Assembly (NCBI GenBank): GCA_027310825.1 | Contig: DAIDAC010000001.1 | Location: forward strand, 132,695 to 196,694 | Reading direction: 5' to 3' | Length of the DNA stretch: 64,000 nt | DNA from: Candidatus Micrarchaeaceae archaeon | GTDB taxonomy: Archaea > Micrarchaeota > Micrarchaeia > Micrarchaeales > Micrarchaeaceae | Shown here: positions 1-64,000 of the stretch, piece by piece | How positions within the stretch are numbered: position 1 is the stretch's first letter | How the letters are laid out: every line of letters starts with the position of its first letter | Translations under genes and position numbers: made by a program | The notes under the pieces: generated by a model | Told to the model about the DNA's origin: nothing | Database searches by the model: none | What the model saw: only the letters and a program-made list of their open reading frames with translations

Positions 1-266
1 TCTGGAGTTTCGCCTGGTTTTGGGTGGCTGCAAACGGTGTTGACCCACTTTCCTGGCTCATGGTATTTCGTGGAAGCGCGCTGCTGCAGCATCATCTCTC
101 CCTTAGAGTTGAATATGCATATCGATATCGCTCTGTGTAGTTTCCCTCCGTTGGAATGGGCAGCCATCTTCTCTTCTATGCCAAGCTCATGGTCGTGAGT
201 GTCGACTAATACTACATTTATCGCTTGTTCCAAACTAACACCATCAGTTTGTAGAGCAGGATTCAA
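1..266 (-). CDS. idi: Isopentenyl-diphosphate delta-isomerase, type 1 (partial)
   Basis: This converts IPP to DMAPP, the first step of isoprenoid chain building. I read 88 codons on the minus strand; the C-terminal part lies beyond the left edge. Visible type 1 (Nudix-fold) features are the LVDTHDHELG start, EKMAAHS...LHRA with the metal-binding histidines, LLQQRA-like LQQRAS and NTVCSHP with the active-site cysteine. No ATG exists in frame; the TTG at 266 is the best start because a stop lies further upstream. It is divergent from the DUF255 gene and probably shares the palindromic TATA box at 306-315. Identity is secure; the start is uncertain. Confidence 0.88.
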   Translation of the reverse strand, partial: MNPALQTDGVSLEQAINVVLVDTHDHELGIEEKMAAHSNGGKLHRAISICIFNSKGEMMLQQRASTKYHEPGKWVNTVCSHPKPGETP

Positions 267-305
267 CTCTTGTGTATAAAATACTTGTCCCGACCTTCGT
301 AGAAA

Positions 306-315
306 GATTTAAATC
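306..315. promoter_or_regulatory. Palindromic TATA box between divergent genes
   Basis: GATTTAAATC is a perfect palindrome placed 24 bases before the ATG at 339 on the plus strand and about 40 bases before the TTG at 266 on the minus strand. It could direct transcription both ways and favours ATG 339 over the TTG at 330 as the leaderless start. Confidence 0.6.
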
Positions 316-338
316 GACAAAAATGCCAGTTGAATTGT

Positions 339-2432
339 ATGTCATCTTCTAGAAAGCAGAATCATCTGATTAATGAGAAGAGCCCTTATCTTCTGCAACA
401 TGCACACAATCCAGTGGACTGGTGGCCGTGGTGCGACGAGGCGTTCGAGAAGGCGAAAAAGGAGGACAAGCCTATACTCCTGTCGATAGGATACTACACA
501 TGCCATTGGTGCCACGTGATGGAGAAGGAGAGCTACGACGATGAAGAAGTAGGAGAAGCGATAAACAAGGTTTTTGTTCCGATCAAAGTCGACAGAGAAG
601 AACGGCCAGACATCGACAGCACTTACATGCAGATATGCCAGAAAGTATCAGGAAACTGCGGATGGCCGCTCAACGTTTTCATGACTCCCGACAAGAAGCC
701 ATTCTTCATAACTACATATGTTCCGAAGGAAAGCGGATACGGAATGGAAGGCCTTCTGGAACTGGTTGCAAAGACAGACGACCTTTGGAAAAACAGCAGG
801 AAGGAATTGGTTGAAGACGCGAGCGCAATAATAAAGAGCATGGAGATCGAGAAGGCAATAAAGGCAAAGAGCTTCGAGCTCGATGCGGTTACATTGAAGA
901 TGACTTACGACCATCTTTTGCAGACATATGATGCAAAGAATGGAGGCTTCGGATACGCGCCGAAGTTCCCAAGCCCTCACGTCCTCTCTTATCTACTTCG
1001 ATACTGGAAACGTTACAAGGACAAGAATGCCCTTTCGATGGTAGAACAGACAATCACCGCAATGCGGCTTGGCGGAATATTTGACCAAGTAGGATTTGGA
1101 TTCCATAGATATTCTACAGACGAAAAATGGCTTGTCCCGCATTTTGAGAAGATGCTCTACGACCAGGCGATGATGGCGATCGCGTGTGTGGAGACGTATC
1201 AGGCAACAGGAAATGATTTTTACAAAAAGACCGCAGAAGAGATATTCGAATTTGTTCTCCGCGACCTGACTTCGAAGGAAGGAGCGTTCTACACTGCAGT
1301 AGATGCGGATTCTGACGGGGAAGAAGGCCTTTTCTACATATGGACGTGCGAAGAGTTCAGGAATGCACTTGGAAAAGATGCAGAGCTGATGGAGAAGGTC
1401 TTCAACATGACTGAAGACGGCAACTACAGCGAACCTGGAATGCACGCTGCAAAGCACAGAGTCCCAAAAAACATTCTGTATCTCAAGAAAACGGTGCCGG
1501 AACTTGCAAAGGAGCTTAAGATGAAGGAATCAGAGCTATCGAAAACTATCGATTCTTCGAGAAGAAAGCTTTTTGCCACAAGAGAGAAGCGCACGCATCC
1601 GAGTGTTGATGACAAGATACTTACAGATGTGAATGGATTGATGATATCTGCGTTTGCAAAAGCCGCAGTGGTCTTTTCTGACAAGAAATATGCTGATGTT
1701 GCAAATGGGGCTGCAAACTTCATACTTGAAAAGATGACAAGCCCAGAAGGAAAACTTTACCATAGATACAGAAAAGAAGCCGGCATACCTGCTTTCCTTG
1801 ACGACTATGCATTCTTCGTCAATGCACTGATCGATGTTTACGAAGCGACTTTCGAAGTCGACTACCTAAGGAAGGCAATCGCTCTCGACCAAGTGGCAAT
1901 AGAGCATTTCTGGGACAAAAAGAACGGTGGATTCCTTTTCCAATCCAAGGATATAGAAGAAATGATAGTCAAGAAAAAAGATGCGCACGACGGAGCGATA
2001 CCTTCGGGAAATTCCTTGATGATGCTCAATCTACTGAGGCTAAACAGGTTTACAGGCGACCCGAAGCTCGAGGAATTGGCATTGAAGCTTGAGCTCGCTT
2101 TCTCGACGCAGATATCGAGAGGGCCGGGGTCGCACGCACAGTTCATGTCTGCGGTAGACTTCAGGATAGGGCCTTCCTACGAAATAGTGATTGTGGAGGG
2201 AGACAACAGGGAAATGGTCGGTAAAATGCTTGAAAAGCTGTCTTCCACATTCATACCGAACAAAATCGTAATGCTGAAGTCGAAGGAAAGCACGCCAATC
2301 ATAACGAAAATAGCAGACTTCACCAAGTTTCTCGACCTCATGGACAACAAGACAACTGCGTGCGTATGCGCCCATTATGCCTGCAAGCTGCCGACTACAG
2401 ACCCGGAGCAGATGCTCAAGCTCCTTGCATAA
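339..2432 (+). CDS. DUF255 thioredoxin-fold protein (YyaL/SPATA20 family)
   Basis: A 697-residue protein with an N-terminal thioredoxin-like domain (residues about 1-170) followed by a long six-hairpin glycosidase-like domain. Diagnostic motifs are NPVDWWPW and the redox CHWCHVM motif near residue 57. The family is widespread in bacteria, archaea and animals, but its substrate is not established; a thiol-disulfide or N-acylglucosamine epimerase-like role has been suggested from fold only. Length matches the family. I chose ATG 339 because the TATA box at 306-315 fits a leaderless start there. It precedes the dehydrogenase operon on the same strand by 40 bases. Confidence 0.9.
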
Positions 2433-2472
2433 TCAATTTAAGTATTCGCATCTAGTATATCTTGGTGTCTAG

Positions 2473-3564
2473 TTGCAGAAGCGAGTCTTTGACGGGTCAG
2501 TGGACTACATCCAAGTAATGGACGAGAACGGCAACATAGATGCTGCTCTGGCTCCAAGCGACATAAACGACCAGAAGATAATAGAATTATACAAGCTCAT
2601 GTCGTTCGCAAGGGCGCTAGACGCAAAGGCACTAAGCCTGCAGAGGCAAGGAAGAGCAGTTACATACGCACCGTTGGTCGGGCAAGAGGCAGAGCAAGTA
2701 GGCAGCGCATACGCAATGGGAAAAGACGACTATTTCGTTCCAAACTTCAGGCAGCATGCAGTATTCATGGTTAGGGGATTCCCCCTCGACATAGGCCTTC
2801 TTTATTGGAGGGGATTCGAGGAAGGGGTTCTCCCGAAAGGGTTCAAGTCATTGGCAGTGTGCGTGCCAGTCGCGACGCAGATGCCGCATGCGGCCGGGCT
2901 CGCTTACGCAATGAAGTTCAAGAAGACAGGTGCTGCGGTCGTAGCATACGTAGGGGACGGTGGAACATCTGAAGGAGACTTCTACGAAGCGATAAACTTT
3001 GCAGGAGTAACAAAGGTTCCGCTTGTTGCAATCATAGAAAACAACCAGTGGGCCATATCTGTACCAAGAAATCAGCAGAGTGCAGCGCCTACTCTTGCAC
3101 AGAAGGCAATCGCTGCAGGAATACAAGGAGTGCAGGTAGACGGAAACGATGTAATCGGCGTTTACAAGGTTGTAAAAGACGCTCTCGAGAAGGCGAGGAC
3201 TACAAACACTCCAACAGTTATCGAAGTCCTTACTTACAGAATGAGTCTGCACACAACTGCAGACGATCCGACAAAGTACAGACCAGACAAAGAGGTCGAA
3301 CTTTGGAAGCCGAGGGACCCAATCGCAAGAGTGCGAAAGTACTTGGTCAAGAAAGGCCTTTGGGACGAGAAGAAAGAGCAGGAGATGGCGGACGCGCAGC
3401 TCAAGCAGATCGACGATGCAGTGGAGAAAGCAGAGAAGTTCACGCCTGACCCAAGGACAATATTCGAACATGTCTACAGTTTCATACCGCAGACATTGCA
3501 AGATGAATACGATGCTGCTGTCGCTGCAAACTTCTGGCAGCCAAAGCAACAGGAACAAGAGTGA
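2473..3564 (+). CDS. pdhA: 2-oxoacid (pyruvate) dehydrogenase E1 component, alpha subunit
   Basis: Binds thiamine diphosphate and, with E1 beta, decarboxylates a 2-oxoacid and acylates the lipoyl group of E2. 363 residues, the usual size. The ThDP/Mg motif begins GDGGTSEGDF around residue 160 and ends ENNQWAIS, and FRQHA lies in the conserved N-terminal part. The start is TTG 2473, since a TAG immediately precedes it in frame. It is the first of three linked genes (E1 alpha, E1 beta, E2). Pyruvate is the likely substrate, but a branched-chain 2-oxoacid cannot be excluded from sequence alone. Confidence 0.93.
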   Translation: MQKRVFDGSVDYIQVMDENGNIDAALAPSDINDQKIIELYKLMSFARALDAKALSLQRQGRAVTYAPLVGQEAEQVGSAYAMGKDDYFVPNFRQHAVFMVRGFPLDIGLLYWRGFEEGVLPKGFKSLAVCVPVATQMPHAAGLAYAMKFKKTGAAVVAYVGDGGTSEGDFYEAINFAGVTKVPLVAIIENNQWAISVPRNQQSAAPTLAQKAIAAGIQGVQVDGNDVIGVYKVVKDALEKARTTNTPTVIEVLTYRMSLHTTADDPTKYRPDKEVELWKPRDPIARVRKYLVKKGLWDEKKEQEMADAQLKQIDDAVEKAEKFTPDPRTIFEHVYSFIPQTLQDEYDAAVAANFWQPKQQEQE

Positions 3565-3568
3565 TATT

Positions 3569-4534
3569 ATGCTTACAAACATGGTTGGTGCAATAAACAA
3601 CGCGCTTGATCTAATAATGAAGGAGAACAAGAATGCGGTTTTGTTGGGAGAAGACGTAGGAAAAGACGGCGGAGTCTTCAGAGTTACAGACGGTTTGTTG
3701 GACAAGTACGGGCCGGAGCGCGTCCTCGACACACCGCTCGCGGAATCCATGATAATAGGAACAGCGCTTGGCATGTCTGCAGGCGGAATGCTTCCGATTC
3801 CAGAAATACAGTTCGCTGGTTTCATGCTGCTGAGCTTCAGCCAAATCGCAAATCACGTCGCGAGATACAGGGCAAGGACAAGATCTGCGGTGGAACTGCC
3901 AATGATAATTAGAACTCCAGTAAGCGGAGGAGTAAGAACGCTCGAACACCACTCAGACAGCCCAGAGGCATTGTACTCGCACATTGGTGGACTAATAGTG
4001 GTAGAGCCCTCGACACCTTACGATGCAAAAGGGCTTCTGATAAAAGCGTCGCACATGAAAGATCCAGTAGTTTTCCTAGAGCCGACAAAGCTCTACAGGC
4101 TTTTCAAGCAAGAAGTGCCTGACAATGCATACGAAGTGGAGATTGGAAAAGCGAATGTGATCCAGAAGGGAGACGACATGACGATAGTTACATGGGGGAC
4201 CATGGTTCCTGTTGTGAAGAACGCTGTCCAGAAGAAAGGCGCGAACGCCGAGGTTATCGACCTCAGGACAATCAACCCTCTTGATGAACAGACAATACTA
4301 GACAGCGCAAAGAAGACCGGAAGGGTGATAATCGTCCACGAAGCCCCGCTTTCGTTCGGACCTGGAGCAGAGATAGCGGCGAGGATAGCAGAGAAGGCGA
4401 TATTCGAGCTTGATGCCCCTGTGATGAGAGTCGCATCGGCAAGCTTCCCGTATCCGTTCCCTGGTTATGAGCAATATTATATACCAAACGAACAGAAGGT
4501 AATGGAAGCGATAGAAAAGATAATGTCGGAATGA
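3569..4534 (+). CDS. pdhB: 2-oxoacid (pyruvate) dehydrogenase E1 component, beta subunit
   Basis: Partner of E1 alpha in the alpha2-beta2 tetramer. 321 residues. Typical motifs are LLGEDVGKDGGVFRVTDGL, DTPLAE, EIQFAGF, RTPVSGG...EHHSDSPEA and the C-terminal transketolase domain ending near INPLDE. I chose ATG 3569, preceded by GTGAT that contains the TGA stop of E1 alpha, so translation is likely coupled; the longer open frame to 3416 only overlaps E1 alpha. Four bases separate the genes. Confidence 0.94.
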   Translation: MLTNMVGAINNALDLIMKENKNAVLLGEDVGKDGGVFRVTDGLLDKYGPERVLDTPLAESMIIGTALGMSAGGMLPIPEIQFAGFMLLSFSQIANHVARYRARTRSAVELPMIIRTPVSGGVRTLEHHSDSPEALYSHIGGLIVVEPSTPYDAKGLLIKASHMKDPVVFLEPTKLYRLFKQEVPDNAYEVEIGKANVIQKGDDMTIVTWGTMVPVVKNAVQKKGANAEVIDLRTINPLDEQTILDSAKKTGRVIIVHEAPLSFGPGAEIAARIAEKAIFELDAPVMRVASASFPYPFPGYEQYYIPNEQKVMEAIEKIMSE

Positions 4535-4538
4535 TTTG

Positions 4539-5765
4539 ATGAAGGAGATAAAGTTCGTTGATGTTGGAGAGGGCATTACAGAAGGGCATTTGGCAAAATG
4601 GCTCGTCAAGGACGGCGACAATGTAAAGGAGGACCAGCCAGTGGCAAAGGTCGAGACGGACAAAGCAGTCGTCGATGTTCCGGCGCCGATTGGCGGAGTG
4701 ATAAGGATTGTTGCAAAAGAGGATTCTACACTGCATTTGGGAGATGTAGTCGCAGGGATTGGAACTTCAGACGAAATGAAAGGATACAAACCAGGAACAG
4801 CGTCTGCACCAACAAAAGCAGCGCCTCCAAAAGTGCAGGCAGTATCTGCAGTTACTGCAAAACCAGTTGCTGCACCAAAGGAGATAATGGCAACTCCTTC
4901 GGTAAGAAAGCTCGCACATGAACTGAACGTCGACCTTGCTGCTTTGAAAGGGACTGGACCAAGCGGAAGAATACTTGAAAACGATGTAAGGGCAGCTTCA
5001 TCTGGAGCAAAGCCCGCTCCTTCTCCACAAAAGTTCTCAGAAACGCTCGAGCAAGCACACGACGAGGAGATAGAAAGGGTTCCGATGTCGATGACAAGGA
5101 AGGCGATTGCAAGAAACATGGAGGAATCGTGGAAGATTCCAAGAGCGACACACATGGATCTGATAAATGCAACAGAACTCTGGAACATTGTTTCAAAAGA
5201 AAAGCCGAAGATGCAGAAAGAGAAGAACATCCATCTTACGTTCCTGCCATTTGTGATAAAGGCATTAGTTGAGGCGCTGAAAGAGAACCCGCACTTCAAT
5301 GCAAGCTACGACCACGAGAAGCAGGAAATAATTGTAAAGAAGTATTACAATATCGGCCTTGCGGCTGAGGCAGAAGACGGTCTAAAGGTCGTCGTCATAA
5401 GAGATGCGGACAAGAAGAGCATAACAAAGATTGCAAAAGAGATACAAGACCTCCATGACAAAATATTGAAAAAGACAATAACAATAGCAGAGATGAAAGA
5501 TACAACAATAACGATAACAAACATTGGCAGCCTGGGAGGGGGCTTCCTCGCTGTACCTATGATAAATCCGCCTGACGTGGCTATAATCGGAATCCTTTCG
5601 ATAAGAGACTGGCCTTTCGTTGAGAATGGGGCGGTGAAAATAGGAAAAGTGCTCCCGTTCACAATAACATTCGACCACAGGGTTGTCGACGGCGCCGAAG
5701 CGGTCAAGCTTGGCAACGCAATAAAGGGCTATATGGAAGATCCGGAATTCCTAGATATGTTGTAA
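4539..5765 (+). CDS. pdhC: Dihydrolipoamide acyltransferase (E2) of 2-oxoacid dehydrogenase complex
   Basis: Core of the complex; transfers the acyl group from lipoamide to CoA. 408 residues in canonical order: one lipoyl domain (residues about 1-78, lysine in ETDKAVV), an Ala/Pro/Lys linker, a peripheral-subunit-binding domain near residues 110-150 (ATPSVRKLA, GTGPSGRI) and the catalytic domain with DHRVVDG near residue 388. Only one lipoyl domain, as in other archaeal E2s. ATG 4539 follows ATGAT, which overlaps the E1 beta stop. The last 37 bases overlap the convergent racemase-like gene. Confidence 0.95.
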   Translation: MKEIKFVDVGEGITEGHLAKWLVKDGDNVKEDQPVAKVETDKAVVDVPAPIGGVIRIVAKEDSTLHLGDVVAGIGTSDEMKGYKPGTASAPTKAAPPKVQAVSAVTAKPVAAPKEIMATPSVRKLAHELNVDLAALKGTGPSGRILENDVRAASSGAKPAPSPQKFSETLEQAHDEEIERVPMSMTRKAIARNMEESWKIPRATHMDLINATELWNIVSKEKPKMQKEKNIHLTFLPFVIKALVEALKENPHFNASYDHEKQEIIVKKYYNIGLAAEAEDGLKVVVIRDADKKSITKIAKEIQDLHDKILKKTITIAEMKDTTITITNIGSLGGGFLAVPMINPPDVAIIGILSIRDWPFVENGAVKIGKVLPFTITFDHRVVDGAEAVKLGNAIKGYMEDPEFLDML

Positions 5766-6463
5766 GCTTGCATTATGCGGCCTACAGTTGCATCGGCTAA
5801 CGATTCCATAGAGTCAATAACTTTTATCTTATCGTGCTTATTTACCAATAATTGCAAGTCGGTGCAGCCCAATACGACTCCGTCAGCACCCTCATCGGCG
5901 AATTTCCCAGCCACGTCTGACAAAAATTTGATGTCGGATTCTGATGTAATGCCGCCCAATATCTTAATTACAGTGTCGGTTATCCTTTTTTGATCCTCGT
6001 CGCTAGGAGTTGCAGGTATTATTCCCACTTTTTGGAAACTCTTTTTGTAGAGCCCGCTCGCAACAGTCATAGTAGTTGCTATTATGCCGATCTTTCCTAT
6101 GCCTTGGCCCTTTGCAGTGATTGCTGTTTGGTCTATGATGTTCAAAATCGGGGTTTTTGTCGTTTTCTGTAAACGTTCGAAGTAGATGTGTACAGTGTTG
6201 CATGGAATTACTATCAAATCCGTTGGAATTTCGCTCAGCCTGTTTACGCTGGACTCCAATAAAGAGTACACCTTCTCTGATGGTGCGCCGTTTATCACAC
6301 CCAATTCTGCTACTGAGATCGGCACGCTATCTATGACAATGTTTGGCTGCTTCCCGGTCCTTTTGAACACCTCGGCAGTTACCTTTGCGTAGAATTTTGC
6401 TGAGGTTTCTGGGCCTAAACCGCCTACTACTCCGACTACGAATTCTGACGTGTATATATTTAT
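5729..6463 (-). CDS. Aspartate/glutamate racemase family protein, non-canonical start
   Basis: Members interconvert L and D forms of Asp, Glu or hydantoins using two cysteines. The sequence has GVVGGLGPETS at the N-terminus, the first catalytic cysteine in PCNT and the second in GCTD, about 245 residues, all normal for the family. What is odd is the start: conserved sequence begins at about 6442, but no in-frame ATG, GTG or TTG lies between there and the far upstream region; ATA codons at 6463 and 6457 sit where a leaderless start would be expected. It is divergent from the Lrp gene and shares an operator region with it. Function within the family is not predictable. Confidence 0.82.
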   Translation of the reverse strand: MNIYTSEFVVGVVGGLGPETSAKFYAKVTAEVFKRTGKQPNIVIDSVPISVAELGVINGAPSEKVYSLLESSVNRLSEIPTDLIVIPCNTVHIYFERLQKTTKTPILNIIDQTAITAKGQGIGKIGIIATTMTVASGLYKKSFQKVGIIPATPSDEDQKRITDTVIKILGGITSESDIKFLSDVAGKFADEGADGVVLGCTDLQLLVNKHDKIKVIDSMESLADATVGRIMQAYNISRNSGSSI

Positions 6464-6489
6464 GAATCGCCGTCTATATGTATTTTGTT

Positions 6490-6541
6490 GAATAATATTC
6501 GAATAAATGACCGAAAAGCATATAAATATTGAATAATATTC
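6490..6541. promoter_or_regulatory. Twin inverted-repeat operator in divergent promoter
   Basis: GAATAATATTC (arms GAATA/TATTC around a central A) occurs twice, at 6490-6500 and 6531-6541, 41 bases apart, roughly four helical turns. The first copy covers the likely racemase TATA position; the second lies between the Lrp gene's TATA box (TATAAATATT, 6520-6529) and its ATG at 6546. The layout fits autoregulation by the Lrp protein with joint control of the racemase; the binding itself is inferred. Confidence 0.6.
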
Positions 6542-6545
6542 AAAT

Positions 6546-7013
6546 ATGACTTTTGTGAAAGACATCCGAGCAAGGTTGACCGACCTCCTGAAGGGTGGAT
6601 ATTGCACCCCAAGAATAAGTGAGCTGGCGAAGGCTCTCAAAGAGCCCCCAGCCACTATTCACTACAATGTGCGACAACTTGAGAAGGAAGCAATCAGAGG
6701 CTACAAAGCAGTTTTCGACTACAAAATGATAGATCAGGGTTTCTGTGCATATGTACTGATCCATATGTCGCCTGAAGAGAATTTGGATCCGGCAAAGATA
6801 CCAAAAGAGCTGGCGGAATATTCGCAGGTAGAATCTGTCGATATAGTCATGGGCGATTGGGACATAATAATCAAGGTGAGGACAAAGGACATAGAAGAAT
6901 ACTATCAATTCCTGAAGAACGTTCTGCTGAAGAGAAAGCTATCAAGAATACAGACAGTAGCGTCGACAAAACAGATCAAGGACGAATTCATGATTATAAA
7001 AGAGAATAAGTGA
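6546..7013 (+). CDS. Lrp/AsnC family transcriptional regulator
   Basis: 155 residues: an N-terminal winged helix (about 1-60, with ISELAKALKEPPATIHYNVRQLEKE as recognition region) and a C-terminal RAM ligand domain (about 70-140, with VMGDWDIIIKVRTKD). Such proteins form dimers to octamers that sense amino acids or 2-oxoacids. ATG 6546 is 17-26 bases after TATAAATATT, so the message is probably leaderless. It sits between E2 and E3 and is followed after 4 bases by the E3 gene, so it likely controls this dehydrogenase locus as well as itself. Confidence 0.9.
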   Translation: MTFVKDIRARLTDLLKGGYCTPRISELAKALKEPPATIHYNVRQLEKEAIRGYKAVFDYKMIDQGFCAYVLIHMSPEENLDPAKIPKELAEYSQVESVDIVMGDWDIIIKVRTKDIEEYYQFLKNVLLKRKLSRIQTVASTKQIKDEFMIIKENK

Positions 7014-7017
7014 TTGC

Positions 7018-8391
7018 ATGGTAATGGGATCAATACCAGAACAAGTTGACATCGCAGTAATAGGCGGAGGAGTAGGAGGGTATGTTGCTGCGATAAGAGC
7101 TGCGCAACTTGGAATGAGCGTAGCGATCGTTGAGAAGGACAAACTTGGCGGGCACTGCCTAAACTATGCATGTATACCGTCGAAAACAATGATACACATT
7201 GCAAACTTGTTCTATGACGCGCAACACTCGCAAAACTTCGGGATTACTGCCCAAAATGTGACACTTGACCCAAAAAAGATGCTTGAATGGAGGATAAATG
7301 TGTCGAAGAAGCTGGAAGACGGTGTCGCTTTCCTTTGCAAGTCAAATCAGATAGACGTTTTCAAAGGCGCGGCTACTTTCCTCGACACAAGAAGCCTTCA
7401 GCTTACCGATGGTGTGACTCTTCAATTCGGAAAAGCGATAATTGCGACAGGATCTGAGCCGACGCTAATGCAGGGATTCGAGTTCGGAGGCAATGTGATC
7501 GACTACAAACAAGCTCTCCTTCTCGACCATGTTCCAGAAAGCCTCGCAATCATAGGTGCGGGCTACGTTTCTGTCGAAGTGGCCACGCTCTATGCAAAGC
7601 TCGGCACAAAGGTGACAATGCTTGCAAGATCCGATGTTCTTTCAAAGTTTGACAAAGATGCGGTTGCGCTCGTAAAAAGAAGACTTACAGACCTAGGAGT
7701 GAGGATAGTCACCGGCGCGACGCCAGTTTCTCACACACCGACTACAGTGAACCTACAGAACGGGGAGAAGATTGATGCCCAATACATACTAGTCGCTACT
7801 GGGCTCAGTCCCTTCACGTCAGAGCTAGGCCTTGAGAATACAAAGGTTTTGAAAGACGAAAGAGGATTCATAAAAGTCGATGGACAGCTCAAAACAGCAG
7901 ATCCAAACATACTTGCAGTTGGCGACGTGATCGGAGAACCGATGCTTGCGCACAAAGCGATAAGGCAAGGAATAATCGCTGCGGAGGTTGCCCATGGCGA
8001 TGCTTCTTACTATGACAACCAGGTCGTACCAGCAGTGATATTCTCTGATCCTGAAATCGCGATTGCCGGCAGCGTTGAAGAAAAAGAGGGCATAACCGTA
8101 GGAAAGTTCCCGCTTACTGCGCTAGGGCGTGCAATCGCATTGAACAACACGCTTGGATTTGTCAAGATTGCTGCCGACAAAGAGGGGATCGTCAAAGGAA
8201 TAGAGATAGTTGGGCCAGATGCGAACGCTATGATAGCAGAAGCTGCGCTTGCAATAGAGATGGGAGCGACTTTGGAGGACATAGCTGACACGATCCATCC
8301 ACACCCGACATACAGTGAAGCCGTGCAAGAGGCTGCCGAGGCTGCGCTAGGGCGTGCGATACATTATTTCCAGGGCAAAAAGAGTGTGTAG
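7018..8391 (+). CDS. lpdA: Dihydrolipoamide dehydrogenase (E3)
   Basis: FAD enzyme that reoxidises dihydrolipoamide on E2 with NAD+. 457 residues, full length. Seen are the FAD-binding GGGVGGY near residue 17, the redox disulfide GGHCLNYACIPSK near residue 45 (normally GGTCLNVGCIPSK), the NAD-binding GAGYVSVE near 180, and the HPHPTYSE active-site base motif near 425. ATG 7018 follows GTGAT overlapping the Lrp stop codon. With E1 and E2 it completes a full pyruvate dehydrogenase-type complex. Confidence 0.95.
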   Translation: MVMGSIPEQVDIAVIGGGVGGYVAAIRAAQLGMSVAIVEKDKLGGHCLNYACIPSKTMIHIANLFYDAQHSQNFGITAQNVTLDPKKMLEWRINVSKKLEDGVAFLCKSNQIDVFKGAATFLDTRSLQLTDGVTLQFGKAIIATGSEPTLMQGFEFGGNVIDYKQALLLDHVPESLAIIGAGYVSVEVATLYAKLGTKVTMLARSDVLSKFDKDAVALVKRRLTDLGVRIVTGATPVSHTPTTVNLQNGEKIDAQYILVATGLSPFTSELGLENTKVLKDERGFIKVDGQLKTADPNILAVGDVIGEPMLAHKAIRQGIIAAEVAHGDASYYDNQVVPAVIFSDPEIAIAGSVEEKEGITVGKFPLTALGRAIALNNTLGFVKIAADKEGIVKGIEIVGPDANAMIAEAALAIEMGATLEDIADTIHPHPTYSEAVQEAAEAALGRAIHYFQGKKSV

Positions 8392-9129
8392 ATGGATTAC
8401 GTAACAGATTTCACAGAGGAACTTGCATCTACGCAGTTCGGATCGCTGCATTATCTGCACCATCAAGGCTCTGGGAAGAAGCTAATCTTTCTGCACGGTC
8501 TAGGAGGAACTGCAAAGGCCTGGGCGAAGTTCATGCAGTATCTTCCGAATGTCTACGATGTTTATCTTGTCGATCTGCTTGGGCACGGCAAGTCTGATGC
8601 TCCCCACATAAACTACACAATAAGAAACCAGACAACTACAATCCGTGATTTTGTTGAGGGCCTTAGGCTTGACGACATCTACATAATCGGAAACTCGTAT
8701 GGAGGATGGATAGGAGCCTATTACGCCTCATTGAATCCAGTGAAAGGGCTCGTCCTTGAAGACGCAGCTGGATTGAAAGAATCATTCGACCAGATAAGGA
8801 TGGCGCATAAAGAGGAATATTACAAAGAGTCACTCTACAAGAACGTCATGCTCAACGAAAGCAACAAGGATTATGTGATAAAGAGCATACTTGAATCTGA
8901 TCTCAAGGAGGAAGAGCTTGACGACAAGATACTCGGGCGCATCGATTCTCCTACCCTCATAGTCTGGGGAGCACGGGATGCGATTCTCAGTTCCCAGATG
9001 GCGCCGATGTTCCAGAGCAAGATAAAGGGAAGCGAGATGCACATCATAGAAGATGCAGGGCACATTGCACACTACACCAATCCGGAACAGTTCCTCAACG
9101 TATTGACTGAGTTCCTTAACAAGAATTAG
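8392..9129 (+). CDS. Alpha/beta hydrolase fold protein
   Basis: 245 residues with an oxyanion-hole HGLGG motif, nucleophile elbow GNSYGG near residue 104, a candidate acid in GARDAIL near 197 and the histidine in DAGHIAHY near 226. The ATG directly abuts the stop of the E3 gene (TAGATG), so the two are co-translated. The substrate is unknown; hydrolases in dehydrogenase operons sometimes act on C-C bonds or on acyl thioesters, but nothing here decides it. Confidence 0.85.
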   Translation: MDYVTDFTEELASTQFGSLHYLHHQGSGKKLIFLHGLGGTAKAWAKFMQYLPNVYDVYLVDLLGHGKSDAPHINYTIRNQTTTIRDFVEGLRLDDIYIIGNSYGGWIGAYYASLNPVKGLVLEDAAGLKESFDQIRMAHKEEYYKESLYKNVMLNESNKDYVIKSILESDLKEEELDDKILGRIDSPTLIVWGARDAILSSQMAPMFQSKIKGSEMHIIEDAGHIAHYTNPEQFLNVLTEFLNKN

Positions 9130-9237
9130 CGGATGCGCCTTTTCTTTGTAATGAAGTATATATTCGTATACTATAATACAAAGCTTTAAATCACTTAACT
9201 ACAGTAATATAGTCGTCTTTGACACGGAAAGCCTTTT

Positions 9238-9269
9238 ATATTTATCAGTTGATATATTTATCAGTTGAT
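9238..9269. repeat. Perfect 16-bp tandem repeat, likely operator
   Basis: ATATTTATCAGTTGAT is present twice end to end (9238-9253, 9254-9269), with four more bases of a third unit running into the ATG at 9274. Each unit carries the inverted repeat ATCA-GT-TGAT and a TATA-like element. This is where the promoter of the toxin-antitoxin-like pair must be, so it is most simply a doubled autoregulatory operator. Confidence 0.65.
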
Positions 9270-9273
9270 ATAT

Positions 9274-9564
9274 ATGAAGACTAAAACAGTACAAAAAGTT
9301 AACACCAAAACTAGTAGTCGCTCGCCGACACTAGAGACAATCTTAATGGTTGAGAAGGCGGCGTATAAGTACAGAAGTGATAAAACAACAACAGAAATAT
9401 GGAAGTTATTGCCAAGGAAGGTAATGTGGACAACTTACACAAAAATTATAAGGTATCTGGAATACTCGGGAAAAATAATCGTTGACAGAGATAAGAGGAT
9501 TGCATGGATTTGGGATCCGGAGGGGATAGAAAAGGCGAAGAGACTAGGTCTCATAGTCAAATAA
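9274..9564 (+). CDS. Small winged-helix-like protein, putative antitoxin
   Basis: 96 residues, basic N-terminus, then a region resembling a winged helix (TTTEIWKLLPRKVMWTTYTKIIRYLEYSGKI followed by a beta hairpin IIVDRDKRIAWIW). I chose ATG 9274 rather than the TTG at 9265, which lies inside the repeat. It is overlapped by the next gene, which looks like a RelE-type toxin, and is preceded by a doubled palindromic operator. The pairing, size and order suggest an antitoxin that represses its own operon; the family is not one I can name. Confidence 0.6.
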   Translation: MKTKTVQKVNTKTSSRSPTLETILMVEKAAYKYRSDKTTTEIWKLLPRKVMWTTYTKIIRYLEYSGKIIVDRDKRIAWIWDPEGIEKAKRLGLIVK

Positions 9565-9908
9565 TAGACAGGAGCGTAACATTAGTTGGATTTCTAGATG
9601 AAATATGCCTAGAAGAATTTACTAGACTAAAGCAAGGAAAATTTGAAGATAGGAGACTTGCGTCTGAGATAGAAACTGTAATGGATGAACTAAAAGAAAA
9701 CCCAACTTCTGGAATACAGATAGAAAGGAGGTTATGGCCTAAAAAGTACACTCAATACGGCATAAATAACTTATGGAAATACGATATGCAACGAGGCTGG
9801 AGATTAATATACATGATCAGAGGAAGCAAGCTTGAGATTGAAGTAACAATATTAGAATGGTTCGACCACAAAGGTTACGAAAAGAGGTTTGGATATAGAA
9901 CCAGATAA
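9504..9908 (+). CDS. RelE/ParE-superfamily-like putative toxin
   Basis: 134 residues. The C-terminal half (ERRLWPKKYTQYGINNLWKYD, GWRLIYMI, EVTILEWFDHKGYEKRFGY) has the beta-sheet pattern with Arg, Trp and terminal Tyr seen in archaeal RelE-like ribosome-dependent nucleases. The only usable starts are ATG 9504 or TTG 9510, both inside the upstream gene, so the two overlap by about 60 bases in different frames. Together they form a likely type II toxin-antitoxin module. The next gene is convergent and begins 4 bases later. Confidence 0.62.
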   Translation: MDLGSGGDRKGEETRSHSQIIDRSVTLVGFLDEICLEEFTRLKQGKFEDRRLASEIETVMDELKENPTSGIQIERRLWPKKYTQYGINNLWKYDMQRGWRLIYMIRGSKLEIEVTILEWFDHKGYEKRFGYRTR

Positions 9909-9912
9909 CCTA

Positions 9913-10683
9913 TTAGCGGATTTCTATGATTTCGCGGCCGAGATTCCATTCTTTCTGCGAATATTTCTTTTCGAGGAGTTCCTTTGCAAGCGATTCTTCA
10001 TCTTTGGTGAGCTTTCCTTCTTTGTAATCTATGCCGAGAGTATCATGATAAGCGTCGAGAAGCGCACGTTTCACATCTTCCACGTTGTGCCCGGATATTT
10101 CGTTTATGTTTGTTACTCTTTCAAGTATAGTTGCAATTCCTTTGTCCTTTAACTTGACTCCGGGAACCTTCAGCGATGAAGCCAACGTATGGAGATTTGT
10201 GTTGACAAGCACGCATGCATGGAAAACCATAGCGTTTTTTCTGATGCTTGCCGCTGCTCCGAGTATTTTCTTGCTGTTCGACGTGACATCGTTGAGTTTT
10301 CCGCTCTCTGCAGGAATTCCAAGGCCTTTGAACGCCTTAAGCGCGCCTTCTATCATAGTCGAATAGAGTTTTGTCACGTTTGTTCCTACGCCAAGTGTGT
10401 CTTTCATGATCAGCGAGTAGTTCAGATTTCCTAGATCGTGGTATACTGCACCTCCTCCTGTGAACCGCTTGACAACTTTTATGTTCTTCTCCGTTATCAC
10501 GTCGTTGTCTATCTCCTGTTCTGCAAGCTGGAAGCAGCCAAGTATGATTGCGTTGCTGTGTCTATAGAATCTGAACGTAGGTGGAGACCTTCCTGCAATC
10601 ACTTCGTGGAAGATTGCCTCTTCTGTGGCTAGGCTTTTGTGCGGATCTTCTGTGTATTCAAGGTCGAGAAGCCTAAACTCCAT
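9913..10683 (-). CDS. lplA: Lipoate-protein ligase A, catalytic subunit
   Basis: Attaches lipoate to lysine of E2-type domains through lipoyl-AMP. 256 residues covering only the large domain: RFTGGGAVYHD near residue 72, the lysine motif SKKILGAAAS near 135, and the N-terminal LGCFQLAEQEID. The C-terminal accessory domain is encoded separately by the overlapping upstream gene, the arrangement known from Thermoplasma acidophilum LplA/LplB. It lies next to the dehydrogenase complex whose E2 it should modify. Confidence 0.93.
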   Translation of the reverse strand: MEFRLLDLEYTEDPHKSLATEEAIFHEVIAGRSPPTFRFYRHSNAIILGCFQLAEQEIDNDVITEKNIKVVKRFTGGGAVYHDLGNLNYSLIMKDTLGVGTNVTKLYSTMIEGALKAFKGLGIPAESGKLNDVTSNSKKILGAAASIRKNAMVFHACVLVNTNLHTLASSLKVPGVKLKDKGIATILERVTNINEISGHNVEDVKRALLDAYHDTLGIDYKEGKLTKDEESLAKELLEKKYSQKEWNLGREIIEIR

Positions 10684-10951
10684 TCAGCACACCCGTTATT
10701 GCATTTGCGAAGTCCTCTTTTGTAAGAAGAGGAGCATCGACAACCGATTTGTAGTATTCATCAATCGCACGCATTACCTGATCTTTGTCCAAAACACATC
10801 CTTTAAGCAGCTTTTCCAACAGCAGTATCGACTCTTCCGGATACACGAAAAAGTCTCCCGTTATCCTTATGCTCGTTATTGTTTTGCCGTCTACATCAGC
10901 GGCAACCCTGATTATCCCTTTTTGCGCCTTGTAGATGTTTTGAAGATGCAT
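10673..10951 (-). CDS. lplB: Lipoate-protein ligase accessory subunit LplB
   Basis: 92 residues matching the C-terminal accessory domain of LplA (KAQKGIIRVAADVDGKTITSIRITGDFFVYPEES, then LEKLLKGC). In Thermoplasma the separate LplB is needed for lipoate activation by LplA. The gene precedes lplA and overlaps it by 11 bases, so they are co-translated. The promoter probably lies in the AT-rich stretch at about 10970-10985, divergent from the flavin reductase. Confidence 0.88.
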   Translation of the reverse strand: MHLQNIYKAQKGIIRVAADVDGKTITSIRITGDFFVYPEESILLLEKLLKGCVLDKDQVMRAIDEYYKSVVDAPLLTKEDFANAITGVLNGV

Positions 10952-11046
10952 GAGACTATCTTACAGCTCTTATAATAAATTCCTTGCGCTGCAGGAGCAG
11001 GTTTATAAGTTGATTTGGGATAATAAAATAACATATCAGTGTTCAT

Positions 11047-11784
11047 ATGCCGACAAACGGTATCATCGAGAAGAAATACACCATATCGGAGAAAATCGAC
11101 GAAACTCCGGAGGTACTCATAGTCAGATTCAAGCCAGAAGACGGCCTTCCTGTTGTTTTCGACCCTGGAATGTTCGAAATGATAAGCGGAGTTGATGACA
11201 CCGGAAAGAAATATGTGGCAAGAGCTTTCTCGATTGCCTCTGACCCGCTGTCGCCGGAGATGGAGTTTTTCATAATAAAAGAGCCGACCCACGGAGAGCA
11301 CATAGGAAAGTCGCACTTTGCTGATGCAAAGATCGGCGATCCATTCATGCTCAAGGGGCCGAACGGACAGTTCCGCTTCGACCCGAACAAAGACAGCAAA
11401 GTGCTTTTCATTGCAGGAGGAACAGGAGTCGCTCCTTTCATGTCGATGCTGCGACACATGAAGGCAATCGACAAGAAATGCGATGTCGAGATGCTCTACA
11501 GCATAAAGTTTCCTACAGAAATAATAAGGAAACCTGAGCTTGATGAATTAACAAAACAACTTGGGCTTAGGCTAACGGTCACAGTAACAAGGCCTGCTCC
11601 TGGCGACGGATGGACTGGACAGACAGGCCACATCGACGCAAACATGATACAGAAGTATGCTGCCGATGTGAAAGCGAGGATGTGTTACGTGTGCGGACCG
11701 CTTCCGTTTGTCAAGGCAGTGAAAGATGCGCTGACCGCACTCGGATTGCCGCCAGAAAGAGTAAGCGCAGACGTGTGGGGCTGA
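11047..11784 (+). CDS. Ferredoxin-NAD(P)+ reductase-like flavoprotein
   Basis: 245 residues of the FNR superfamily: an FAD-binding beta barrel with RAFSIAS near residue 59, an NAD(P)-binding domain with GGTGVAPFMSMLRH near 124, and CGPLPFV near 218. There is no iron-sulfur cysteine cluster at the C-terminus, which separates it from PyrK-type subunits. It probably moves electrons between NAD(P)H and an unknown flavin or iron-sulfur partner. A TATA box (GTTTATAAG, about 11010-11018) is 30 bases before the ATG, indicating a leaderless transcript. Confidence 0.85.
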   Translation: MPTNGIIEKKYTISEKIDETPEVLIVRFKPEDGLPVVFDPGMFEMISGVDDTGKKYVARAFSIASDPLSPEMEFFIIKEPTHGEHIGKSHFADAKIGDPFMLKGPNGQFRFDPNKDSKVLFIAGGTGVAPFMSMLRHMKAIDKKCDVEMLYSIKFPTEIIRKPELDELTKQLGLRLTVTVTRPAPGDGWTGQTGHIDANMIQKYAADVKARMCYVCGPLPFVKAVKDALTALGLPPERVSADVWG

Positions 11785-11789
11785 TAGTC

Positions 11790-12233
11790 ATGACAGGCAA
11801 AGTTCATTTTGTTGCCTGCGCTTTAATTGTACACGATAGAAAAGTGCTTCTTCTGTTGCATACAAAGTTGAAAAAGTGGCTGCCTCCTGGAGGACATATC
11901 GAAGAAAACGAAACCCCAGATGAAGCGATAGTTCGTGAGGTAAAGGAAGAAACCGGCATAGACTTCAAATTCTTTGGAATGAAGAAAAGCCCTGTTGGAG
12001 ACGAAATTGCCGTAGGTGCTATTCCATTATACGCCAATCGGCACAATGTCGGCGACCACGATCATTATTGCTTCTACTACCTTGGAACCCCTTCGAATCC
12101 GACTTTTGTCAAGAACCACGAGAGCACAGATATGAAGTGGTTTGCTTTAGACGAGATCAAGAATCAGAAAAACGTTCCAGAAAGCATAGTTTCGATTGCA
12201 AAACTTGCAGTAGAAACAATTGACAATGCTTAG
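11790..12233 (+). CDS. Nudix hydrolase
   Basis: 147 residues with an intact Nudix box (GGHIEENETPDEAIVREVKE plus ETGI, residues about 32-55), so it should hydrolyse a nucleoside diphosphate linked to another group. The substrate cannot be read from the sequence. I chose ATG 11790, five bases after the stop of the flavin reductase, because the upstream in-frame extension to 11610 only overlaps that gene. Its end overlaps the convergent HTH regulator by 4 bases. Confidence 0.88.
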   Translation: MTGKVHFVACALIVHDRKVLLLLHTKLKKWLPPGGHIEENETPDEAIVREVKEETGIDFKFFGMKKSPVGDEIAVGAIPLYANRHNVGDHDHYCFYYLGTPSNPTFVKNHESTDMKWFALDEIKNQKNVPESIVSIAKLAVETIDNA

Positions 12234-12922
12234 ATCTTGCTAAGCCTTGCTTCTATCTCAGAGATGTCGAGCTTCGTAGCCAGCAGCGGAATCTTTTCCA
12301 CCTGCGCAATTTTTATCGCAAGCTTGTCCACGTTCGTAACGTTGTGAAGCACAATCACTTTCGGCTTTATCGGTGCCACTCTAACCACAACCATAGGGCT
12401 TTTTCCGTTAGACACTCTTTCGAAGATGAATGCCCTTTCTGTTGTCGAGCCGAACAGCTTTGGATACTCCGATGGCGACATCTCAAGGATTACCCTAAGG
12501 CTGTCCAATCTCGTGTATCCGAAAAGCTTTAGCGCGTCGAGATAACCTGGATTCGACAGAACCTTCCCTTCTATTATTCTGTTGAAGTCCATGCCAGATA
12601 TCGGCGCAATGAAATCGTGAATGTTGTAGAACGGAGTCTGCTGCTCTGACTTCGGCGAGAATTTCTCCAAACCTGATCGTACAGTTCCTCCTTTTGTTTC
12701 GTCTATCGAGAAAAGCGCGTCTACGAATCTTCTTATTACTCCGACTCCTGGGCTCAATCTTCTGTTGCTCTCGTAGTCGCTGATTGTCGACGTTGAAATC
12801 TTGATCTGCTTTGCAAGCTCTATCTGCGTAATCCCGAAGAGCTCTCTCCACTTCTTCATTGCAGAGCCAGGGCTGTCAGACAGTGTTATTTCGCCTGCTA
12901 TCTTTTCCTTAAGCTCGTCCAA
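12230..12922 (-). CDS. XRE-type HTH transcriptional regulator with C-terminal domain
   Basis: 230 residues. An XRE-type helix-turn-helix lies at about residues 22-75 (WRELFGITQIELAKQIKISTSTISDYES), followed by a conserved domain of about 130 residues with MSPSEYPKLFG and VVRVAPIKP, as in archaeal COG1709-type regulators. Start is TTG 12922, preceded by GGGGGTGA as a good Shine-Dalgarno. The octamer TGACGTAG occurs twice upstream on the coding strand, a possible operator. Confidence 0.82.
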   Translation of the reverse strand: MDELKEKIAGEITLSDSPGSAMKKWRELFGITQIELAKQIKISTSTISDYESNRRLSPGVGVIRRFVDALFSIDETKGGTVRSGLEKFSPKSEQQTPFYNIHDFIAPISGMDFNRIIEGKVLSNPGYLDALKLFGYTRLDSLRVILEMSPSEYPKLFGSTTERAFIFERVSNGKSPMVVVRVAPIKPKVIVLHNVTNVDKLAIKIAQVEKIPLLATKLDISEIEARLSKI

Positions 12923-12978
12923 CTACGTCACCCCCTTCGTCAATCACTATATCCTTCTACGTCAGGTTATTTAAGCTT
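12923..12978 (-). promoter_or_regulatory. Promoter and TGACGTAG direct repeats of the HTH gene
   Basis: Reading the minus strand, a TATA-like GCTTAAATAA (about 12968-12977) is followed by TGACGTAG at 12957-12964 and again at 12923-12930, 34 bases apart. The second copy overlaps the Shine-Dalgarno GGGGTGA, so one copy may be coincidence. The promoter lies against the 3' end of the upstream membrane-protein gene. Confidence 0.4.
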
Positions 12979-13776
12979 TCTTTTTTGGGTTTTTCTCCTG
13001 CTAGGCCTGTCTAGATTCTTGTAAAGCTTGTCGACATAGGTTTTCATGTCCTCCGGCTCCTGTTTCTTGAGAGCCCATCCGAACGGCTTCGGAGCCTTTT
13101 CCTCCTGCTCCTTAGACTTCTTTAGGTAACCCCAGATCGTTATCACGATTCCAGCTACAAAAGTGAAGAAGAATGCTATGCCTATTATAGTTCCTTCGCC
13201 GAGAACGCTGAAGAGCTGCGACGGATTCCCTGAGAAAGCCTCTGAACCGAGCGCTTCTATGAAGACTATGTGAGCGCCAACTTCGGTGTTCGAGGAGTAG
13301 CTGCCGTTCGTGTTGTCTATTACTATATAGTATTTGCCAGGGCTGAGCGCAGTGCCTGTATCGTTTACATAAATCGGTTTGTATCCGCTTTCGTTGCTTA
13401 GCTGTGGCAAAGTGGCTCCTGTTACGTTGTTGTATATCATCAAAGCGCCCTTGCCCTCGAGCGATTTCACAAAATTGAGCCCGTGCGCAGACGGCGTGTT
13501 TGCGCTGGCGTATGTGTGCCACGACGTGTATGCGCTCTGGTTTAGGAAGTAGATGTTTGCTTTGCTTGACAGCTGTGCAAGCCCCAGCACAACAGAGCTG
13601 TTCTGGAGATATGCAGTAAATGTTCCATAGTTCATCGGCGTTACCGTGATATTCTGCGACGTTATGTTCTGCGCCAGTCCAGATGCATAGTTCGACTGAA
13701 TCGAAAGGCTTGCGATCAGGAGCAGCAGCGCAACTACAAGGACGATGACGCCAGCGTAGAATATGTTCTTCTCCAT
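12967..13776 (-). CDS. Membrane protein with large extracytoplasmic domain, unknown function
   Basis: 269 residues that I do not recognise. A signal-anchor helix at residues about 6-28 is followed by an extracytoplasmic domain of roughly 160 residues rich in Asn-X-Ser/Thr sequons (for example QNITSQNITV, NNVTG, NESG, NDTG, NGSY), a second membrane helix at about 195-218 and a basic cytoplasmic tail ending RRKTQKRKLK. The topology predicts a glycosylated surface domain with both termini inside. Divergent from the KaiC-like gene and sharing its palindromic TATA box. Confidence 0.75.
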   Translation of the reverse strand: MEKNIFYAGVIVLVVALLLLIASLSIQSNYASGLAQNITSQNITVTPMNYGTFTAYLQNSSVVLGLAQLSSKANIYFLNQSAYTSWHTYASANTPSAHGLNFVKSLEGKGALMIYNNVTGATLPQLSNESGYKPIYVNDTGTALSPGKYYIVIDNTNGSYSSNTEVGAHIVFIEALGSEAFSGNPSQLFSVLGEGTIIGIAFFFTFVAGIVITIWGYLKKSKEQEEKAPKPFGWALKKQEPEDMKTYVDKLYKNLDRPSRRKTQKRKLK

Positions 13777-13798
13777 GGCATGACTATTGCAATCATAT

Positions 13799-13808
13799 CT
13801 TTATAAAG
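13799..13808. promoter_or_regulatory. Shared palindromic TATA box CTTTATAAAG
   Basis: A perfect palindrome 23 bases from the minus-strand ATG at 13776 and 32 bases from the plus-strand ATG at 13840. Both distances suit leaderless transcripts, so one TATA element may serve two divergent genes. Confidence 0.6.
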
Positions 13809-13839
13809 CTTAATTGCCTCGTAATATTGTTGTGGTAGA

Positions 13840-14595
13840 ATGGAAGGAGACGCGCCCCAAGGCAATCCAGACAGGATAGTCACAGGCATAGCAGGGCTTG
13901 ACAGCATGCTCTATGGGGGAATACCTGTTGGCAATCAGGTTGCGCTCGCAGGAGGGCCAGGCTGCGGCAAATCATTGATATGTTTGGATGTTCTATACAA
14001 CAATGCAAAGGCCGGAACTCCCTGCGCATTCATCGCTCTTGAAGAGACTGCAGAAGAGGTGATAAAGAATGTCAAATCGACATTCCCGAAATTCGATGAC
14101 ATAGACAGCCTCATAGCAAGCAAGAAGCTGAACATTCTTGGCGAGGACATAATGCTGGACTTGGCGTCTACAGAACAAGGGAGCTCTGCAGCTGCGCTGA
14201 CGAAGATCACTAGCGATATCGAGAACATAGTGAAAACGAACAATGCAAAACTTGTGGCGATCGATTCGATCTCTGTGCTAAAGCTTTTGCTCAGCGACGG
14301 ACAAAGGCTCACCTACAGGAGAGCAATAGTCGCTCTGCTTAACACGCTCAAGAAGCTAGGAGTCACAACACTTCTTACTATAGAAATGCATTCGATAGAA
14401 AGAAAAGACCTCAAGTTCACGGAAGAATTTTTCATATTCGACGGAATAATAGCGCTCTACCAGACTGAAGTAAGCGACAGGAGGGTGTCGAACCTGGAAA
14501 TAATAAAGATGCGCGGGACAAAGCACAGCCAGACATTCTCGCCTTACGACATAATGAGCACAGGCTTCAGGGTATTGAGGAGTGAAGACGTATGA
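13840..14595 (+). CDS. KaiC/RadA-like RecA-superfamily ATPase
   Basis: 251 residues, a single KaiC-type domain. Walker A is GGPGCGKS near residue 38, the catalytic Glu pair is in ALEETAEE near 69, and Walker B is LVAIDSISV near 146. Single-domain archaeal KaiC homologues are signalling or scaffold ATPases; examples regulate archaella (FlaH/ArlH) or unknown partners. The stop overlaps the ATG of the next gene (ATGA), so it is co-translated with a Cys-rich surface protein, which hints at a membrane-linked role. Confidence 0.85.
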   Translation: MEGDAPQGNPDRIVTGIAGLDSMLYGGIPVGNQVALAGGPGCGKSLICLDVLYNNAKAGTPCAFIALEETAEEVIKNVKSTFPKFDDIDSLIASKKLNILGEDIMLDLASTEQGSSAAALTKITSDIENIVKTNNAKLVAIDSISVLKLLLSDGQRLTYRRAIVALLNTLKKLGVTTLLTIEMHSIERKDLKFTEEFFIFDGIIALYQTEVSDRRVSNLEIIKMRGTKHSQTFSPYDIMSTGFRVLRSEDV

Positions 14596-15482
14596 CGCTT
14601 ATGGGGAGGCTGTTTCCGAAATTGGAGAAGGAGGAACCTGCGCCAAAGCAGAGCAGCCTAAGCCAGAAGGACCAGGCTGTGGTGATGCTTATTGCTGCAG
14701 TGCTGCTCGGAGGGCTTGCAATAGTAGTCGCAATCGCTGTTGGCGGATCTAACGGTTCTGGACAACTGAGCGTAGCGACGTGTTCGAAGCAGTTCACTCT
14801 GCAAAGTCAGTACAACTGTTTTGATGAATTGGCGAACTCGACTCATAATATGAGCATATGCACATTGTTGCCGAGCGTGCAGTCGCCGAACTGTGCGTTC
14901 GAAGTGGCGACTGGCAGCAGGAACATCAGTGCATGCACGGCGACATACAATGTTCCAACAGTATACCAGGAATGCATACTGAGCCTTGCAAACACAACGA
15001 CGAACTACAAATACTGCAACGGCTTGAAGGCCACAGCTGCGTTCAAGTGCGTTTACGAAGTGGCGAAAGAGAACAGCTTCGCGAGCGCGAACACTTGCGC
15101 GGCATTGACAAACACCAGCATTGCGGCAGGATGCTCCGCTCTCAATAATTACATAAATGCAGTCGCACAGAGAAGCACAAGCTACTGCGATGCTCTTCAG
15201 TCGTCTCCAAATGTTACTAGTTTGGCTATGATGCTGCAGAATTATTCTGCGCAGAGGCAGTACAACGCCAGCTCAAACATAACAAGGGTTGGCCTGCAGC
15301 AGAGCGAAGACCTTATTGGCATACTGAATGTGTCGCCAAGAGACTATTGCTATTACCAGCTTGCAAAGATGACAGGAAATTCTGGACTGTGCGGCTACAC
15401 GACTACAAAGGAAGGCAGCGTTCTCTGCCAAGCAGCGTTTGCCCAGCCGACAACCACAATAGTAAGTAGAAATCAGACTTGA
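14592..15482 (+). CDS. Cys-rich membrane-anchored surface protein, unknown function
   Basis: 296 residues, no family recognised. A short cytoplasmic N-terminus with Lys/Glu/Pro is followed by a membrane helix at about residues 30-50 and a long external part. That part has about 14 cysteines in loosely repeated units of the kind YNCFDEL, SICTLLP, SACTATY, QECILSLA, KYCNGL, FKCVYEVA, NTCAAL, DYCYYQLA, GLCGY, most followed by hydrophobic residues, and many N-glycosylation sequons. The pattern suggests a disulfide-stabilised helical repeat. It overlaps the KaiC-like gene by 4 bases. Confidence 0.75.
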   Translation: MTLMGRLFPKLEKEEPAPKQSSLSQKDQAVVMLIAAVLLGGLAIVVAIAVGGSNGSGQLSVATCSKQFTLQSQYNCFDELANSTHNMSICTLLPSVQSPNCAFEVATGSRNISACTATYNVPTVYQECILSLANTTTNYKYCNGLKATAAFKCVYEVAKENSFASANTCAALTNTSIAAGCSALNNYINAVAQRSTSYCDALQSSPNVTSLAMMLQNYSAQRQYNASSNITRVGLQQSEDLIGILNVSPRDYCYYQLAKMTGNSGLCGYTTTKEGSVLCQAAFAQPTTTIVSRNQT

Positions 15483-15490
15483 GGAATACC

Positions 15491-16879
15491 ATGAATGAGA
15501 TAAAGGGCATAGTCACTGCGATAAAGATCGCGCCAAGCCCACCGAATAACCTTTACACGATAGCTGGGCAGAACTCGCTCACTACTGTAAAGAGCACGAT
15601 TCTGCTTGATCTCAACGAGAAAGTCATTGTGAAAGATTCGATAGTTGTCGACGGAACTGCCATGAAGAAAGAGTACAGCGCGCTGTTGGAGCACAACTCC
15701 GGCATTTTTGCAGAGTCGAAGAAGCCGAAGAAGTCAAACACAGAAATGAAGATAGAGCATTTCAGGAAGCAGACTGAGAAGATGCTGCCCAAACTCGATG
15801 AGGCTGCGAAAAGAATAGTGAGGAATCTTGTGACAGGCGCACCGATAATAGTCAGATTCCACAATGACTGCGACGGTTCGAGCGGGGCGATAGGTCTCTG
15901 GAAGGCATTCGAGGCGATTGCTGGCAGCATAGGCCATGACAACAGAAATGTTTCGTGGAGAATGAACCGCAGCATCGCTTACAAAAAAGAGGATTTCTAT
16001 CTCGATTCGATGTTCTTCGATTCCTATCAATCGGTAGAAAGACCGCTCCTCATCGCAAGCGACTTCGGAACAAGCGACGAGAGCGAAGCTGCAATAGAAC
16101 TTTCGTCGAGGAAGTTCGATACTCTTTGGATTGACCACCACCCGATATACGAAAAGTTTCCAAGGCAGAAGATTGGAATGTACATAAATCCATGGGACTT
16201 CGGGGGCGATTCCGATTACACTGCTGGAATGCTCTCTTGCGTGCTGGCAGAAAGACTCGTCGACATAAACCTGGAGCTGCTGAAGAACGCTTCGCTGATT
16301 GGAGACTTCAGCGCACATGCCGACAGATCCCAATCGGAGGCCCAAAAAGTCGCGGTTGTGCTTGATCACCTCACGAACAAAAAGGGCGACGATGAAGGAC
16401 CTTCGCCGCGCTCGATGGATGCGATAGTAAGCGACAAGAAAAAGCTTGCACAGACATTCGACAGAGCTAGCGAGATAATGAATGAAGCGGTTGAGTTGGG
16501 AGTGAAGAATGTGAAGAAGCATAAGACAAGAGACGGAGTAATGGTCTATGTGCTGGACTTCAAGCACATCGCAGGCAATAGCGATTACCCTTTGCCAGGA
16601 AGATACAGCTCAACGCTGCAGAGAAAATTCGAAGAAATGTCTGGAAACATGGTCATGACAGTTGTGCATTACGGAAATTACGTTTCCATGAGGCTTTCAA
16701 AGGATGCAGCGAAGAAGATCGACCTTCTAAAAATAATAGACGACATGAAAGATGCCAGCGAGCACGTGGTCAGAGGCGGTGGTCACCATGCAGCTGCAAG
16801 CATGATGTGCGATAAGGACAAAAGGGACGAGGTTGTTGCGCTCCTCCTTGAACAGCTCGGTGCCTCTGCGACTAAGTAG
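15491..16879 (+). CDS. DHH-family phosphoesterase (RecJ/GAN-like)
   Basis: 462 residues. After about 90 N-terminal residues with an OB-like character comes the DHH domain, with HNDCDGSS near residue 122, SDFGTSDES near 192, TLWIDHHPIYE near 212, and the C-terminal DHHA1 motif GGGHHAAAS near 430. These residues coordinate two Mn/Mg ions. Archaeal relatives include RecJ-like exonucleases such as GAN, which associates with the GINS/CMG replicative helicase, and nanoRNase-type enzymes. ATG 15491 is preferred to the TTG at 15479. It converges on the RFC-L gene, fitting a replication or repair role. Confidence 0.85.
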   Translation: MNEIKGIVTAIKIAPSPPNNLYTIAGQNSLTTVKSTILLDLNEKVIVKDSIVVDGTAMKKEYSALLEHNSGIFAESKKPKKSNTEMKIEHFRKQTEKMLPKLDEAAKRIVRNLVTGAPIIVRFHNDCDGSSGAIGLWKAFEAIAGSIGHDNRNVSWRMNRSIAYKKEDFYLDSMFFDSYQSVERPLLIASDFGTSDESEAAIELSSRKFDTLWIDHHPIYEKFPRQKIGMYINPWDFGGDSDYTAGMLSCVLAERLVDINLELLKNASLIGDFSAHADRSQSEAQKVAVVLDHLTNKKGDDEGPSPRSMDAIVSDKKKLAQTFDRASEIMNEAVELGVKNVKKHKTRDGVMVYVLDFKHIAGNSDYPLPGRYSSTLQRKFEEMSGNMVMTVVHYGNYVSMRLSKDAAKKIDLLKIIDDMKDASEHVVRGGGHHAAASMMCDKDKRDEVVALLLEQLGASATK

Positions 16880-18080
16880 CATTTTCCGCAATCCAGTCTA
16901 TTTCCTTTGTTTCGAGACCGAATCTTGCAGTGAAGAAGTCGTAGGTGGACTCTTCGCTTTCCTTAGTCTTTTGCGAATCTCTTATCATGTCGCCGAGAAG
17001 CTTCATTTCGTGCTTCAGAATGCGCTTTTCGTTTGTGTGGATTCTCTTTCTGAGCTTTTCAGCAATCACATAGCCTGTTCCCCTGCTTTCCTTTGTTCTG
17101 CTTAGCTCGCTTATAGTCTTAGGGAATGTGTACCTCCTTGTTCTGTCCGGATAACTGTTCTTCGCCAATGCTACTCCGCTCGTCATCATCACGTTCATGT
17201 ATCTCCAATAAGTGTAATACTGCGACCTAGTTGCGTTGTTGAAGAATGATGATGCGCTTGCAAGCATAGCGTATGCATCTGCGAGATCCTGTCTTTCAGT
17301 ATAACGCTTCGGTATGTTCTCGTCTATCCATTTTATCAGCATGTTGTTGTCGACATCAGAGTTAGTGGCCGCCATAAGCGGTGCAGAATAAGTGTTTGAG
17401 AAGAATATTTTGTCTAGCGTCTGGAAAACATCCACCTTTTTGTCCCTTAGCCCTATTATTTCTGTGGCTTCTTCAGTTGCGCCGTCAAGGACGTCTATGT
17501 CGTTGATCGCACACCTCGCGTCGCCGTTGCATCTGTTCGAGACCATGTCTATCATCTGCTTCGACACCTTGATTCCATGTGCTGCTATGTACTTTTCGAG
17601 TATTTCTGCGACTTCGAACGGCATCAGCTTCTTGAACTCAATGTAGTCGACAGCTTGCCTGAGGAATGATATGCTCTGCGCCCACCTGTCGTTGGCTGTG
17701 AACACAATCGGATTTTTCGACACCTTGATCAGATTGGATATGGCGGATCCAGCCCCTTTGTCGAATCTTCCTGCCAATTCGTCTATCTCGTCCAGAAGTA
17801 TCAGGTTCTTCTTCCCGAACAGGCTTCTTGTCTGCGACGCGCTGACAAGCCTTTTTTCTATAGTGTCTTTGTCCCTGTAGTCGCTGGCGTTGAGCTCGAC
17901 AACATTCCAGTTGTGCTGCTCTGCGATCGCATTCGCCGAGAGCGATTTGCCAGTTCCTGGCGGGCCAACTAGCATGATAGGCCTCCTTTTTGCACCCTTT
18001 TCTATGTCTGAAGCGTATGCTGCAAGCTCCATGAACGCTTGCTTGTTTCCTATAACGACAGCGTCGTTTGGCATGTGCAC
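16872..18080 (-). CDS. rfcL: Replication factor C large subunit
   Basis: Clamp-loader AAA+ ATPase that opens PCNA with RFC small subunits. 402 residues, shorter than the usual 480 or so. Walker A is GPPGTGKS near residue 38, Walker B LILLDEIDELAGR near 95, and the C-terminal collar includes YTERQDLADAYAMLA. Two things are missing: the N-terminal WxEKYRP motif (the open frame starts just before IGNKQ) and an obvious C-terminal PCNA-binding motif. Start GTG 18080, or ATG 18074. Divergent from uppS. Confidence 0.88.
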   Translation of the reverse strand: MHMPNDAVVIGNKQAFMELAAYASDIEKGAKRRPIMLVGPPGTGKSLSANAIAEQHNWNVVELNASDYRDKDTIEKRLVSASQTRSLFGKKNLILLDEIDELAGRFDKGAGSAISNLIKVSKNPIVFTANDRWAQSISFLRQAVDYIEFKKLMPFEVAEILEKYIAAHGIKVSKQMIDMVSNRCNGDARCAINDIDVLDGATEEATEIIGLRDKKVDVFQTLDKIFFSNTYSAPLMAATNSDVDNNMLIKWIDENIPKRYTERQDLADAYAMLASASSFFNNATRSQYYTYWRYMNVMMTSGVALAKNSYPDRTRRYTFPKTISELSRTKESRGTGYVIAEKLRKRIHTNEKRILKHEMKLLGDMIRDSQKTKESEESTYDFFTARFGLETKEIDWIAENAT

Positions 18081-18130
18081 CCCAAAATCAGTAGAAGCCG
18101 AAACAGAACCTTTATTATCCTTTTATGAGA

Positions 18131-18146
18131 AAGTATTTAAGCTTAA
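18131..18146. promoter_or_regulatory. Divergent promoter of rfcL and uppS
   Basis: AAGTATTTAAGCTTAA contains the palindrome TTAAGCTTAA (18137-18146) and a TATA-like TATTTAA. It lies about 50 bases from both starts (18080 minus, 18193 plus), so both mRNAs would have short leaders; uppS has a GGAGGG Shine-Dalgarno at 18181-18186. Confidence 0.45.
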
Positions 18147-18192
18147 GAAAATATGCTGTATAGCATTTCTACGTTTAGCAGGAGGGAACAAA

Positions 18193-18891
18193 ATGAGAAA
18201 AATACCTAACGCTCCAGAGCATTTGGCTCTGATTCCGGACGGAAACAGAAGGTGGGCAAAGAAGCACGGGCTTCGTCTGCAGACTGTTTACTTGAAGGGC
18301 ATAAACAAGTTCATAGACTTTTCCAAATGGTCTAAGGAGTTCGGAATCAAGACCATCACAGTGTGGGCGCTCTCTACAGAGAACCTTAGCAACAGGACTG
18401 CCTTGGAGCTGAAGGTGCTTTTCTACTTATACACAAAAGCAGCGAAGGACAAGAAAATACTGCAGATGCTAAAGGATAACGGAGCTCGATTGAGGGTCGT
18501 CGGCGACCTAAGCACGCTGCCGAATAAACTGAAGGATGCGCTATATACTCTGGAGCGCGAGACCGCACGCTACCAGGAATGCACAATCAACATGCTTATC
18601 AACTATGGAGGCAAAGAAGACCTCATGTACTCGATGGCGAAGCTAAAGAGCGCAGGAGCAAAGAACATAAACGACAAGATGGTCCGCGAGAACCTTCGAA
18701 CCGCATCGCTCCCTGACGTCGACCTTGTACTAAGGACTTCTGGAGAGCAGAGAGTCTCTGGCCTTCTTCCATGGCAGGCTGCATACTCTGAGCTGTACTT
18801 CGCGAAGAAGTATTGGCCGGACTTCAGCAGGGCAGATCTCCGAAGGGCGATAGTGTCCTACGCAAAAAGGCAGAGGAGATTCGGAAAGTGA
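18193..18891 (+). CDS. uppS: cis-Prenyltransferase (undecaprenyl-diphosphate synthase family)
   Basis: Adds IPP units in cis to make the long polyprenyl diphosphate that becomes the lipid carrier for glycans. 232 residues. Motifs: IPDGNRRWAKKHGL near residue 14 (catalytic Asp), TVWALSTENLSN near 58, INYGGKEDL near 138, and DLVLRTSGEQRVSGLLPWQAAYSELYF split over residues 178-204. The usual start of the family; GGAGGG precedes ATG 18193 by seven bases. The upstream open frame to 17890 merely shadows rfcL. With the SEC59-like kinase downstream it supplies polyprenyl phosphate. Confidence 0.94.
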   Translation: MRKIPNAPEHLALIPDGNRRWAKKHGLRLQTVYLKGINKFIDFSKWSKEFGIKTITVWALSTENLSNRTALELKVLFYLYTKAAKDKKILQMLKDNGARLRVVGDLSTLPNKLKDALYTLERETARYQECTINMLINYGGKEDLMYSMAKLKSAGAKNINDKMVRENLRTASLPDVDLVLRTSGEQRVSGLLPWQAAYSELYFAKKYWPDFSRADLRRAIVSYAKRQRRFGK

Positions 18892-18918
18892 AGTAAGAAC
18901 TTCTATGTTCGTGTTTGA

Positions 18919-20769
18919 ATGGTAAAGAGCAACGATAGCCTGATAAAGAAAGTGAGGCTGTTTTCAAAGGGGCTCCCGAATTCCTACATATTGCTTTTGA
19001 TACTCTTCCTTCTCAGCATAATCGCGGGCATGATATCAGTAGCGCTGACAAACTACGCAAACCTCGGCAGGGCAGCCGGCGGGGTCATTGTTGAGGGATT
19101 GCTTTCAGGAATACTTCTGATATTGATACCTACGCTTCTGTCTGTATTGATGATCAAGGGTGTGAAGAGGATAGTCAGGCTTAGGCACCTTCTTTTCATG
19201 AATCTTGTCGGGGCAGGCACATACGCAGTCTTCATAATAATAAGCAGCGCGATGTTCCTTGTCACAAAGAACTACTCTCTCGCCAACGCGATAGTGCTTG
19301 TCGGCGACGCTGGAGTGTTCGCCTGGTGGTTCTTCATAAGCAAAGTGGTGCTGGGGCAGAAAAAGAAGGCTGTCGTCTTCTCGCTGATCCAGCCATTCTT
19401 CAACATACTCTTCTACCTCGCTGCAAGCAGCTACATATTCACGTTCTCTGTGCCGCTTTCGCTACTTATAATAAAACTGTTCGCCGGATTCCTTGTTTTC
19501 CTTGTCATAAGCTATGTTGTGCTATACATATTTGACAATCCGCTCAAGAGAAACCTCGGCTTTGGAGGGATAGACTTCCTTTCGGAGATGGTGCAGAACT
19601 GGCTTTTCGACATAGATCTTACAGTAAAAGGCCCTCTCGGCGGACCAGAGTTCGGAGTAGCTACTGATATTCAAACCCAGACGCTGGTGTTCAAAAACAA
19701 GGACAACAAGACAAAGGCGATATTCTTCGCGCCTTGGATACACTATGGGCCTGTTGGAACGCTTGGAGGCAGCAACTTCCCATATCTCCTCGAAAGGCAC
19801 GGCATGTGGAGGTACAAAGCTCCGACATTCGTGCTCCACTGCGCAGTCAATGAAAGCAGCAACCCTGTTTCAAGTTCACAATTCGCAGTTGTAAAGACGA
19901 CATTCGAATCTTCAGTAAGGGCTGCGAAGCAACTTTCTGGCGATTATTCATATTGCGAAAGCGCGTACAACGGCGCCAAGATATCGCAGTTGTGCTTTGG
20001 CAACGTGAACTTCACAACATTCACAAGAGCGCCGAAGGTTACAGAGGACATAGCTCCTGACGCTGCGCGCCTTTTCAAGGAACTTCTCGAAGGAGGAAAC
20101 CGTGAATCGATTATGATTGATGCCCACAACTCAAGATTCGAAAGCGCGCCTGCAGATGAGCTCGATGGAGTAAAGCTCGGGTCAAGCTATGCCAATGACT
20201 ACATAGCTGCAATAAAGAAGATCGGCAAGCCATCGCACAAAGGCAAGGTGCTCAAGCTCGGAATAGCAAGCGTCGATGCATACGATACTCTTGGCGCTCC
20301 GTCAGACCTTGCGCCAGGCAACCTTAATGTGGCCGTTTTTTCGTTAAACGGATTCAAGAAAGCGATAGTGTACCTTAACGCTAACAACATGATGCCCTCT
20401 TTCCGCGAGAAGATGATAGAGCACATAGAAAAAAGGCACAAGATGCACGCCGAGATCTACACGACAGACACCCACTTCGTAAACTCGCTACAGAAGACCG
20501 CGAGCAATGTGCTCGGGAGGGAGGCAAGCTACGCGAAATTGGAGAGACTGTTGGACAAAGCGGTGTCGTGGGCGATGTCGAACATGGAGCCTGTCGACGT
20601 TTATTACAAAAAGGAATCGATGAAGAATTTCAAAGTCTGGGGACCGGAAGTAAAGGAGAAAGCGCTCGCAGTAATAGGGGCGGTGACTGGCCTTGCAAGG
20701 ATACTGGTTCCCGTGATCGTTGTAGCAGGATTTATAATCGCAGCGCTGATAATATCTTTCATCGGGTAG
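18919..20769 (+). CDS. DUF2070 family membrane protein
   Basis: 616 residues. Six to seven membrane helices occupy about residues 20-210, followed by a soluble domain of about 350 residues with the family hallmarks PWIHYGPVGTLGGSNFP and IDAHNSR, and a final C-terminal helix. DUF2070 is an almost exclusively archaeal family with no established function; the His- and Asp-bearing motifs look like a metal-dependent hydrolase site, which is only an inference. It lies in a run with uppS, asnS and the SEC59-like kinase. Confidence 0.88.
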   Translation: MVKSNDSLIKKVRLFSKGLPNSYILLLILFLLSIIAGMISVALTNYANLGRAAGGVIVEGLLSGILLILIPTLLSVLMIKGVKRIVRLRHLLFMNLVGAGTYAVFIIISSAMFLVTKNYSLANAIVLVGDAGVFAWWFFISKVVLGQKKKAVVFSLIQPFFNILFYLAASSYIFTFSVPLSLLIIKLFAGFLVFLVISYVVLYIFDNPLKRNLGFGGIDFLSEMVQNWLFDIDLTVKGPLGGPEFGVATDIQTQTLVFKNKDNKTKAIFFAPWIHYGPVGTLGGSNFPYLLERHGMWRYKAPTFVLHCAVNESSNPVSSSQFAVVKTTFESSVRAAKQLSGDYSYCESAYNGAKISQLCFGNVNFTTFTRAPKVTEDIAPDAARLFKELLEGGNRESIMIDAHNSRFESAPADELDGVKLGSSYANDYIAAIKKIGKPSHKGKVLKLGIASVDAYDTLGAPSDLAPGNLNVAVFSLNGFKKAIVYLNANNMMPSFREKMIEHIEKRHKMHAEIYTTDTHFVNSLQKTASNVLGREASYAKLERLLDKAVSWAMSNMEPVDVYYKKESMKNFKVWGPEVKEKALAVIGAVTGLARILVPVIVVAGFIIAALIISFIG

Positions 20770-20776
20770 TGATAAA

Positions 20777-22108
20777 ATGCTCAGTTATTTTGTAAAGGCT
20801 CTGGAAATCTCAAAAGCCTTAGGCAGCGACGGCAAGAGCGTAGTGATAAAGGGCTGGACATACAGGAAGAGGAGCAGCGGAGGAAAGACGTTCGTGATAG
20901 TTCGCGACAGGACAGGAACAATACAGTGCATAGTCGACAAAAGCAAGGTCAAGGAAAACGAATGGAATGAAATAGAGAAAGCTTACCTCGAATCGAGCAT
21001 TATACTAAAGGGAAAGGTCCGCAAGGACGAGAGGGCGCCAGGCGGGGCAGAGATAGATGTCGAAGAGCTCAGGGTAGTCCACAACGGAGAGCAGTTCCCG
21101 ATAACAGAGTACCAAAGCCCAGAATTCCTTCTTGATGTGAGGCATCTATGGCTGAGGAGCCAGAAGATGATCAAAGCGATGGAGATGCGCTCCTATATGT
21201 TCAAATACGCAAGGAAGTTCCTCGACGGAAAGGGCTTCTACGAGATAACTCCGCCGCTGCTGACAAAAGCAGGAGGGGAAACAGGGGCAAACCTCTTTGA
21301 GGTAGATTATTTTGGAACAAAGGCGTTTCTTACCGAGTCTTCGCAGCTTTACGCAGAAGCGATGATCTTCGCGCTTGAGAAAGTTTACTCTTTCGCCCCG
21401 TCTTACAGGGCAGAGAAGTCGAGGACCACAAAGCACCTTACAGAGTATTGGCATCTGGAGCCTGAGATGGCTTATTTCGACAACAAAAGGAGCATGAAAT
21501 TGCAGGAGCAGCTTGTCAGCTCGATCGCAAACAATGTAGTAAAGAACAATGAAGATGAGCTGAAGTTCTTCGGTGTAGAAAAAGATGCGCTTGCAAAAAT
21601 AAAACCGCCGTTCGAAAAGATAACCTATGAGAAGGCCATCGCCATACTAAACGAAAAGGGCGTAATAAACCCTGAAACAAAGCAGAAGAAAGAACGGCTT
21701 GAATGGGGCGCTGACTTCGGAGTCGAAGAGGAGAGAGTGCTCACCGAAGACAAAGATAAGCCGATTTTCGTCTATAACTGGCCTGTTGAGATAAAGGCAT
21801 TCTACATGCCACTGAACAAAGACGGCAAGACGGTGGCGTGCGCAGACATGCTTGCGCCGAAGGGCCATGGAGAGATAATCGGCGGGAGCGAAAGGATATG
21901 GAAGCTTGACCAGCTTACGGAGAAGATGAACGCCCTAGGCTTGAACATCGACAACTACAAGTGGTATGTGGACCTCAGAAAATACGGATCTGTGCCTCAC
22001 GCCGGCTTTGGCCTGGGAATAGAGCGTGTGATAAAGTGGATGCTAAATCTTGACCACATAAGGGATGCGATTCCGTTCCCAAGACTGATCAATAGAATAG
22101 AGCCGTGA
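20777..22108 (+). CDS. asnS: Asparaginyl-tRNA synthetase
   Basis: Class IIb synthetase that charges tRNA-Asn. 443 residues: N-terminal OB-fold anticodon-binding domain (about 1-110), then the catalytic domain with motif 2 YRAEKSRTTKHLTEYWHLEPE (split here as YRAEKSRTTKHL and EYWHLEPE near residue 215) and motif 3 GFGLGIERVIKW near 413. The CADMLAPKGHGEIIGGSER stretch and WHLEPE distinguish it from AspRS. ATG 20777 follows GTGAT. CTG codons here fall on invariant leucines (HLWLRS, WHLEPE), useful for reading the odd tRNA at 56.7 kb. Confidence 0.92.
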   Translation: MLSYFVKALEISKALGSDGKSVVIKGWTYRKRSSGGKTFVIVRDRTGTIQCIVDKSKVKENEWNEIEKAYLESSIILKGKVRKDERAPGGAEIDVEELRVVHNGEQFPITEYQSPEFLLDVRHLWLRSQKMIKAMEMRSYMFKYARKFLDGKGFYEITPPLLTKAGGETGANLFEVDYFGTKAFLTESSQLYAEAMIFALEKVYSFAPSYRAEKSRTTKHLTEYWHLEPEMAYFDNKRSMKLQEQLVSSIANNVVKNNEDELKFFGVEKDALAKIKPPFEKITYEKAIAILNEKGVINPETKQKKERLEWGADFGVEEERVLTEDKDKPIFVYNWPVEIKAFYMPLNKDGKTVACADMLAPKGHGEIIGGSERIWKLDQLTEKMNALGLNIDNYKWYVDLRKYGSVPHAGFGLGIERVIKWMLNLDHIRDAIPFPRLINRIEP

Positions 22109-22115
22109 CAGGTAT

Positions 22116-23108
22116 ATGAACATAATTGTAGTAGCGTATGCGATTCTGAGCGTTGTTGCACTGCTGATGTACACGAGGGACTCTTTGAAGAAGCGCGACA
22201 AAGCCGCGCTTGTGCCCCTGGCGATAAGCGTTGTCATCGCCCTTGCCGTCGTATTTCTGCTTAGCGAGATAGTGAACGAGACTACGATCTTCTTCGCCCT
22301 CGACTTCGCCATGCTGTTCGCGATTATGCCATATTATTATGCGGTGCGCACAAGGAAGCTTATTGCCCTCTTGGCACTCATCGCATTCGGCTTCTTCTAT
22401 GCAACTTACAGCTATGGATCGCTGCTTTATCCATTCATACAGATGTTCGCGATAGGGACTATGATGGGGCTTCTCTACAAAGGAGGCCCGACTGTGCTGA
22501 AGAAAGTGGCCAGGCGCGACAGCAAATCGCTTGAGACCAGAAGGGATGTGGTCCACGTCTTCCTTGGAGCGATAATCATGCTTCTCTTTTTGTCGACTAC
22601 ATTCTACTATGCGGAGTACATCACAACCATACTGATAATCATAGGATATGTATACAACAGCGCGCTGGCGAAGTACAAAGGAAAAGGATTCTCATTCCTG
22701 AGCAAGTTCGAGAGATCTGACGACCTCTTTGGAACAGGAGCATTGTACCTGGGAGTCGGAGTGCTCCTCCTGCTAGGCTTTGTGCACACCTTGCATTTCA
22801 TGATCATAGGCATAGCTGCATTGATGTTCGCCGATCCGATCGCGACTATTGTAGGCCTCAACCTTGACGGACCGAAGCTTTTCTACAACAAAAAGAAATC
22901 AGTCTACGGAACGCTCGCGTTCATGGCGGTTGTGCTGATTGTGGGGTATCCATTCATAGGATATTACGCTGCGCTCTTCGCAGCCATACTTGCATTTGTG
23001 GAGAGCACAGAGTCGCCAATCGACGACAACATAGCCATACCGCTTGTCATGATAATCGTCTACATAATATTCCTTGGATCGATAGGCTGGCTTCCGTTCC
23101 CGGTGTAG
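22116..23108 (+). CDS. SEC59/DGK1-family membrane kinase (polyprenol or diacylglycerol kinase-like)
   Basis: 330 residues with about ten membrane helices. Family signatures: ADPIATIVGLN, KKSVYGTLAFM, and ESTESPIDDNIAIPL in the C-terminal third, the CTP-dependent dolichol kinase/phosphatidate cytidylyltransferase-like superfamily. Its neighbours (uppS upstream, GlcNAc-1-P transferase downstream) favour phosphorylation of a polyprenol or dolichol for glycan assembly. A lipid cytidylyltransferase function is the main alternative. Confidence 0.8.
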   Translation: MNIIVVAYAILSVVALLMYTRDSLKKRDKAALVPLAISVVIALAVVFLLSEIVNETTIFFALDFAMLFAIMPYYYAVRTRKLIALLALIAFGFFYATYSYGSLLYPFIQMFAIGTMMGLLYKGGPTVLKKVARRDSKSLETRRDVVHVFLGAIIMLLFLSTTFYYAEYITTILIIIGYVYNSALAKYKGKGFSFLSKFERSDDLFGTGALYLGVGVLLLLGFVHTLHFMIIGIAALMFADPIATIVGLNLDGPKLFYNKKKSVYGTLAFMAVVLIVGYPFIGYYAALFAAILAFVESTESPIDDNIAIPLVMIIVYIIFLGSIGWLPFPV

Positions 23109-23154
23109 CGGCATCATCTTTAAATATCTAGATGCACGAATGCTTGGTGATTGC

Positions 23155-23529
23155 ATGGAGTGGCGCTACAACAAGACAATTGCTAACAGAGCCGCAATGG
23201 CTTTGGACGATCTCAGTCCAAGTATGCCGAAGTCTGCTAGCGATGCCGCAAGGCAGTCTCATTCTATGACAGCCTCAGAAATTTTCCGCAGCATGGCCCA
23301 TACAGATATCGACATGCTGCTAGAGCACGATAGATACATGCTAAGGACTGCAGAAGCTGACCACGTAACCGTTTATGCGAAAGGCACAGGTGGAAACGGC
23401 AACATAAGACAAAGAGAGATTGACGCGTTTGAGCGCCAGGGCTTCCAACTCCGCGGAGCAGTAGCAAGCGAAAGCACAGGAATCTGGGAAAGGATACTCG
23501 TTTTTGTCAACGTCAAAACCGGAAAATAA
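23155..23529 (+). CDS. Hypothetical protein, 124 residues
   Basis: No family recognised. It is soluble, with a helical N-terminal half (NRAAMALDDL, ASEIFRSM, DMLLEHDRYML) and a mixed C-terminal half ending in beta-type residues (RILVFVNVKTGK). The ATG at 23155 has GGTGAT six bases upstream and a TATA box (CTTTAAATATC, 23118-23128) at a suitable distance, so this is a real, separately promoted gene; the ATG at 23140 is too close to the TATA box. Confidence 0.65.
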   Translation: MEWRYNKTIANRAAMALDDLSPSMPKSASDAARQSHSMTASEIFRSMAHTDIDMLLEHDRYMLRTAEADHVTVYAKGTGGNGNIRQREIDAFERQGFQLRGAVASESTGIWERILVFVNVKTGK

Positions 23530-23621
23530 TCCAGTTATAGAGCGCTGTGCCGCTAATGTACTTCTGCTCAAACCATTTATAAAGCTTGCTTGAGCTTCTA
23601 CTTCCTGTCAGGGGTGACACA

Positions 23622-23945
23622 GTGGGTAAAAATTCGAGGGCGTTTAGTTTATACGACATTGAACAGTTCCTGCGCGATGCAGGTGCAGAGAAAGTGAGCG
23701 AGAAAGCAGTATTGAGCCTTGAGGAAGAGCTCGCCAACACAGTAAAGGAGCTGGTCGGAGAGGCACAGGTTTATGCTAATTATGCAGGACGCAGCACGCT
23801 TATCAAAAAGTCAGACATAAAGCTCGCAAACGGAAAGAAGAGGCTTGTTGTCCAGAGGATGGCGAAGAAAAGAGTTGTGAAAGCAAAGGTAGGAGGTCCA
23901 AGGCCTTCTGCGTTGAACGTCAGCATGCACAGGCATTATCTCTGA
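23622..23945 (+). CDS. Archaeal histone-fold protein with basic C-terminal tail
   Basis: 107 residues. Residues about 6-68 match the archaeal histone fold: DIEQFLRDAGAEKVSEKAV, LEEELANTVKELVGEA and YAGRSTLIKKSDIKLA, with the DAGAE, EA and AGR.T..DI.LA signatures. Classical archaeal histones stop there, but this one continues for about 38 residues with KKR, AKKRVVKAKV and HRHYL, a strongly basic tail. Start is GTG 23622, with GGGGTGA six bases upstream and a TATA box (ATTTATAAAG) at 23575-23584. It ends exactly where the convergent transferase gene ends. Confidence 0.82.
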   Translation: MGKNSRAFSLYDIEQFLRDAGAEKVSEKAVLSLEEELANTVKELVGEAQVYANYAGRSTLIKKSDIKLANGKKRLVVQRMAKKRVVKAKVGGPRPSALNVSMHRHYL

Positions 23946-24983
23946 CTAGTGCACGAATATCTTTAGCGCGAATGCTAGTGCAACGAATAGGACTTCTATT
24001 CCCCACATGTACTGAGAAACCTGCCATTCCTTCATCGGCTTTATGTTCATTATTATGTGGGTCCAGCTGTAAATCTTCTTTCCGTAAGGAGGCTTCATCG
24101 TTCCGTTGCTCTGTGGAATCCCCAGGTCTGTTGTCTTGAACTTTCCCCTTAGGTGGAACAGGAACTCGAGTATCCATGGTGCGAACACCACTATTCCGAA
24201 TATTTCCATGTTGCCGACTATCATCGATGCGACAAGCGCTGCTCCTACTCCGTAGGTGAAGCTGTCGCCAGCGAGAATCTTAATCGGGTATTTGTTGAAA
24301 AGGAAGAATATGAATATCGCAGCGGATAGCACTGCTGTGACAAGCGCTCCTGTATAGGTTCCCCAGATTACGCTGTAGGCGAAAAGGCCAAGGCTTGCGA
24401 TTAGGCCTGTTCCAGATATTATCCCGTCAAACCCACCGAGAAGGTTGAATGCGTTGGCTGCGAATATAACGGCCAGCGGGATTATTACAAGCGGATAAAT
24501 TATCCCAAGATTGAGAACGTTTAGAATCGGGAATCCGATTGTCGAGGTTCCTGCATTTATTGCCATGAGTGGAATCGCGCCTATGAAAGTGAGAAGCGGC
24601 TTCTGCCACTGCTTTAGCCCCTTCCTCACGTCGCTCATGCCAGTCGTCTTGACGCTGCTGGACTTTACGTTGATGTCATCTATGAAGCCAACAAACGCAA
24701 TCAACACAACTGAGAGCACTACTGCGAACAGTATGTCTATCGTGGCTGCTGGCTTGTAGAGGCCGAAGCTTGCTCCGAATATGTATGTCATCATGCCGAT
24801 TGCGAATCCGAACGCGACTGCAACCCCTCCTGCGCTCGCGTGGACAACCTTTTTCTTGTTTTTCTCTATGAATGTGACTCCTGCCTCTTTCATGTAGTCG
24901 TTGACAAATAGCGCGCCGATGTACGTGACAACTAATGTTATCAGCGCAGGAACGATGAGTGTGAGATAGGTGCTGTAGCTCAT
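23946..24983 (-). CDS. Polyprenyl-phosphate N-acetylhexosamine-1-phosphate transferase (GlcNAc-1-P transferase family)
   Basis: Membrane enzyme that starts lipid-linked glycan assembly by moving a sugar phosphate to a polyprenyl phosphate. 345 residues and about ten membrane helices. Motifs: GFIDDIN near residue 97, NAFNLLGGFDGI near 175 and LAGDSFTYGVGAAL near 240, the pattern of eukaryotic DPAGT1 and archaeal AglH rather than MraY. I chose ATG 24983, which has a TATA box (TTTTATAAAT, 25000-25009) about 22 bases upstream; the longer frame to 25109 runs into a tRNA gene. Confidence 0.87.
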   Translation of the reverse strand: MSYSTYLTLIVPALITLVVTYIGALFVNDYMKEAGVTFIEKNKKKVVHASAGGVAVAFGFAIGMMTYIFGASFGLYKPAATIDILFAVVLSVVLIAFVGFIDDINVKSSSVKTTGMSDVRKGLKQWQKPLLTFIGAIPLMAINAGTSTIGFPILNVLNLGIIYPLVIIPLAVIFAANAFNLLGGFDGIISGTGLIASLGLFAYSVIWGTYTGALVTAVLSAAIFIFFLFNKYPIKILAGDSFTYGVGAALVASMIVGNMEIFGIVVFAPWILEFLFHLRGKFKTTDLGIPQSNGTMKPPYGKKIYSWTHIIMNIKPMKEWQVSQYMWGIEVLFVALAFALKIFVH

Positions 24984-25050
24984 TCCGATACCCACTAGGC
25001 TTTTATAAATGATAAATAGCAATAGTAGAGTTATTAAAGCGTATCTACGT

Positions 25051-25124
25051 GCTCCCCTAGTATAACTTGGATAGAACGCGGGCTTGCGGAGCCTGTGATC
25101 CGGGTTCAAATCCCGGGGGGAGCG
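25051..25124 (+). tRNA. tRNA-Arg (anticodon GCG)
   Basis: A 74-base cloverleaf: acceptor GCTCCCC/GGGGAGC, anticodon stem CGGGC/GCCTG around the loop TTGCGGA (anticodon GCG at 25086-25088), T arm CCGGG-TTCAAAT-CCCGG, discriminator G, no encoded CCA and no intron. The D stem has one mismatch and the variable loop is four bases. It should read CGC and, by wobble, CGU. Confidence 0.9.
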
Positions 25125-25205
25125 CTTGATTAATAGGCAATTATTGCCTCGTATGAAAGCCTTAAATATTTAAAAGAAGCATGTTTTCTGCTTAAAGGTA
25201 TAGGA

Positions 25206-26939
25206 ATGGCTAACGACAAAATCAGTGTAGCGGAGAAGCACCTCACATACCAACCCAACATGCCTCCTTATGAAAAGATGGAGTCAAGAAGCCTGTTAGA
25301 AGAGGGTGAATCCGAAATCGATTGGAGCAACGAGGCAGCGAATGCACTCGACAAGCACAGATACACCCATAGAAGGAACAAGCTAGCGCTGATCTGGGAA
25401 GGAACTAACGGAGATGTAAAAAAGTTCACGTTCAACGAGCTTTCTGAGCTGACAAACAAATGGGCTAATGTCCTCAAGTCGTTCGACATCGGAAGAGGAG
25501 ACAGAATATTCAACTTTCTGCCTAGAGTGCCTGAAGTTTACATAAGCTTCTTGGGAACAATGAAGACTGCTGCGATAGCAAGCAACCTTTTTGCAGCGTT
25601 CGGAGAAAATGCGCTGAGGGACAGGCTGAAGGACAGTGGTGCGATTGTTGTCGTCACAAACAAGGAGCTGAAATCAAGACTCGATGCAGTGAGGCATGAG
25701 CTTCCTGACTTGAAATATGTATTTGTAGTTGGAGCAAGCAGCAAGGAATTGAAAGGGCAGAAGGGAGAATACAGCTTTGACGAGGAGATTGCGGCTGCAT
25801 CTATACATTATGAAGTAGAAAAGATGGACAAGGAAGATGTTGCGTTCTTGTCTTACACATCAGGCTCAACAGGAAAGCCGAAGGGAATCGTCCACGTTCA
25901 CGGAGGAATGCTTCAGAGGCACACGGCAGGAAAGATGGTTCTCGACTACAAAGAAGAGGACATTTTCTTCGCTACAGTTGACCCTGGATGGATAACAGGC
26001 ATGACATGCGCTCTGCTCATGCCGTGGTCGAATGGAGTAACAATGGTAGTCTATGAAGGAAGATTTGACGCAGAGAAATGGTATGCACTTATCGAAAAGT
26101 ACAAAGTAACTAACATGGTTTCTACGCCGACAGCGATAAGAATGCTCATGTCGAAGGGCGATGAGCTGCCGAAAAAGCACAAGCTCAACACAGTTCGGCA
26201 TCTTACATCGTATGGAGAGCCGCTCAACCCTGAAGCGATGAAGTGGTTCAACAAAACATTCGGAGTATGGCCGCACGACGTTTATTGGCAGACAGAGAAC
26301 GGAAGCATAATGATCACAAACTTCCCAAGCCTTGACATAAAGCTTGGATCTATGGGAAGGCCGTATCCTGGGATAAAAGTCGCAGTGCTAGGACCAGACG
26401 GACAGAAACTAGATGTTGGAAAGGAAGGCGACCTTGTAATCAAGACGCCTTGGCCTGCAATGTTCAGAGGAATATGGAACAATGAGCAGCGATACCGGGA
26501 GTATTTCAAAGATGGATGGTACTTCACAGGCGATACGGCGGTCATCGACAAAGACGGTTACGTTACATACATTGGAAGAAACGACGATCTGATAAAAACT
26601 TCTGGAGAGCGAGTAGGCGCTTACGAGATTGAAAGCACGCTCATCGAACATCCTGCAATCGCAGAAGCAGGAGTTGTCGGCATACCAGACCCAGAAGGGA
26701 TACGCGGAGACATAATCAAGGCTTTCATAGTCCTGCGAAAAGGCTACACACATTCTCCAGAATTGGAGAACGACATAAAGCAGTTCATAAAGGTAAGGCT
26801 TGCCGGATACATGTATCCACGACAAATGGAATTCAGGGAAAAACTCCCGAGAACCCAGACTGGAAAGATAATGAGGCGTGTTCTCAAGATGGAAGAGCTG
26901 AAGAAGCCAGTCGGAGACGTCTCGACAATGGAGAATTAG
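25206..26939 (+). CDS. acsA: Acetyl-CoA synthetase (AMP-forming, AcsA type)
   Basis: Activates acetate (or a short acid) to acetyl-CoA through acetyl-AMP. 577 residues, the length of the AcsA subgroup (about 570) rather than long Acs (about 650). Core motifs: SYTSGSTGKPKG near residue 216, VDPGWITG near 258, YWQTENGS near 360, WYFTGDTA and SGERVGAYEIES near 440-475, and the catalytic lysine in TQTGKIMRR near 547. The C-terminal GDVSTMEN ending also fits AcsA. A TATA box (AATATTTAAAAG, about 25165-25176) precedes it. Confidence 0.9.
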   Translation: MANDKISVAEKHLTYQPNMPPYEKMESRSLLEEGESEIDWSNEAANALDKHRYTHRRNKLALIWEGTNGDVKKFTFNELSELTNKWANVLKSFDIGRGDRIFNFLPRVPEVYISFLGTMKTAAIASNLFAAFGENALRDRLKDSGAIVVVTNKELKSRLDAVRHELPDLKYVFVVGASSKELKGQKGEYSFDEEIAAASIHYEVEKMDKEDVAFLSYTSGSTGKPKGIVHVHGGMLQRHTAGKMVLDYKEEDIFFATVDPGWITGMTCALLMPWSNGVTMVVYEGRFDAEKWYALIEKYKVTNMVSTPTAIRMLMSKGDELPKKHKLNTVRHLTSYGEPLNPEAMKWFNKTFGVWPHDVYWQTENGSIMITNFPSLDIKLGSMGRPYPGIKVAVLGPDGQKLDVGKEGDLVIKTPWPAMFRGIWNNEQRYREYFKDGWYFTGDTAVIDKDGYVTYIGRNDDLIKTSGERVGAYEIESTLIEHPAIAEAGVVGIPDPEGIRGDIIKAFIVLRKGYTHSPELENDIKQFIKVRLAGYMYPRQMEFREKLPRTQTGKIMRRVLKMEELKKPVGDVSTMEN

Positions 26940-26950
26940 CTGATCGTATC

Positions 26951-27910
26951 ATGAAAATAGTAATACCAGAAGATATGGCATTGAACCAGGACCATCTCAA
27001 CATCATGAGAAGCCTAGGCGAGTTTAAAGCGTATGATAATTTTCCTGAAACAGAAGAAGAGATAATAAAAAGAGTGGAGAATGCCGACATCATAGTAATA
27101 GAATGGCTCTTCATAACAAAGAAAGTAATAGACAACGCGAAGAATCTCAAATACATAATCGTCGCGCTGTCAGGAACAGAGACAGTAGACGTCGAGCACG
27201 CCGCAAAGAAGGGCATAAAAGTGTTGAACTGCCCGACTTACAACTCTGAAGGATGTGCAAACCTTACGATCGGGTTTATCCTAAACCTAACAAGAAAGAT
27301 AAAGGAAGCGAACACTGTTCTGCAGCTCGGAGACTGGGTTCCACCGACATTTACTGGAATCGAATTGAGAGGAAAAGTGCTGGGATTAATCGGTTATGGA
27401 AACATCGGAAGAAAGGTTGGCAACATTGCAAGGCTGCTCGGAATGAATGTCAAGTATGTAAATTCGCAGTCTACTCCGGAACAGTTGGAAGACCTTATAA
27501 AGACTTCGGATATAATTTCGCTACACGTGCCATTGACAAATGAAACATCAAACATAATGAACAAACGAAGGATAGACATGATGAAGAAGGGCTCTTATCT
27601 CATCAACGTGTCGAGGGGCGACTTGGTAGACCAGAAGGCGCTCATTGAAGCGCTGAAGACAAAGCACCTCGCAGGAGCAGGGCTGGATGTCTTCGAAAAC
27701 GAGCCTTTCAGAAAAAAGAAGGCTAAGGTTCCAGAAGAGATAATGGTGCTTTCAAAGATGGACAATGTTATAGCAACTCCGCACATCGCTTATAATACAG
27801 AAGAGAGAATAACAAGGTTGGGCCTTGAGCTGATAGAGAACATACAGTCGTGCATAGACAACAGCCCGATAAACCTGGTTACAGACAAGGTAAAAATAAA
27901 AGAGATCTAG
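26951..27910 (+). CDS. D-isomer-specific 2-hydroxyacid dehydrogenase
   Basis: 319 residues of the D-LDH/phosphoglycerate dehydrogenase superfamily. Nucleotide-binding [13 protein letters not shown] near residue 142, catalytic Arg in NVSRGDLVD near 223, Glu in FENEP near 252 and His in TPHIAYN near 278. The residue after strand 2 that normally is Asp or Glu (NAD binding) is Asn (VKYVNSQS), hinting at NADP use. No ACT domain, so serine-pathway PGDH of the regulated type is less likely. It follows acsA by 11 bases. Confidence 0.85.
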
Positions 27911-27917
27911 TGATAGG

Positions 27918-28487
27918 ATGTCGTTGACTCAACCGTTCAAAGCTGCAGTATACTATCTATTTCCAAACTTGATCACTCACTATTACGAGAGAATCTGGAA
28001 GACAAAAGAGACAAAGATGTACTTCAACGTGCACCCATCGGATAAGCGCTTCGACATAAAGTTGGGAAAAAACTCCGAGGGCTACGTCGACATATCGCGC
28101 GGGCCGGATTGGGACCAGAATGTCTACAAGATACACATTGGCAGATATGTTGCGATAGCAAAAGGTGTAAGATTCATAGTTTCCGACGGCCACATACTGC
28201 ATGAAGACCTCAACAATCTGCTCATAATAAATCCTGAAGAGGTCAAGAAAAGGTTCAAGAAGCACTATGGCGACATAATAATTGGAGACGATGTGTGGAT
28301 AGGGCACGATGTTACGATAATGGGCGGAGTGACGATAGGCGAAGGAGCAATAATAGGGACAAAGGCGCTAGTCACAAAAGATGTGCCCCCTTTTGCAGTG
28401 GTCGGAGGAGTTCCGGCTAAGCTCATCAAGTACAGATTCGACAAGAAAAAGCAGAAGGAAGTTTCTGACATGCTGAAAACTCTTTAA
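27918..28487 (+). CDS. Hexapeptide-repeat acyltransferase
   Basis: 189 residues with left-handed beta-helix repeats ([45 protein letters not shown]) and the [14 protein letters not shown] ending of the CatB/NodL/Maa O-acetyltransferase group. The His in VSDGHIL is a candidate catalytic base. The acceptor is unknown; sugars or surface glycans are typical. Start ATG 27918 follows GTGAT overlapping the previous gene's end, so it is in the acsA operon. Confidence 0.87.
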
Positions 28488-28549
28488 CTGACCAGGGTTT
28501 ACATTCTGAAACTATTAAATATTAGCCTAATCTGAGCAGTAATGATAGA

Positions 28550-29038
28550 ATGCATGGAATGGTTCTTAGAATAAATGAAAAAGGGTCAGTAGAAGGGCAG
28601 CGAGGGCTCCACAAGCTTCTTGTAGAAAATGCTCTAGTCACAAGGACAGGACTGATGGGCGATTTCAACAGACATAGAACAGAGAGGAAGCCTGGAAACC
28701 TTGACCAAGCTGTGCTGATAATGCCATTCGAGACGATAAAAGAGCTGAACAAGGAAGGTTGGCCAATCCAGCCAGGAGACCTTGGAGAGAACATAACTTC
28801 TTCTGGGATATTCTACGAAGATCTGCGGCCAGGAACATTGCTGTCGGTCGGCGCATTCGTGAAATTGAGGTTAGAGAAGCAATGCACGCCATGCGGTTTC
28901 CTTGTTGAGCTTCCGTATGTTGGGAAAGAGAAGCTTACCGAATTCCTAAGAGTGATGAAAGACCGCAGAGGAGTGTACGCAAGCGTTGTGAGCGAGGGCA
29001 CGGTAGAAGTCGCAGACGCGATAGTGGAGCTGGAGTAA
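28550..29038 (+). CDS. MOSC-domain protein
   Basis: 162 residues resembling MOSC proteins such as YiiM/MOSC sulfurase-like domains: GLMGDFNRHRT, NLDQAVLIMPFE, PGDLGENIT and the conserved cysteine in QCTPCGFL. The family handles sulfur or nitrogen chemistry on molybdenum-cofactor-type ligands (for example mARC); whether this cell makes such a cofactor is not visible here. A TATA box (TATTAAATAT, 28512-28521) sits about 30 bases before ATG 28550. Confidence 0.82.
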   Translation: MHGMVLRINEKGSVEGQRGLHKLLVENALVTRTGLMGDFNRHRTERKPGNLDQAVLIMPFETIKELNKEGWPIQPGDLGENITSSGIFYEDLRPGTLLSVGAFVKLRLEKQCTPCGFLVELPYVGKEKLTEFLRVMKDRRGVYASVVSEGTVEVADAIVELE

Positions 29039-29040
29039 AG

Positions 29041-29058
29041 AGAGCCTATTTTAGCTCT
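29041..29058 (+). terminator. Weak hairpin after the MOSC gene
   Basis: AGAGC and GCTCT form a 5-bp stem around an AT-rich loop three bases after the stop codon. It is small and may only be a processing or pausing site. Confidence 0.25.
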
Positions 29059-29109
29059 TAGGTAACTATATTCTTTTGAATATGCATTATGAATATAAGG
29101 AGTGAAAAA

Positions 29110-32067
29110 ATGGTCGCAATTAAAAAAATAGGCGATTTTCTTTGGGAAGTGGAGAAGAAAGAGAATCCAGAAATGAGGGTGCCAGTCCACATATATGCAA
29201 ATGAGGCCATAAAGAACAGCGTCGGAAAAGACAGAACACTGACCCAGGCAATAAATGCGGCAAAGCTCCCCTCGATTGTTAAACATATGCTTCTGATGCC
29301 TGACGCACATGAAGGGTATTCTTTTCCCATAGGAGGTGTTGCTGCATTCGATGCAGATGAAGGAATAATAGCTCCCGGAGCGGTAGGCTATGACATAAAC
29401 TGCCTTTTGCCAGGTACTCCAGTAGTTGACATCTATGGGGCCGCACACGTAATAGAAAAACTCTATACAGAAAATGTTGGGCTACAGACCTTTGATAGTA
29501 GTAAGAAAGAAATTGTAAAATCAAATGTGGTTCTGTATATGAAAAGGAAAGAACAAAACAACGTGCTCAGAATTAGAACCACGTTAGGAAATAAATTATA
29601 CGTTACAAAAGACCATCCTGTACTAACGCAACGTGGCATGGTTTTAGCAAAAGACCTGAAAAATGATGATAAGTTGATTGTAAAAGGCTGGGTTGGGGTA
29701 AAATATGAAAAGCCCGAGCATAAGTTACTTTTATCAGAACCAGAGTTATGCAGAGCGATGGGTTTATTTGGAATAGAGGATAAGGGAAATGGAAAGGCGC
29801 AGGTACTTGCTACATTGAGACGTCTAAATCTGAATGTGCTCTATTTTGATTCAGAAAAGCTACCATTGCTTATAAAGCTGATGGGCTTTGTATTTGGAGA
29901 TGGCACGATACCAAAACGTAGTAAAAAAGGTGCAATAACTACTGCATTTTATGGTAAAAAGGAGGATTTAGAAGACATTGCAAAGGATATTACCAGCTTG
30001 GGATTCAAATCTTCAATGAATAAAAGGTCAAGACATCACCACATAAAGACAATATACGGCACCAGAGAATTTGATTTTGAAGAACATTCATTACAAGTTG
30101 GATCCGGTGCATTTGCAACTCTGCTAATGGCACTAGGTACCCCTTTTGGAAAGAAGGCAAGTAAAAGATATAATGTGCCTCAATGGATTCTGGACGCAAA
30201 AAAATGGCAGAAGAGGTTATTTCTTGCAGCATATTTTGGGGCTGAACTGTCAAAACCCAGAACTGTGCCAAACGATATTAATTTCCAAGTGCTGACAGTA
30301 AATGTAAGTAAATTAGTAAGCCTGGAGGGCAATGCGATAGAGTTTCTTAGGGCTATAAAATTGCTTTTGAGTTCTATGGACATCGAGACGGGCGAACCTT
30401 CAAGGGTAGAGGGTTACAGATACGACGGTGTAGACGGTCAGAGCATCGGCAACAGAATATCAATATTATCAAATACTGAAAACCTTAAAAAGTTCTTTGG
30501 CACTGTTGGATATCTGTACAACAGAGAGAAAGAGAGATTGGCTAGCCTAGCATATATCTACTTAAATTATTTAGAACATATCAGGGATGTTTTAGATACA
30601 ACACGACGGACAGCATATACACTTCATAATTCTTTGGGTGCACCGCTTAAGGAAGTGATGCAGCTCTTAGTCGCTGAAGGCGTAACAAAGAGTTTTGTTG
30701 TACATTCAGCGCAGAAAAGAATCGGGCCTGCAAGAATTTGGAACGGCGCAGAAAAGTTCAGCACATTTTCTGCTACCTGTGAAGTTGGACAAAGCGGATT
30801 AACGTTTAGTGATATCACTACAATAGACGAAATCCCATACCGTGGCGATGTTTATGACATTACTGTAGACGATGAAAACCATAATTTCATAGCGGGTGGT
30901 TATGTAGTTTCAAATTGTGGTATCCGAGTCATCAAAACGAATCTTTCCGAGAAAGAGGTAAGACCAAAGCTACCGAAGCTCATGGATGCACTCTTCAAGA
31001 ATGTACCAAGCGGGGTCGGAAGCAAAAATAGTTTGGGATTCACGCCAAAGGATTTAGATAGAATTGCAGTGGATGGAATTGATTACGTTATTGCGAAAGG
31101 CTTCGGAGTAAAGGATGATATTGAGCACACGGAAGAATATGGGAAAATAGCAGGAGCAGATCCTGAAAAAGTGAGCGATCTTGCGAAGAAGAGAGGATTA
31201 CAGCAACTTGGTACTCTTGGTGCAGGAAACCATTTTGCAGAAGTGCAAAAGATTGACAAGATACTCGACAGCGCTACTGCGAAGGCTTTTGGCCTCGAAG
31301 ATGACCAGGTAGTCGTGATGCTACACAGCGGTTCTCGTGGATATGGGCATCAGGTTTGTAGCGACTATCTTAGGATATGTGATGCCTATCTTAACAAGCA
31401 TAATATAAAGCCGCCTGATCCGGAACTGATGTATGTACCAATTGGAACTCGAGAAGCTGATGATTATCTCGCAGGAATGAAATCTGCAATCAACTTTGCA
31501 TTTGCAAACAGGCAGATAATGATGCACTTCGTCAGGAAGAGCTTTGAAGAGACATTCGATAAGAGCGCTGATGCACTTGGGATGGATCTTCTCTACGACC
31601 TGTCACACAATATAGTAAAACTTGAGGAGCACACTGTCGATGGCAAAAGGAGAAAGGTTTACGTTCACAGAAAGGGCGCAACACGTGCATTCGCGCCCGG
31701 AAGAAAGGAAATACCGAAGGCTTATCGCGATGTCGGGCAACCCGTTCTCATTCCTGGAAGCATGGGCACAGCAAGTTACATCCTTGCAGGAAGAGAAGGC
31801 AGCATGACAGAAACATTCGGGTCCTCTTGCCACGGAGCAGGAAGAGTTATGTCAAGGCACCAGGCCCTCCGTGAAATACCGGCGGCAAAGACGCTCGGCT
31901 CCATGGAAGACAAAAAGATTGCAATAAGAGTCCGCGACAAGAAACTGGTCAGCGAAGAAGCAGAGTGGGCCTATAAAGACGTTGATGAAGTGGTGAGAAG
32001 CGTCGAAGGTGCAGGGCTTTGCGCTGCAGTGGCGAGGCTTGTTCCGCTTGGAGTGGCAAAAGGCTAA
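29110..32067 (+). CDS. rtcB: RNA-splicing ligase RtcB with in-frame intein
   Basis: RtcB joins tRNA halves and other RNAs with 2',3'-cyclic phosphate ends, using Mn2+ and GTP. After removal of a 505-residue intein (29401-30915) the ligase is 480 residues, the family size. Ligase motifs: PDAHEGYSFPIGG, GAVGYDIN|CGIRV interrupted at the metal-binding Cys, GAGNHFAEVQ, HSGSRGYGHQ, DLSHN and HRKGATRAF with the guanylylated His. AGGAGTGA precedes ATG 29110; the ATG at 29089 is an alternative. It likely completes splicing of archaeal intron-containing tRNAs. Confidence 0.95.
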   Translation: MVAIKKIGDFLWEVEKKENPEMRVPVHIYANEAIKNSVGKDRTLTQAINAAKLPSIVKHMLLMPDAHEGYSFPIGGVAAFDADEGIIAPGAVGYDINCLLPGTPVVDIYGAAHVIEKLYTENVGLQTFDSSKKEIVKSNVVLYMKRKEQNNVLRIRTTLGNKLYVTKDHPVLTQRGMVLAKDLKNDDKLIVKGWVGVKYEKPEHKLLLSEPELCRAMGLFGIEDKGNGKAQVLATLRRLNLNVLYFDSEKLPLLIKLMGFVFGDGTIPKRSKKGAITTAFYGKKEDLEDIAKDITSLGFKSSMNKRSRHHHIKTIYGTREFDFEEHSLQVGSGAFATLLMALGTPFGKKASKRYNVPQWILDAKKWQKRLFLAAYFGAELSKPRTVPNDINFQVLTVNVSKLVSLEGNAIEFLRAIKLLLSSMDIETGEPSRVEGYRYDGVDGQSIGNRISILSNTENLKKFFGTVGYLYNREKERLASLAYIYLNYLEHIRDVLDTTRRTAYTLHNSLGAPLKEVMQLLVAEGVTKSFVVHSAQKRIGPARIWNGAEKFSTFSATCEVGQSGLTFSDITTIDEIPYRGDVYDITVDDENHNFIAGGYVVSNCGIRVIKTNLSEKEVRPKLPKLMDALFKNVPSGVGSKNSLGFTPKDLDRIAVDGIDYVIAKGFGVKDDIEHTEEYGKIAGADPEKVSDLAKKRGLQQLGTLGAGNHFAEVQKIDKILDSATAKAFGLEDDQVVVMLHSGSRGYGHQVCSDYLRICDAYLNKHNIKPPDPELMYVPIGTREADDYLAGMKSAINFAFANRQIMMHFVRKSFEETFDKSADALGMDLLYDLSHNIVKLEEHTVDGKRRKVYVHRKGATRAFAPGRKEIPKAYRDVGQPVLIPGSMGTASYILAGREGSMTETFGSSCHGAGRVMSRHQALREIPAAKTLGSMEDKKIAIRVRDKKLVSEEAEWAYKDVDEVVRSVEGAGLCAAVARLVPLGVAKG
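29401..30915 (+). mobile_element. Intein with LAGLIDADG homing endonuclease in RtcB
   Basis: 505 residues between DIN and CGIRV of RtcB. Block A begins with Cys1 (CLLPGTPV), block B has the TxxH motif (VTKDHPVL), and blocks F/G are VYDITVDDENHNFIAGG and VVSN followed by Cys+1. The middle holds two LAGLIDADG-like motifs (LIKLMGFVFGDG and LFLAAYFGAEL). The penultimate residue is Ser where His is usual. Codon use is AT-richer than in the ligase parts, consistent with horizontal origin. Confidence 0.93.
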
Positions 32068-32594
32068 GATAAGTATTTCTGCAGCTCATTGAAGTGTTTT
32101 ATTTTCCTCTTTATCCTGCGAGTAACTGGCCATCTCGTGTTCTGGAATTCCGAATGAAACATCACTGTGTCTATTCCGTGATCTCTCACTGGCTTGTAAT
32201 CGTGCCAGTAGAAATCTCCAACCATCAGCGCTTCGCTCTTCTTCATCTTTAGCTTTTTGAGCACTTTTTCGATAGTCTTTGCCTTGATTGCGCCGTCGTC
32301 TGAGTTTACTGCATGGTATTCATCTATCAGATCGCTTATTCCAGAATGCGCCATCAACTGCGGGATTTTGTGCTCCGATTTGTGTTTCACCCATGTAATT
32401 ATGACACGTTTGATCCCCTTGGCTTTCAGCCTTTTCAGTATCTGCTTAGCCCCAGGCGTCAATTCTATGTGCTTATATATATTGCCCTTTGTCCTTTCAT
32501 GCCTGAATACCCAGCTAGGATCTGCAATGTTCTTCGTAAGCTTTGGATACCATAGTGTACCCCACGCATCAAAGAACACTATTCGCTTTTTCAT
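32064..32594 (-). CDS. HAD-superfamily hydrolase
   Basis: 176 residues. Motif I is FFDAWGTLWYP: the nucleophile Asp is present while the second Asp is replaced by Trp, as in some haloacid dehalogenase-like members (DAYGT). Motif II is the Thr in VIITWVKH, motif III the Lys near IKAKTIEKV and motif IV GDFYWHD. It resembles magnesium-dependent phosphatase-1 or HAD-IIIC-type enzymes, but with a changed motif I its chemistry is uncertain. It overlaps the rtcB stop by 4 bases, convergently. Start ATG 32594, with the ATG/TTG at 32603 an alternative. Confidence 0.78.
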   Translation of the reverse strand: MKKRIVFFDAWGTLWYPKLTKNIADPSWVFRHERTKGNIYKHIELTPGAKQILKRLKAKGIKRVIITWVKHKSEHKIPQLMAHSGISDLIDEYHAVNSDDGAIKAKTIEKVLKKLKMKKSEALMVGDFYWHDYKPVRDHGIDTVMFHSEFQNTRWPVTRRIKRKIKHFNELQKYLS

Positions 32595-32647
32595 GTATAA
32601 CACTTCGTCGTATTACAAGGTTATTGCTCTGGATAACCTACGAAAGT

Positions 32648-32707
32648 AGCTTTATAAAGCTAACTGCCGAATACTATCTGCTGCTTTTACCTAGACGGAA
32701 GGTCTAG
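32648..32707 (+). promoter_or_regulatory. ATP synthase operon promoter and leader hairpin
   Basis: The palindrome AGCTTTATAAAGCT (32648-32661) is the likely TATA box. Downstream, CTAGAC (32691-32696), a GGAAG loop and GTCTAG (32702-32707) form a perfect 6-bp hairpin in the 5' leader, 34 bases before the ATG of atpK, which has its own GGTGA. Confidence 0.6.
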
Positions 32708-32741
32708 CATGAAGCACGCATAATACTAAATGGTGAAATGA

Positions 32742-32966
32742 ATGGTGTCAAGTGACCCGATGTTCGCTGTTGCGGCCGCTATCGCAATAGCAGGAGGTTT
32801 GATAGGAACTGGAATAGCGCAGCAAGGGATAGGTGCAGCCGGTATGGGAATTATCGGCGAGAAGCCAGAAAAGTTCGGACAAGTTCTGTTCTTCTTCGTC
32901 ATACCTGAAACCCTTTGGATAGTCGGTTTCGTGCTTGGACTGATACTGTTGCTGCAGATACTGTAA
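32742..32966 (+). CDS. atpK: A-type ATP synthase subunit K (rotor c-ring proteolipid)
   Basis: 74 residues folding as one hairpin of two membrane helices. Helix 1 has the Gly/Ala pattern GGLIGTGIAQQGIGAAGMG; helix 2 carries the ion-binding glutamate in VIPETLWIVGF near residue 56. The short 8-kDa form means a ring of many copies. Whether it carries protons or Na+ cannot be decided. First gene of the operon, with GGTGA six bases before ATG 32742; a strong hairpin follows its stop. Confidence 0.93.
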   Translation: MVSSDPMFAVAAAIAIAGGLIGTGIAQQGIGAAGMGIIGEKPEKFGQVLFFFVIPETLWIVGFVLGLILLLQIL

Positions 32967-32977
32967 GCGCAGTTGGG

Positions 32978-32996
32978 GGAAGGGGAAACCCTTTCC
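32978..32996 (+). terminator. Strong intercistronic hairpin after atpK
   Basis: GGAAGGGG (32978-32985), loop AAA, CCCTTTCC (32989-32996): an 8-bp stem with one G-T pair, 11 bases after the atpK stop and 17 before atpE. There is no poly-T tract, so it is more likely an mRNA processing or stability element that lets the c-ring gene be expressed above the rest. Confidence 0.55.
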
Positions 32997-33012
32997 GTTT
33001 CAAGTTGATAGA

Positions 33013-33579
33013 ATGGGACTGGAAGAGATTATCTCAAACATAGAAGGGGATACGAAGGCTAAGGTAAACAAGATACTAGATGATGCAAAGGCCGAAGCCG
33101 TCAAAGTTCGGCAAAATGCCCTGAAAGACGCAGAAGAATACACTGCGGACATGGCGGCGCGTGCCCAAACAGAAGTAAATCAGCTTATGGCGAGAGAGCA
33201 GTCTAGATCAGACATAGAGGCAAAACAGATATACAATAACACGGTCAACAAGACGATCGACGATGCCCTAAATGTAATAAAATCAAACCTGGCCAGCTAT
33301 GCTAAGAGCGAGCAGTACCAAAAGCTTCTTTCAAAGCTTGCAGACCGCGCAGTGAAACAGCTCGGGAACGATTGCATAATATCGGCAACGAAAGCAGACG
33401 TTGCAAAGCTCGCAAAGGGCAAGCTCAAGGCAAAGGTCGTAGAGAGCGATGAAGATTTCTCTGGAGGAATAAAGGCAGTGTCTGAAGATGGGGCGATGTC
33501 TGTCGACTATTCGCTCGAGTCGTTGGTCAATGGAATGAACAACGATCTTGTCACCCAGCTCATGAAACTTATAAAGTGA
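33013..33579 (+). CDS. atpE: A-type ATP synthase subunit E (peripheral stalk)
   Basis: 188 residues: a long charged coiled-coil helix (about 1-95, ILDDAKAEAVKVRQNALKDAEEY) and a C-terminal globular domain (DFSGGIKAVSEDGAMSVDYSLESL) of the VatE family. With subunit H it forms the stator stalk holding the A3B3 head. The gene lies 46 bases after atpK and one base before atpC. Confidence 0.93.
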   Translation: MGLEEIISNIEGDTKAKVNKILDDAKAEAVKVRQNALKDAEEYTADMAARAQTEVNQLMAREQSRSDIEAKQIYNNTVNKTIDDALNVIKSNLASYAKSEQYQKLLSKLADRAVKQLGNDCIISATKADVAKLAKGKLKAKVVESDEDFSGGIKAVSEDGAMSVDYSLESLVNGMNNDLVTQLMKLIK

Positions 33580-33580
33580 A

Positions 33581-34645
33581 ATGGAAATGGAAGGAACTTA
33601 CATAGGATCTTATGGCAGGCTACGTGTGCTGAGACCTGATTTCCTTAGCTCGAACTTTATAGAACAGCTCGACGGCAAGAGCGGCGATGACTTTGTCAAG
33701 GCCCTTAGCGGCACAAGCTACAGAAAGGAGCTCGATTCGCTTTCTGGGCTTTACAAACTTCCGGACTTGGTTGAAGTTGTAATAAATTCGCACATGATGC
33801 GCATGATAAACAGTGCGCTGTTCGCACTTCCTCCACAGGCCAGGGCAGTAATCTCTGCTTACATGGGAAGATGGGACATAGAAAACATCGAGACCATTTT
33901 GTCGTCAAAGCAGCTTGGCTACAATTTGGAATCGACAGAGGCATTCATCACGACAGGAAGAAACATACCGGTCGGTCTCTTCGGAGGAATGATAAAGCGA
34001 GAGGACTACATCAGCATGATAAGCCAGAAGGACATAGAGGGAGTAGTCAATTATCTTGTCAAGTTCGGCTACGGGAGAGTTCTGCTCAAGCATCTCGACG
34101 AAGTGAAAAAGGGCGGAGACATAAGCGGAATGGTTCTCGACCTTGATCTATATTATTATGGAAAGCTTCTTGAAAATTTCAAGTTCCAGCAGGGAACAGA
34201 GGGCAAACTGCTCAGCTACATAAAGGAGCTGATCGACGTTAAGAACATAATCACAGTGCTCAAGAGCGTAGAATTCGGATACAAGGACTCGAAGGACTTC
34301 ATAATCAAGGGCGGAAAGATTCCGGAGGCGAAGCTTCTAGAGATGGCCAACGCTAAGGACATATTTGCGATGAAGGAGCTTATTCCCTACAAAATCGACG
34401 ATGCGTTCGAGGCTTACAAGAACGATCCATTCATAACATACTTCGACGTCGCGCTCAAGCGCGAGCTTTACAAGAGATATCTCAAGGTGTTCGAGCTGTC
34501 TATGGAGCTCGAGTTCATAATGGGGTTCATAATCAGGGCAGAGATAGAAAGGAATGAGCTGCGTGCAGTATGGCTCAGCAGCTACTACAAAGTCAGCAAG
34601 AACAGGGCAGAACAGATGAAAGTACTCAAGTATATTGGTGCGTAA
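33581..34645 (+). CDS. atpC: A-type ATP synthase subunit C (central stalk to rotor adaptor)
   Basis: 354 residues, all helical, of the V-type AC39/subunit d family; it docks the central stalk on the c-ring. Features include YIGSYGRLRVLRPDFL at the N-terminus, AYMGRWDIENIETIL and DVKNIITVLKS, the repeated DxxNI pattern of the family. Separated from atpE by one base and directly followed by atpF. Confidence 0.92.
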   Translation: MEMEGTYIGSYGRLRVLRPDFLSSNFIEQLDGKSGDDFVKALSGTSYRKELDSLSGLYKLPDLVEVVINSHMMRMINSALFALPPQARAVISAYMGRWDIENIETILSSKQLGYNLESTEAFITTGRNIPVGLFGGMIKREDYISMISQKDIEGVVNYLVKFGYGRVLLKHLDEVKKGGDISGMVLDLDLYYYGKLLENFKFQQGTEGKLLSYIKELIDVKNIITVLKSVEFGYKDSKDFIIKGGKIPEAKLLEMANAKDIFAMKELIPYKIDDAFEAYKNDPFITYFDVALKRELYKRYLKVFELSMELEFIMGFIIRAEIERNELRAVWLSSYYKVSKNRAEQMKVLKYIGA

Positions 34646-34981
34646 ATGAAATTCGAGAGCATTGCAGTAATCGGCGAACGCGAACTTGCGCTTGGCTTCA
34701 AGTTGGTGGGAGTCAAAGACGTTTTCATAGCTGACGGCAAAGAGGCGGTGAAGACATTCGTAGACTTGATGAACAGCAAGACTTACAACCTTATAATGAT
34801 ATCCGAGAGCATAAAGCAATCGATGGAGCTCGGCACGCTCAGGCTTGCAGAGACTTCGATAAGCCCGCTTGTCGTCTTCGTCCCTCTTCCAGGAATAGAA
34901 AAAGCTGGAGAGAGCGTAGAGGCGCTTGCGAAGAGGATTCTCGGAGTTGATCTAAAAGGCATGAAAGGTGCAGCGAAATGA
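34646..34981 (+). CDS. atpF: A-type ATP synthase subunit F (central stalk)
   Basis: 111 residues with the VatF Rossmann-like pattern: [27 protein letters not shown], and [11 protein letters not shown]. It sits with subunit D in the central shaft. The ATG follows the atpC stop immediately and its end overlaps atpA by 4 bases. Confidence 0.93.
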
Positions 34982-36729
34982 GCGGAATAATAAATAGAAT
35001 ATCAGGACCAGTCGCATATGTAGTTAATCTGGAGAACGCGAGGATGTACGACGTAGTCAGAGTCGGAACAGAGCAGCTTGTCGGAGAAATAATCAAGCTT
35101 GATCACGGAAAGGCGATAGTCCAAGTTTACGAAGACACGACAGGAGTACGCCCAGGAGAGCCGGTGGTCAACACAGACACACAGCTTTCTGTTCTGCTTG
35201 GCCCAGGGCTTCTTACATCGATTTACGACGGAATTCAAAGACCGCTCGACAAGATCAAGGAGAAGAGCGGAGACTTCATAGCGAGGGGAGTCAACGTAGA
35301 GCCTCTCGACACAAAGAAAAAGTGGGAGTTCGAGCCTATCATGAAGAAGGGTGCGGATGTCCACGAAGGAGACATACTCGGGACTGTCGATGAAACAAGC
35401 ATAATTAAGCATAAGGTTCTTGTCCCGATTGGAATCCATGGAACCATCGAAAGCATAAGCTCAGGAAAGTTCACAGTCGAAGAAACCGTTGCAGTAGTCA
35501 AGACAAAAGAGGGAAAGAAAGAGATACAGCTTTCGCAGAGATGGCCGGTCAGAATCCCAAGACCTGTAAAGAACAAGCTTCCGCCAAACGTACCGCTCAT
35601 AACAGGACAGAGAGTGCTCGACACGCTATTCCCGGTTGCAAAAGGAGGAACTGCAGCAATACCCGGACCATTCGGATCAGGAAAGACAGTGGCGCAGCAG
35701 CAGCTAGCGAAGTGGTCTGACGCAGAAATCGTCGTCTACGTCGGTTGCGGAGAGCGAGGAAACGAAATGACAGAAGTTCTCAAGGAGTTCCCTAAGCTGA
35801 AGGACCCGAAGACAGGAAAGCCGCTTATGGAACGAACAGTGCTTATCGCAAACACATCGAACATGCCAGTAGCAGCGAGAGAAGCCAGCATTTACACTGG
35901 AATAACCATCGCGGAGTACTATCGTGACATGGGATACAACGTAGCGCTCATGGCAGACAGCACATCAAGATGGGCTGAAGCTCTCAGAGAAATTTCTGGA
36001 AGACTTGAAGAAATGCCTGGAGAAGAGGGTTATCCTGCTTATTTGGGAAGAAAAGTCGCAGAGTTCTACGAGCGGGCAGGCCGTGTCAACGTAATGAACG
36101 GCGCAATCGGCTCAATCACTGCAATCGGAGCAGTATCACCTCCTGGAGGAGACACATCTGAACCGGTGTCGCAGAACACACTCAGAGTCACAAGAGTATT
36201 TTGGGCTCTCGACGCATCGCTTGCAAACAAGAGACACTTCCCGTCGATAAACTGGCTGACGAGCTATTCGCTTTACACCGATGACCTCAAGCAGTGGTAT
36301 CAGCAGAATGTGAACAAGGAATGGATTGAACTTTATGCTACGTCAATGGAATTGCTGCAGAAAGAGGCAGAAATCAACGAAATAGTGCAGCTTGTCGGAT
36401 ACGACGCGCTTCCAGAAAAGGAGAAAATGGTTCTCGACATCGCAAAAGTCATAAGAGAAGACTATCTTCAGCAGAGCGCATACGACGATGTCGACACATA
36501 TTCATCGATGAACAAGCAGTATCTGATGCTCAAGTCGATAATGCGCCTCTATGAAGAAGAGAGAAGCGCAGTGGACAGAGGAGTTCCTGTTGAGCGGTTC
36601 CAGGGAATAGATGCAAAGGTCAAGATTGCAAAGATGAAGTACACTCCAGAGCAGAACATCGAGAAGTACTACGAAGATCTAGGAAGGGCAATCGAAGAGA
36701 TAAGCGGCATGACCGCTGAGGCAAAGTAG
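34978..36729 (+). CDS. atpA: A-type ATP synthase catalytic subunit A
   Basis: 583 residues, full length. It binds and hydrolyses or makes ATP. P-loop GPFGSGKT near residue 230 carries the serine-containing GPFGSGKT form typical of archaeal A subunits; GERGNEM holds the catalytic Glu near 260; [13 protein letters not shown] near 335 and [15 protein letters not shown] follow. The non-homologous insert (residues about 110-185) typical of A subunits is present. ATG overlaps the atpF stop. Confidence 0.96.
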
Positions 36730-36737
36730 GTGAGCAA

Positions 36738-38267
36738 ATGAGCGATGTATATTACAAAACAGTAAAGCAAGTAACAAGCGTATTGCTTTTCGTGGAAGGG
36801 GTAAAGGATGCAGGCTACAACGAACTTGTAGAAGTGCAGCTTCCGGATGGAAGAAGGGTTACAGGACAGGTGCTTGACAGCAGGGACGGCCTGGCCATCG
36901 TCCAGTCATTCGGAGAGACAAGAGGAGTAGACATAGAGAACACAAAGGTAAGATTCCTCGGAGAGACGATGAAACTTCCAGTCAGCGAAGAGATGCTTGG
37001 AAGAGTTTTCGACGGAGTGGGAAGGCCGAGAGACGGAGGGCAACCTGTCTACAGCGACACAAAGCTCGACATAACCGGCAGCGCAATCAACCCTGCTTCA
37101 AGAGAGGAGCCAAGCGAATTCATTCAAACAGGCATATCAACGATCGACGTCATGAACACACTGGTTCGTGGGCAGAAGCTTCCAATTTTCTCAGGTTCTG
37201 GACTTCCACACAACAAGCTTGCGGCTCAGATAGCCAGACAAGCGAAACTGCGCAACTCGAAGGAAGGTTTCGCAGTCGTGTTCGGGGGAATCGGAATCAA
37301 CAGTGAAGAAGTAAACTTCTTCAAGAAGGAATTCGAGGAGAGCGGTGCGCTTGACAACTCTGTGCTTTTCTTGAACCTATCGAGCGAGCCTTCTATGGAA
37401 AGAGTAATTCTGCCAAGGCTTGCGCTGACAACAGCAGAGTATCTTGCCTACGAAAAGAACATGCACGTGCTCGTCATACTTACAGATATGACAAACTACT
37501 GCGAAGCACTCAGAGAAATCTCAGCTGCAAGAGAAGAGGTTCCTGGAAGAAGAGGATATCCCGGATACATGTATACCGACCTCTCGACGATTTACGAGCG
37601 AGCAGGAAAGATCCATGGACGACAGGGATCGATCACGCAGATACCAATTCTAACTATGCCTGGAGACGACATAACGCACCCGATACCTGACCTTACCGGT
37701 TACATCACAGAAGGCCAGGTTGTGCTCGGAAGAGACCTCCAAAGGCGAGGAGTATATCCGAACATAGACGTTCTCGTGTGCTTGTCGCGACTTATGAACA
37801 ACGGAATAGGAAAGGGCAAGACAAGAGAAGACAACCGTGGAGTAGCAGACCAGCTTTTCGCGGCGTATGCTCGCGGAAAAGAGGTAAGAAGCCTCATCGA
37901 AATAGTCGGAGAAGAGGCGTTGAGCGCTAACGACAGGAAGTATCTGCACTTCGCAGACATGTTCGAGTCGAAGTACGTTAACCAGGATTATTACGAAGAC
38001 AGAAACGTCGACAAGTCTCTAGATTTGGGATGGGAGCTGTTCAGCATGCTCGACAAGAACGACATGAAGCGTCTCAAGGACGAATTCATACAGAAGTACG
38101 GCCAGTGGGACCACAAAAGAGAGCAGCACAGCGAAGAGATAGCTGAGATGGTTGCAAAGGCAAAGCCTGAAGAAGAATTGGAGAATGCAAAGAAGCCGCC
38201 GGCAGCATCAGCTCCGGCAGGAAAGGGCAAAGACAAGGGTAAGAAGGATGGCGCAAGGAAACATTAA
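36738..38267 (+). CDS. atpB: A-type ATP synthase regulatory subunit B
   Basis: 509 residues. Non-catalytic nucleotide-binding partner of A; its P-loop is degenerate (FSGSGLPHN near residue 152), as normal for B. Also seen: [36 protein letters not shown]. The last 35 or so residues are a low-complexity Lys/Ala/Pro tail ([21 protein letters not shown]), longer than in most archaeal B subunits. GGTGA precedes ATG 36738. Confidence 0.95.
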
Positions 38268-38880
38268 GACAACACGGCTCGAGATGATAAAGACGAAGGC
38301 TCGCATAAAGGTAGCTTCGAAAGGGCTCGACCTCCTCAAGCTCAAGAGAGCAAGCCTTGTCCTCGAATTCTTCAAGCTCGCGCGTGAGATCCAGCTTCTG
38401 AGAGGCAACCTCAAGGAAAGCGTGCAGAGAGCCATGGACAGCATGAAGATTGCCGAGATCCATGCCGGAAGAATCGGACTCGAGAGGATTGCGGCCGAGC
38501 AGCAGCCAGTGCTTGCAGGAGTAGAGGCTAAGAACGTCATGGGAGTGCGAATCCCTAACGTCAACATCGAATCGAGATATGTTCCATCTGTGGCCTACGA
38601 ACTGATTTCCGTACCTACTGCAGTAGAAGACTCACGAAGAAATTACAAAAAGCTGTTCCAACTGCTGATCGAAGTTGCAGAGAAGGAAAGCTCGCTCAGA
38701 AAACTGCTTTATGAAATAGAAAAGCTCAACAGGAGGTCAAACGCCATCGAAAACGTGGTCATTCCAGGGCTAAAGGCAAAGGTTGTTTACATCAAGCAGA
38801 GGCTTGAAGATGCAGAGCGAGACCAGACGGTGTCTCTCAAGTTCATAAAGAGGAAGCTCGCGGCTTCGGCGATGGTGTGA
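38248..38880 (+). CDS. atpD: A-type ATP synthase subunit D (central shaft)
   Basis: 210 residues forming a long two-helix coiled coil, with the N-terminal [26 protein letters not shown] typical of VatD, and [21 protein letters not shown] near the C-terminus. ATG 38248 lies inside the end of atpB (20-base overlap), with AAGGATG context; the longer frame to 38152 only shadows atpB. Confidence 0.94.
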
Positions 38881-38884
38881 TTTC

Positions 38885-39013
38885 ATGAGCATCTACAAAA
38901 ATGATTATGCAGACATCCAAGTTCGAAAGTTCAGAAGAGTCAAGCTTGTGCTTTCGATGGCGAAGATCGCCGCAATAGTGATCGCGGCAGTGCTTGTGAC
39001 AAAATTGGTTTAG
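38885..39013 (+). CDS. 42-residue single-pass membrane protein in the ATP synthase operon
   Basis: Reads MSIYKNDYADIQV, a basic stretch RKFRRVK, then a hydrophobic segment (LVLSMAKIAAIVIAAVLV) and ends TKLV. The ATG lies four bases after the atpD stop with GTGAT three bases upstream, the same ribosome-binding arrangement as many genes here; the stop is followed after 8 bases by the atpH ATG. It fits tightly between two ATP synthase genes with no spare sequence. By the positive-inside rule the N-terminus is cytoplasmic. I know no standard archaeal ATP synthase subunit of this kind; it might be an assembly factor or small a/c-ring accessory subunit. Confidence 0.72.
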   Translation: MSIYKNDYADIQVRKFRRVKLVLSMAKIAAIVIAAVLVTKLV

Positions 39014-39021
39014 GTGTATCT

Positions 39022-39342
39022 ATGTCGGAAAAAGTTGAAACTCTTGTAAAGATAAAAAAGGTGGAAGAAGAGGCTACTTCGAAGGTGGATGTGGCGACGG
39101 CGAAGGCCGGAGAGATGACGGAGGCGGCGAAGAGGGAGGTAGAAGCAATAATGAGCGAAGCCGAGCTTGCTGCCGATGCCAACTATGTCAAGGTAATCGA
39201 GAAGGCCAAGAAGGAGGCGGCGCGTATCCACAACGACATGATTGAGGATGCGAAGAAGAGAGCCAGCAGGATAAAGCCGATAGGCAAAGAATCCGCAATA
39301 TCGATTTTCACAAAGCTGATTGGAAAGCGCTTTGGTGTATGA
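39022..39342 (+). CDS. atpH: A-type ATP synthase subunit H (peripheral stalk)
   Basis: 106 residues, a coiled coil rich in Ala, Glu and Lys (VETLVKIKKVEEEATSKVD, AKKEAARIHNDMIEDAKKRA), which pairs with subunit E in the stator stalk. The C-terminal IGKESAISIFTKLIGKRFGV is slightly hydrophobic. GGTGT precedes ATG 39022, and the stop directly abuts the atpI start. Confidence 0.85.
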   Translation: MSEKVETLVKIKKVEEEATSKVDVATAKAGEMTEAAKREVEAIMSEAELAADANYVKVIEKAKKEAARIHNDMIEDAKKRASRIKPIGKESAISIFTKLIGKRFGV

Positions 39343-41271
39343 ATGTTTAAACCGGCTGAGATGAAGAAGATAAGGCTGGCCATCCACAGCAGATATTTTA
39401 GCGATGCCGTCTCTGCTCTGCAGGATACAGGTGTAGTGCAGGTTGAAGCCCTTCCGGAGACTACAAGAGCGCTTCTGAAGCCAGGCGAGGCTACAGAGGC
39501 AAAAAGGATCAGCGACTATACACAAAGATTCAGAGGACTGAACAGCCTTCTTTACACAAGGCCAAACCACATGAAATACGGGTTTGAAAGCATAGAGCAG
39601 CTTATTGCAGAGGCGGATGCGATACCAATAGACGCCAGAGTCTCCACTATCAGAAAAGAGCTCGACACGATCATGGCCAGGCTCAAGGAAAACCAATCAA
39701 CGCTTACGCTCTTGGGAAGAATGCAGGGATTCACGCACGACGTTTCAATACTCAACACAAAGAACATAATCTCGTTCATCGTCTACGGCGAGCACCTCAA
39801 GGAGTTCGACGCAGCGGTGACAAAGAAGCTTAAGGACATAATCAGGATCGACCTCGGCAAGTCGATAATATACAGCATGAAGAAAGGGCACGAGAAAGAC
39901 TTCGGAACTGCAGGGGAGAAGCAGAAGGTGACAGTAGAATTCGTGCCGGAGATGCACGGGACAGTGGCAATGGCTGAGAAAGAGCTCAGGAACAGCACCA
40001 TAATGCTGAACGACAGGAAGATCGGGCTTGAGGCAGAGCTTTCGCAGTTGTCTGACAATTATTATCCGCTTGTAAGCGCGATACGGGAGCAGCTCGACAT
40101 AGAAACTGAGAAGCTCGAGATAACAAGCAAGCTCGGAGTCACAGACAGCGTAGTTGTGCTCGAAGGATGGGTTCCAGAAAACGAGCTCAAGAAAGTCGAG
40201 ACGCTCATAAAGAAGGTAACCAATGGAAGATATGTGCTTGAGCACATCGAGACAAATGAACTGCCGCCGACGCTTATGCAGAATCCGGTCACGTTCAAGC
40301 TGTTCGAGCATTTCGTGAAGTTCTATTCGCTCCCACAGAGCACAGAAGTAGATCCTACAATAATATTTGCAATGGCGTTCCCGATTTTCTTCGGGCTAAT
40401 GGTCGGAGACGTTGGCTACGGAGCGATTATGTTGGGGCTTGCGCTGTTCATATTGCATAGATTGAACCATCCGCCGAAGAAGAGCCATCTTCCAAAGGCG
40501 ATAACAGGATTCATAAGCGGAATAGTCAGTCCAACAGGGCTAAGGATACTTGCGAAGTCGATAATTCCGGGATCGGTTCTTGCAATAATACTTGGCGTCA
40601 TATTCAATGAATGGTTTGGCTTCCAGATGCCGTACGCGACTCCTTTCGACGTGAAACTCAATCTCGCGAAACTGCTTGTCATAGCAGGATGGATAGGAGT
40701 GACCATGGTCTGCGGAGGATTCATACTTGGATTCCTCAACAACTGGGCAAACCGACACAGAGGGCATGCAATTGCGAAGTTGGGATGGCTTGCAGCAGCG
40801 ATAGGCTTCGTGATACTTGGGCTCAATGTTCTGCACAGGGCAGACATGGGGCTTGACAACCCTTTCGCGGTCGCATCTTACATTTTGCTTGTAGTAGGAA
40901 TAATCACTGTGATCAAGTTTGAAGGGGCGAAGGGAATAATGGAGCTTCCTTCTCTGATAAGCCACATACTTTCCTACACCAGACTTGTGGGAATACTGCT
41001 CGCCTCTGCGATACTTGCAGAAGTTATAGACTTTGTCTTCCTCGGGGCATGGCACCATTCATTGCTCTTGGGGATAGTTGGAACGATTATCTTGATACTT
41101 GGCCAGCTCTTCAACATAGTAATCGCGATGTTCGAGCCTGGAATACAAGGAGCGAGGCTTATCTATGTTGAATTCTTCTCGAAGTTCTTCTCAGGAAACG
41201 GACGACCATTCAAGCCGTTCGCGACGCAGAGACTGCATACTCTGACTAAGTTCAAGCTCGAGAATGAGTAA
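39343..41271 (+). CDS. atpI: A-type ATP synthase subunit I (membrane stator a subunit)
   Basis: 642 residues: a cytoplasmic N-terminal half (about 1-335) and a membrane half with seven to eight helices. The essential channel arginine lies in SYTRLVGILLASAILAEV near residue 547. FGLMVGDVGYG near residue 353 is another family hallmark. Last gene of the operon; its end overlaps the convergent hydrolase gene by 20 bases. Confidence 0.94.
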   Translation: MFKPAEMKKIRLAIHSRYFSDAVSALQDTGVVQVEALPETTRALLKPGEATEAKRISDYTQRFRGLNSLLYTRPNHMKYGFESIEQLIAEADAIPIDARVSTIRKELDTIMARLKENQSTLTLLGRMQGFTHDVSILNTKNIISFIVYGEHLKEFDAAVTKKLKDIIRIDLGKSIIYSMKKGHEKDFGTAGEKQKVTVEFVPEMHGTVAMAEKELRNSTIMLNDRKIGLEAELSQLSDNYYPLVSAIREQLDIETEKLEITSKLGVTDSVVVLEGWVPENELKKVETLIKKVTNGRYVLEHIETNELPPTLMQNPVTFKLFEHFVKFYSLPQSTEVDPTIIFAMAFPIFFGLMVGDVGYGAIMLGLALFILHRLNHPPKKSHLPKAITGFISGIVSPTGLRILAKSIIPGSVLAIILGVIFNEWFGFQMPYATPFDVKLNLAKLLVIAGWIGVTMVCGGFILGFLNNWANRHRGHAIAKLGWLAAAIGFVILGLNVLHRADMGLDNPFAVASYILLVVGIITVIKFEGAKGIMELPSLISHILSYTRLVGILLASAILAEVIDFVFLGAWHHSLLLGIVGTIILILGQLFNIVIAMFEPGIQGARLIYVEFFSKFFSGNGRPFKPFATQRLHTLTKFKLENE

Positions 41272-41851
41272 ACTCTGCAGTCACATATTTTTTCACTGCG
41301 GCCTGATACTCTTTCTGTTGCAATTTATGTCTTGCACTCGGCACCACTATAAGCTTGCTGTTTTTGATCAGCTTGTGTGCAATCCTGGCTCTTCTGTGGC
41401 ACTGTTCCCACTCTTTTTCGCCGACGAAAATTAGTGCCCTTGACTTAAACTTTTTAGCGAATGAGTTGAAAGATTGATTTCTGTGATCGGCTACTCTGGT
41501 TTTGCCGACTCCGCGTAACCATGATTTGTAGGCGTACTTAAGATCTTCTTTGAAAAATGGTGAAAGTGAGCCCATAATCACTGCTTTTGGTTTGATCTGC
41601 GTCGCAGCTATAAAAGCCACATTTGCACCATAAGAAAATCCAAATAGGTAGACCTCCTCATTTCTTTTCTTTATCTTATTGTATTTTTCCATGAATTCGT
41701 TGACGTATTGCGTCATTGTCCTCCTTTTCCAGGTTATAGATATGCCTATCGGCTTTATCCCTATCGATTGGAAAATAGTGCCAACTTTTCTGTAGGCGCT
41801 GTCGCTTGGTGAACCCATATATTCCGGAATAATGTATACGACTTTGCGCAT
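41252..41851 (-). CDS. Alpha/beta hydrolase-like protein
   Basis: 199 residues. Nucleophile elbow GFSYGAN near residue 74, a later SARHKL near 180 as candidate His, and LIFVGEKEW near 147 as candidate acid region. It lacks a long lid. Substrate unknown; small serine hydrolases of this type act on esters or peptides. Start ATG 41851; TTG 41860 is an alternative. The gene is read towards atpI and lies 10 bases after a prepilin gene on the same strand. Confidence 0.72.
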   Translation of the reverse strand: MRKVVYIIPEYMGSPSDSAYRKVGTIFQSIGIKPIGISITWKRRTMTQYVNEFMEKYNKIKKRNEEVYLFGFSYGANVAFIAATQIKPKAVIMGSLSPFFKEDLKYAYKSWLRGVGKTRVADHRNQSFNSFAKKFKSRALIFVGEKEWEQCHRRARIAHKLIKNSKLIVVPSARHKLQQKEYQAAVKKYVTAEFTHSRA

Positions 41852-41861
41852 AAGTAACAAC

Positions 41862-42359
41862 TCAGACTGCTTTCTCTATCACAGTTCCTATCACAGTGTG
41901 TGGGAATCCTGTCTGTATCTGCGTGTAGTTCACAAGCAAATATCCGCGATATATCTGCCCGGATGATATAGCAAGCGTAGTTCCGTTCTGGTAGCAGATA
42001 GCGTTGAATACATAGTTGCCGCCTATCCCGACAGTTGCTGGAGGAGAGACCGACTGCATGAACTGTATTGTTCCTTGGTTGTTGCAGCCTACTGCGGTTA
42101 TGTTTATGTTTGATGGAAGCGCCTGCTGAAGGTTCACTGCAATGCTGCTGTTTGTCGAGTACAGAATTGACGACAAGCATGAGAACTCTGCCGGGAATAA
42201 GCATTGTGTGCTGACTACGCTGTTGGGGCTGAAAAGCCCAAGCTGGAACAGCGCAGCTAGCACTACTGCTATGACTATTATCGCCCATCCGTACGTCGTA
42301 AGATACTCGATTGCGCTTTGCGCCTTTATGCTAGGATTGCCGGTCGTCTGGCTGTCCAT
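41862..42359 (-). CDS. Prepilin-like surface protein with class III signal
   Basis: 165 residues. The N-terminus has a short basic leader (KAQSAIEYLTTYGW) followed by a hydrophobic helix AIIVIAVVLAALFQLGLF, the pattern cut by archaeal prepilin peptidase (PibD) before assembly. The external part has three to four cysteines and several N-glycosylation sequons (NSS, NIT, NGT, NYT). ATG 42359 is chosen; upstream residues to 42398 are not pilin-like. It is related at its N-terminus to the two LamG prepilins in the window. Confidence 0.8.
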   Translation of the reverse strand: MDSQTTGNPSIKAQSAIEYLTTYGWAIIVIAVVLAALFQLGLFSPNSVVSTQCLFPAEFSCLSSILYSTNSSIAVNLQQALPSNINITAVGCNNQGTIQFMQSVSPPATVGIGGNYVFNAICYQNGTTLAISSGQIYRGYLLVNYTQIQTGFPHTVIGTVIEKAV

Positions 42360-42401
42360 CAAAGACAATAAGAAAACAAGGAATAAAAAGGTATGCAATG
42401 G

Positions 42402-43265
42402 CTATGGAGCCGTATACCCGCTCTGCCAGGAACTGCTGTAGCCAATGTTTGTGGTTGCGCCGTTATTGTTGTTTCCACTGTAGTCATTAGGATTGCCGTT
42501 TAGTGGCCACCACCCCACAAGGTTCTGGGGACGTACCGGTGCCCCTCCAATCCCCTCTTGATAGAGCGCAAGGACCTCGGCAGCCGTAAGAGTTGTGTTG
42601 TAGATTTGGACGTTGGACAAAGAGTATGATGCAAACGTGCCTAACCCGGCTGATGATCCAAATGACCAGCCATTCCCATATTGCGCTTGGACGAATATGC
42701 CAGATTTTGAGTTCTGACCTACCTGAGAGCCGTTGAGGTATAGAGTTACTACTGTAGGGTTTTGCGAGAATGTTCCCGCGACAAATACCCAAGTGCCAGT
42801 AGTTACTGTTGGTCCTGGAGCAGCTAATTCGGTTACACCGTTGTACACGGCAAATTGATAGAAATCAGGAGCGCTGGCTTGAGCAAAAAGCAGTGGAAAG
42901 TCGTGGCCTCCTGTTGGACCCGGAGCAACTATGCCGATGTTTGTGCTGGCCGGAACATTTTTCCAGTTGACCCATGCAGTCATCGATATCGGGCCAGTAA
43001 TCGCGTACTGCGAAATCTCTGGGACAATCACGTTGCCTGCGCCATTGAACACTGCAACAAATTTGGGCTGAAGTCCTTGACATTCGCCCACTAATGAAGA
43101 GCCTGATGACGTAGTCTCTACTTGGCAAGAGCCTGCGGTTGCGGTGTTCCCGTAATTGCTTCCTGAAAAAACGCCAAGTTGGAAAAGAACCGCAAGAACA
43201 ACAGCGATAATAAGGATTGCCCATCTGTATGTCATCAAGTATTCCATTGCAGACTGCGACTTCAT
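42402..43265 (-). CDS. Prepilin-like protein with LamG (concanavalin-like) domain
   Basis: 287 residues. Class III signal MKSQSAMEYLMTYRW and hydrophobic helix, then a CQVE...GECQ disulfide pair, and a LamG/ConA-like lectin domain at about 75-250 (ISMTAWVNWKN, TVVTLYLNGSQVG, LSNVQIYNTTLTAAEV). The C-terminal cap GIGGAPVRPQNLVGWWPLNG and DYSGNNNNG is nearly identical to the copy at 57.8 kb. It probably forms pili or a sticky surface layer that binds glycans. It follows moxR on the same strand. Confidence 0.85.
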   Translation of the reverse strand: MKSQSAMEYLMTYRWAILIIAVVLAVLFQLGVFSGSNYGNTATAGSCQVETTSSGSSLVGECQGLQPKFVAVFNGAGNVIVPEISQYAITGPISMTAWVNWKNVPASTNIGIVAPGPTGGHDFPLLFAQASAPDFYQFAVYNGVTELAAPGPTVTTGTWVFVAGTFSQNPTVVTLYLNGSQVGQNSKSGIFVQAQYGNGWSFGSSAGLGTFASYSLSNVQIYNTTLTAAEVLALYQEGIGGAPVRPQNLVGWWPLNGNPNDYSGNNNNGATTNIGYSSSWQSGYTAP

Positions 43266-43269
43266 GCAA

Positions 43270-44181
43270 TCAGTGTAAAGTTGCAATAATTCCGTCTATG
43301 ATGCCGTTGACGCCAAGCCCTCCTGTCGACTTTACCACTATCCTGTGGCTCAGTATAGGCCTTGCAAGGCTCTTTATGTCGTCGATAGTGACGCTCTTCC
43401 TTCCTTCGATTAGAGCCTTTGCCTTCCCTGCTCTCATGAACGCGATCTCTGCCCTTGGGCTTCCACCCATGACGACGTGTATGTCCGTTCTTGTGGCGTT
43501 TACCACCTGCGTTATGTATTCGACTATGTCGTCTGACATGGTTATGCTGTTGACCATGCCCTGATAAGCTAGTATGTCATCGGTGTTGATGACCTTCTGT
43601 GTTGGAGTCTGGGATTCCTGCTCTTTTATTCGAAGCATCTGCTGTTCCTCTTCCATGCTTGGATACGACACTGCTATCCTCATCAGAAATCTGTCAGTCA
43701 GCACCTTTGGAAGCGGGTTCGTACCTTCTATGTTGAGCGGGTTCTGGGTCGCGAACGCTACGAATGGCCTCTTGAGCGGAAGGCTTTCGTTGCCCATCGT
43801 CACCTGGCGCTCCTCAAGAGCCTCTAGCAGCGCCGTCGTAGTCCTTGGCGGCGCTCGGTTGAGTTCGTCGACAAGTAGAAGGTTTGTGAAGATCGGCCCT
43901 TTTTTCAATTGAACGTTGTTGCTGTCATCGATGTATGAATAGCCGATTATGTCCTTTATTGCAAGGTCTGGAGTTCCCTGTATTCTTCCGAACTCCGCCT
44001 GCACTGCATCGGCGAGAGTCTTCGTCATTGTTGTCTTCGCCACTCCTGGCACTCCTTCAAGAAGGACGTGGCCGTTAGCTACCATTGCTATGAACATAAG
44101 TTCGATTATCTCTTCTTTTCCGGCTATGTGCTTCTTTACCTCTTTCAGGACTGCTTTGTACGCCTCGGACGGATTCATCAT
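43270..44181 (-). CDS. moxR: MoxR-family AAA+ ATPase
   Basis: 303 residues. Walker A EGVPGVAKT near residue 42, Walker B LLLVDELNRAPP near 104, and ATQNPLNIEGT as sensor 1 near 145, the MoxR/RavA pattern. MoxR ATPases act as chaperones for protein complexes, usually next to DUF58 and VWA genes, which are absent here. Instead the next gene on the strand is a LamG prepilin, suggesting a link to surface structure assembly. Start ATG 44181 (or 44178) after GTGAT. Confidence 0.88.
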   Translation of the reverse strand: MMNPSEAYKAVLKEVKKHIAGKEEIIELMFIAMVANGHVLLEGVPGVAKTTMTKTLADAVQAEFGRIQGTPDLAIKDIIGYSYIDDSNNVQLKKGPIFTNLLLVDELNRAPPRTTTALLEALEERQVTMGNESLPLKRPFVAFATQNPLNIEGTNPLPKVLTDRFLMRIAVSYPSMEEEQQMLRIKEQESQTPTQKVINTDDILAYQGMVNSITMSDDIVEYITQVVNATRTDIHVVMGGSPRAEIAFMRAGKAKALIEGRKSVTIDDIKSLARPILSHRIVVKSTGGLGVNGIIDGIIATLH

Positions 44182-44191
44182 AAGTATCACA

Positions 44192-44602
44192 TCATGAATA
44201 CTGCTTCTGCTCCTTTGCTATCTTTCTCATTATCTTTGCTATTTCTTTCTCGATCGCCGCCTTGAGGACTATGGCGTTGTTGTGGTTGATTTCCTGCGTT
44301 GCAAAAAGGAATGTAAGTGTGTCGTTTGTCCTTGCAAGCTCTAGTATGTCCTCGAAAGCCTTGTTCTCCTTTGGCTCATTCTTCAGCTCCTTAAGGTAGC
44401 GTTCTTTGAACTTCTTCCACTTCTTCGGATCGTGGGCATACCATTTTCGCAGTTGGTCGCTTGGCCCCACTTCCTTCAGCCACAAGTCTACATTAGCAGT
44501 GCTCCTTCTGACTCCTCTTGGCCACAGTCTGTCGACTAATATCCTCAGCCCGTCAGAGAATTCAGGTCGCTCGTATATTCTCTTTACTTTGATTGTAGAC
44601 AT
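44192..44602 (-). CDS. DUF488 family protein
   Basis: 136 residues. Signature KRIYERPEFSDGLRILVDRLWPRGV, WLKEVGPSDQLRKWYAHDPKKW split here, and LTFLFATQEINHNNA. DUF488 has no firm function; a role in nucleic acid or stress response has been proposed for relatives. The start ATG 44602 sits about 30 bases downstream of a minus-strand TATA box (TTTAAAAAGG, about 44628-44637), pointing to a leaderless message; ATG 44614 is the alternative. Confidence 0.82.
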   Translation of the reverse strand: MSTIKVKRIYERPEFSDGLRILVDRLWPRGVRRSTANVDLWLKEVGPSDQLRKWYAHDPKKWKKFKERYLKELKNEPKENKAFEDILELARTNDTLTFLFATQEINHNNAIVLKAAIEKEIAKIMRKIAKEQKQYS

Positions 44603-44809
44603 GGGCTCGCACATACTAATTGCAAGATACCTTTTTAAACGTTCTTTGCTTCGAAAACGAGTTTTTCTAATTTTCCAACCGACTTTTTCGTAAAATAAAC
44701 GCAGTTTAACGCCAGAAATCAAGGATTCCGATACGCCACAATTATGAAAAAGTATTTAAAGTAGATTGTATCATTATGTATCGTCAAAGGCGAACAGCTG
44801 GTGAATTAA

Positions 44810-45187
44810 ATGGGACTTTTTAACAAGCTCGGCGGAGTTCTTGGTGCGACCAAGGAACTGGATGTAGAAGAATACATGAACATGGAAGAGATGGAGAACG
44901 TTGACGTGATGAACGAACCAGCGGATTTCTATGTAAAGCCTGTTTCACTGCAGAATGAATCTGATCTTGCAGTAATCCAGAGCGAACTCCAGAAGAAGAA
45001 CATAATTTTGCTCAACATAGCAGAGCTTGAGAAGAGGCCAAACACCCTCAAGACAATGATCGACAACCTGAAGGTCTACGTTGACAAGATAAACGGAGAC
45101 ATAGCAAGGCTCGACAACGAGAAGATTCTGCTCACACCTACAAAGGTCAAGATCATAAAGAGCAGAAAGCCAGCTCAGAAGAAGTAA
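44810..45187 (+). CDS. sepF: SepF-like cell division protein (FtsZ membrane anchor)
   Basis: 125 residues. An N-terminal amphipathic membrane-binding segment (MGLFNKLGGVLG), a linker, and the DUF552/SepF core at about 38-115 (YVKPVSLQNESDLAVIQSELQKKNIILLNIAELEKR). Archaeal SepF tethers FtsZ to the membrane. Both FtsZ genes lie 6-8 kb downstream. GGTGA precedes the ATG and a T-rich terminator follows the stop. Confidence 0.86.
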   Translation: MGLFNKLGGVLGATKELDVEEYMNMEEMENVDVMNEPADFYVKPVSLQNESDLAVIQSELQKKNIILLNIAELEKRPNTLKTMIDNLKVYVDKINGDIARLDNEKILLTPTKVKIIKSRKPAQKK

Positions 45188-45235
45188 ATCTTCTTCTTTT
45201 CTTTTTTATTTACTTTTCCTTTTTGTTTTAATTTA
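45188..45235 (+). terminator. T-rich archaeal terminator after sepF
   Basis: Several runs of T (TTCTTTTCTTTTTTATTT, then CTTTTTGTTTTAATTT) start right after the stop codon, the form archaeal RNA polymerase ends at. Confidence 0.7.
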
Positions 45236-45362
45236 CAAAGAGCATATTTGCCATTCCTTGTAGTATTTACGCAGTTTGACAATGGTCTATTGACATGGAT
45301 ACACGTATATAGTGGAACGTTGGTGGAAACGCGTAAATATCTGAAACGACGTTATATTATTG

Positions 45363-46511
45363 ATGACAAAGGAAATTAGAGCAAACGTTGCAATCATAGG
45401 CGCAGGGCCTGTGGGACTAGCTGCCGCTCGAGCTTTGAGAAAAGAGGGCGTTGACAACATAACTGTTGTTGACAGCTCACCTGTCGGCACTCGTTTTGCA
45501 GGAATAGCCGCACCCGGGAACATTGCACCTGATTTCGATGACCTTAGAGGAAGGCTTTCTGGCTATCCTGGCTACATTAATCTTTACAGAAGAAGTCGTG
45601 AGCTCTACGAGGAACTGCAAGAACAGGTAAAAGAGAGGATAGACTTTGCACCTACAAGAATATTACAAGTCTCCCAAGAGGGTAAAGAACTTTCTGCAAT
45701 AGCTGACCACTATGCGAAATCAGGATTTAATTTTGAGATGCTGACACCAGAACAAGTTACCAAACTCGAGCCTGCGATTTCTGCAAATTGTTGCGTGGGT
45801 GCATTGCTTCTTGGAAAGGAAATAAGCGGTCACGTTGACCCAGTAAAACTAGTTTCATGGCTTGCTGATGATTGCAGATCACAAAATGTAAATGTGGTGG
45901 AGGGAGTGAAGATTGAAAAGATATCTGAAACAAAAGAAGGATTTAGACTTGAAAGTGTAGGATTAACAATCGATACAGAATATGTTGTTAACGCTGCTGG
46001 TGCATCTGTAGCTAAAATCTGCGGACTGCTCGACCCTAAGTATGCCAACATGGCAATTTGGCCAGTAAAGGGCCACTTCGTGACATTTGCGCCAGTGCAG
46101 AATCTTAGGTTGGGCATAGACATATTGAATGATATTGGATCTATTGTACAGTACAGCTCTGGTGAGATAAAGATAGGCGGCGGGTCGGACGAGAACACGT
46201 ATGAAGTGGAGCAATGGAGCATAGATAGATTGCTTAGATCAGCTCGCGAAACAATACCCGCATTGGAGTCAGCTCCTGTTGTAAACACGGGTTTTGGTTT
46301 CAGAGCGCTTGTAAGAAACCATGAACCGATTGTTGAGAGGATCAAGAATAAAAGCAACTTCATAATAGCAGGAGGGTTGCACAGAACAGGAATAACCAAC
46401 TGTCTCGGCGTTGGCGAAATAGTCGCAAAGATAGTAACAGACACTGGTGAGCGCAAATTCGGAATAGACGAAAGAAATATTCCTAATCTGGGAATGTCTA
46501 CATTTGGTTAA
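45363..46511 (+). CDS. FAD-dependent oxidoreductase (DAO family)
   Basis: 382 residues. Dinucleotide-binding GAGPVGLAAARAL at about residue 13, then IAAPGNIAP, GHVDPVKL near 158, NAAGASV near 209 and C-terminal GLHRTGITNCLGVGEIVA. The closest functional guess is L-2-hydroxyglutarate oxidase/dehydrogenase (LhgO-like) or a glycine-oxidase-type enzyme. ATG 45363 is 25-30 bases after TATA-like GTAAATATC (45331-45339). Codon use is a little more AT-rich than its neighbours. Confidence 0.8.
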   Translation: MTKEIRANVAIIGAGPVGLAAARALRKEGVDNITVVDSSPVGTRFAGIAAPGNIAPDFDDLRGRLSGYPGYINLYRRSRELYEELQEQVKERIDFAPTRILQVSQEGKELSAIADHYAKSGFNFEMLTPEQVTKLEPAISANCCVGALLLGKEISGHVDPVKLVSWLADDCRSQNVNVVEGVKIEKISETKEGFRLESVGLTIDTEYVVNAAGASVAKICGLLDPKYANMAIWPVKGHFVTFAPVQNLRLGIDILNDIGSIVQYSSGEIKIGGGSDENTYEVEQWSIDRLLRSARETIPALESAPVVNTGFGFRALVRNHEPIVERIKNKSNFIIAGGLHRTGITNCLGVGEIVAKIVTDTGERKFGIDERNIPNLGMSTFG

Positions 46512-46526
46512 TCGGTTACTTTTCCT

Positions 46527-47390
46527 TTAAAGCGACAGTAGCACCAAACTCGCTACAATCAAAATCATTCCGGTCAATTGATTTATTTCCGGTCTTTCTT
46601 TTAACCTAACCATGGCCAGTGCCATAGTCACTGCCGGAGATGCCGCAGCTATCGGGGCTACAACAAGTGCGTCTATGGAGGTGACACCTATGTTATATGC
46701 AGCGGCGGCTATCGCTATAGCCACCCCATTCAGAACAAGAATAAGCCATACGGGCCTTGGCTTCACAAGCTTTATTTTGCTCTTTTTGATGTACATTGCG
46801 GCGTAAATAGTAACAGTTAGATAAACCAGCAGGGACGGAGGGAACCAGCCAACTTGCCTGACAACTATGTTTAAGAAGAAGAACTGTAGTCCCCAAATGA
46901 ACATTGCAAGAAATGCATATGGTGCCCCCTTGACCAGTTTTCCCAACCTTAGAGATTTGAGGTCATTTAATTTGAAAGACACAAGTATTGTGCCAATTAT
47001 TATGATGACAACAGCAGCAATTTCGTTCGGCGCCATTGTAAGATTTAGAAATATCAGGGACAACACTAAAGTAATGACGCTCCACGAATTTGCGATTGCG
47101 CTTACGATTGACACGTTTCCGACATTTGTTCCTTTGTAGAATGCTGTTGTACCTATAAGCACACATGCGCCGGTCAGTGCAATCAGTATAACATCAAAAA
47201 GAGGTATGGCGTATAGTTGATATAGGAATAGCGGCAACAGGAACACGAGCACAAATGCAGCAAGTCCGCGAGTGATGGTTGAAGTTTCAAACGCGCCTAT
47301 CTTCCTAGACGCAAGTGCTCCCCAATAATCAGAAATTCCCCAACCAATTAGTGATATAATACCGAATATTACACCAAGTAGGATAGTCAT
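46527..47390 (-). CDS. EamA/DMT-family transporter
   Basis: 287 residues with ten hydrophobic helices and the two-repeat EamA structure (first repeat about 1-135, second about 150-287; GWGISDYWGALASRKIG at the start, VAPIAAASPAVTMALA near 250). Probable exporter or importer of small metabolites; substrate unknown. It lies convergent with the DAO-family gene and is AT-rich, like it. Confidence 0.85.
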   Translation of the reverse strand: MTILLGVIFGIISLIGWGISDYWGALASRKIGAFETSTITRGLAAFVLVFLLPLFLYQLYAIPLFDVILIALTGACVLIGTTAFYKGTNVGNVSIVSAIANSWSVITLVLSLIFLNLTMAPNEIAAVVIIIIGTILVSFKLNDLKSLRLGKLVKGAPYAFLAMFIWGLQFFFLNIVVRQVGWFPPSLLVYLTVTIYAAMYIKKSKIKLVKPRPVWLILVLNGVAIAIAAAAYNIGVTSIDALVVAPIAAASPAVTMALAMVRLKERPEINQLTGMILIVASLVLLSL

Positions 47391-47418
47391 ACACTCACTA
47401 AGCCTTAGATATGCAACT

Positions 47419-48123
47419 TTATAGTCCTTTCTTTGGTCTTCTTAGCGTAATCCCAATCGAGATAGCGTTTAGCTCCTTCTTCGTCGGATTCGCCCTGTTT
47501 ATTATGTGCTTGAACGCCATCAGCACCGCCTTTTTGTTGCGGATGTCCTTCCTGTCCTTGATCGAATTCCAGAAAAGGTTCGTGACCCCGTCAAGCATCG
47601 GCTTTCCTGCATACATGTGATGAAGAGTGTGCTCATCGATCAGCTTGTTCTTCTGCATCTCGTAAAGGACGATCGCCAGTGCGTGCGAAATGTTGAGAAC
47701 CGGGTAGTCCTTCGATGTCGGTATGAACACCGTTGCATCGCACATCTCCAATTCCTCTTTTGTAAGGCCAATGTCGTCTCTTCCAATCAGGATCGCAACC
47801 TTGTCTCCCTTCTTCATGAAGCCCATCGCCTTGTCCGGGGGATAGATGTTGAAGAAGGTGCTGTTCGCTTTGTACCACATCCCTGTTGTGCCGATCACTT
47901 TGTCGCAGTCCTTAGTCGCTTCCTTTATCGTTTTGTATAGCTTTGCGTTCTTGACAAGGCCTACTGCATGCTTCGAGTATTGGATGGCTTGTTTTCCGTC
48001 GTATTTGCACCTTGGAGCAACCATGTGCATTCGTTCTATGCCAAAGTTTTTCATGACTCGCGCCATGTAGCCTATGTTTATCTGATAACATGGCTCAACC
48101 AACACAACTTTTATGTTCTGCAT
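47419..48123 (-). CDS. trmJ: SPOUT RNA 2'-O-methyltransferase (TrmJ-like)
   Basis: 234 residues with the three SPOUT knot motifs: EPCYQINIGYMARVMKNFG near residue 10, ILIGRDDIGLTKEEL near 111 and NISHALAIVLYE near 144. Archaeal TrmJ 2'-O-methylates position 32 of tRNAs. TrmL/LasT-type proteins are alternatives, but the size with a C-terminal extension fits TrmJ. Confidence 0.87.
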   Translation of the reverse strand: MQNIKVVLVEPCYQINIGYMARVMKNFGIERMHMVAPRCKYDGKQAIQYSKHAVGLVKNAKLYKTIKEATKDCDKVIGTTGMWYKANSTFFNIYPPDKAMGFMKKGDKVAILIGRDDIGLTKEELEMCDATVFIPTSKDYPVLNISHALAIVLYEMQKNKLIDEHTLHHMYAGKPMLDGVTNLFWNSIKDRKDIRNKKAVLMAFKHIINRANPTKKELNAISIGITLRRPKKGL

Positions 48124-48133
48124 AGCGACACAG

Positions 48134-48367
48134 TCAAAGTTCGTCTAATTTTTTGAAAAAGTCGTCTCTAGACAAGTCGGCATCCTTTAGTATTCTAAGT
48201 AGCAGACCAGTCCCTATCGGCTCTTTTCCATGCACAGGCACAGTGGTTTTTCTTCCATCTTGGTGTGCCATTCTTACATGACTCCCTTTTCTCCTAACAA
48301 GTTCAAATCCGAAATTTTGCAGCACTTTGATTACTTCAAAAGCAGTTACCAACTTGCGAGTCGCCAT
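48134..48367 (-). CDS. hicA: HicA-family mRNA interferase toxin
   Basis: 77 residues with the dsRBD-like HicA core: LQNFGFELVRRKGSHVRMAH, where the histidine of GSH is catalytic, then TTVPVHGKEPIGTGLLLRILKDADLSRDDF. It cleaves mRNA when free of HicB. It lies downstream of the antitoxin gene by 36 bases, the reverse of the commonest hicA-hicB order. Confidence 0.92.
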   Translation of the reverse strand: MATRKLVTAFEVIKVLQNFGFELVRRKGSHVRMAHQDGRKTTVPVHGKEPIGTGLLLRILKDADLSRDDFFKKLDEL

Positions 48368-48403
48368 TTAACCACTGTAGTAAAAGGCAGGCAATGACAC
48401 TAG

Positions 48404-48619
48404 TTAGACTGTCACTATCTGTACTCCGAAAAATTCGTTTGGGCTTACTGTTTCTTTCTCGTCCATCAAGCAGAGCTCTATCGCCTCTTTTATCCTTTTT
48501 TGTAAAGTGTTAAGGTCTCTCGCCTGTGTGTGACAGCCCTTAAGCTCTGGCACATCAGCAATAAAATAACCGTCCGGATCCTTTTCTATGACAACTTCAA
48601 ATGTTCTTTTACGTACCAT
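48404..48619 (-). CDS. hicB: HicB-family antitoxin
   Basis: 71 residues with the degenerate RNase H-like HicB fold (FEVVIEKDPDGYFIADVPELKGCHTQARDLNTLQKRI, broken up here as one domain) but no C-terminal DNA-binding domain. It neutralises HicA. With no DNA-binding part, control of the operon must come from elsewhere or from the complex. Confidence 0.92.
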   Translation of the reverse strand: MVRKRTFEVVIEKDPDGYFIADVPELKGCHTQARDLNTLQKRIKEAIELCLMDEKETVSPNEFFGVQIVTV

Positions 48620-48668
48620 TATATCAGCAGATATATTTTGCTATCAAGATATAATAACCTTCCCAATA

Positions 48669-49361
48669 TCACGGCAGGAATTGAACTATCGTAAGCATGT
48701 TTATGAGAAGGTGCCCCAGCGTCGTAGCGTAGAGTGATCCAGTCTTCTTGAACACGTAACCAGCAAGAAGTCCGAATATTACTGCGCCGGCGAACTCTGC
48801 TATCGAGTTGTACCCGACGTGGAACGCTGCGAATATCAGTGCGCTTGGAATTACCCCGATCCTTGGAACCATGAACCCTCTGAAGAATATTTCCTCGTTG
48901 AGCGGGCTTATGAAAATCCCGAACAGCAGGAACCATGTCGGCATTCCGTCTAGCAGCGTTTCCACATTTGTTGGAAGCTGCACTCCTGTAAATGCTGTTA
49001 CTACGGTTAGAGCTATCTCAAGAATCAATATCGCGAAAAACAGTTTTATGCCTGCGAACAGCGCCCTCTTTGTGAACTTGTCCCTTGACAGGCCCAACTC
49101 TGCAGCGATCTGCATCGAGCTCTTTCCCTTTAATGAAAGCCAAGTGAACACAGTAGTAGGGAACATGAACGAAAGCAGTATCGTCGACAGCTCTGTGAAG
49201 TATAATAGATTCATCGCCCCTATCGCGAACGCGTAGAACGACCAGATGAACATCGACAATACGAACAGGAATGAGAAGTAGAATGTAGCCTTTACCATCG
49301 GATGGTCTCCTTTGATCTTGAGCTTGCTCTTGATCTTGTTCTTAGCAGGCCTCTTTGCCAA
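48669..49361 (-). CDS. CPBP-family intramembrane metalloprotease
   Basis: 230 residues, about six membrane helices. The catalytic motifs are NEEIFFRGFM near residue 155 (EExxxR), FAAFHVGY near 178 (FxxxH) and HLLINM near 218, matching CAAX prenyl protease/bacteriocin-processing Abi-type enzymes. Start is TTG 49361 with GAGGTGG upstream. Substrate unknown. Confidence 0.87.
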   Translation of the reverse strand: MAKRPAKNKIKSKLKIKGDHPMVKATFYFSFLFVLSMFIWSFYAFAIGAMNLLYFTELSTILLSFMFPTTVFTWLSLKGKSSMQIAAELGLSRDKFTKRALFAGIKLFFAILILEIALTVVTAFTGVQLPTNVETLLDGMPTWFLLFGIFISPLNEEIFFRGFMVPRIGVIPSALIFAAFHVGYNSIAEFAGAVIFGLLAGYVFKKTGSLYATTLGHLLINMLTIVQFLP

Positions 49362-49370
49362 GAGCCCACC

Positions 49371-49550
49371 TCACTTCTTTGCTTGTGCAGGGCTTGTCTT
49401 GAATTCCGAGTAGCCGCAACCTCCGCATGAAGTTCTGTCCTTGTGTTCGGCCATTCTCTTTCCGCACTTCGGGCACATCCTTCCTGGCTTGTATGCCTTG
49501 AACTGCTTCTTGGCCTTTTCCTTTTTCTCCACTTTCTTTTCTTCTGCCAT
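49371..49550 (-). CDS. rps27ae: Ribosomal protein S27ae
   Basis: 59 residues. A basic N-terminus and a C4 zinc finger CPKCGKRM...[11 protein letters not shown]. Component of the small subunit. Start ATG 49550 is chosen over 49559 because the S27ae core needs only this part. It follows rps24e, in the usual archaeal order. Confidence 0.93.
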
Positions 49551-49565
49551 GAATATCATCGATCA

Positions 49566-49952
49566 TTATTCTTTCTTTTCCTCCTTTTTAGCCTCTTTCT
49601 TCTCCTCTTTTGGCGCGGGGGCCGCTTCAGCCTTTGCTTCTGGCGCTGCTCCGCCCTTCGCTGCGGCTTTCTTCGCCTTCTTCTCTGTCCTTTCTGCGAA
49701 GTAATCAGGCTCGAACTTCTTTAGCGACTGGGCATCCTTGTATGAATGGGCTATCCCTTTGCCCTGCTTTGCCCCGAACTGCTGGTCTATCCTGACTATA
49801 ATTGTGCTGTCAGGGCTAACGTTCAGCTTTTTGCACAGTGCCTGCTTCACCGCTTCCTTCGAAGGTGTGGTGTTGCTTTCAAGAATCGAGAATTTTATCT
49901 CCTTCCTTCCTATCGATGCATTGCTTGTCTCTTCTTCTACTCTTATTTCCAT
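49566..49952 (-). CDS. rps24e: Ribosomal protein S24e
   Basis: 128 residues. The first 98 match S24e (NPL-like opening MEIRVEEETSN, IGRKEIKFSI, PSKEAVKQAL, QFGAKQGKGIAHSYKD). The last 30 are a low-complexity Ala/Lys/Glu extension (KGGAAPEAKAEAAPAPKEEK). GTGAT precedes the ATG by three bases. Confidence 0.92.
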   Translation of the reverse strand: MEIRVEEETSNASIGRKEIKFSILESNTTPSKEAVKQALCKKLNVSPDSTIIVRIDQQFGAKQGKGIAHSYKDAQSLKKFEPDYFAERTEKKAKKAAAKGGAAPEAKAEAAPAPKEEKKEAKKEEKKE

Positions 49953-49992
49953 GATATCACTCTATGTTGATTTGTCGTTGACTTAAAATCAG

Positions 49993-50394
49993 TCAGTATA
50001 CTCTTGATAATGCCCTTCTGCCCATCGCTTCTATCACTTCCACTTCCTTTCCGGCAGTGAGCTTTCCCTGGAATTCCTCCGTAATCGGTATGTCGTAGAC
50101 TTCGTATGTCTCGCTGTCCATTATTTGCGCTGATGTCTCTGCAACAGACACTACCTGCGCCTTCCTCTTCTTGATTACGGGAACATCTGCGTCTGCTGTT
50201 GTAGGGAGAATCATGCTCTTCTTCTGGCCGTCGAAAATCCCCATTGCTGTGACCCGCATCTTCGCAGCTCCGTGCTTTCCTGGCTTGCTTGTCTCAATCT
50301 CTACTACTCTGCAGGCTATTCCGTCTATTAGCACGTATCTTCCTATCTTTATGTCTCGTGCTGATTCGTGCTGGACCTCTCCCTCGTCGACCAT
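49993..50394 (-). CDS. eif5a: Translation initiation factor 5A
   Basis: 133 residues in two domains: an N-terminal SH3-like domain with the hypusine loop SKPGKHGAAKMRV near residue 36 (the first Lys after PG is the modified one) and a C-terminal OB-fold. It rescues stalled ribosomes at proline-rich sequences. It needs deoxyhypusine synthase, not encoded here. GGTAAA precedes the ATG. Confidence 0.94.
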   Translation of the reverse strand: MVDEGEVQHESARDIKIGRYVLIDGIACRVVEIETSKPGKHGAAKMRVTAMGIFDGQKKSMILPTTADADVPVIKKRKAQVVSVAETSAQIMDSETYEVYDIPITEEFQGKLTAGKEVEVIEAMGRRALSRVY

Positions 50395-50626
50395 TTTACC
50401 AACTAACCGTAAAGTTAATGCTATGTTATCAGCAAAAAGCTATAAATACCTAACTTAATGGGCACTTCTCTGATAACTGCACCTTACGTCAAACCGAATA
50501 GTTTTGTTGCCTTTTAAAGCGCAAAAACCGATATTTATCAGGCGATACCATGACAAGAATGGGCCAGTTTGACGTTCAATAAAGAACCAATAAATACTTT
50601 GCGCTACACAATCTTGCTTTGGTTGT

Positions 50627-51016
50627 ATGGCAACAGCAGAAGTTTCTAGTCGACAAACAGATGGGAATGGCAAATTGAGCACTTACATTGCATGCGGCTC
50701 CCTCGCCGATGCAAGAAAGGTGTTCGAGAGAGACATCAAGGAGCGCGAGGAGAATTCGCACGATTTCAACCCAAGATTATTGAGGATTGAGGAAGGCGTT
50801 GGAACACTTTCGCTCGTATGCACTGGGGAGCGAGAACAGTCTGACCAGCGGGGCTGGAGAGCAGATGCAACCATAGACGGACAAGAGCTTCTTCTCGAAG
50901 TTTACATACCGAAAGACGGAACTGGAGAGAACAGCACGCAGCCAGTAATCGAATCTATTCTTAGAACCTTTACAGAAGAGATAGCAGGAGAGGTAGCCAG
51001 GTCTAGAGGTCTATAG
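50627..51016 (+). CDS. Hypothetical protein, 129 residues
   Basis: No family recognised. A soluble acidic alpha/beta protein with a helix-forming DARKVFERDIKEREE region, then beta-type segments (GTLSLVCTGERE, ELLLEVYIPK) and a helical C-terminus (VIESILRTFTEEIAGEVARS). A TATA-like AATAAATACT (50590-50599) lies about 30 bases before ATG 50627, so it has its own leaderless promoter, divergent from eif5a. Confidence 0.6.
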   Translation: MATAEVSSRQTDGNGKLSTYIACGSLADARKVFERDIKEREENSHDFNPRLLRIEEGVGTLSLVCTGEREQSDQRGWRADATIDGQELLLEVYIPKDGTGENSTQPVIESILRTFTEEIAGEVARSRGL

Positions 51017-51069
51017 CATAAAGAAAGATGAGAAAAAATAAAGAAAAAGAAAGTTAAAAATAAAATTAA
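51017..51069 (-). terminator. T-rich terminator for ftsZ (minus strand)
   Basis: On the minus strand this 53-base gap is almost all A/T with T runs (TTTTATTTTTAAC, TTTCTTTTTC, TTTATTTTTTC), starting just after the ftsZ stop. It probably ends the ftsZ transcript before the convergent gene. Confidence 0.65.
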
Positions 51070-52089
51070 TTAAATCATATTCTCGATGCTGTCGAGATAT
51101 GCCGGCTCAGCCGCCTTTGTCATCCTTGCGCTGTAGCTGCCGAACTTTGGCTTGACTCCTGTCACTACCGACATGACCTTTATCGTGTCATTCATCTCAG
51201 GAATGAGCCTTGATCCGAATATTACGTTCGCGCGTTCGTCCAATCCTGCAGTGACTCCTGCACCTACGGTGTTCGCCTCTTCTATGGTCAATCCTGTTCC
51301 TCCCTGTACGTGGATGAGCGCGCTCTTCGCTCCTTCTATGTCCACATCAAGAAGCGGGTGCTGAAGCGTTGACTTTACAGCCTTCTGCACTCGGTCTGGC
51401 CCGCTGCCTATTCCGAGGTTGATGACTGCTGTTCCTGCATCTCTCATTACAGTTCGCACGTCTGCGAAGTCGAGGTTGATCAGGCTTGGAAGCGTTATAG
51501 TGTCAGCTATGCCCTTGATTGCATTGGCTGCAATGCTGTCTACAAGCTCGAACGCCTTCTCTATCTGGAGGTTTGGCGCATAGCTCAGAATCCTGTCGTT
51601 CTCGATAATTATTGTTGTGTCTGCAGTCTTGTTCAGCTGCTCAATGCCCCAATCGGCCTTCTGCTTCCTTGAGCGTTCGAGCGAGAATGGATATGTGACA
51701 AACGCGACTACGAGAGAGCCCTGCTCTCGCGCCATCTGGGCGACTAGCGGGATTGATCCGCCGCCTGTTCCTCCTCCCATGCCTGCTGCCAGGAAAACCA
51801 TGTCGTAGCCTTCTATCGCCTTCATGATTTCTGTTCGGCTTGCGTCAGCGCACTTGGCCCCTATTTCTGGGAAGCCTCCTGCTCCAAGACCGCGCGTAAG
51901 CTCCTTGCCCATGAGGATCTTCTTGTGAGCTCCTATCATGTTTAGGTGCTTTGCGTCGGTGTTTAGTGCGATCGTAGTGGCGCTCTTGATACCAGAACCA
52001 TAGATCCTGTTGATCAAATTGCTTCCAGCTCCACCTAACCCTACTACTGCCAACTTTGCCGTGAATTCGTCCGAATTGTAGTCTACCAT
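51070..52089 (-). CDS. ftsZ2: Cell division GTPase FtsZ (second copy, FtsZ2-like)
   Basis: 339 residues. Tubulin-type GTP-binding motifs: GLGGAGSNLINR near residue 17, NTDAKHL near 43, GMGGGTGGGSIPLVA near 103 (the usual GGGTGTG has become GGGTGGG) and NLDFADVR near 205. The C-terminal tail is short (KAAEPAYLDSIENMI). Archaeal cells often have two FtsZ proteins, FtsZ1 as scaffold and FtsZ2 as constriction driver. It follows the first copy after 62 bases. Confidence 0.92.
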   Translation of the reverse strand: MVDYNSDEFTAKLAVVGLGGAGSNLINRIYGSGIKSATTIALNTDAKHLNMIGAHKKILMGKELTRGLGAGGFPEIGAKCADASRTEIMKAIEGYDMVFLAAGMGGGTGGGSIPLVAQMAREQGSLVVAFVTYPFSLERSRKQKADWGIEQLNKTADTTIIIENDRILSYAPNLQIEKAFELVDSIAANAIKGIADTITLPSLINLDFADVRTVMRDAGTAVINLGIGSGPDRVQKAVKSTLQHPLLDVDIEGAKSALIHVQGGTGLTIEEANTVGAGVTAGLDERANVIFGSRLIPEMNDTIKVMSVVTGVKPKFGSYSARMTKAAEPAYLDSIENMI

Positions 52090-52151
52090 ATTTCCACCTG
52101 GGTGAAATATTAAAATTAATCAAATAAAGGAAGGGGTTTCCCCCAATCCAA
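52090..52151 (-). promoter_or_regulatory. Intercistronic region with two hairpins
   Basis: Between the two ftsZ genes on the minus strand. A GGGGGAAACCCC hairpin lies near 52130 to 52143. Just before the ATG at 52089, ATTTCAC can pair with GTGGAAAT (one bulged G), hiding the GGTGG Shine-Dalgarno of the downstream ftsZ copy. The fold is predicted by eye only. Confidence 0.45.
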
Positions 52152-53210
52152 TTAAATCATCTCTATTCCAGAGAACGATGACTCCTTGCGCTCTTCTAGC
52201 TTGCCGACAACGCTGGCTCCCTTTACGCCAGTCACTATTGCGACAATCTCGATTTGGTCGTCGTATCCTGGTATTAGCCTTGCACCCCACTTTATGTTTG
52301 CACGGGTGTCCATTCTGTCGGTGATTATTTCACCGGCCTTTATGGCATCGCCGATTGTGAGGCTTGCTCCGCCAGAGATGTGGATGAGTGCGCCATCTGC
52401 GCCTTCCATGTCAACGTCAAGCAGCTTGTTCTTGAGCACGCCTTCGCTTGCAAGGTTTACCTTGTCTGTGCCCTTTCCTGTTCCTACTGCTATGAATCCG
52501 ACTTTTCCTCCGCCCAATATTGATCGGACGTCAGCGAAGTCTATGTTGATCAACGATGGCTGTGTGATTGTCCAGACAAGTCCGCCGATTGCCTTTGCAA
52601 GCACTTCGTCTGCAAGAGCGAATGCGTCGTTCATTGGCAGGTTTGGCACCAGCTTTACAAGTCGGTTGTTGTCGAGGATAATTACAGAGTCGCAGTACTT
52701 TCGCAGCTGCTGTATTCCTTCTTCGGCCTTGACCTTTCTTATTCTTTCGAGGTCGAATGGGTATGTTACCATAGCAACTACGATCGCTCCTTGCTCTTTT
52801 GCGATCTGTGCCGCAACTTTTATCGATCCAGTTCCTGTTCCTCCTCCCATACCAGCGCATAGGAAGACTAGCTGTGATCCGTTGAAAGCGTCTTCAATAA
52901 GTCCGCGGTCGACTTCTGCAGCCTTTGCACCGATCGTTGGATCGCCGCCTGCTCCTAGTCCGCGCGTGATTGTTCTTCCAATCAGCACTTTCTTGATTCG
53001 CTCATCGATTATCTTGAAGTGTTGGGCATCAGTGTTAACTGCTACGAACTCGGTGCCTTTTACACCAGCCTTCAGAAGCCTGTTTACAATGTTGTTTCCT
53101 GCTCCGCCGAATCCCGCTGTTACTATCTTTATTTGTGTCGAGCTGAATTCATCATCAGCTACGTTGCTCTTTGTAGGTTGTCCCAGAATCTCGTTTACGA
53201 GGTCGCTCAT
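52152..53210 (-). CDS. ftsZ1: Cell division GTPase FtsZ (first copy, FtsZ1-like)
   Basis: 352 residues with a 25-residue N-terminal extension, GFGGAGNNIVNR near residue 33, NTDAQHF near 59, the canonical GMGGGTGTGSIKVAAQ near 119 and NIDFADVR near 221. The C-terminal tail ends EERKESSFSGIEMI, a likely partner-binding peptide. GTGAT lies three bases before ATG 53210. A minus-strand TATA box (GATTTATAAAC) lies about 55 bases upstream, giving a short leader. Confidence 0.93.
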   Translation of the reverse strand: MSDLVNEILGQPTKSNVADDEFSSTQIKIVTAGFGGAGNNIVNRLLKAGVKGTEFVAVNTDAQHFKIIDERIKKVLIGRTITRGLGAGGDPTIGAKAAEVDRGLIEDAFNGSQLVFLCAGMGGGTGTGSIKVAAQIAKEQGAIVVAMVTYPFDLERIRKVKAEEGIQQLRKYCDSVIILDNNRLVKLVPNLPMNDAFALADEVLAKAIGGLVWTITQPSLINIDFADVRSILGGGKVGFIAVGTGKGTDKVNLASEGVLKNKLLDVDMEGADGALIHISGGASLTIGDAIKAGEIITDRMDTRANIKWGARLIPGYDDQIEIVAIVTGVKGASVVGKLEERKESSFSGIEMI

Positions 53211-53416
53211 ACTATCACTTTGGTCGCAAAGTATATGTTGAATAATATCTGATAACGTTTATAAATCCATCGTTAAAAGCGAGAATTGAAAAAGTAGCAT
53301 GGAGCCTTTGGAACTTTAGTTTACTTTACTACAAGAAGCGCAAGAATTTGGCTCATGCTTTACGCTGATATATGATATATGATGCAGATAAACGCAGAAT
53401 TTCCACTGTTTCTGGC

Positions 53417-54055
53417 TTACTTTCTTGCGATTGTGTAGTTCGCGATCCTTGTTCCGCTCTGGCCGAGAAGCACGTATTCGCTGTAGGTCGCCTGCGTTGC
53501 CGTGAAGTTGACAAGCCATATGTTGCTGTATGACATGTTGAGCGGAGTCGCAGATGCTGTGAGGTTCGCGTAGAAGCTTGCCGATGCTGTTACGCTGTTG
53601 TACCCGTAAACAGAGACGTAGTGCTGCACCCATGAAGAGGTGTTGTAGGCTCCCACTACTGCTATGTCTGGAGAGCTTATCACATAATACGGAGCGGTCG
53701 CAAGCCCGTAGATGACGCATCCTCTAGTGTAAAGGTTGTCTGTGCTCGGTACGAATCCAGTAGCCGGGTAATCGTAAGCCTCTATGAAAAGGGTAGGGCA
53801 TGGCCTTGTCGCATTGTATACCACCGCAAGGGTAATGCTCCAGCTATTGGGCGCTACCGAAGACGGCGATGCGTTGACTATCGTGATAGTCGCGTTGGGG
53901 TTCTGCAGCTTGACGTCGTTGTAGACGAGCGATTCCGCCTGTGTCTTTGTCACAGGGCCCTGCTGAGAAGCGGAATGGGTGAACAGAAGGAAGCCGGCAG
54001 CCGCTACAGCCACTATGACAACGAGCAGAACTCCGACTCTGGCTATAAGCTCCAT
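53417..54055 (-). CDS. Signal-anchored extracytoplasmic protein, unknown function
   Basis: 212 residues. N-terminal membrane helix (RVGVLLVVIVAVAAAGFLLF), then an external domain rich in N-glycosylation sequons (NAT, NAS, NTS, NLT, NMS, NFT, NYT) and with two cysteines (RPCPTL, RGCVIY) that may form a disulfide. I recognise no family. It stands alone between the ftsZ genes and a divergent DMT transporter. Confidence 0.7.
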   Translation of the reverse strand: MELIARVGVLLVVIVAVAAAGFLLFTHSASQQGPVTKTQAESLVYNDVKLQNPNATITIVNASPSSVAPNSWSITLAVVYNATRPCPTLFIEAYDYPATGFVPSTDNLYTRGCVIYGLATAPYYVISSPDIAVVGAYNTSSWVQHYVSVYGYNSVTASASFYANLTASATPLNMSYSNIWLVNFTATQATYSEYVLLGQSGTRIANYTIARK

Positions 54056-54197
54056 GGATTGATATTAATACTGCACATCTAAAAACATTGCTCATTTTAC
54101 CCTCTTCAAAAGTCCGAAACTTACTTTCTGCTTTTTTGCGTTTTAGCAAAGGCTTTAAATACCCAAAGAGAAGTGCTATTGTGGGGAAAGCGAAAAC

Positions 54198-55472
54198 ATG
54201 ATAACAATAAAAACGAAGGGATACGCGATCCTCGCAGTCGCCCTGCTGCTCGCATCTAGCATGCCTGTGGCATTCAAGCTCGGGAGCGCTGTTCCTACGA
54301 TGACATTGCTGTTCTACATGTCGCTAGTCGGAACGCTGACTTCGTATGCGATAATGCGCTTCACTGGAAACACGGAAAACGTAAAGACAATACTGAAGGA
54401 CAGGAGGCAGCTCATCGCGCTGCTCGTTACCGGGCTTTTCGTCTTCACGTTCGAGCCGTTGGGGCTTGCCTACTCCGCGCACTACATAAGCGCAGACCTG
54501 GTCGCGGTAGTGTTTAGGACATGGCCAATCTTCCTGATACTTTTCGCGCCGCTCGTAATAAAAGAAAGGATAACAAAATGGGACGTTGCCGGAGTAGTGA
54601 TTGGATTCCTTGGCCTTTTTGTGACGCTGGTCGGAGGAACTGCGATCAGCATACCGCTAGCTGCGCTTCCATTCGTTGGGCTTGTTGTGGCAGTGGCGAT
54701 AAGCGAGGCAGTATCGTCTGCGGTTTCGAAGAGGTACAACTACGAGCTCACAAGCTCTGTTTTCATCTACAATGTTCTGTCGTTGATTTTCTTTGCGCCG
54801 ATCGCGCTTGCTACAGGAGCGCCGCTTCTGTCGCTCAGCACCAACGCAGTGATCGCAATACTTTTCTTGGGTGTGTTCACACAAGCCGCGTTCGCGATTC
54901 TGTTCTATGAAGCCCTGAGGCTTGTCAAGACTGCGCGCGCAAGCGTTTCGTTCATAATGGCATCGTTCATAACAATGCTGCTCAGCTATCTTGTGCTCGG
55001 AGAGGCGATCCAGCCATACTACATAGTAATAGCCGTTGCTGTGGTCGCCGGAGTCCTTGTGCAGAAGTTCGCTCCGAGGGAAGCCGGCAACTTCGTGGTC
55101 TCGAAAAAAAGGCACATGCATCCGAGACCGCTCTACGACGTGACAAGCGCATTTGTCGACACCAAGCATCCGGTGATATACAACACGATGAGAGGAAACG
55201 GGCGTGTGCTTGCATTCTATGTAGAACCGCAGGACGCAGGCTCTGTTACGAAAGAGAAGATCAACAGCATGAGTGGAGACGACTGCGTTCTTTTCACCGA
55301 CAAGCATCACGACATCGCGTCAAAGCCTGAGCTCGAGTTCATAAGAGAGATAACAGGCTGTAGCAAAGAGCATCTTCTCGTCATGGGCAGCGGAGACCCG
55401 GACAAAGTTATCGATAAATTCTCTGCGGTAGGGACGTTGATAAAGAGAAATGACGAAGCGGGAATTGCCTAG
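54198..55472 (+). CDS. EamA/DMT-family transporter with soluble C-terminal domain
   Basis: 424 residues. Ten membrane helices make the EamA permease (about 1-290; PTMTLLFYMSLVGTLTSY, FEPLGLAYSAHY, ILFLGVFTQAAFAILFYEALR). Unlike plain DMT transporters (280-310 residues), a further 130-residue cytoplasmic domain follows (PLYDVTSAFVDTKHPV, VLAFYVEPQDAGS, HLLVMGSGDPDKVIDKF), perhaps a sensor. A TATA-like CTTTAAATACC (54150-54160) precedes ATG 54198. Its stop overlaps the convergent regulator by 4 bases. Confidence 0.83.
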   Translation: MITIKTKGYAILAVALLLASSMPVAFKLGSAVPTMTLLFYMSLVGTLTSYAIMRFTGNTENVKTILKDRRQLIALLVTGLFVFTFEPLGLAYSAHYISADLVAVVFRTWPIFLILFAPLVIKERITKWDVAGVVIGFLGLFVTLVGGTAISIPLAALPFVGLVVAVAISEAVSSAVSKRYNYELTSSVFIYNVLSLIFFAPIALATGAPLLSLSTNAVIAILFLGVFTQAAFAILFYEALRLVKTARASVSFIMASFITMLLSYLVLGEAIQPYYIVIAVAVVAGVLVQKFAPREAGNFVVSKKRHMHPRPLYDVTSAFVDTKHPVIYNTMRGNGRVLAFYVEPQDAGSVTKEKINSMSGDDCVLFTDKHHDIASKPELEFIREITGCSKEHLLVMGSGDPDKVIDKFSAVGTLIKRNDEAGIA

Positions 55473-56512
55473 TGTTGCTGCTCCTCTTTTCCGGTGTAGT
55501 TCTGACCTAGCGCCCATTCTGTAGTCCTGTACCACTGCCTTAGGTTTATGCTCCTTATCGGAAGATAGCCCTTTAGCGGTCTGTCGACGATTCCTGAGAT
55601 TATCGTTGGCGTGTCTTTGCTGAATATGCTGGCGTGAGCCTTCACCTGGGCTTCTGCTTCAGCAGTAGAAGGTGCACTGCCCCATGCAAAGTCCTGCTCT
55701 CCTCCGCTCACCGATGTTACCATCTGGTATTCGTTGAACAATGGAAGCTGGTCCTCTTTCTTGAAGTAGACAAGCTTTCTCTTGTTGAGTATCCTTTGCA
55801 CGTGCCCTTCTCGATAGACGTATCGCATGAACATCAATACGTTCACGCATTGCGGTGGCTTGAGCAGTATAGTTGTGAACTGCCGTATTATTTTCATCTT
55901 TGTAAGCTTCTGTAGGTAATAGCGGGCGAGGTCTTCCTTTAGCCCTATGTGCTTTGCAAGGTCTCGGATCGTCTGCCGTGAATCCTCGTTGAGCGACAGC
56001 AGTATTCTTTTGTATATTTCTGGAATCTTCGCCTGCTTTATCGCCCATTCGTTGAGGGGAATAAAGCCATGGTGCACTATGTCTATGTCGGATTTGTTTA
56101 CGTCCACTCCGTATTTCGATAGATCAAGAGAGAACGACAGGTTCCACTTCGCGAATTCCTCTTCGTTGCCGGAGAGCGCGAACACCACAAGGTCGAAGTC
56201 GCTGCCTTTCTTCATCTTTATTGCCAATTGTACGAACCCGCTCTTTGCTAGAAATTCGGTTAGCGTTGCGTCGTCTGGCTTCTTTATCTTGAATGTTACA
56301 TGGTAGACATTCAGTTCTCTGAACCCAAGCTCTTCGTAGTCTATGTTTAGCGTGTAGCGCAGGCCAAGCTCTTCTTCAAGTTTCTTGATGTGCCTGCTGA
56401 TAACGTAAGATGGAACCTCAAGCCGCCTCTGGAGTTCGCTGAGGCTTACCCTCGAGTCTGTGCACAGCTCGCGAAGGACCTTTCTTGACAACAATCCAAT
56501 TTCGGAAGCCAT
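55469..56512 (-). CDS. Large Lrp-like regulator with two winged-helix domains
   Basis: 347 residues. One winged helix at about 8-55 (LSELQRRLEVPSYVISRHIKKLEEELG), a RAM-like sheet, then a second winged helix at about 170-215 (RQTIRDLAKHIGLKEDLARYYLQKLTKMKI) and another alpha/beta domain. This doubled arrangement is known in some archaeal Lrp/AsnC-like and AsnC-duplicated regulators. Its target is unknown. The gene is convergent with the tailed DMT transporter, 4-base overlap. Confidence 0.75.
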   Translation of the reverse strand: MASEIGLLSRKVLRELCTDSRVSLSELQRRLEVPSYVISRHIKKLEEELGLRYTLNIDYEELGFRELNVYHVTFKIKKPDDATLTEFLAKSGFVQLAIKMKKGSDFDLVVFALSGNEEEFAKWNLSFSLDLSKYGVDVNKSDIDIVHHGFIPLNEWAIKQAKIPEIYKRILLSLNEDSRQTIRDLAKHIGLKEDLARYYLQKLTKMKIIRQFTTILLKPPQCVNVLMFMRYVYREGHVQRILNKRKLVYFKKEDQLPLFNEYQMVTSVSGGEQDFAWGSAPSTAEAEAQVKAHASIFSKDTPTIISGIVDRPLKGYLPIRSINLRQWYRTTEWALGQNYTGKEEQQH

Positions 56513-56710
56513 TGCAGCGCCTTTTTCCTATTTAGTTTCCTAAGGCACGCTTAAAAAGGTTTGGGATTTTGGTGCAGTATCATCACGGGAGATTTGGCAG
56601 GTTTTACTGGATAGGTCTTTACACTAACATATACTAAAGTATAAATAGTTATATCGTAATAACTATTGCTTATTCTAATGTTTCTGAAAAGCAGGAATGG
56701 CAGGCCCGTT

Positions 56711-56797
56711 GGTGGCGTAAAGCGTAATTGGCACCGCACTCGCTTCAGAAGCGAGGATCCTCCCAGGATTTTGTGGGTTCGAGTCCCACCGCCACCG
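56711..56797 (+). tRNA. tRNA-Leu (anticodon CAG), atypical
   Basis: Class II tRNA of 87 bases: acceptor GGTGGCG/CGCCACC, D arm GCG/CGC, anticodon stem CTCGC/GCGAG with loop TTCAGAA (CAG at 56745-56747), long variable arm ATCCT-CCC-AGGAT, T arm GTGGG-TTCGAGT-CCCAC, no CCA and no intron. Two oddities: four bases instead of two between acceptor and D stem, and G rather than A as discriminator. CTG codons in the window fall on conserved leucines, so Leu is the expected identity. Confidence 0.82.
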
Positions 56798-56840
56798 GGT
56801 TAACTGCCAAGAATATTATGATGAATAAGATATATATGCA

Positions 56841-57740
56841 TTATGTCTTCTTCGACAGATAGATGATCAGCGCCTTGTTCAGAAGCAGTTTGTTCTTCGC
56901 CTGTTCCCACGCAACGCTCTGTTTTCCGTCGAGAACTTCTCCAGTTATCTCTTCTCCTCGGTGTGCGGGCAGGCAGTGCATCACAATCGCGTCTTTGTTC
57001 GCAAGCTCCAGCATCTTGTTGTTGACCTGGTAAGGAGCGAACAGCTTTTTCCTTTTATCCGCGTCGGCTTCCTGACCCATGCTGACGAACGTGTCCGTGT
57101 AGATTACGTCTGCGTCATCTAGAGCGTCTGCGATATCTGAGGTGATTACAACTTTTGCGTATTCTCTTGCTTTTGTGACGAACTTCGAATTTGGTGTGTA
57201 TCCCTTCGGTCCGAGCAGAAAGACATCCATCCCGAACTTTGCTGCGGTGAGCATAAGCGAATTCGCCGTGTTGCTGGCGATGTCGCCCACAAAAACCAGC
57301 TTTGTGCCCTTCAGATTTTTCTTGTACGTTCTTATAGTATAGACGTCGGCGAGAGCCTGCGTCGGGTGTTCGGTGTCTGTGAGCGCGTTTATCACCGGAA
57401 CCTTTGAGTTGTTTGCGATTTCCTCCAGGTCTGATTGCCTGAAAAGCCGCGCTGCGATGAAATCGCAGTAGCTGCCAAGGATTTTTGCAGTGTCTGCAAA
57501 GGTTTCCCCTCTGGAGAACTGCGTTGTGGACATGTCCAGATAAATCGCATTGCCCCCGAGCTGGATCATCGCTACTTCGAATGAAAGCCTTGTGCGCGTA
57601 GATGGTTTTTGAAAAATGAGCGCCATAGTCGCGTGCTCTTTTATCCCGAGCTCTTGCTTTCCTGAGTTGAGCTGGTCGGCTATCTTGAATATTTCGTTGA
57701 TTGAGTCCTTTGAAAGGTCGTCGGAGCTGAGGAGGTTCAT
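56841..57740 (-). CDS. argF: Ornithine carbamoyltransferase
   Basis: Joins carbamoyl phosphate to ornithine to give citrulline in arginine synthesis (or runs backward in arginine breakdown). 299 residues, with carbamoyl-phosphate site STRTRLSFEVA near residue 46, HPTQALADVYT near 125, TDTFVSMGQE near 216 and the ornithine-binding HCLPAHRGEEI near 256. No other arginine gene is in the window, so anabolic or catabolic direction is open. Confidence 0.94.
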   Translation of the reverse strand: MNLLSSDDLSKDSINEIFKIADQLNSGKQELGIKEHATMALIFQKPSTRTRLSFEVAMIQLGGNAIYLDMSTTQFSRGETFADTAKILGSYCDFIAARLFRQSDLEEIANNSKVPVINALTDTEHPTQALADVYTIRTYKKNLKGTKLVFVGDIASNTANSLMLTAAKFGMDVFLLGPKGYTPNSKFVTKAREYAKVVITSDIADALDDADVIYTDTFVSMGQEADADKRKKLFAPYQVNNKMLELANKDAIVMHCLPAHRGEEITGEVLDGKQSVAWEQAKNKLLLNKALIIYLSKKT

Positions 57741-57782
57741 TGAATCAAGGTTTATTGTACAACAAGCTATAAAAGTGGTTTG

Positions 57783-58661
57783 CTAAGGCGCAGTGTAGCC
57801 AGTGGTCGTCAGCCACGAACTCGAGAAAGTTACACCGGCAACAACTTGTCCGTTATTGTTGTTCCCGGAGTAGTCGTTGGCGTTGCCGTTGAGCGGCCAC
57901 CAGCCGACCAGGTTCTGTGGGCGGACCGGTGCGCCGCCGATGCCCCCAAGATAAATTGCATTTACTTCCTGTTGTGATAAAGAGGTATTGTAGATCTGGA
58001 GGTTTGCAATGTAACCAGGCCAACTGGCTGCGCCTCCGCCCCCAATCCACATAGGGTTGCTGCTGCCAGTTATAATGCCAGAGGGGACGCCCGTTATGGT
58101 CCCTTCGAGGACGCCATTTTTATAAATTGAGACGGTTCCGGCGCTTCCGCTATAAATACCTATGATATTAAGCCAAGTATTGGCAGGAGTAGCACCAACG
58201 TTAACGACAACCTGCCTACTGCCTATTGAATTCACTACTTCAAAACCGTTGGGATTACCTGTAATCCAATCTGCATACATGTCGTAGGCTCCGGCGGAGC
58301 AGCAATCCGAAAACCCTTGTATTGCTCTATACTGATTAGTGAAAACCGTAGTCAGATAAATCCATACGCTGACGGTGACTGCGTTGGGATTCGAGAATAG
58401 AGACGAGCTATCAGGGACGCTTATGTAGCTGTTCTGTCCATTGAATTGTCCGACAAACTCCGGCAGCTGCCCGTTACATTCCCCAACCAAGGACGAACCG
58501 ACTGTACTTTTCTGCACCTGGCATGAACCTGCCGTTGCGTGGCTGCCCAGATTTCCTCCAGAGAAAACTCCAAGCTGAAAAAGTGCCGCTAGAACCACCG
58601 CAATGATCAGAATGGCCCATCCATATGTCATCAAATATTCCATTGCAGACTGGGATCGCAT
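57783..58661 (-). CDS. Prepilin-like protein with LamG domain (second copy)
   Basis: 292 residues. Class III signal MRSQSAMEYLMTYGW and hydrophobic helix as in the 42.4-kb copy, the same CQV...GEC pair, a LamG domain (AVTVSVWIYLTT, GTVSIYKNGVLEGTI, IANLQIYNTSLSQQEV) and a C-terminal cap almost identical to the other copy (GIGGAPVRPQNLVGWWPLNG, DYSGNNNNG). The middle differs strongly while the two ends are conserved, as in a family of interchangeable binding surfaces. Confidence 0.85.
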   Translation of the reverse strand: MRSQSAMEYLMTYGWAILIIAVVLAALFQLGVFSGGNLGSHATAGSCQVQKSTVGSSLVGECNGQLPEFVGQFNGQNSYISVPDSSSLFSNPNAVTVSVWIYLTTVFTNQYRAIQGFSDCCSAGAYDMYADWITGNPNGFEVVNSIGSRQVVVNVGATPANTWLNIIGIYSGSAGTVSIYKNGVLEGTITGVPSGIITGSSNPMWIGGGGAASWPGYIANLQIYNTSLSQQEVNAIYLGGIGGAPVRPQNLVGWWPLNGNANDYSGNNNNGQVVAGVTFSSSWLTTTGYTAP

Positions 58662-58698
58662 GGATTAGTATATGAAAAAGACTTAAAAATAGTATGCA

Positions 58699-59160
58699 TC
58701 AGCCAAAGATAGAGCCGAATCCTGCGTTCGCTTTGCTTTCCTCCTCTTCTTTCATCGCTATGAATTTGTCCTCTATTTCCTTCGGAGCTCTCTTTACTGT
58801 CGTGAACTCCTTCTTGAACTTCTGCTCTGCGAGATCAAGGAATTCGTCGGTTGCCCTTACTAGAAGGTAGCTCTTTCCGTTGTTCTGGTCGAGCGCTGCG
58901 CCGTCCCGCATCTCGCAGTCCTGGCGCGCGAATATGACATTCATCATAGGGTCTTCGCGCAGCTTCTTCGATGCCTCGCTCGCCTTCTTCTCCAGCTCTG
59001 CTATCTCCTTCTGCTTCTCCGGGGGAAGCTTCGCCCGCTCTTTGTCATCTATGTCCGGGAGCTTAGGGATAAGATTAGGATCAAGATACGGATCGTATGT
59101 AAGAAGCTTCTTCAGCTTCTGCGCCTCTGATTGATCGACTTCGTATACGCGTGCTGACAT
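58699..59160 (-). CDS. Hypothetical protein, 153 residues, in rps8e operon
   Basis: No family recognised. N-terminal half is helical and charged (SEAQKLKKLL, KERAKLPPEKQKEIAELEKKASEASKKL); the C-terminal half has ARQDCEMRDGAALDQNNGKSYLLVRATDEF as a compact conserved-looking core and a flexible tail ending GFGSIFG. GTGAT lies three bases before ATG 59160, and it follows the DUF5678 gene by 4 bases, so it is translated in the ribosomal-protein operon. Confidence 0.65.
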   Translation of the reverse strand: MSARVYEVDQSEAQKLKKLLTYDPYLDPNLIPKLPDIDDKERAKLPPEKQKEIAELEKKASEASKKLREDPMMNVIFARQDCEMRDGAALDQNNGKSYLLVRATDEFLDLAEQKFKKEFTTVKRAPKEIEDKFIAMKEEEESKANAGFGSIFG

Positions 59161-59164
59161 AATA

Positions 59165-59416
59165 TCACTTTTGTGCCCGGCTTGCCGGAGGCATCTTTAC
59201 TATCAATGTTTCCTTCGGATCGATTCCGGATTCTCTTAGCGTTCGGAGCAGAACTGCAGCGCGTGTGTTGTGCCCGACTACGCGTCCGTCTTTTATTGCA
59301 ATATGCTCTCCCAAGAATTCGCTTCTGAGGCGTGACCGGTTTTGCTCAAGCCAGTCGCTGTCTCCACCAGATCCGCAAAATATTGTCTTTCCTTCCGTGG
59401 ACGTGGGTGCTGACAT
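59165..59416 (-). CDS. DUF5678-like small protein
   Basis: 83 residues. The core LGEHIAIKDGRVVGHNTRAAVLLRTLRESGIDPKETLIVKMPP matches the pattern of DUF5678 proteins found near toxin genes or in archaeal operons; function is unknown. I chose ATG 59416 with GGTGG upstream rather than the TTG at 59431. It is co-transcribed with rps8e. Confidence 0.65.
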   Translation of the reverse strand: MSAPTSTEGKTIFCGSGGDSDWLEQNRSRLRSEFLGEHIAIKDGRVVGHNTRAAVLLRTLRESGIDPKETLIVKMPPASRAQK

Positions 59417-59432
59417 AGAAAGCGCCACCAAA

Positions 59433-59843
59433 TCAACCTTCGATGAGCTTTGCGTTGACTGAACCCTCTCGCCCTGGCCTGTTTGTCACAACAGCCTTTC
59501 CGAGATCGGTGTTGATTACCGTACCCCTTGTAATTATGTTTTGCCTGGCGAAGTTTCTGTTGTCGCGAGACTCCATGACACCCTTGATTCTTACCTTCTT
59601 GAAACCCTGCTTTGTCTGCAGGTTTGCGAATGCTGCCTGCTTTAGCGTCGATGTTTCTGCGCCTCCGCGTCGCCTTGTAGGCTTGGCCACGTTTGTTTCC
59701 TGCTTCGCAGCGGCAAGCTTTGTTGCAGAGAAATAGTTTCCGAGCTCTGCCCTTCGCTTGTCGCGGAACTTGAGCTTGCGCTTCCCGTTGCCGAACTTCT
59801 TTGTCTTTGACTTTGAATGGAGTTGCATTCCGAATTGGCTCAT
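59433..59843 (-). CDS. rps8e: Ribosomal protein S8e
   Basis: 136 residues, the archaeal size. N-terminal basic part with KFRDKRRAELGN, central RRRGGAETSTLKQAAFANL, and C-terminal NFARQNIITRGTVINTDLGKAVVTNRPG split here, typical of S8e. GTGAT lies three bases before ATG 59843. First gene of a three-gene operon. Confidence 0.92.
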   Translation of the reverse strand: MSQFGMQLHSKSKTKKFGNGKRKLKFRDKRRAELGNYFSATKLAAAKQETNVAKPTRRRGGAETSTLKQAAFANLQTKQGFKKVRIKGVMESRDNRNFARQNIITRGTVINTDLGKAVVTNRPGREGSVNAKLIEG

Positions 59844-59921
59844 TGTATCACTGACTTTCTACGTAAAAAAGACGTAAAACTTAGGTTACTATATAGAATA
59901 TTTGCGCTTTTATAGGTTTCG

Positions 59922-60230
59922 CTATAGGCTGTTGAATGCGTCGTTGAATGCAGCCATTGCCACATCGATAATTGGCATGTTGTCGGGCCTTGTTAGCGTC
60001 ATTTCCGGGAAATCTGCGCTCGATATCTCTTCGTGCTTCGGAGCCAACTCCCTCAATACATCTCTCAGTGCCTCTGCTTTCGGGTTGTGGGTCTTCTCCG
60101 CACTCCGCTCTGCCCTCCTAAGCGCAGCTGCGGCTTCTTCCGGAGTCCTTATGCGCAGCCATAGCTTTGCGCCGACTTCCAGTCTTTCCCTCTCGTCCTT
60201 TGTCAGCGGTGCAGAATTTCTTCTTGCCAT
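59922..60230 (-). CDS. Hypothetical protein, 102 residues
   Basis: No family recognised. Highly helical and charged, with LTKDERERLEVGAKLWLRIRTPEEAAAALRRAERS in the first half (written here as one helix pair) and a hydrophobic C-terminus IIDVAMAAFNDAFNSL. Its promoter box TATAAATATCTG (minus strand, 60256-60267) is identical to that of the next upstream gene. Leader of only a few bases. Confidence 0.58.
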   Translation of the reverse strand: MARRNSAPLTKDERERLEVGAKLWLRIRTPEEAAAALRRAERSAEKTHNPKAEALRDVLRELAPKHEEISSADFPEMTLTRPDNMPIIDVAMAAFNDAFNSL

Positions 60231-60255
60231 GAAAACCAGAATAGTGTATAGATTG

Positions 60256-60267
60256 CAGATATTTATA
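60256..60267 (-). promoter_or_regulatory. TATA box TATAAATATCTG of the 102-residue gene
   Basis: Lies 26-37 bases before the ATG at 60230. The same 12 bases occur before the neighbouring gene at 60696-60707 at the same distance. Confidence 0.55.
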
Positions 60268-60276
60268 GCTTATGAA

Positions 60277-60669
60277 TCAGTCGATCAGGCTTGCCCTTAT
60301 GAGAGCAAGGTCTGCCTTTGTCACCGGCTGTGGTGTGTGCACAGGCTCTGCGACCAATCCCTCTTCTTCGAGTATTTGCCTGAGCTCAATCGAAGTGATG
60401 GTTCCCAGAAGTTCGTCCCCCATTTCCCTGAATCTGCAGAGTTCGTTGTACCAGAACATCAGCTTTGCTCCCTCCTTTGCGTCGACAGGCTGTCCAGACG
60501 CGAGTGCGACTTCGGCAGTATCGAGCGCCTGGTCTATCCTTGCGCCGTCGTTCAGAAGGCATGCCTTTCTTGCCAAGTCCGTTAGCGTAGCCTTTTCTTT
60601 AGGAGTAAGAAGTGCGTCTGCGATAGCTGCGTCTATACCTCTAGACGGATTGCGCTTTGCATTGGCCAT
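60277..60669 (-). CDS. Hypothetical protein, 130 residues
   Basis: No family recognised. Mostly helical (IDAAIADALLTPKEKATLTDLARKACLL, QALDTAEVALASG, AKLMFWYNELCRF, LRQILEEEGL), with two or three cysteines and no membrane segment. ATG 60669 is chosen, 27-38 bases after TATAAATATCTG; ATG 60690 would lie too close to the TATA box. Possibly co-regulated with the 102-residue gene downstream. Confidence 0.58.
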   Translation of the reverse strand: MANAKRNPSRGIDAAIADALLTPKEKATLTDLARKACLLNDGARIDQALDTAEVALASGQPVDAKEGAKLMFWYNELCRFREMGDELLGTITSIELRQILEEEGLVAEPVHTPQPVTKADLALIRASLID

Positions 60670-60695
60670 GAATTCACAAAAGTGATGCAATTATC

Positions 60696-60707
60696 CAGAT
60701 ATTTATA
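60696..60707 (-). promoter_or_regulatory. TATA box TATAAATATCTG of the 130-residue gene
   Basis: Identical to the box at 60256-60267 and placed at the same distance (27-38 bases) from its ATG at 60669. Confidence 0.55.
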
Positions 60708-60820
60708 CCCAATGGCTTCTGAAATCCCTTACGTTTACGCATGAGTATGAAAGAAGCCGCAAAAGCAATACTGTGTAAACAGAAAGTAATATAATGTTTC
60801 AGCGGTATAAATAATAGCTT

Positions 60821-60867
60821 CGTGGTTTGGGCCCTCTGCCGAATGGAGAGTTAGTGGTGATTCCACG
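60821..60867 (+). ncRNA. Foldable left-end structure of the IS200/IS605-type element
   Basis: CGTGG (60821-60825) pairs with CCACG (60863-60867), and an inner CTCT/AGAG stem lies within. This is the usual look of a left-end subterminal hairpin of IS605-family elements. It also contains GGTGAT, the ribosome-binding site of the tnpB gene. Confidence 0.45.
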
Positions 60868-62079
60868 ATACGCGCATACAAATTCAGGATCTATCCAGAT
60901 TCAAAACGCCAGTGTGTGATAGATTCACAGCTCGTTCTTGCAAAGGAATTCTACAATCTAATCCTTGAAAAGTCGATACTTTCATATAAAAACGGGAATA
61001 AGAGACTGTCGATGCAGTGCCTAAACATATTCGCAAAAGAGATTGAAGTAGACAAAAGGTACTTACAGATTTATTCGCAGACCAGATGCGAGATAAAATA
61101 CCGTGTTCTTAAGGCGTACCAAAACTTCTTCAGAAGAGCAAAGCAGAAGGAATCAGGAAAGAAAATGAAAGTAGGTTTTCCACGTTTCAAATCAGTAGAC
61201 CGATACTACAGCATAGTATACCCACAAGACAACGGTTCGTTTTCCATAGAGAAGAATCGGCTCAGAGTCGCAAGGATCGGCACAATGAAGATAGAACTCC
61301 AGAGAGTAATAGAAGGAAAGGTTAAAACCATGACGATAAAGAGAGAAGCAGGGAAATATTACGCGATTTTTACAGCAACAAAAGAGATTGAAATTCCACA
61401 AATAGAAAACACCAACCCTATCGGAATCGATCTAGGGTTGAATTCATTCATTGCATTGTCAGACGGAACAAAGGTCAGCAAACCCAAATTCAGAAAAGAT
61501 TCTCAGAAGCACATTGCAAAATGGCAGAAGATAGTTGCAAGAAGAAAAAGAGGAAGCAGAAGAAGACAGAAAGCAAAGGAAAAACTACAGGGGAAATACG
61601 AATACGCTGCAAACTGCTCGAACGACTTTCTCCATAAACTTTCCAACAGGCTGGTCAATTCAGATTATACCTCATTTGCAGTAGAGAAACTGAACATCGG
61701 AAACATGGTGAAGAACCACAATCTTGCAGGCTCAATACATGATGCTTCATGGAACAGGTTCCTGCAATTCCTTTCATACAAGGCTGAAAGCGCTGGTATG
61801 AAAGTTATAGCAGTAGATGCAAAGAACACCACAAAACAGTGCAGCAACTGCGGCAACCTTCAGGACATGCTGCTTTCTGAAAGGATATATCTCTGCAGCA
61901 GATGTGGGATGAAGAAAGACAGAGATATAAATGCAGCGAAAAATATACTCAATAGAGCTACCGCAGGACCTGCGGGAAGTCACGCTCAGGAAGATAGTGT
62001 AAGACCTCAAAAGAGGGCAGTTGTCGAGGAGCTGAGAACTATACGCCTTGAAACAGAGGCTGGAAACCCACGCCTTTAG
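60868..62079 (+). CDS. tnpB: TnpB RNA-guided nuclease (IS200/IS605 family OrfB)
   Basis: About 403 residues. Homology begins at IRAYKFRIYPD, 16 codons before the first standard start (GTG 60916); the codon there is ATA (ACG just before), six bases after GGTGAT. The RuvC triad is intact: Asp in GIDLGLN, Glu in AVEKLNIGNM, Asp in KKDRDINAAKN, and the zinc ribbon CSNCG...CSRCG is complete, so the nuclease may be active if translated. No TnpA transposase is next to it. The stop codon lies in the loop of the right-end hairpin. Confidence 0.9.
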   Translation: MRAYKFRIYPDSKRQCVIDSQLVLAKEFYNLILEKSILSYKNGNKRLSMQCLNIFAKEIEVDKRYLQIYSQTRCEIKYRVLKAYQNFFRRAKQKESGKKMKVGFPRFKSVDRYYSIVYPQDNGSFSIEKNRLRVARIGTMKIELQRVIEGKVKTMTIKREAGKYYAIFTATKEIEIPQIENTNPIGIDLGLNSFIALSDGTKVSKPKFRKDSQKHIAKWQKIVARRKRGSRRRQKAKEKLQGKYEYAANCSNDFLHKLSNRLVNSDYTSFAVEKLNIGNMVKNHNLAGSIHDASWNRFLQFLSYKAESAGMKVIAVDAKNTTKQCSNCGNLQDMLLSERIYLCSRCGMKKDRDINAAKNILNRATAGPAGSHAQEDSVRPQKRAVVEELRTIRLETEAGNPRL

Positions 62080-62092
62080 GCGTAGGAGGAGG
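61960..62092 (+). ncRNA. Candidate omega (reRNA) guide RNA and right end of the TnpB element
   Basis: The 3' end of tnpB and the following bases contain the hairpin ACGCC-TTTA-GGCGT (62070-62083) preceded by GAAACCC and followed by AGGAGGAGG, the usual right-end form from which omega RNA is made. The guide would be the roughly 16-20 bases after about 62095. Limits are approximate. Confidence 0.5.
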
Positions 62093-62662
62093 TCATGCTT
62101 TTTCGGACAGTTCCTTTGCATATATCTCAGTGTAGACTGGCCCATCGCTTGTGAGATCGCTTCGCATTAGTTTTATCCTTCTGCAAGTGTACGATCCGAT
62201 ATCGTAGTCGCTGTGTTCTGACACAAATGCGAGTATTTCATCTTTTTCCCTGTCTGGCCTCCGCGCCCTTCCGATCGTTATGTGCGGAGTAAAATCTCTC
62301 TGCTCTACGTAGATGCCAAGGTCTTCGATCTTCGGCTTCATGCTCTCGTACAATTCCATGACATTCTCTTTTCCTTCTCCGATGTCTGCGAAGATCACTC
62401 TCGGAACCCTTTCGGTGAATGCGCTAGTCCCTTTTACTGAAAGTTCGAAAGCTGGCGTGTCTATTTCCTCGATGACATTCTTGACAAGATTGAGCCTCTG
62501 CGAACTTATGCTCTCGAAAAAGAACATTGTTATGTGCATCTTTTCCTTTGCGACAAGGCTTACATCAAGCTTCGACAGCTTTGAAGAAAGCGCTGCGATG
62601 TTTTCCTTGACGTCTTCGCTAAGTTCGAGTGCTATGAACGCCCTTATTCCATTGTTCTCCAT
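62093..62662 (-). CDS. thpR: RNA 2',3'-cyclic phosphodiesterase (ThpR/LigT)
   Basis: 189 residues of the 2H family with both HxT motifs, KMHITMFFF near residue 43 and THITIGRA-like PHITIGRA near 127. It opens 2',3'-cyclic phosphates to 2'-phosphates, relevant to tRNA splicing where RtcB also acts. The stop codon TGA (62093-62095) lies at the junction with the TnpB element, so the C-terminus may have been altered slightly by insertion. Divergent from the glycosyltransferase gene. Confidence 0.9.
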   Translation of the reverse strand: MENNGIRAFIALELSEDVKENIAALSSKLSKLDVSLVAKEKMHITMFFFESISSQRLNLVKNVIEEIDTPAFELSVKGTSAFTERVPRVIFADIGEGKENVMELYESMKPKIEDLGIYVEQRDFTPHITIGRARRPDREKDEILAFVSEHSDYDIGSYTCRRIKLMRSDLTSDGPVYTEIYAKELSEKA

Positions 62663-62718
62663 CGAATAGCCTTTTAAGTCTTAACTTAATTATCTTATCG
62701 CTTTTTTAAGATGATAGT

Positions 62719-63378
62719 GTGGATTACAGCGACACGACAGTTGTGATTGCGGTCAAGGACGAGCCTGCGGTAGAGAGCGTAGTGAAAGAGGTCTTCAAGG
62801 CGCTTCCTGGCTGTTGCATAATTGTAATTTACAAGGGATCGATCCACATCAAGCACAAGAACGCCAAGCTGAAAGTGATTAAACAGACAGGCTCTGGAAA
62901 GGGGGTTGCGCTCGCACAGGTTGGCAAGCACATCGATACCGATATAACCGCTTTCATCGATGGAGACGGCACATATGATGTGCGCGCTCTCCGAAAGGTG
63001 GTGCAGCTTGTCAGAAGCGGGGCAGGGATGGCGATAGGCAACAGGTTCGGAAAGCTTGGAAAGGATTCGATGGCAGGTTACATACAGTTGGGAAACCATG
63101 TCCTTACAATAACAGGGAACCTTCTCTACGGAATGAAGCTCCGTGACTCACAAACTGGGCTCCGCGCAATAAAGTCAAGCATATTCAAAACTCTTAATCT
63201 AACTGAACCGCACTTCGGAGTAGAGACTGAGATGAACATCAAGGTCAGAAAGAGGGGCTACAACATAGAGGAGATTCCGATAAACTACTACGAAAGAGTG
63301 GGAGAGACGAAGCATTTCAAGCTTGTCGGCGGTTTCAAGCTTTTCCTTGTCAACTTCAAGTTCCTGAAAGAGCAGTGA
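62719..63378 (+). CDS. Family 2 glycosyltransferase (dolichyl-phosphate sugar synthase-like)
   Basis: 219 residues. Opening TTVVIAVKDEPAVESV, the metal-binding DGDGTYD near residue 86, IGNRFGK near 108 and QTGLRAIKSSIF near 150 match the DPM1/Alg5-like GT2 group, which moves mannose or glucose to a polyprenyl phosphate. No C-terminal membrane helices. Start is GTG 62719. It would use the polyprenyl phosphate supplied by UppS and the SEC59-like kinase. Confidence 0.86.
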   Translation: MDYSDTTVVIAVKDEPAVESVVKEVFKALPGCCIIVIYKGSIHIKHKNAKLKVIKQTGSGKGVALAQVGKHIDTDITAFIDGDGTYDVRALRKVVQLVRSGAGMAIGNRFGKLGKDSMAGYIQLGNHVLTITGNLLYGMKLRDSQTGLRAIKSSIFKTLNLTEPHFGVETEMNIKVRKRGYNIEEIPINYYERVGETKHFKLVGGFKLFLVNFKFLKEQ

Positions 63379-63411
63379 CATTTACCAGACTACACCTGTA
63401 ATTTCAGCAAT

Positions 63412-63423
63412 CCTTTATAAAGT
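63412..63423 (+). promoter_or_regulatory. TATA box of pyrG
   Basis: CCTTTATAAAGT contains the palindrome CTTTATAAAG and lies 24-35 bases before ATG 63447, a leaderless arrangement. Confidence 0.6.
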
Positions 63424-63446
63424 GTTAAGCTAATAAGCAATACCAT

Positions 63447-64000
63447 ATGCAAACGAAGTACGTCGTTGTGCTGGGTTCTCTTCTTAGCGGTTTGGGGAAG
63501 GGCATAGTCACTTCTTCCTTAGCAAAGATACTCTCGCTCTACGGCTATAATGTGATGCCGCTCAAGTTCGACGGATATCTCAACTTCGACTGCGGGACCA
63601 TGAATCCGTTTCGGCATGGAGAAGTTTTCGTTCTTGAAGACGGAAGCGAAGTAGACATGGACTTCGGAACATACGAACGATTCCTAAACAAGGACGTGAC
63701 AAAGGATTTCACACTCACAGGAGGAAAGGTGATGAGCGAGATAATCGCAAAAGAGAGGAAAGGCGACTTCCTCGGCACTGACGTCCAGATAATCCCACAC
63801 GTCACTGATTATATTATAGAGCGCATAGAGAAAGTCTCCGAGAAGGAGAAGCTCGACGTCCTTCTCATAGAGGTCGGAGGAACTGTCGGCGACATCGAGA
63901 ACGGATACTTTGTCGAAGCGATGCGTCAGCTCTCCCAAAAACACAGAACGGTATTTGTCGACGTAACTTATGTGCCCGAGCTTGAGACTGTCGGTGAGCA
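63447..64000 (+). CDS. pyrG: CTP synthase (partial)
   Basis: Amination of UTP to CTP. 184 complete codons are inside the window; the rest, including the glutaminase domain, lies beyond the right edge. Visible synthetase-domain motifs: SLLSGLGKGIVTSSLA (P-loop, usually GGVVSSLGKG), KFDGYLNFDCGTMNP, HGEVFVLEDGSEVDMDFGTYERF split here, QIIPHVTDYI and EVGGTVGDIE. The start is ATG 63447 after a well-placed TATA box. Confidence 0.93.
   Translation, partial: MQTKYVVVLGSLLSGLGKGIVTSSLAKILSLYGYNVMPLKFDGYLNFDCGTMNPFRHGEVFVLEDGSEVDMDFGTYERFLNKDVTKDFTLTGGKVMSEIIAKERKGDFLGTDVQIIPHVTDYIIERIEKVSEKEKLDVLLIEVGGTVGDIENGYFVEAMRQLSQKHRTVFVDVTYVPELETVGE

What the first reader, a model, noticed from the sequence alone, without database searches (positions are those of the whole stretch)
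38885..39013. Hidden 42-residue membrane protein inside the ATP synthase operon
A complete short gene sits between atpD and atpH with 4 and 8 bases of spacing, its own GTGAT ribosome-binding site three bases before ATG, and a basic stretch followed by a single membrane helix. I know of no A-type ATP synthase subunit like it. It could be an overlooked accessory subunit or assembly factor of a lineage-specific ATP synthase.
Basis: partly seen in the sequence, partly recalled or inferred. Interest (0 to 1): 0.72.

Follow-up and report, generated by a model that had tools for sequence, protein, structure and literature searches.

The report
Overlooked tiny subunit of archaeal ATP synthase
Acid-loving archaea from three phyla carry, inside the gene cluster for their ATP-making enzyme, a very short gene for a 32-78-residue membrane protein that no family library names, so the enzyme probably has a part (or an assembly helper) that has been missed.

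Summary
Window 38885-39013 (+) is a 42-codon ORF, 4 bases after atpD and 8 before atpH, with a GGTG(TGAT) ribosome-binding site and one predicted membrane helix. In atp operons of order K-E-C-F-A-B-D-s-H-I, a small one-helix ORF fills the D-H gap in 45/45 Micrarchaeota loci, 47/49 Thermoplasmata and 2/6 Parvarchaeota-like loci. A profile built only from Thermoplasmata finds the window ORF at E=2.8e-8; in 85 whole Micrarchaeaceae genomes its best 28 hits all lie next to atpD. dN/dS is 0.22 (0.18-0.27), equal to that of atpH. Conserved: [KR]-F-x-x-[IV]-(7)-[NKR], the F in 94% and the last residue in 97%. No Pfam, NCBIfam or PDB relative was found. The place after D is that of ahaG in Methanosarcina and Methanothermobacter, a 6.3-kDa product never settled as a subunit and reported absent from Thermoplasma; homology to AhaG could not be tested. 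Most likely it is a small membrane subunit, or a retained assembly factor, of the acidophile-type ATP synthase; its exact site is a guess.

The parts
38885..39013 (+). the small gene (here 's'): 42 aa, single membrane helix (AlphaFold helix 7-41), motif K15-F16-x-x-V19-(7)-K27
38874..38881 (+). GGTGTGAT, ribosome-binding-site-like, overlapping the atpD stop codon
   Evidence: read from the sequence
38248..38880 (+). atpD, subunit D (central rotor shaft); start inferred at ATG 38248
   Evidence: Pfam ATP-synt_D E=3e-47
39022..39342 (+). atpH, peripheral-stalk subunit H
   Evidence: weak AhaH match, E=0.0008, below the model's cut-off; position and charged helical composition
39343..41271 (+). 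atpI, subunit a
   Evidence: Pfam V_ATPase_I E=1.8e-28
32742..32966 (+). atpK, c subunit, single hairpin
   Evidence: Pfam ATP-synt_C E=3.4e-12
33013..33579 (+). atpE
   Evidence: ORF; same gene order found by tblastn in related operons
33581..34645 (+). atpC, subunit C (rotor cap on the c-ring)
   Evidence: ORF
34646..34981 (+). atpF
   Evidence: ORF
34978..36729 (+). atpA, catalytic subunit
   Evidence: ORF
36738..38267 (+). atpB
   Evidence: ORF

Best explanation
The ORF is a protein-coding gene for a small membrane component of the acidophile-type archaeal A/V-type ATP synthase. It is made just after subunit D, probably by translational coupling: in 87 of 94 loci its start codon lies before the end of atpD. 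It inserts as one helix with its basic N-terminus in the cytoplasm. The conserved F and I/V lie at the cytoplasmic membrane surface, and the conserved Asn/Lys/Arg sits about one and a half turns into the membrane; together they probably make the contact with the enzyme. I think it is most likely a permanent single-copy subunit of the membrane sector close to the rotor (for example a helix in the lumen of the c-ring beneath subunits C and D). A retained assembly factor for docking D/C on the c-ring is the next best reading. Shown: gene, conservation, selection, linkage to atpD. Predicted: helix. Inferred: orientation (positive-inside rule), coupling. Guessed: being a permanent subunit, and the site. 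The confidence given is for 'component (subunit or dedicated assembly factor) of this ATP synthase'.
For: Present between atpD and atpH in 94/99 non-redundant loci of this operon type in Micrarchaeota, Thermoplasmata and Parvarchaeota-like archaea. A profile of Thermoplasmata sequences alone puts window:38885-39013 at E=2.8e-8 among 13193 ORFs, and the listed hits are atpD neighbours; in 85 whole genomes the first 28 hits are all at atpD, the first elsewhere at E=0.012 (positions compared). dN/dS 0.216 (95% CI 0.177-0.265; 935 codons, 21 pairs, atpD overlap removed) against 0.21 for atpH and 0.078 for atpD. F in 94/100 and N/K/R at F+11 in 97/100, with no gap between. The atpD tree puts the 99 operons of this order on one side of one branch (support 0.91) with Micrarchaeota inside the Thermoplasmata, so the gene is kept with the operon across phyla. 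A clade with the ordinary order (D last) also has a homologue right after D, so the gene follows D, not H.
Against: No protein or complex has been seen. The gene is missing in four Parvarchaeota-like genomes and one Thermoplasmata genome with the same gene order (one further Thermoplasmata locus keeps only a short form), so the enzyme can do without it. 81 relatives with D last in the operon have no small membrane ORF behind D, nor, in the 13 such operons examined in full, elsewhere in the operon, apart from three TTG-start ORFs that look spurious. The one-sided helix face is only weakly significant (p=0.04). The c-ring site rests on analogy alone.
Confidence: 0.82

Rival explanations
1. A dedicated assembly factor: a small membrane protein that holds subunit C/D or the c-ring during assembly and then leaves, so it would not be in the finished enzyme.
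For: Small size, fast change outside the motif, dispensable in some lineages; coupling to the last rotor gene would suit an assembly step.
Against: Constraint equals that of the structural subunit H, and coupling to atpD suggests a fixed ratio. Neither is decisive.
Confidence: 0.3
2. A small subunit at the outer edge of subunit a / the c-ring (a place like that of subunits e and f of the eukaryotic V-ATPase) rather than on the rotor axis.
For: Eukaryotic Vo has small membrane subunits e, f and Voa1 besides a, c and d (PMC10352029); atpI lies two genes downstream here.
Against: In the ordinary operon order the homologue still sits after D with atpI at the other end, so linkage is to D.
Confidence: 0.25
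3. It is the acidophile form of AhaG, i.e. one family with the 6.3-kDa product encoded after ahaD in methanogens (compatible with the subunit and assembly-factor readings).
For: Same place after D, similar size, a very hydrophobic stretch reported for AhaG (PMC4350412); H-I-K-E-C-F-A-B-D-G (PMC3087415) rotated is K-E-C-F-A-B-D-G-H-I. Canonical Thermoplasmatota operons have another 40-67-residue one-helix family after D (FDTPEKKA motif), a possible link.
Against: The two families found here do not align significantly (hhalign probability 6.6-18%). No methanogen AhaG sequence was reachable.
Confidence: 0.45
4. A chance ORF: an intergenic spacer that happens to be open.
For: Short, and without a model in the family libraries searched.
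Against: Cross-phylum profile match, dN/dS of 0.22 and a presence of 94/99.
Confidence: 0.01

Closest known systems
AhaG of Methanosarcina mazei (and the ahaG of Methanothermobacter)
   Same: Small, partly hydrophobic product encoded directly after subunit D in the ATP synthase operon (PMC4350412, PMC3087415).
   Different: Sequence not available here, so homology is untested. AhaG was reported absent from Thermoplasma acidophilum and the acid-mine-drainage Thermoplasmatales (PMC3750248), whereas the present family is found in Thermoplasmatales.
Family B of this report: FDTPEKKA proteins after atpD in canonical operons of Thermoplasmatota
   Same: 40-67 aa, one helix, basic stretch before it, directly after atpD.
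   Different: Conserved FF(D)TPEKKA stretch and aromatic helix; no significant sequence match to the window family.
Eukaryotic V-ATPase small membrane subunits e, f (RNaseK) and Voa1/Ac45
   Same: Works-like analogy: extra small or single helices in the membrane sector of a related rotary ATPase (PMC10352029).
   Different: No sequence match among PDB chains; e and f have two helices and Voa1 is far larger (own knowledge).
Acidophile 'V-type-like' atp operon of Wang et al. 2019 (PMC6863869)
   Same: Probably the same horizontally moved operon class, reported there for Thermoplasmatales, Micrarchaeota, Parvarchaeota, Marsarchaeota and Nitrosotalea.
   Different: They count nine subunits; in the passages read, no further small gene is mentioned.

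Membership tests
AhaG (subunit G of methanogen A1Ao) | gene directly downstream of the subunit D gene | tested here: met
AhaG (subunit G of methanogen A1Ao) | small protein with one very hydrophobic stretch | tested here: met
   AhaG description from PMC4350412
AhaG (subunit G of methanogen A1Ao) | sequence homology to AhaG | not testable with these tools
   no Methanosarcina or Methanothermobacter sequence could be reached; no Pfam/NCBIfam model
Family B (FDTPEKKA) of canonical Thermoplasmatota operons | sequence homology (profile-profile) | tested here: not met
   hhalign probability 18.5% over one column, 6.6% over 35 columns; cross hmmsearch at most 8 bits
s family (acidophile operon, defined here) | [KR]-F-x-x-[IV] followed by N/K/R at F+11 inside the helix, without gaps | tested here: met
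   window has K15-F16, V19 and K27; Thermoplasmata-only profile E=2.8e-8
s family (acidophile operon, defined here) | located between atpD and atpH-atpI | tested here: met
ATP synthase subunit (stable component of the enzyme) | protein present in the purified complex | not testable with these tools
   needs mass spectrometry or cryo-EM
ATP synthase c subunit (atpK type) | helical hairpin with ion-binding carboxylate | tested here: not met
   one helix, no acidic residue in its hydrophobic part

The most novel reading that the evidence does not exclude
Archaeal A-type ATP synthases in general carry an unrecognised single-helix subunit encoded right after subunit D. It exists in at least two sequence families (the acidophile s family and the FDTPEKKA family) that do the same job, such as filling the c-ring lumen under the central shaft, the way extra helices occupy the V-ATPase ring in eukaryotes.
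Probability: 0.3. Interest if true: 0.85.

Novelty: new variant of a known kind. Interest (0 to 1): 0.64.

Why it matters
The archaeal ATP synthase is taken to have a settled list of about nine subunits. A gene held under the same selection as subunit H across three phyla, in every Micrarchaeota operon of this type examined and in contigs whose lengths match the culturable model Thermoplasma, says the list is incomplete for the acidophile type. It also reopens the old AhaG question with a testable sequence signature and a culturable organism. It may bear on how these cells keep a rotary enzyme tight and assembled against a steep pH gradient.

Tried and rejected
Single-sequence search with the 42-mer: weak hits, yet several lay at atpD, which led to the position-based survey. 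Linkage to atpH rather than atpD: rejected, since a clade with atpD last in the operon keeps the ORF after D. Homology with the FDTPEKKA family: not shown. PDB relatives: none for the s family, only chance matches for the other. Pfam and NCBIfam: no model; weak sub-threshold matches differ from member to member. Literature on small archaeal ATP synthase subunits: little beyond AhaG. A first pass at finding subunit I downstream failed on a wrong tblastn option and was redone. A downstream subunit-I scan of the Parvarchaeota-side loci returned nothing, even for a locus known to have it, so that part was not used.

Full report
Observation. atpD ends at 38880, the ORF runs 38885-39013 and atpH begins at 39022; GTGAT stands three bases before the ATG. 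Its product has a basic stretch (net +4 in the 12 residues before the hydrophobic peak) and one hydrophobic segment (KD 2.59). AlphaFold on the family alignment gives one helix, residues 7-41, mean pLDDT 85. The operon is K-E-C-F-A-B-D-s-H-I.

Who carries it. The nearest named records are Candidatus Micrarchaeaceae / Micrarchaeota metagenome assemblies and the genome of Candidatus Micrarchaeum sp. A_DKE. In the window's family, atpD falls in two groups: about 45 genomes at 49-81% identity to the window's and about 26 at about 35%. All the former have a small ORF with one C-terminal helix between atpD and atpH. Beyond the family, the same ORF sits in acidophilic and soil Thermoplasmata, in Thermoplasmatales, and in two Parvarchaeota-like genomes, deposited as Nanoarchaeota. 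Contigs of 1564906 and 1584804 bases (loci L270, L269) have the lengths I remember for Thermoplasma acidophilum and T. volcanium; that naming is from memory, not from a tool. Counted without duplicates, 94 of 99 operons with atpI downstream of atpD have it: 45 of 45 Micrarchaeota, 47 of 49 Thermoplasmata, 2 of 5 Parvarchaeota-like. G039 of the sister family, whose stretch was too short to be classed there, also has this order and the ORF. One of the two Thermoplasmata exceptions, L216, keeps a shorter ORF that still matches the profile at 2.5e-6. A further Parvarchaeota-like locus, L315, has an atpH-like gene at once after atpD and no small ORF, making 2 of 6.

Chance and control. Relatives in the same phylum with atpD last in the operon serve as control: 81 have no such ORF, two have one that looks spurious, and one clade (genus g19) has a true one. 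So the simple criterion gives about 2% false positives against 95% in the operon class.

Homology, not mere resemblance. A profile trained only on Thermoplasmata sequences scores the window ORF at E=2.8e-8 among 13193 ORFs of 1.4 Mb, and the listed hits are atpD neighbours. The converse profile (Micrarchaeota only) finds 28 of 47 Thermoplasmata ORFs at E of 1e-3 or better. In 85 whole genomes the 28 best hits are all at atpD and the first elsewhere has E=0.012 (positions compared). The g19 ORFs, in the ordinary operon order, match the Micrarchaeota profile at 5e-9 to below 0.1, which ties the gene to atpD rather than atpH.

Selection. In 21 pairs (935 codons, atpD overlap removed) dN/dS is 0.216 (0.177-0.265); atpH in the same pairs is 0.21 and atpD 0.078. 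The method is Nei-Gojobori with Jukes-Cantor correction and chosen close pairs, so values are approximate, but they are far from 1.

Anatomy. Over 100 sequences, aligned without gaps from seven residues before to 22 after the key Phe: F 94%, [RK] before it 83%, I/V at +3 78%, and N, K or R at +11 97%. The +11 residue (K27 in the window) lies within the hydrophobic stretch, about 5 residues in from its N-terminal side. Information content has a weak helical period (p=0.04). By the positive-inside rule the N-terminus is cytoplasmic (inference). In 87 of 94 loci the start codon lies before the end of atpD, suggesting translational coupling (inference).

History. In an atpD tree of 219 sequences the 99 operons of this order form one side of one branch (support 0.91), with Micrarchaeota and Parvarchaeota-like sequences together nested inside Thermoplasmata. 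This agrees with the horizontal operon transfer among acidophiles described by Wang et al. (PMC6863869) and with the Micrarchaeota-Thermoplasmata exchange noted in PMC10656485. The small gene was kept through those transfers.

Comparison. The place right after D is that of ahaG (Methanosarcina: PMC4350412; Methanothermobacter operon ahaHIKECFABDG: PMC3087415). AhaG is 6.3 kDa with one very hydrophobic tryptic peptide, and its membership in the enzyme is called an open question. PMC3750248 states that AhaG is missing from T. acidophilum and the acid-mine-drainage Thermoplasmatales; the present family is found at that very place in Thermoplasmatales. Canonical Thermoplasmatota operons carry a second one-helix family after D with the motif FFDTPEKKA(K/R)W (23 of 34 loci, one of them reassigned by eye). 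The two families do not match significantly in sequence, so they may be homologues beyond detection or convergent. Neither has a Pfam or NCBIfam model or a PDB relative.

Function. That it is a gene: about 0.98. That it belongs to the ATP synthase, as subunit or dedicated assembly factor: about 0.82. That it is a permanent subunit: about 0.55. That it lies on the rotor axis, e.g. in the c-ring lumen under C and D: about 0.3; this is a guess from its linkage to D and the analogy with the extra helices of the eukaryotic Vo. Losses in some Parvarchaeota-like genomes show that it is not indispensable.

Noticed in passing
window 29089-32067 (+): 992-codon RtcB (RNA ligase) gene interrupted by an intein: Pfam RtcB plus Intein_splicing over residues 138-609.
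   Followed up: partly
L230-L259, e.g. L243 and L255, directly after atpD: A second small one-helix family with motif FFDTPEKKA(K/R)W in canonical atp operons of Thermoplasmatota, also without a Pfam or NCBIfam model; possibly the AhaG family.
   Followed up: partly
L186, L188, L191, L315 (Parvarchaeota-like), L263 (Thermoplasmata): Same operon order but the small gene is missing between atpD and atpH: apparent losses.
   Followed up: partly
L060-L063, L068 (genus g19 of the window's family): Operon with the ordinary order (I-K-...-D) that nevertheless carries a homologue after atpD; atpD of three of them nests among relatives without it, so the gene was gained or kept separately.
   Followed up: partly
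window 42405-43286 (-) and 41865-42398 (-): Two adjacent proteins with a pilin-like N-terminus (KSQSAMEYLMTYRWAILIIAVVLAVLFQLG / KAQSAIEYLTTYGWAIIVIAVVLAALFQLG), one with a Laminin_G_3 domain: probably surface pilin-like proteins.
   Followed up: no
L300, L310, L311 (DPANN genomes, other gene order after atpD): Other unrelated-looking small one-helix ORFs after atpD, 35-58 aa.
   Followed up: no
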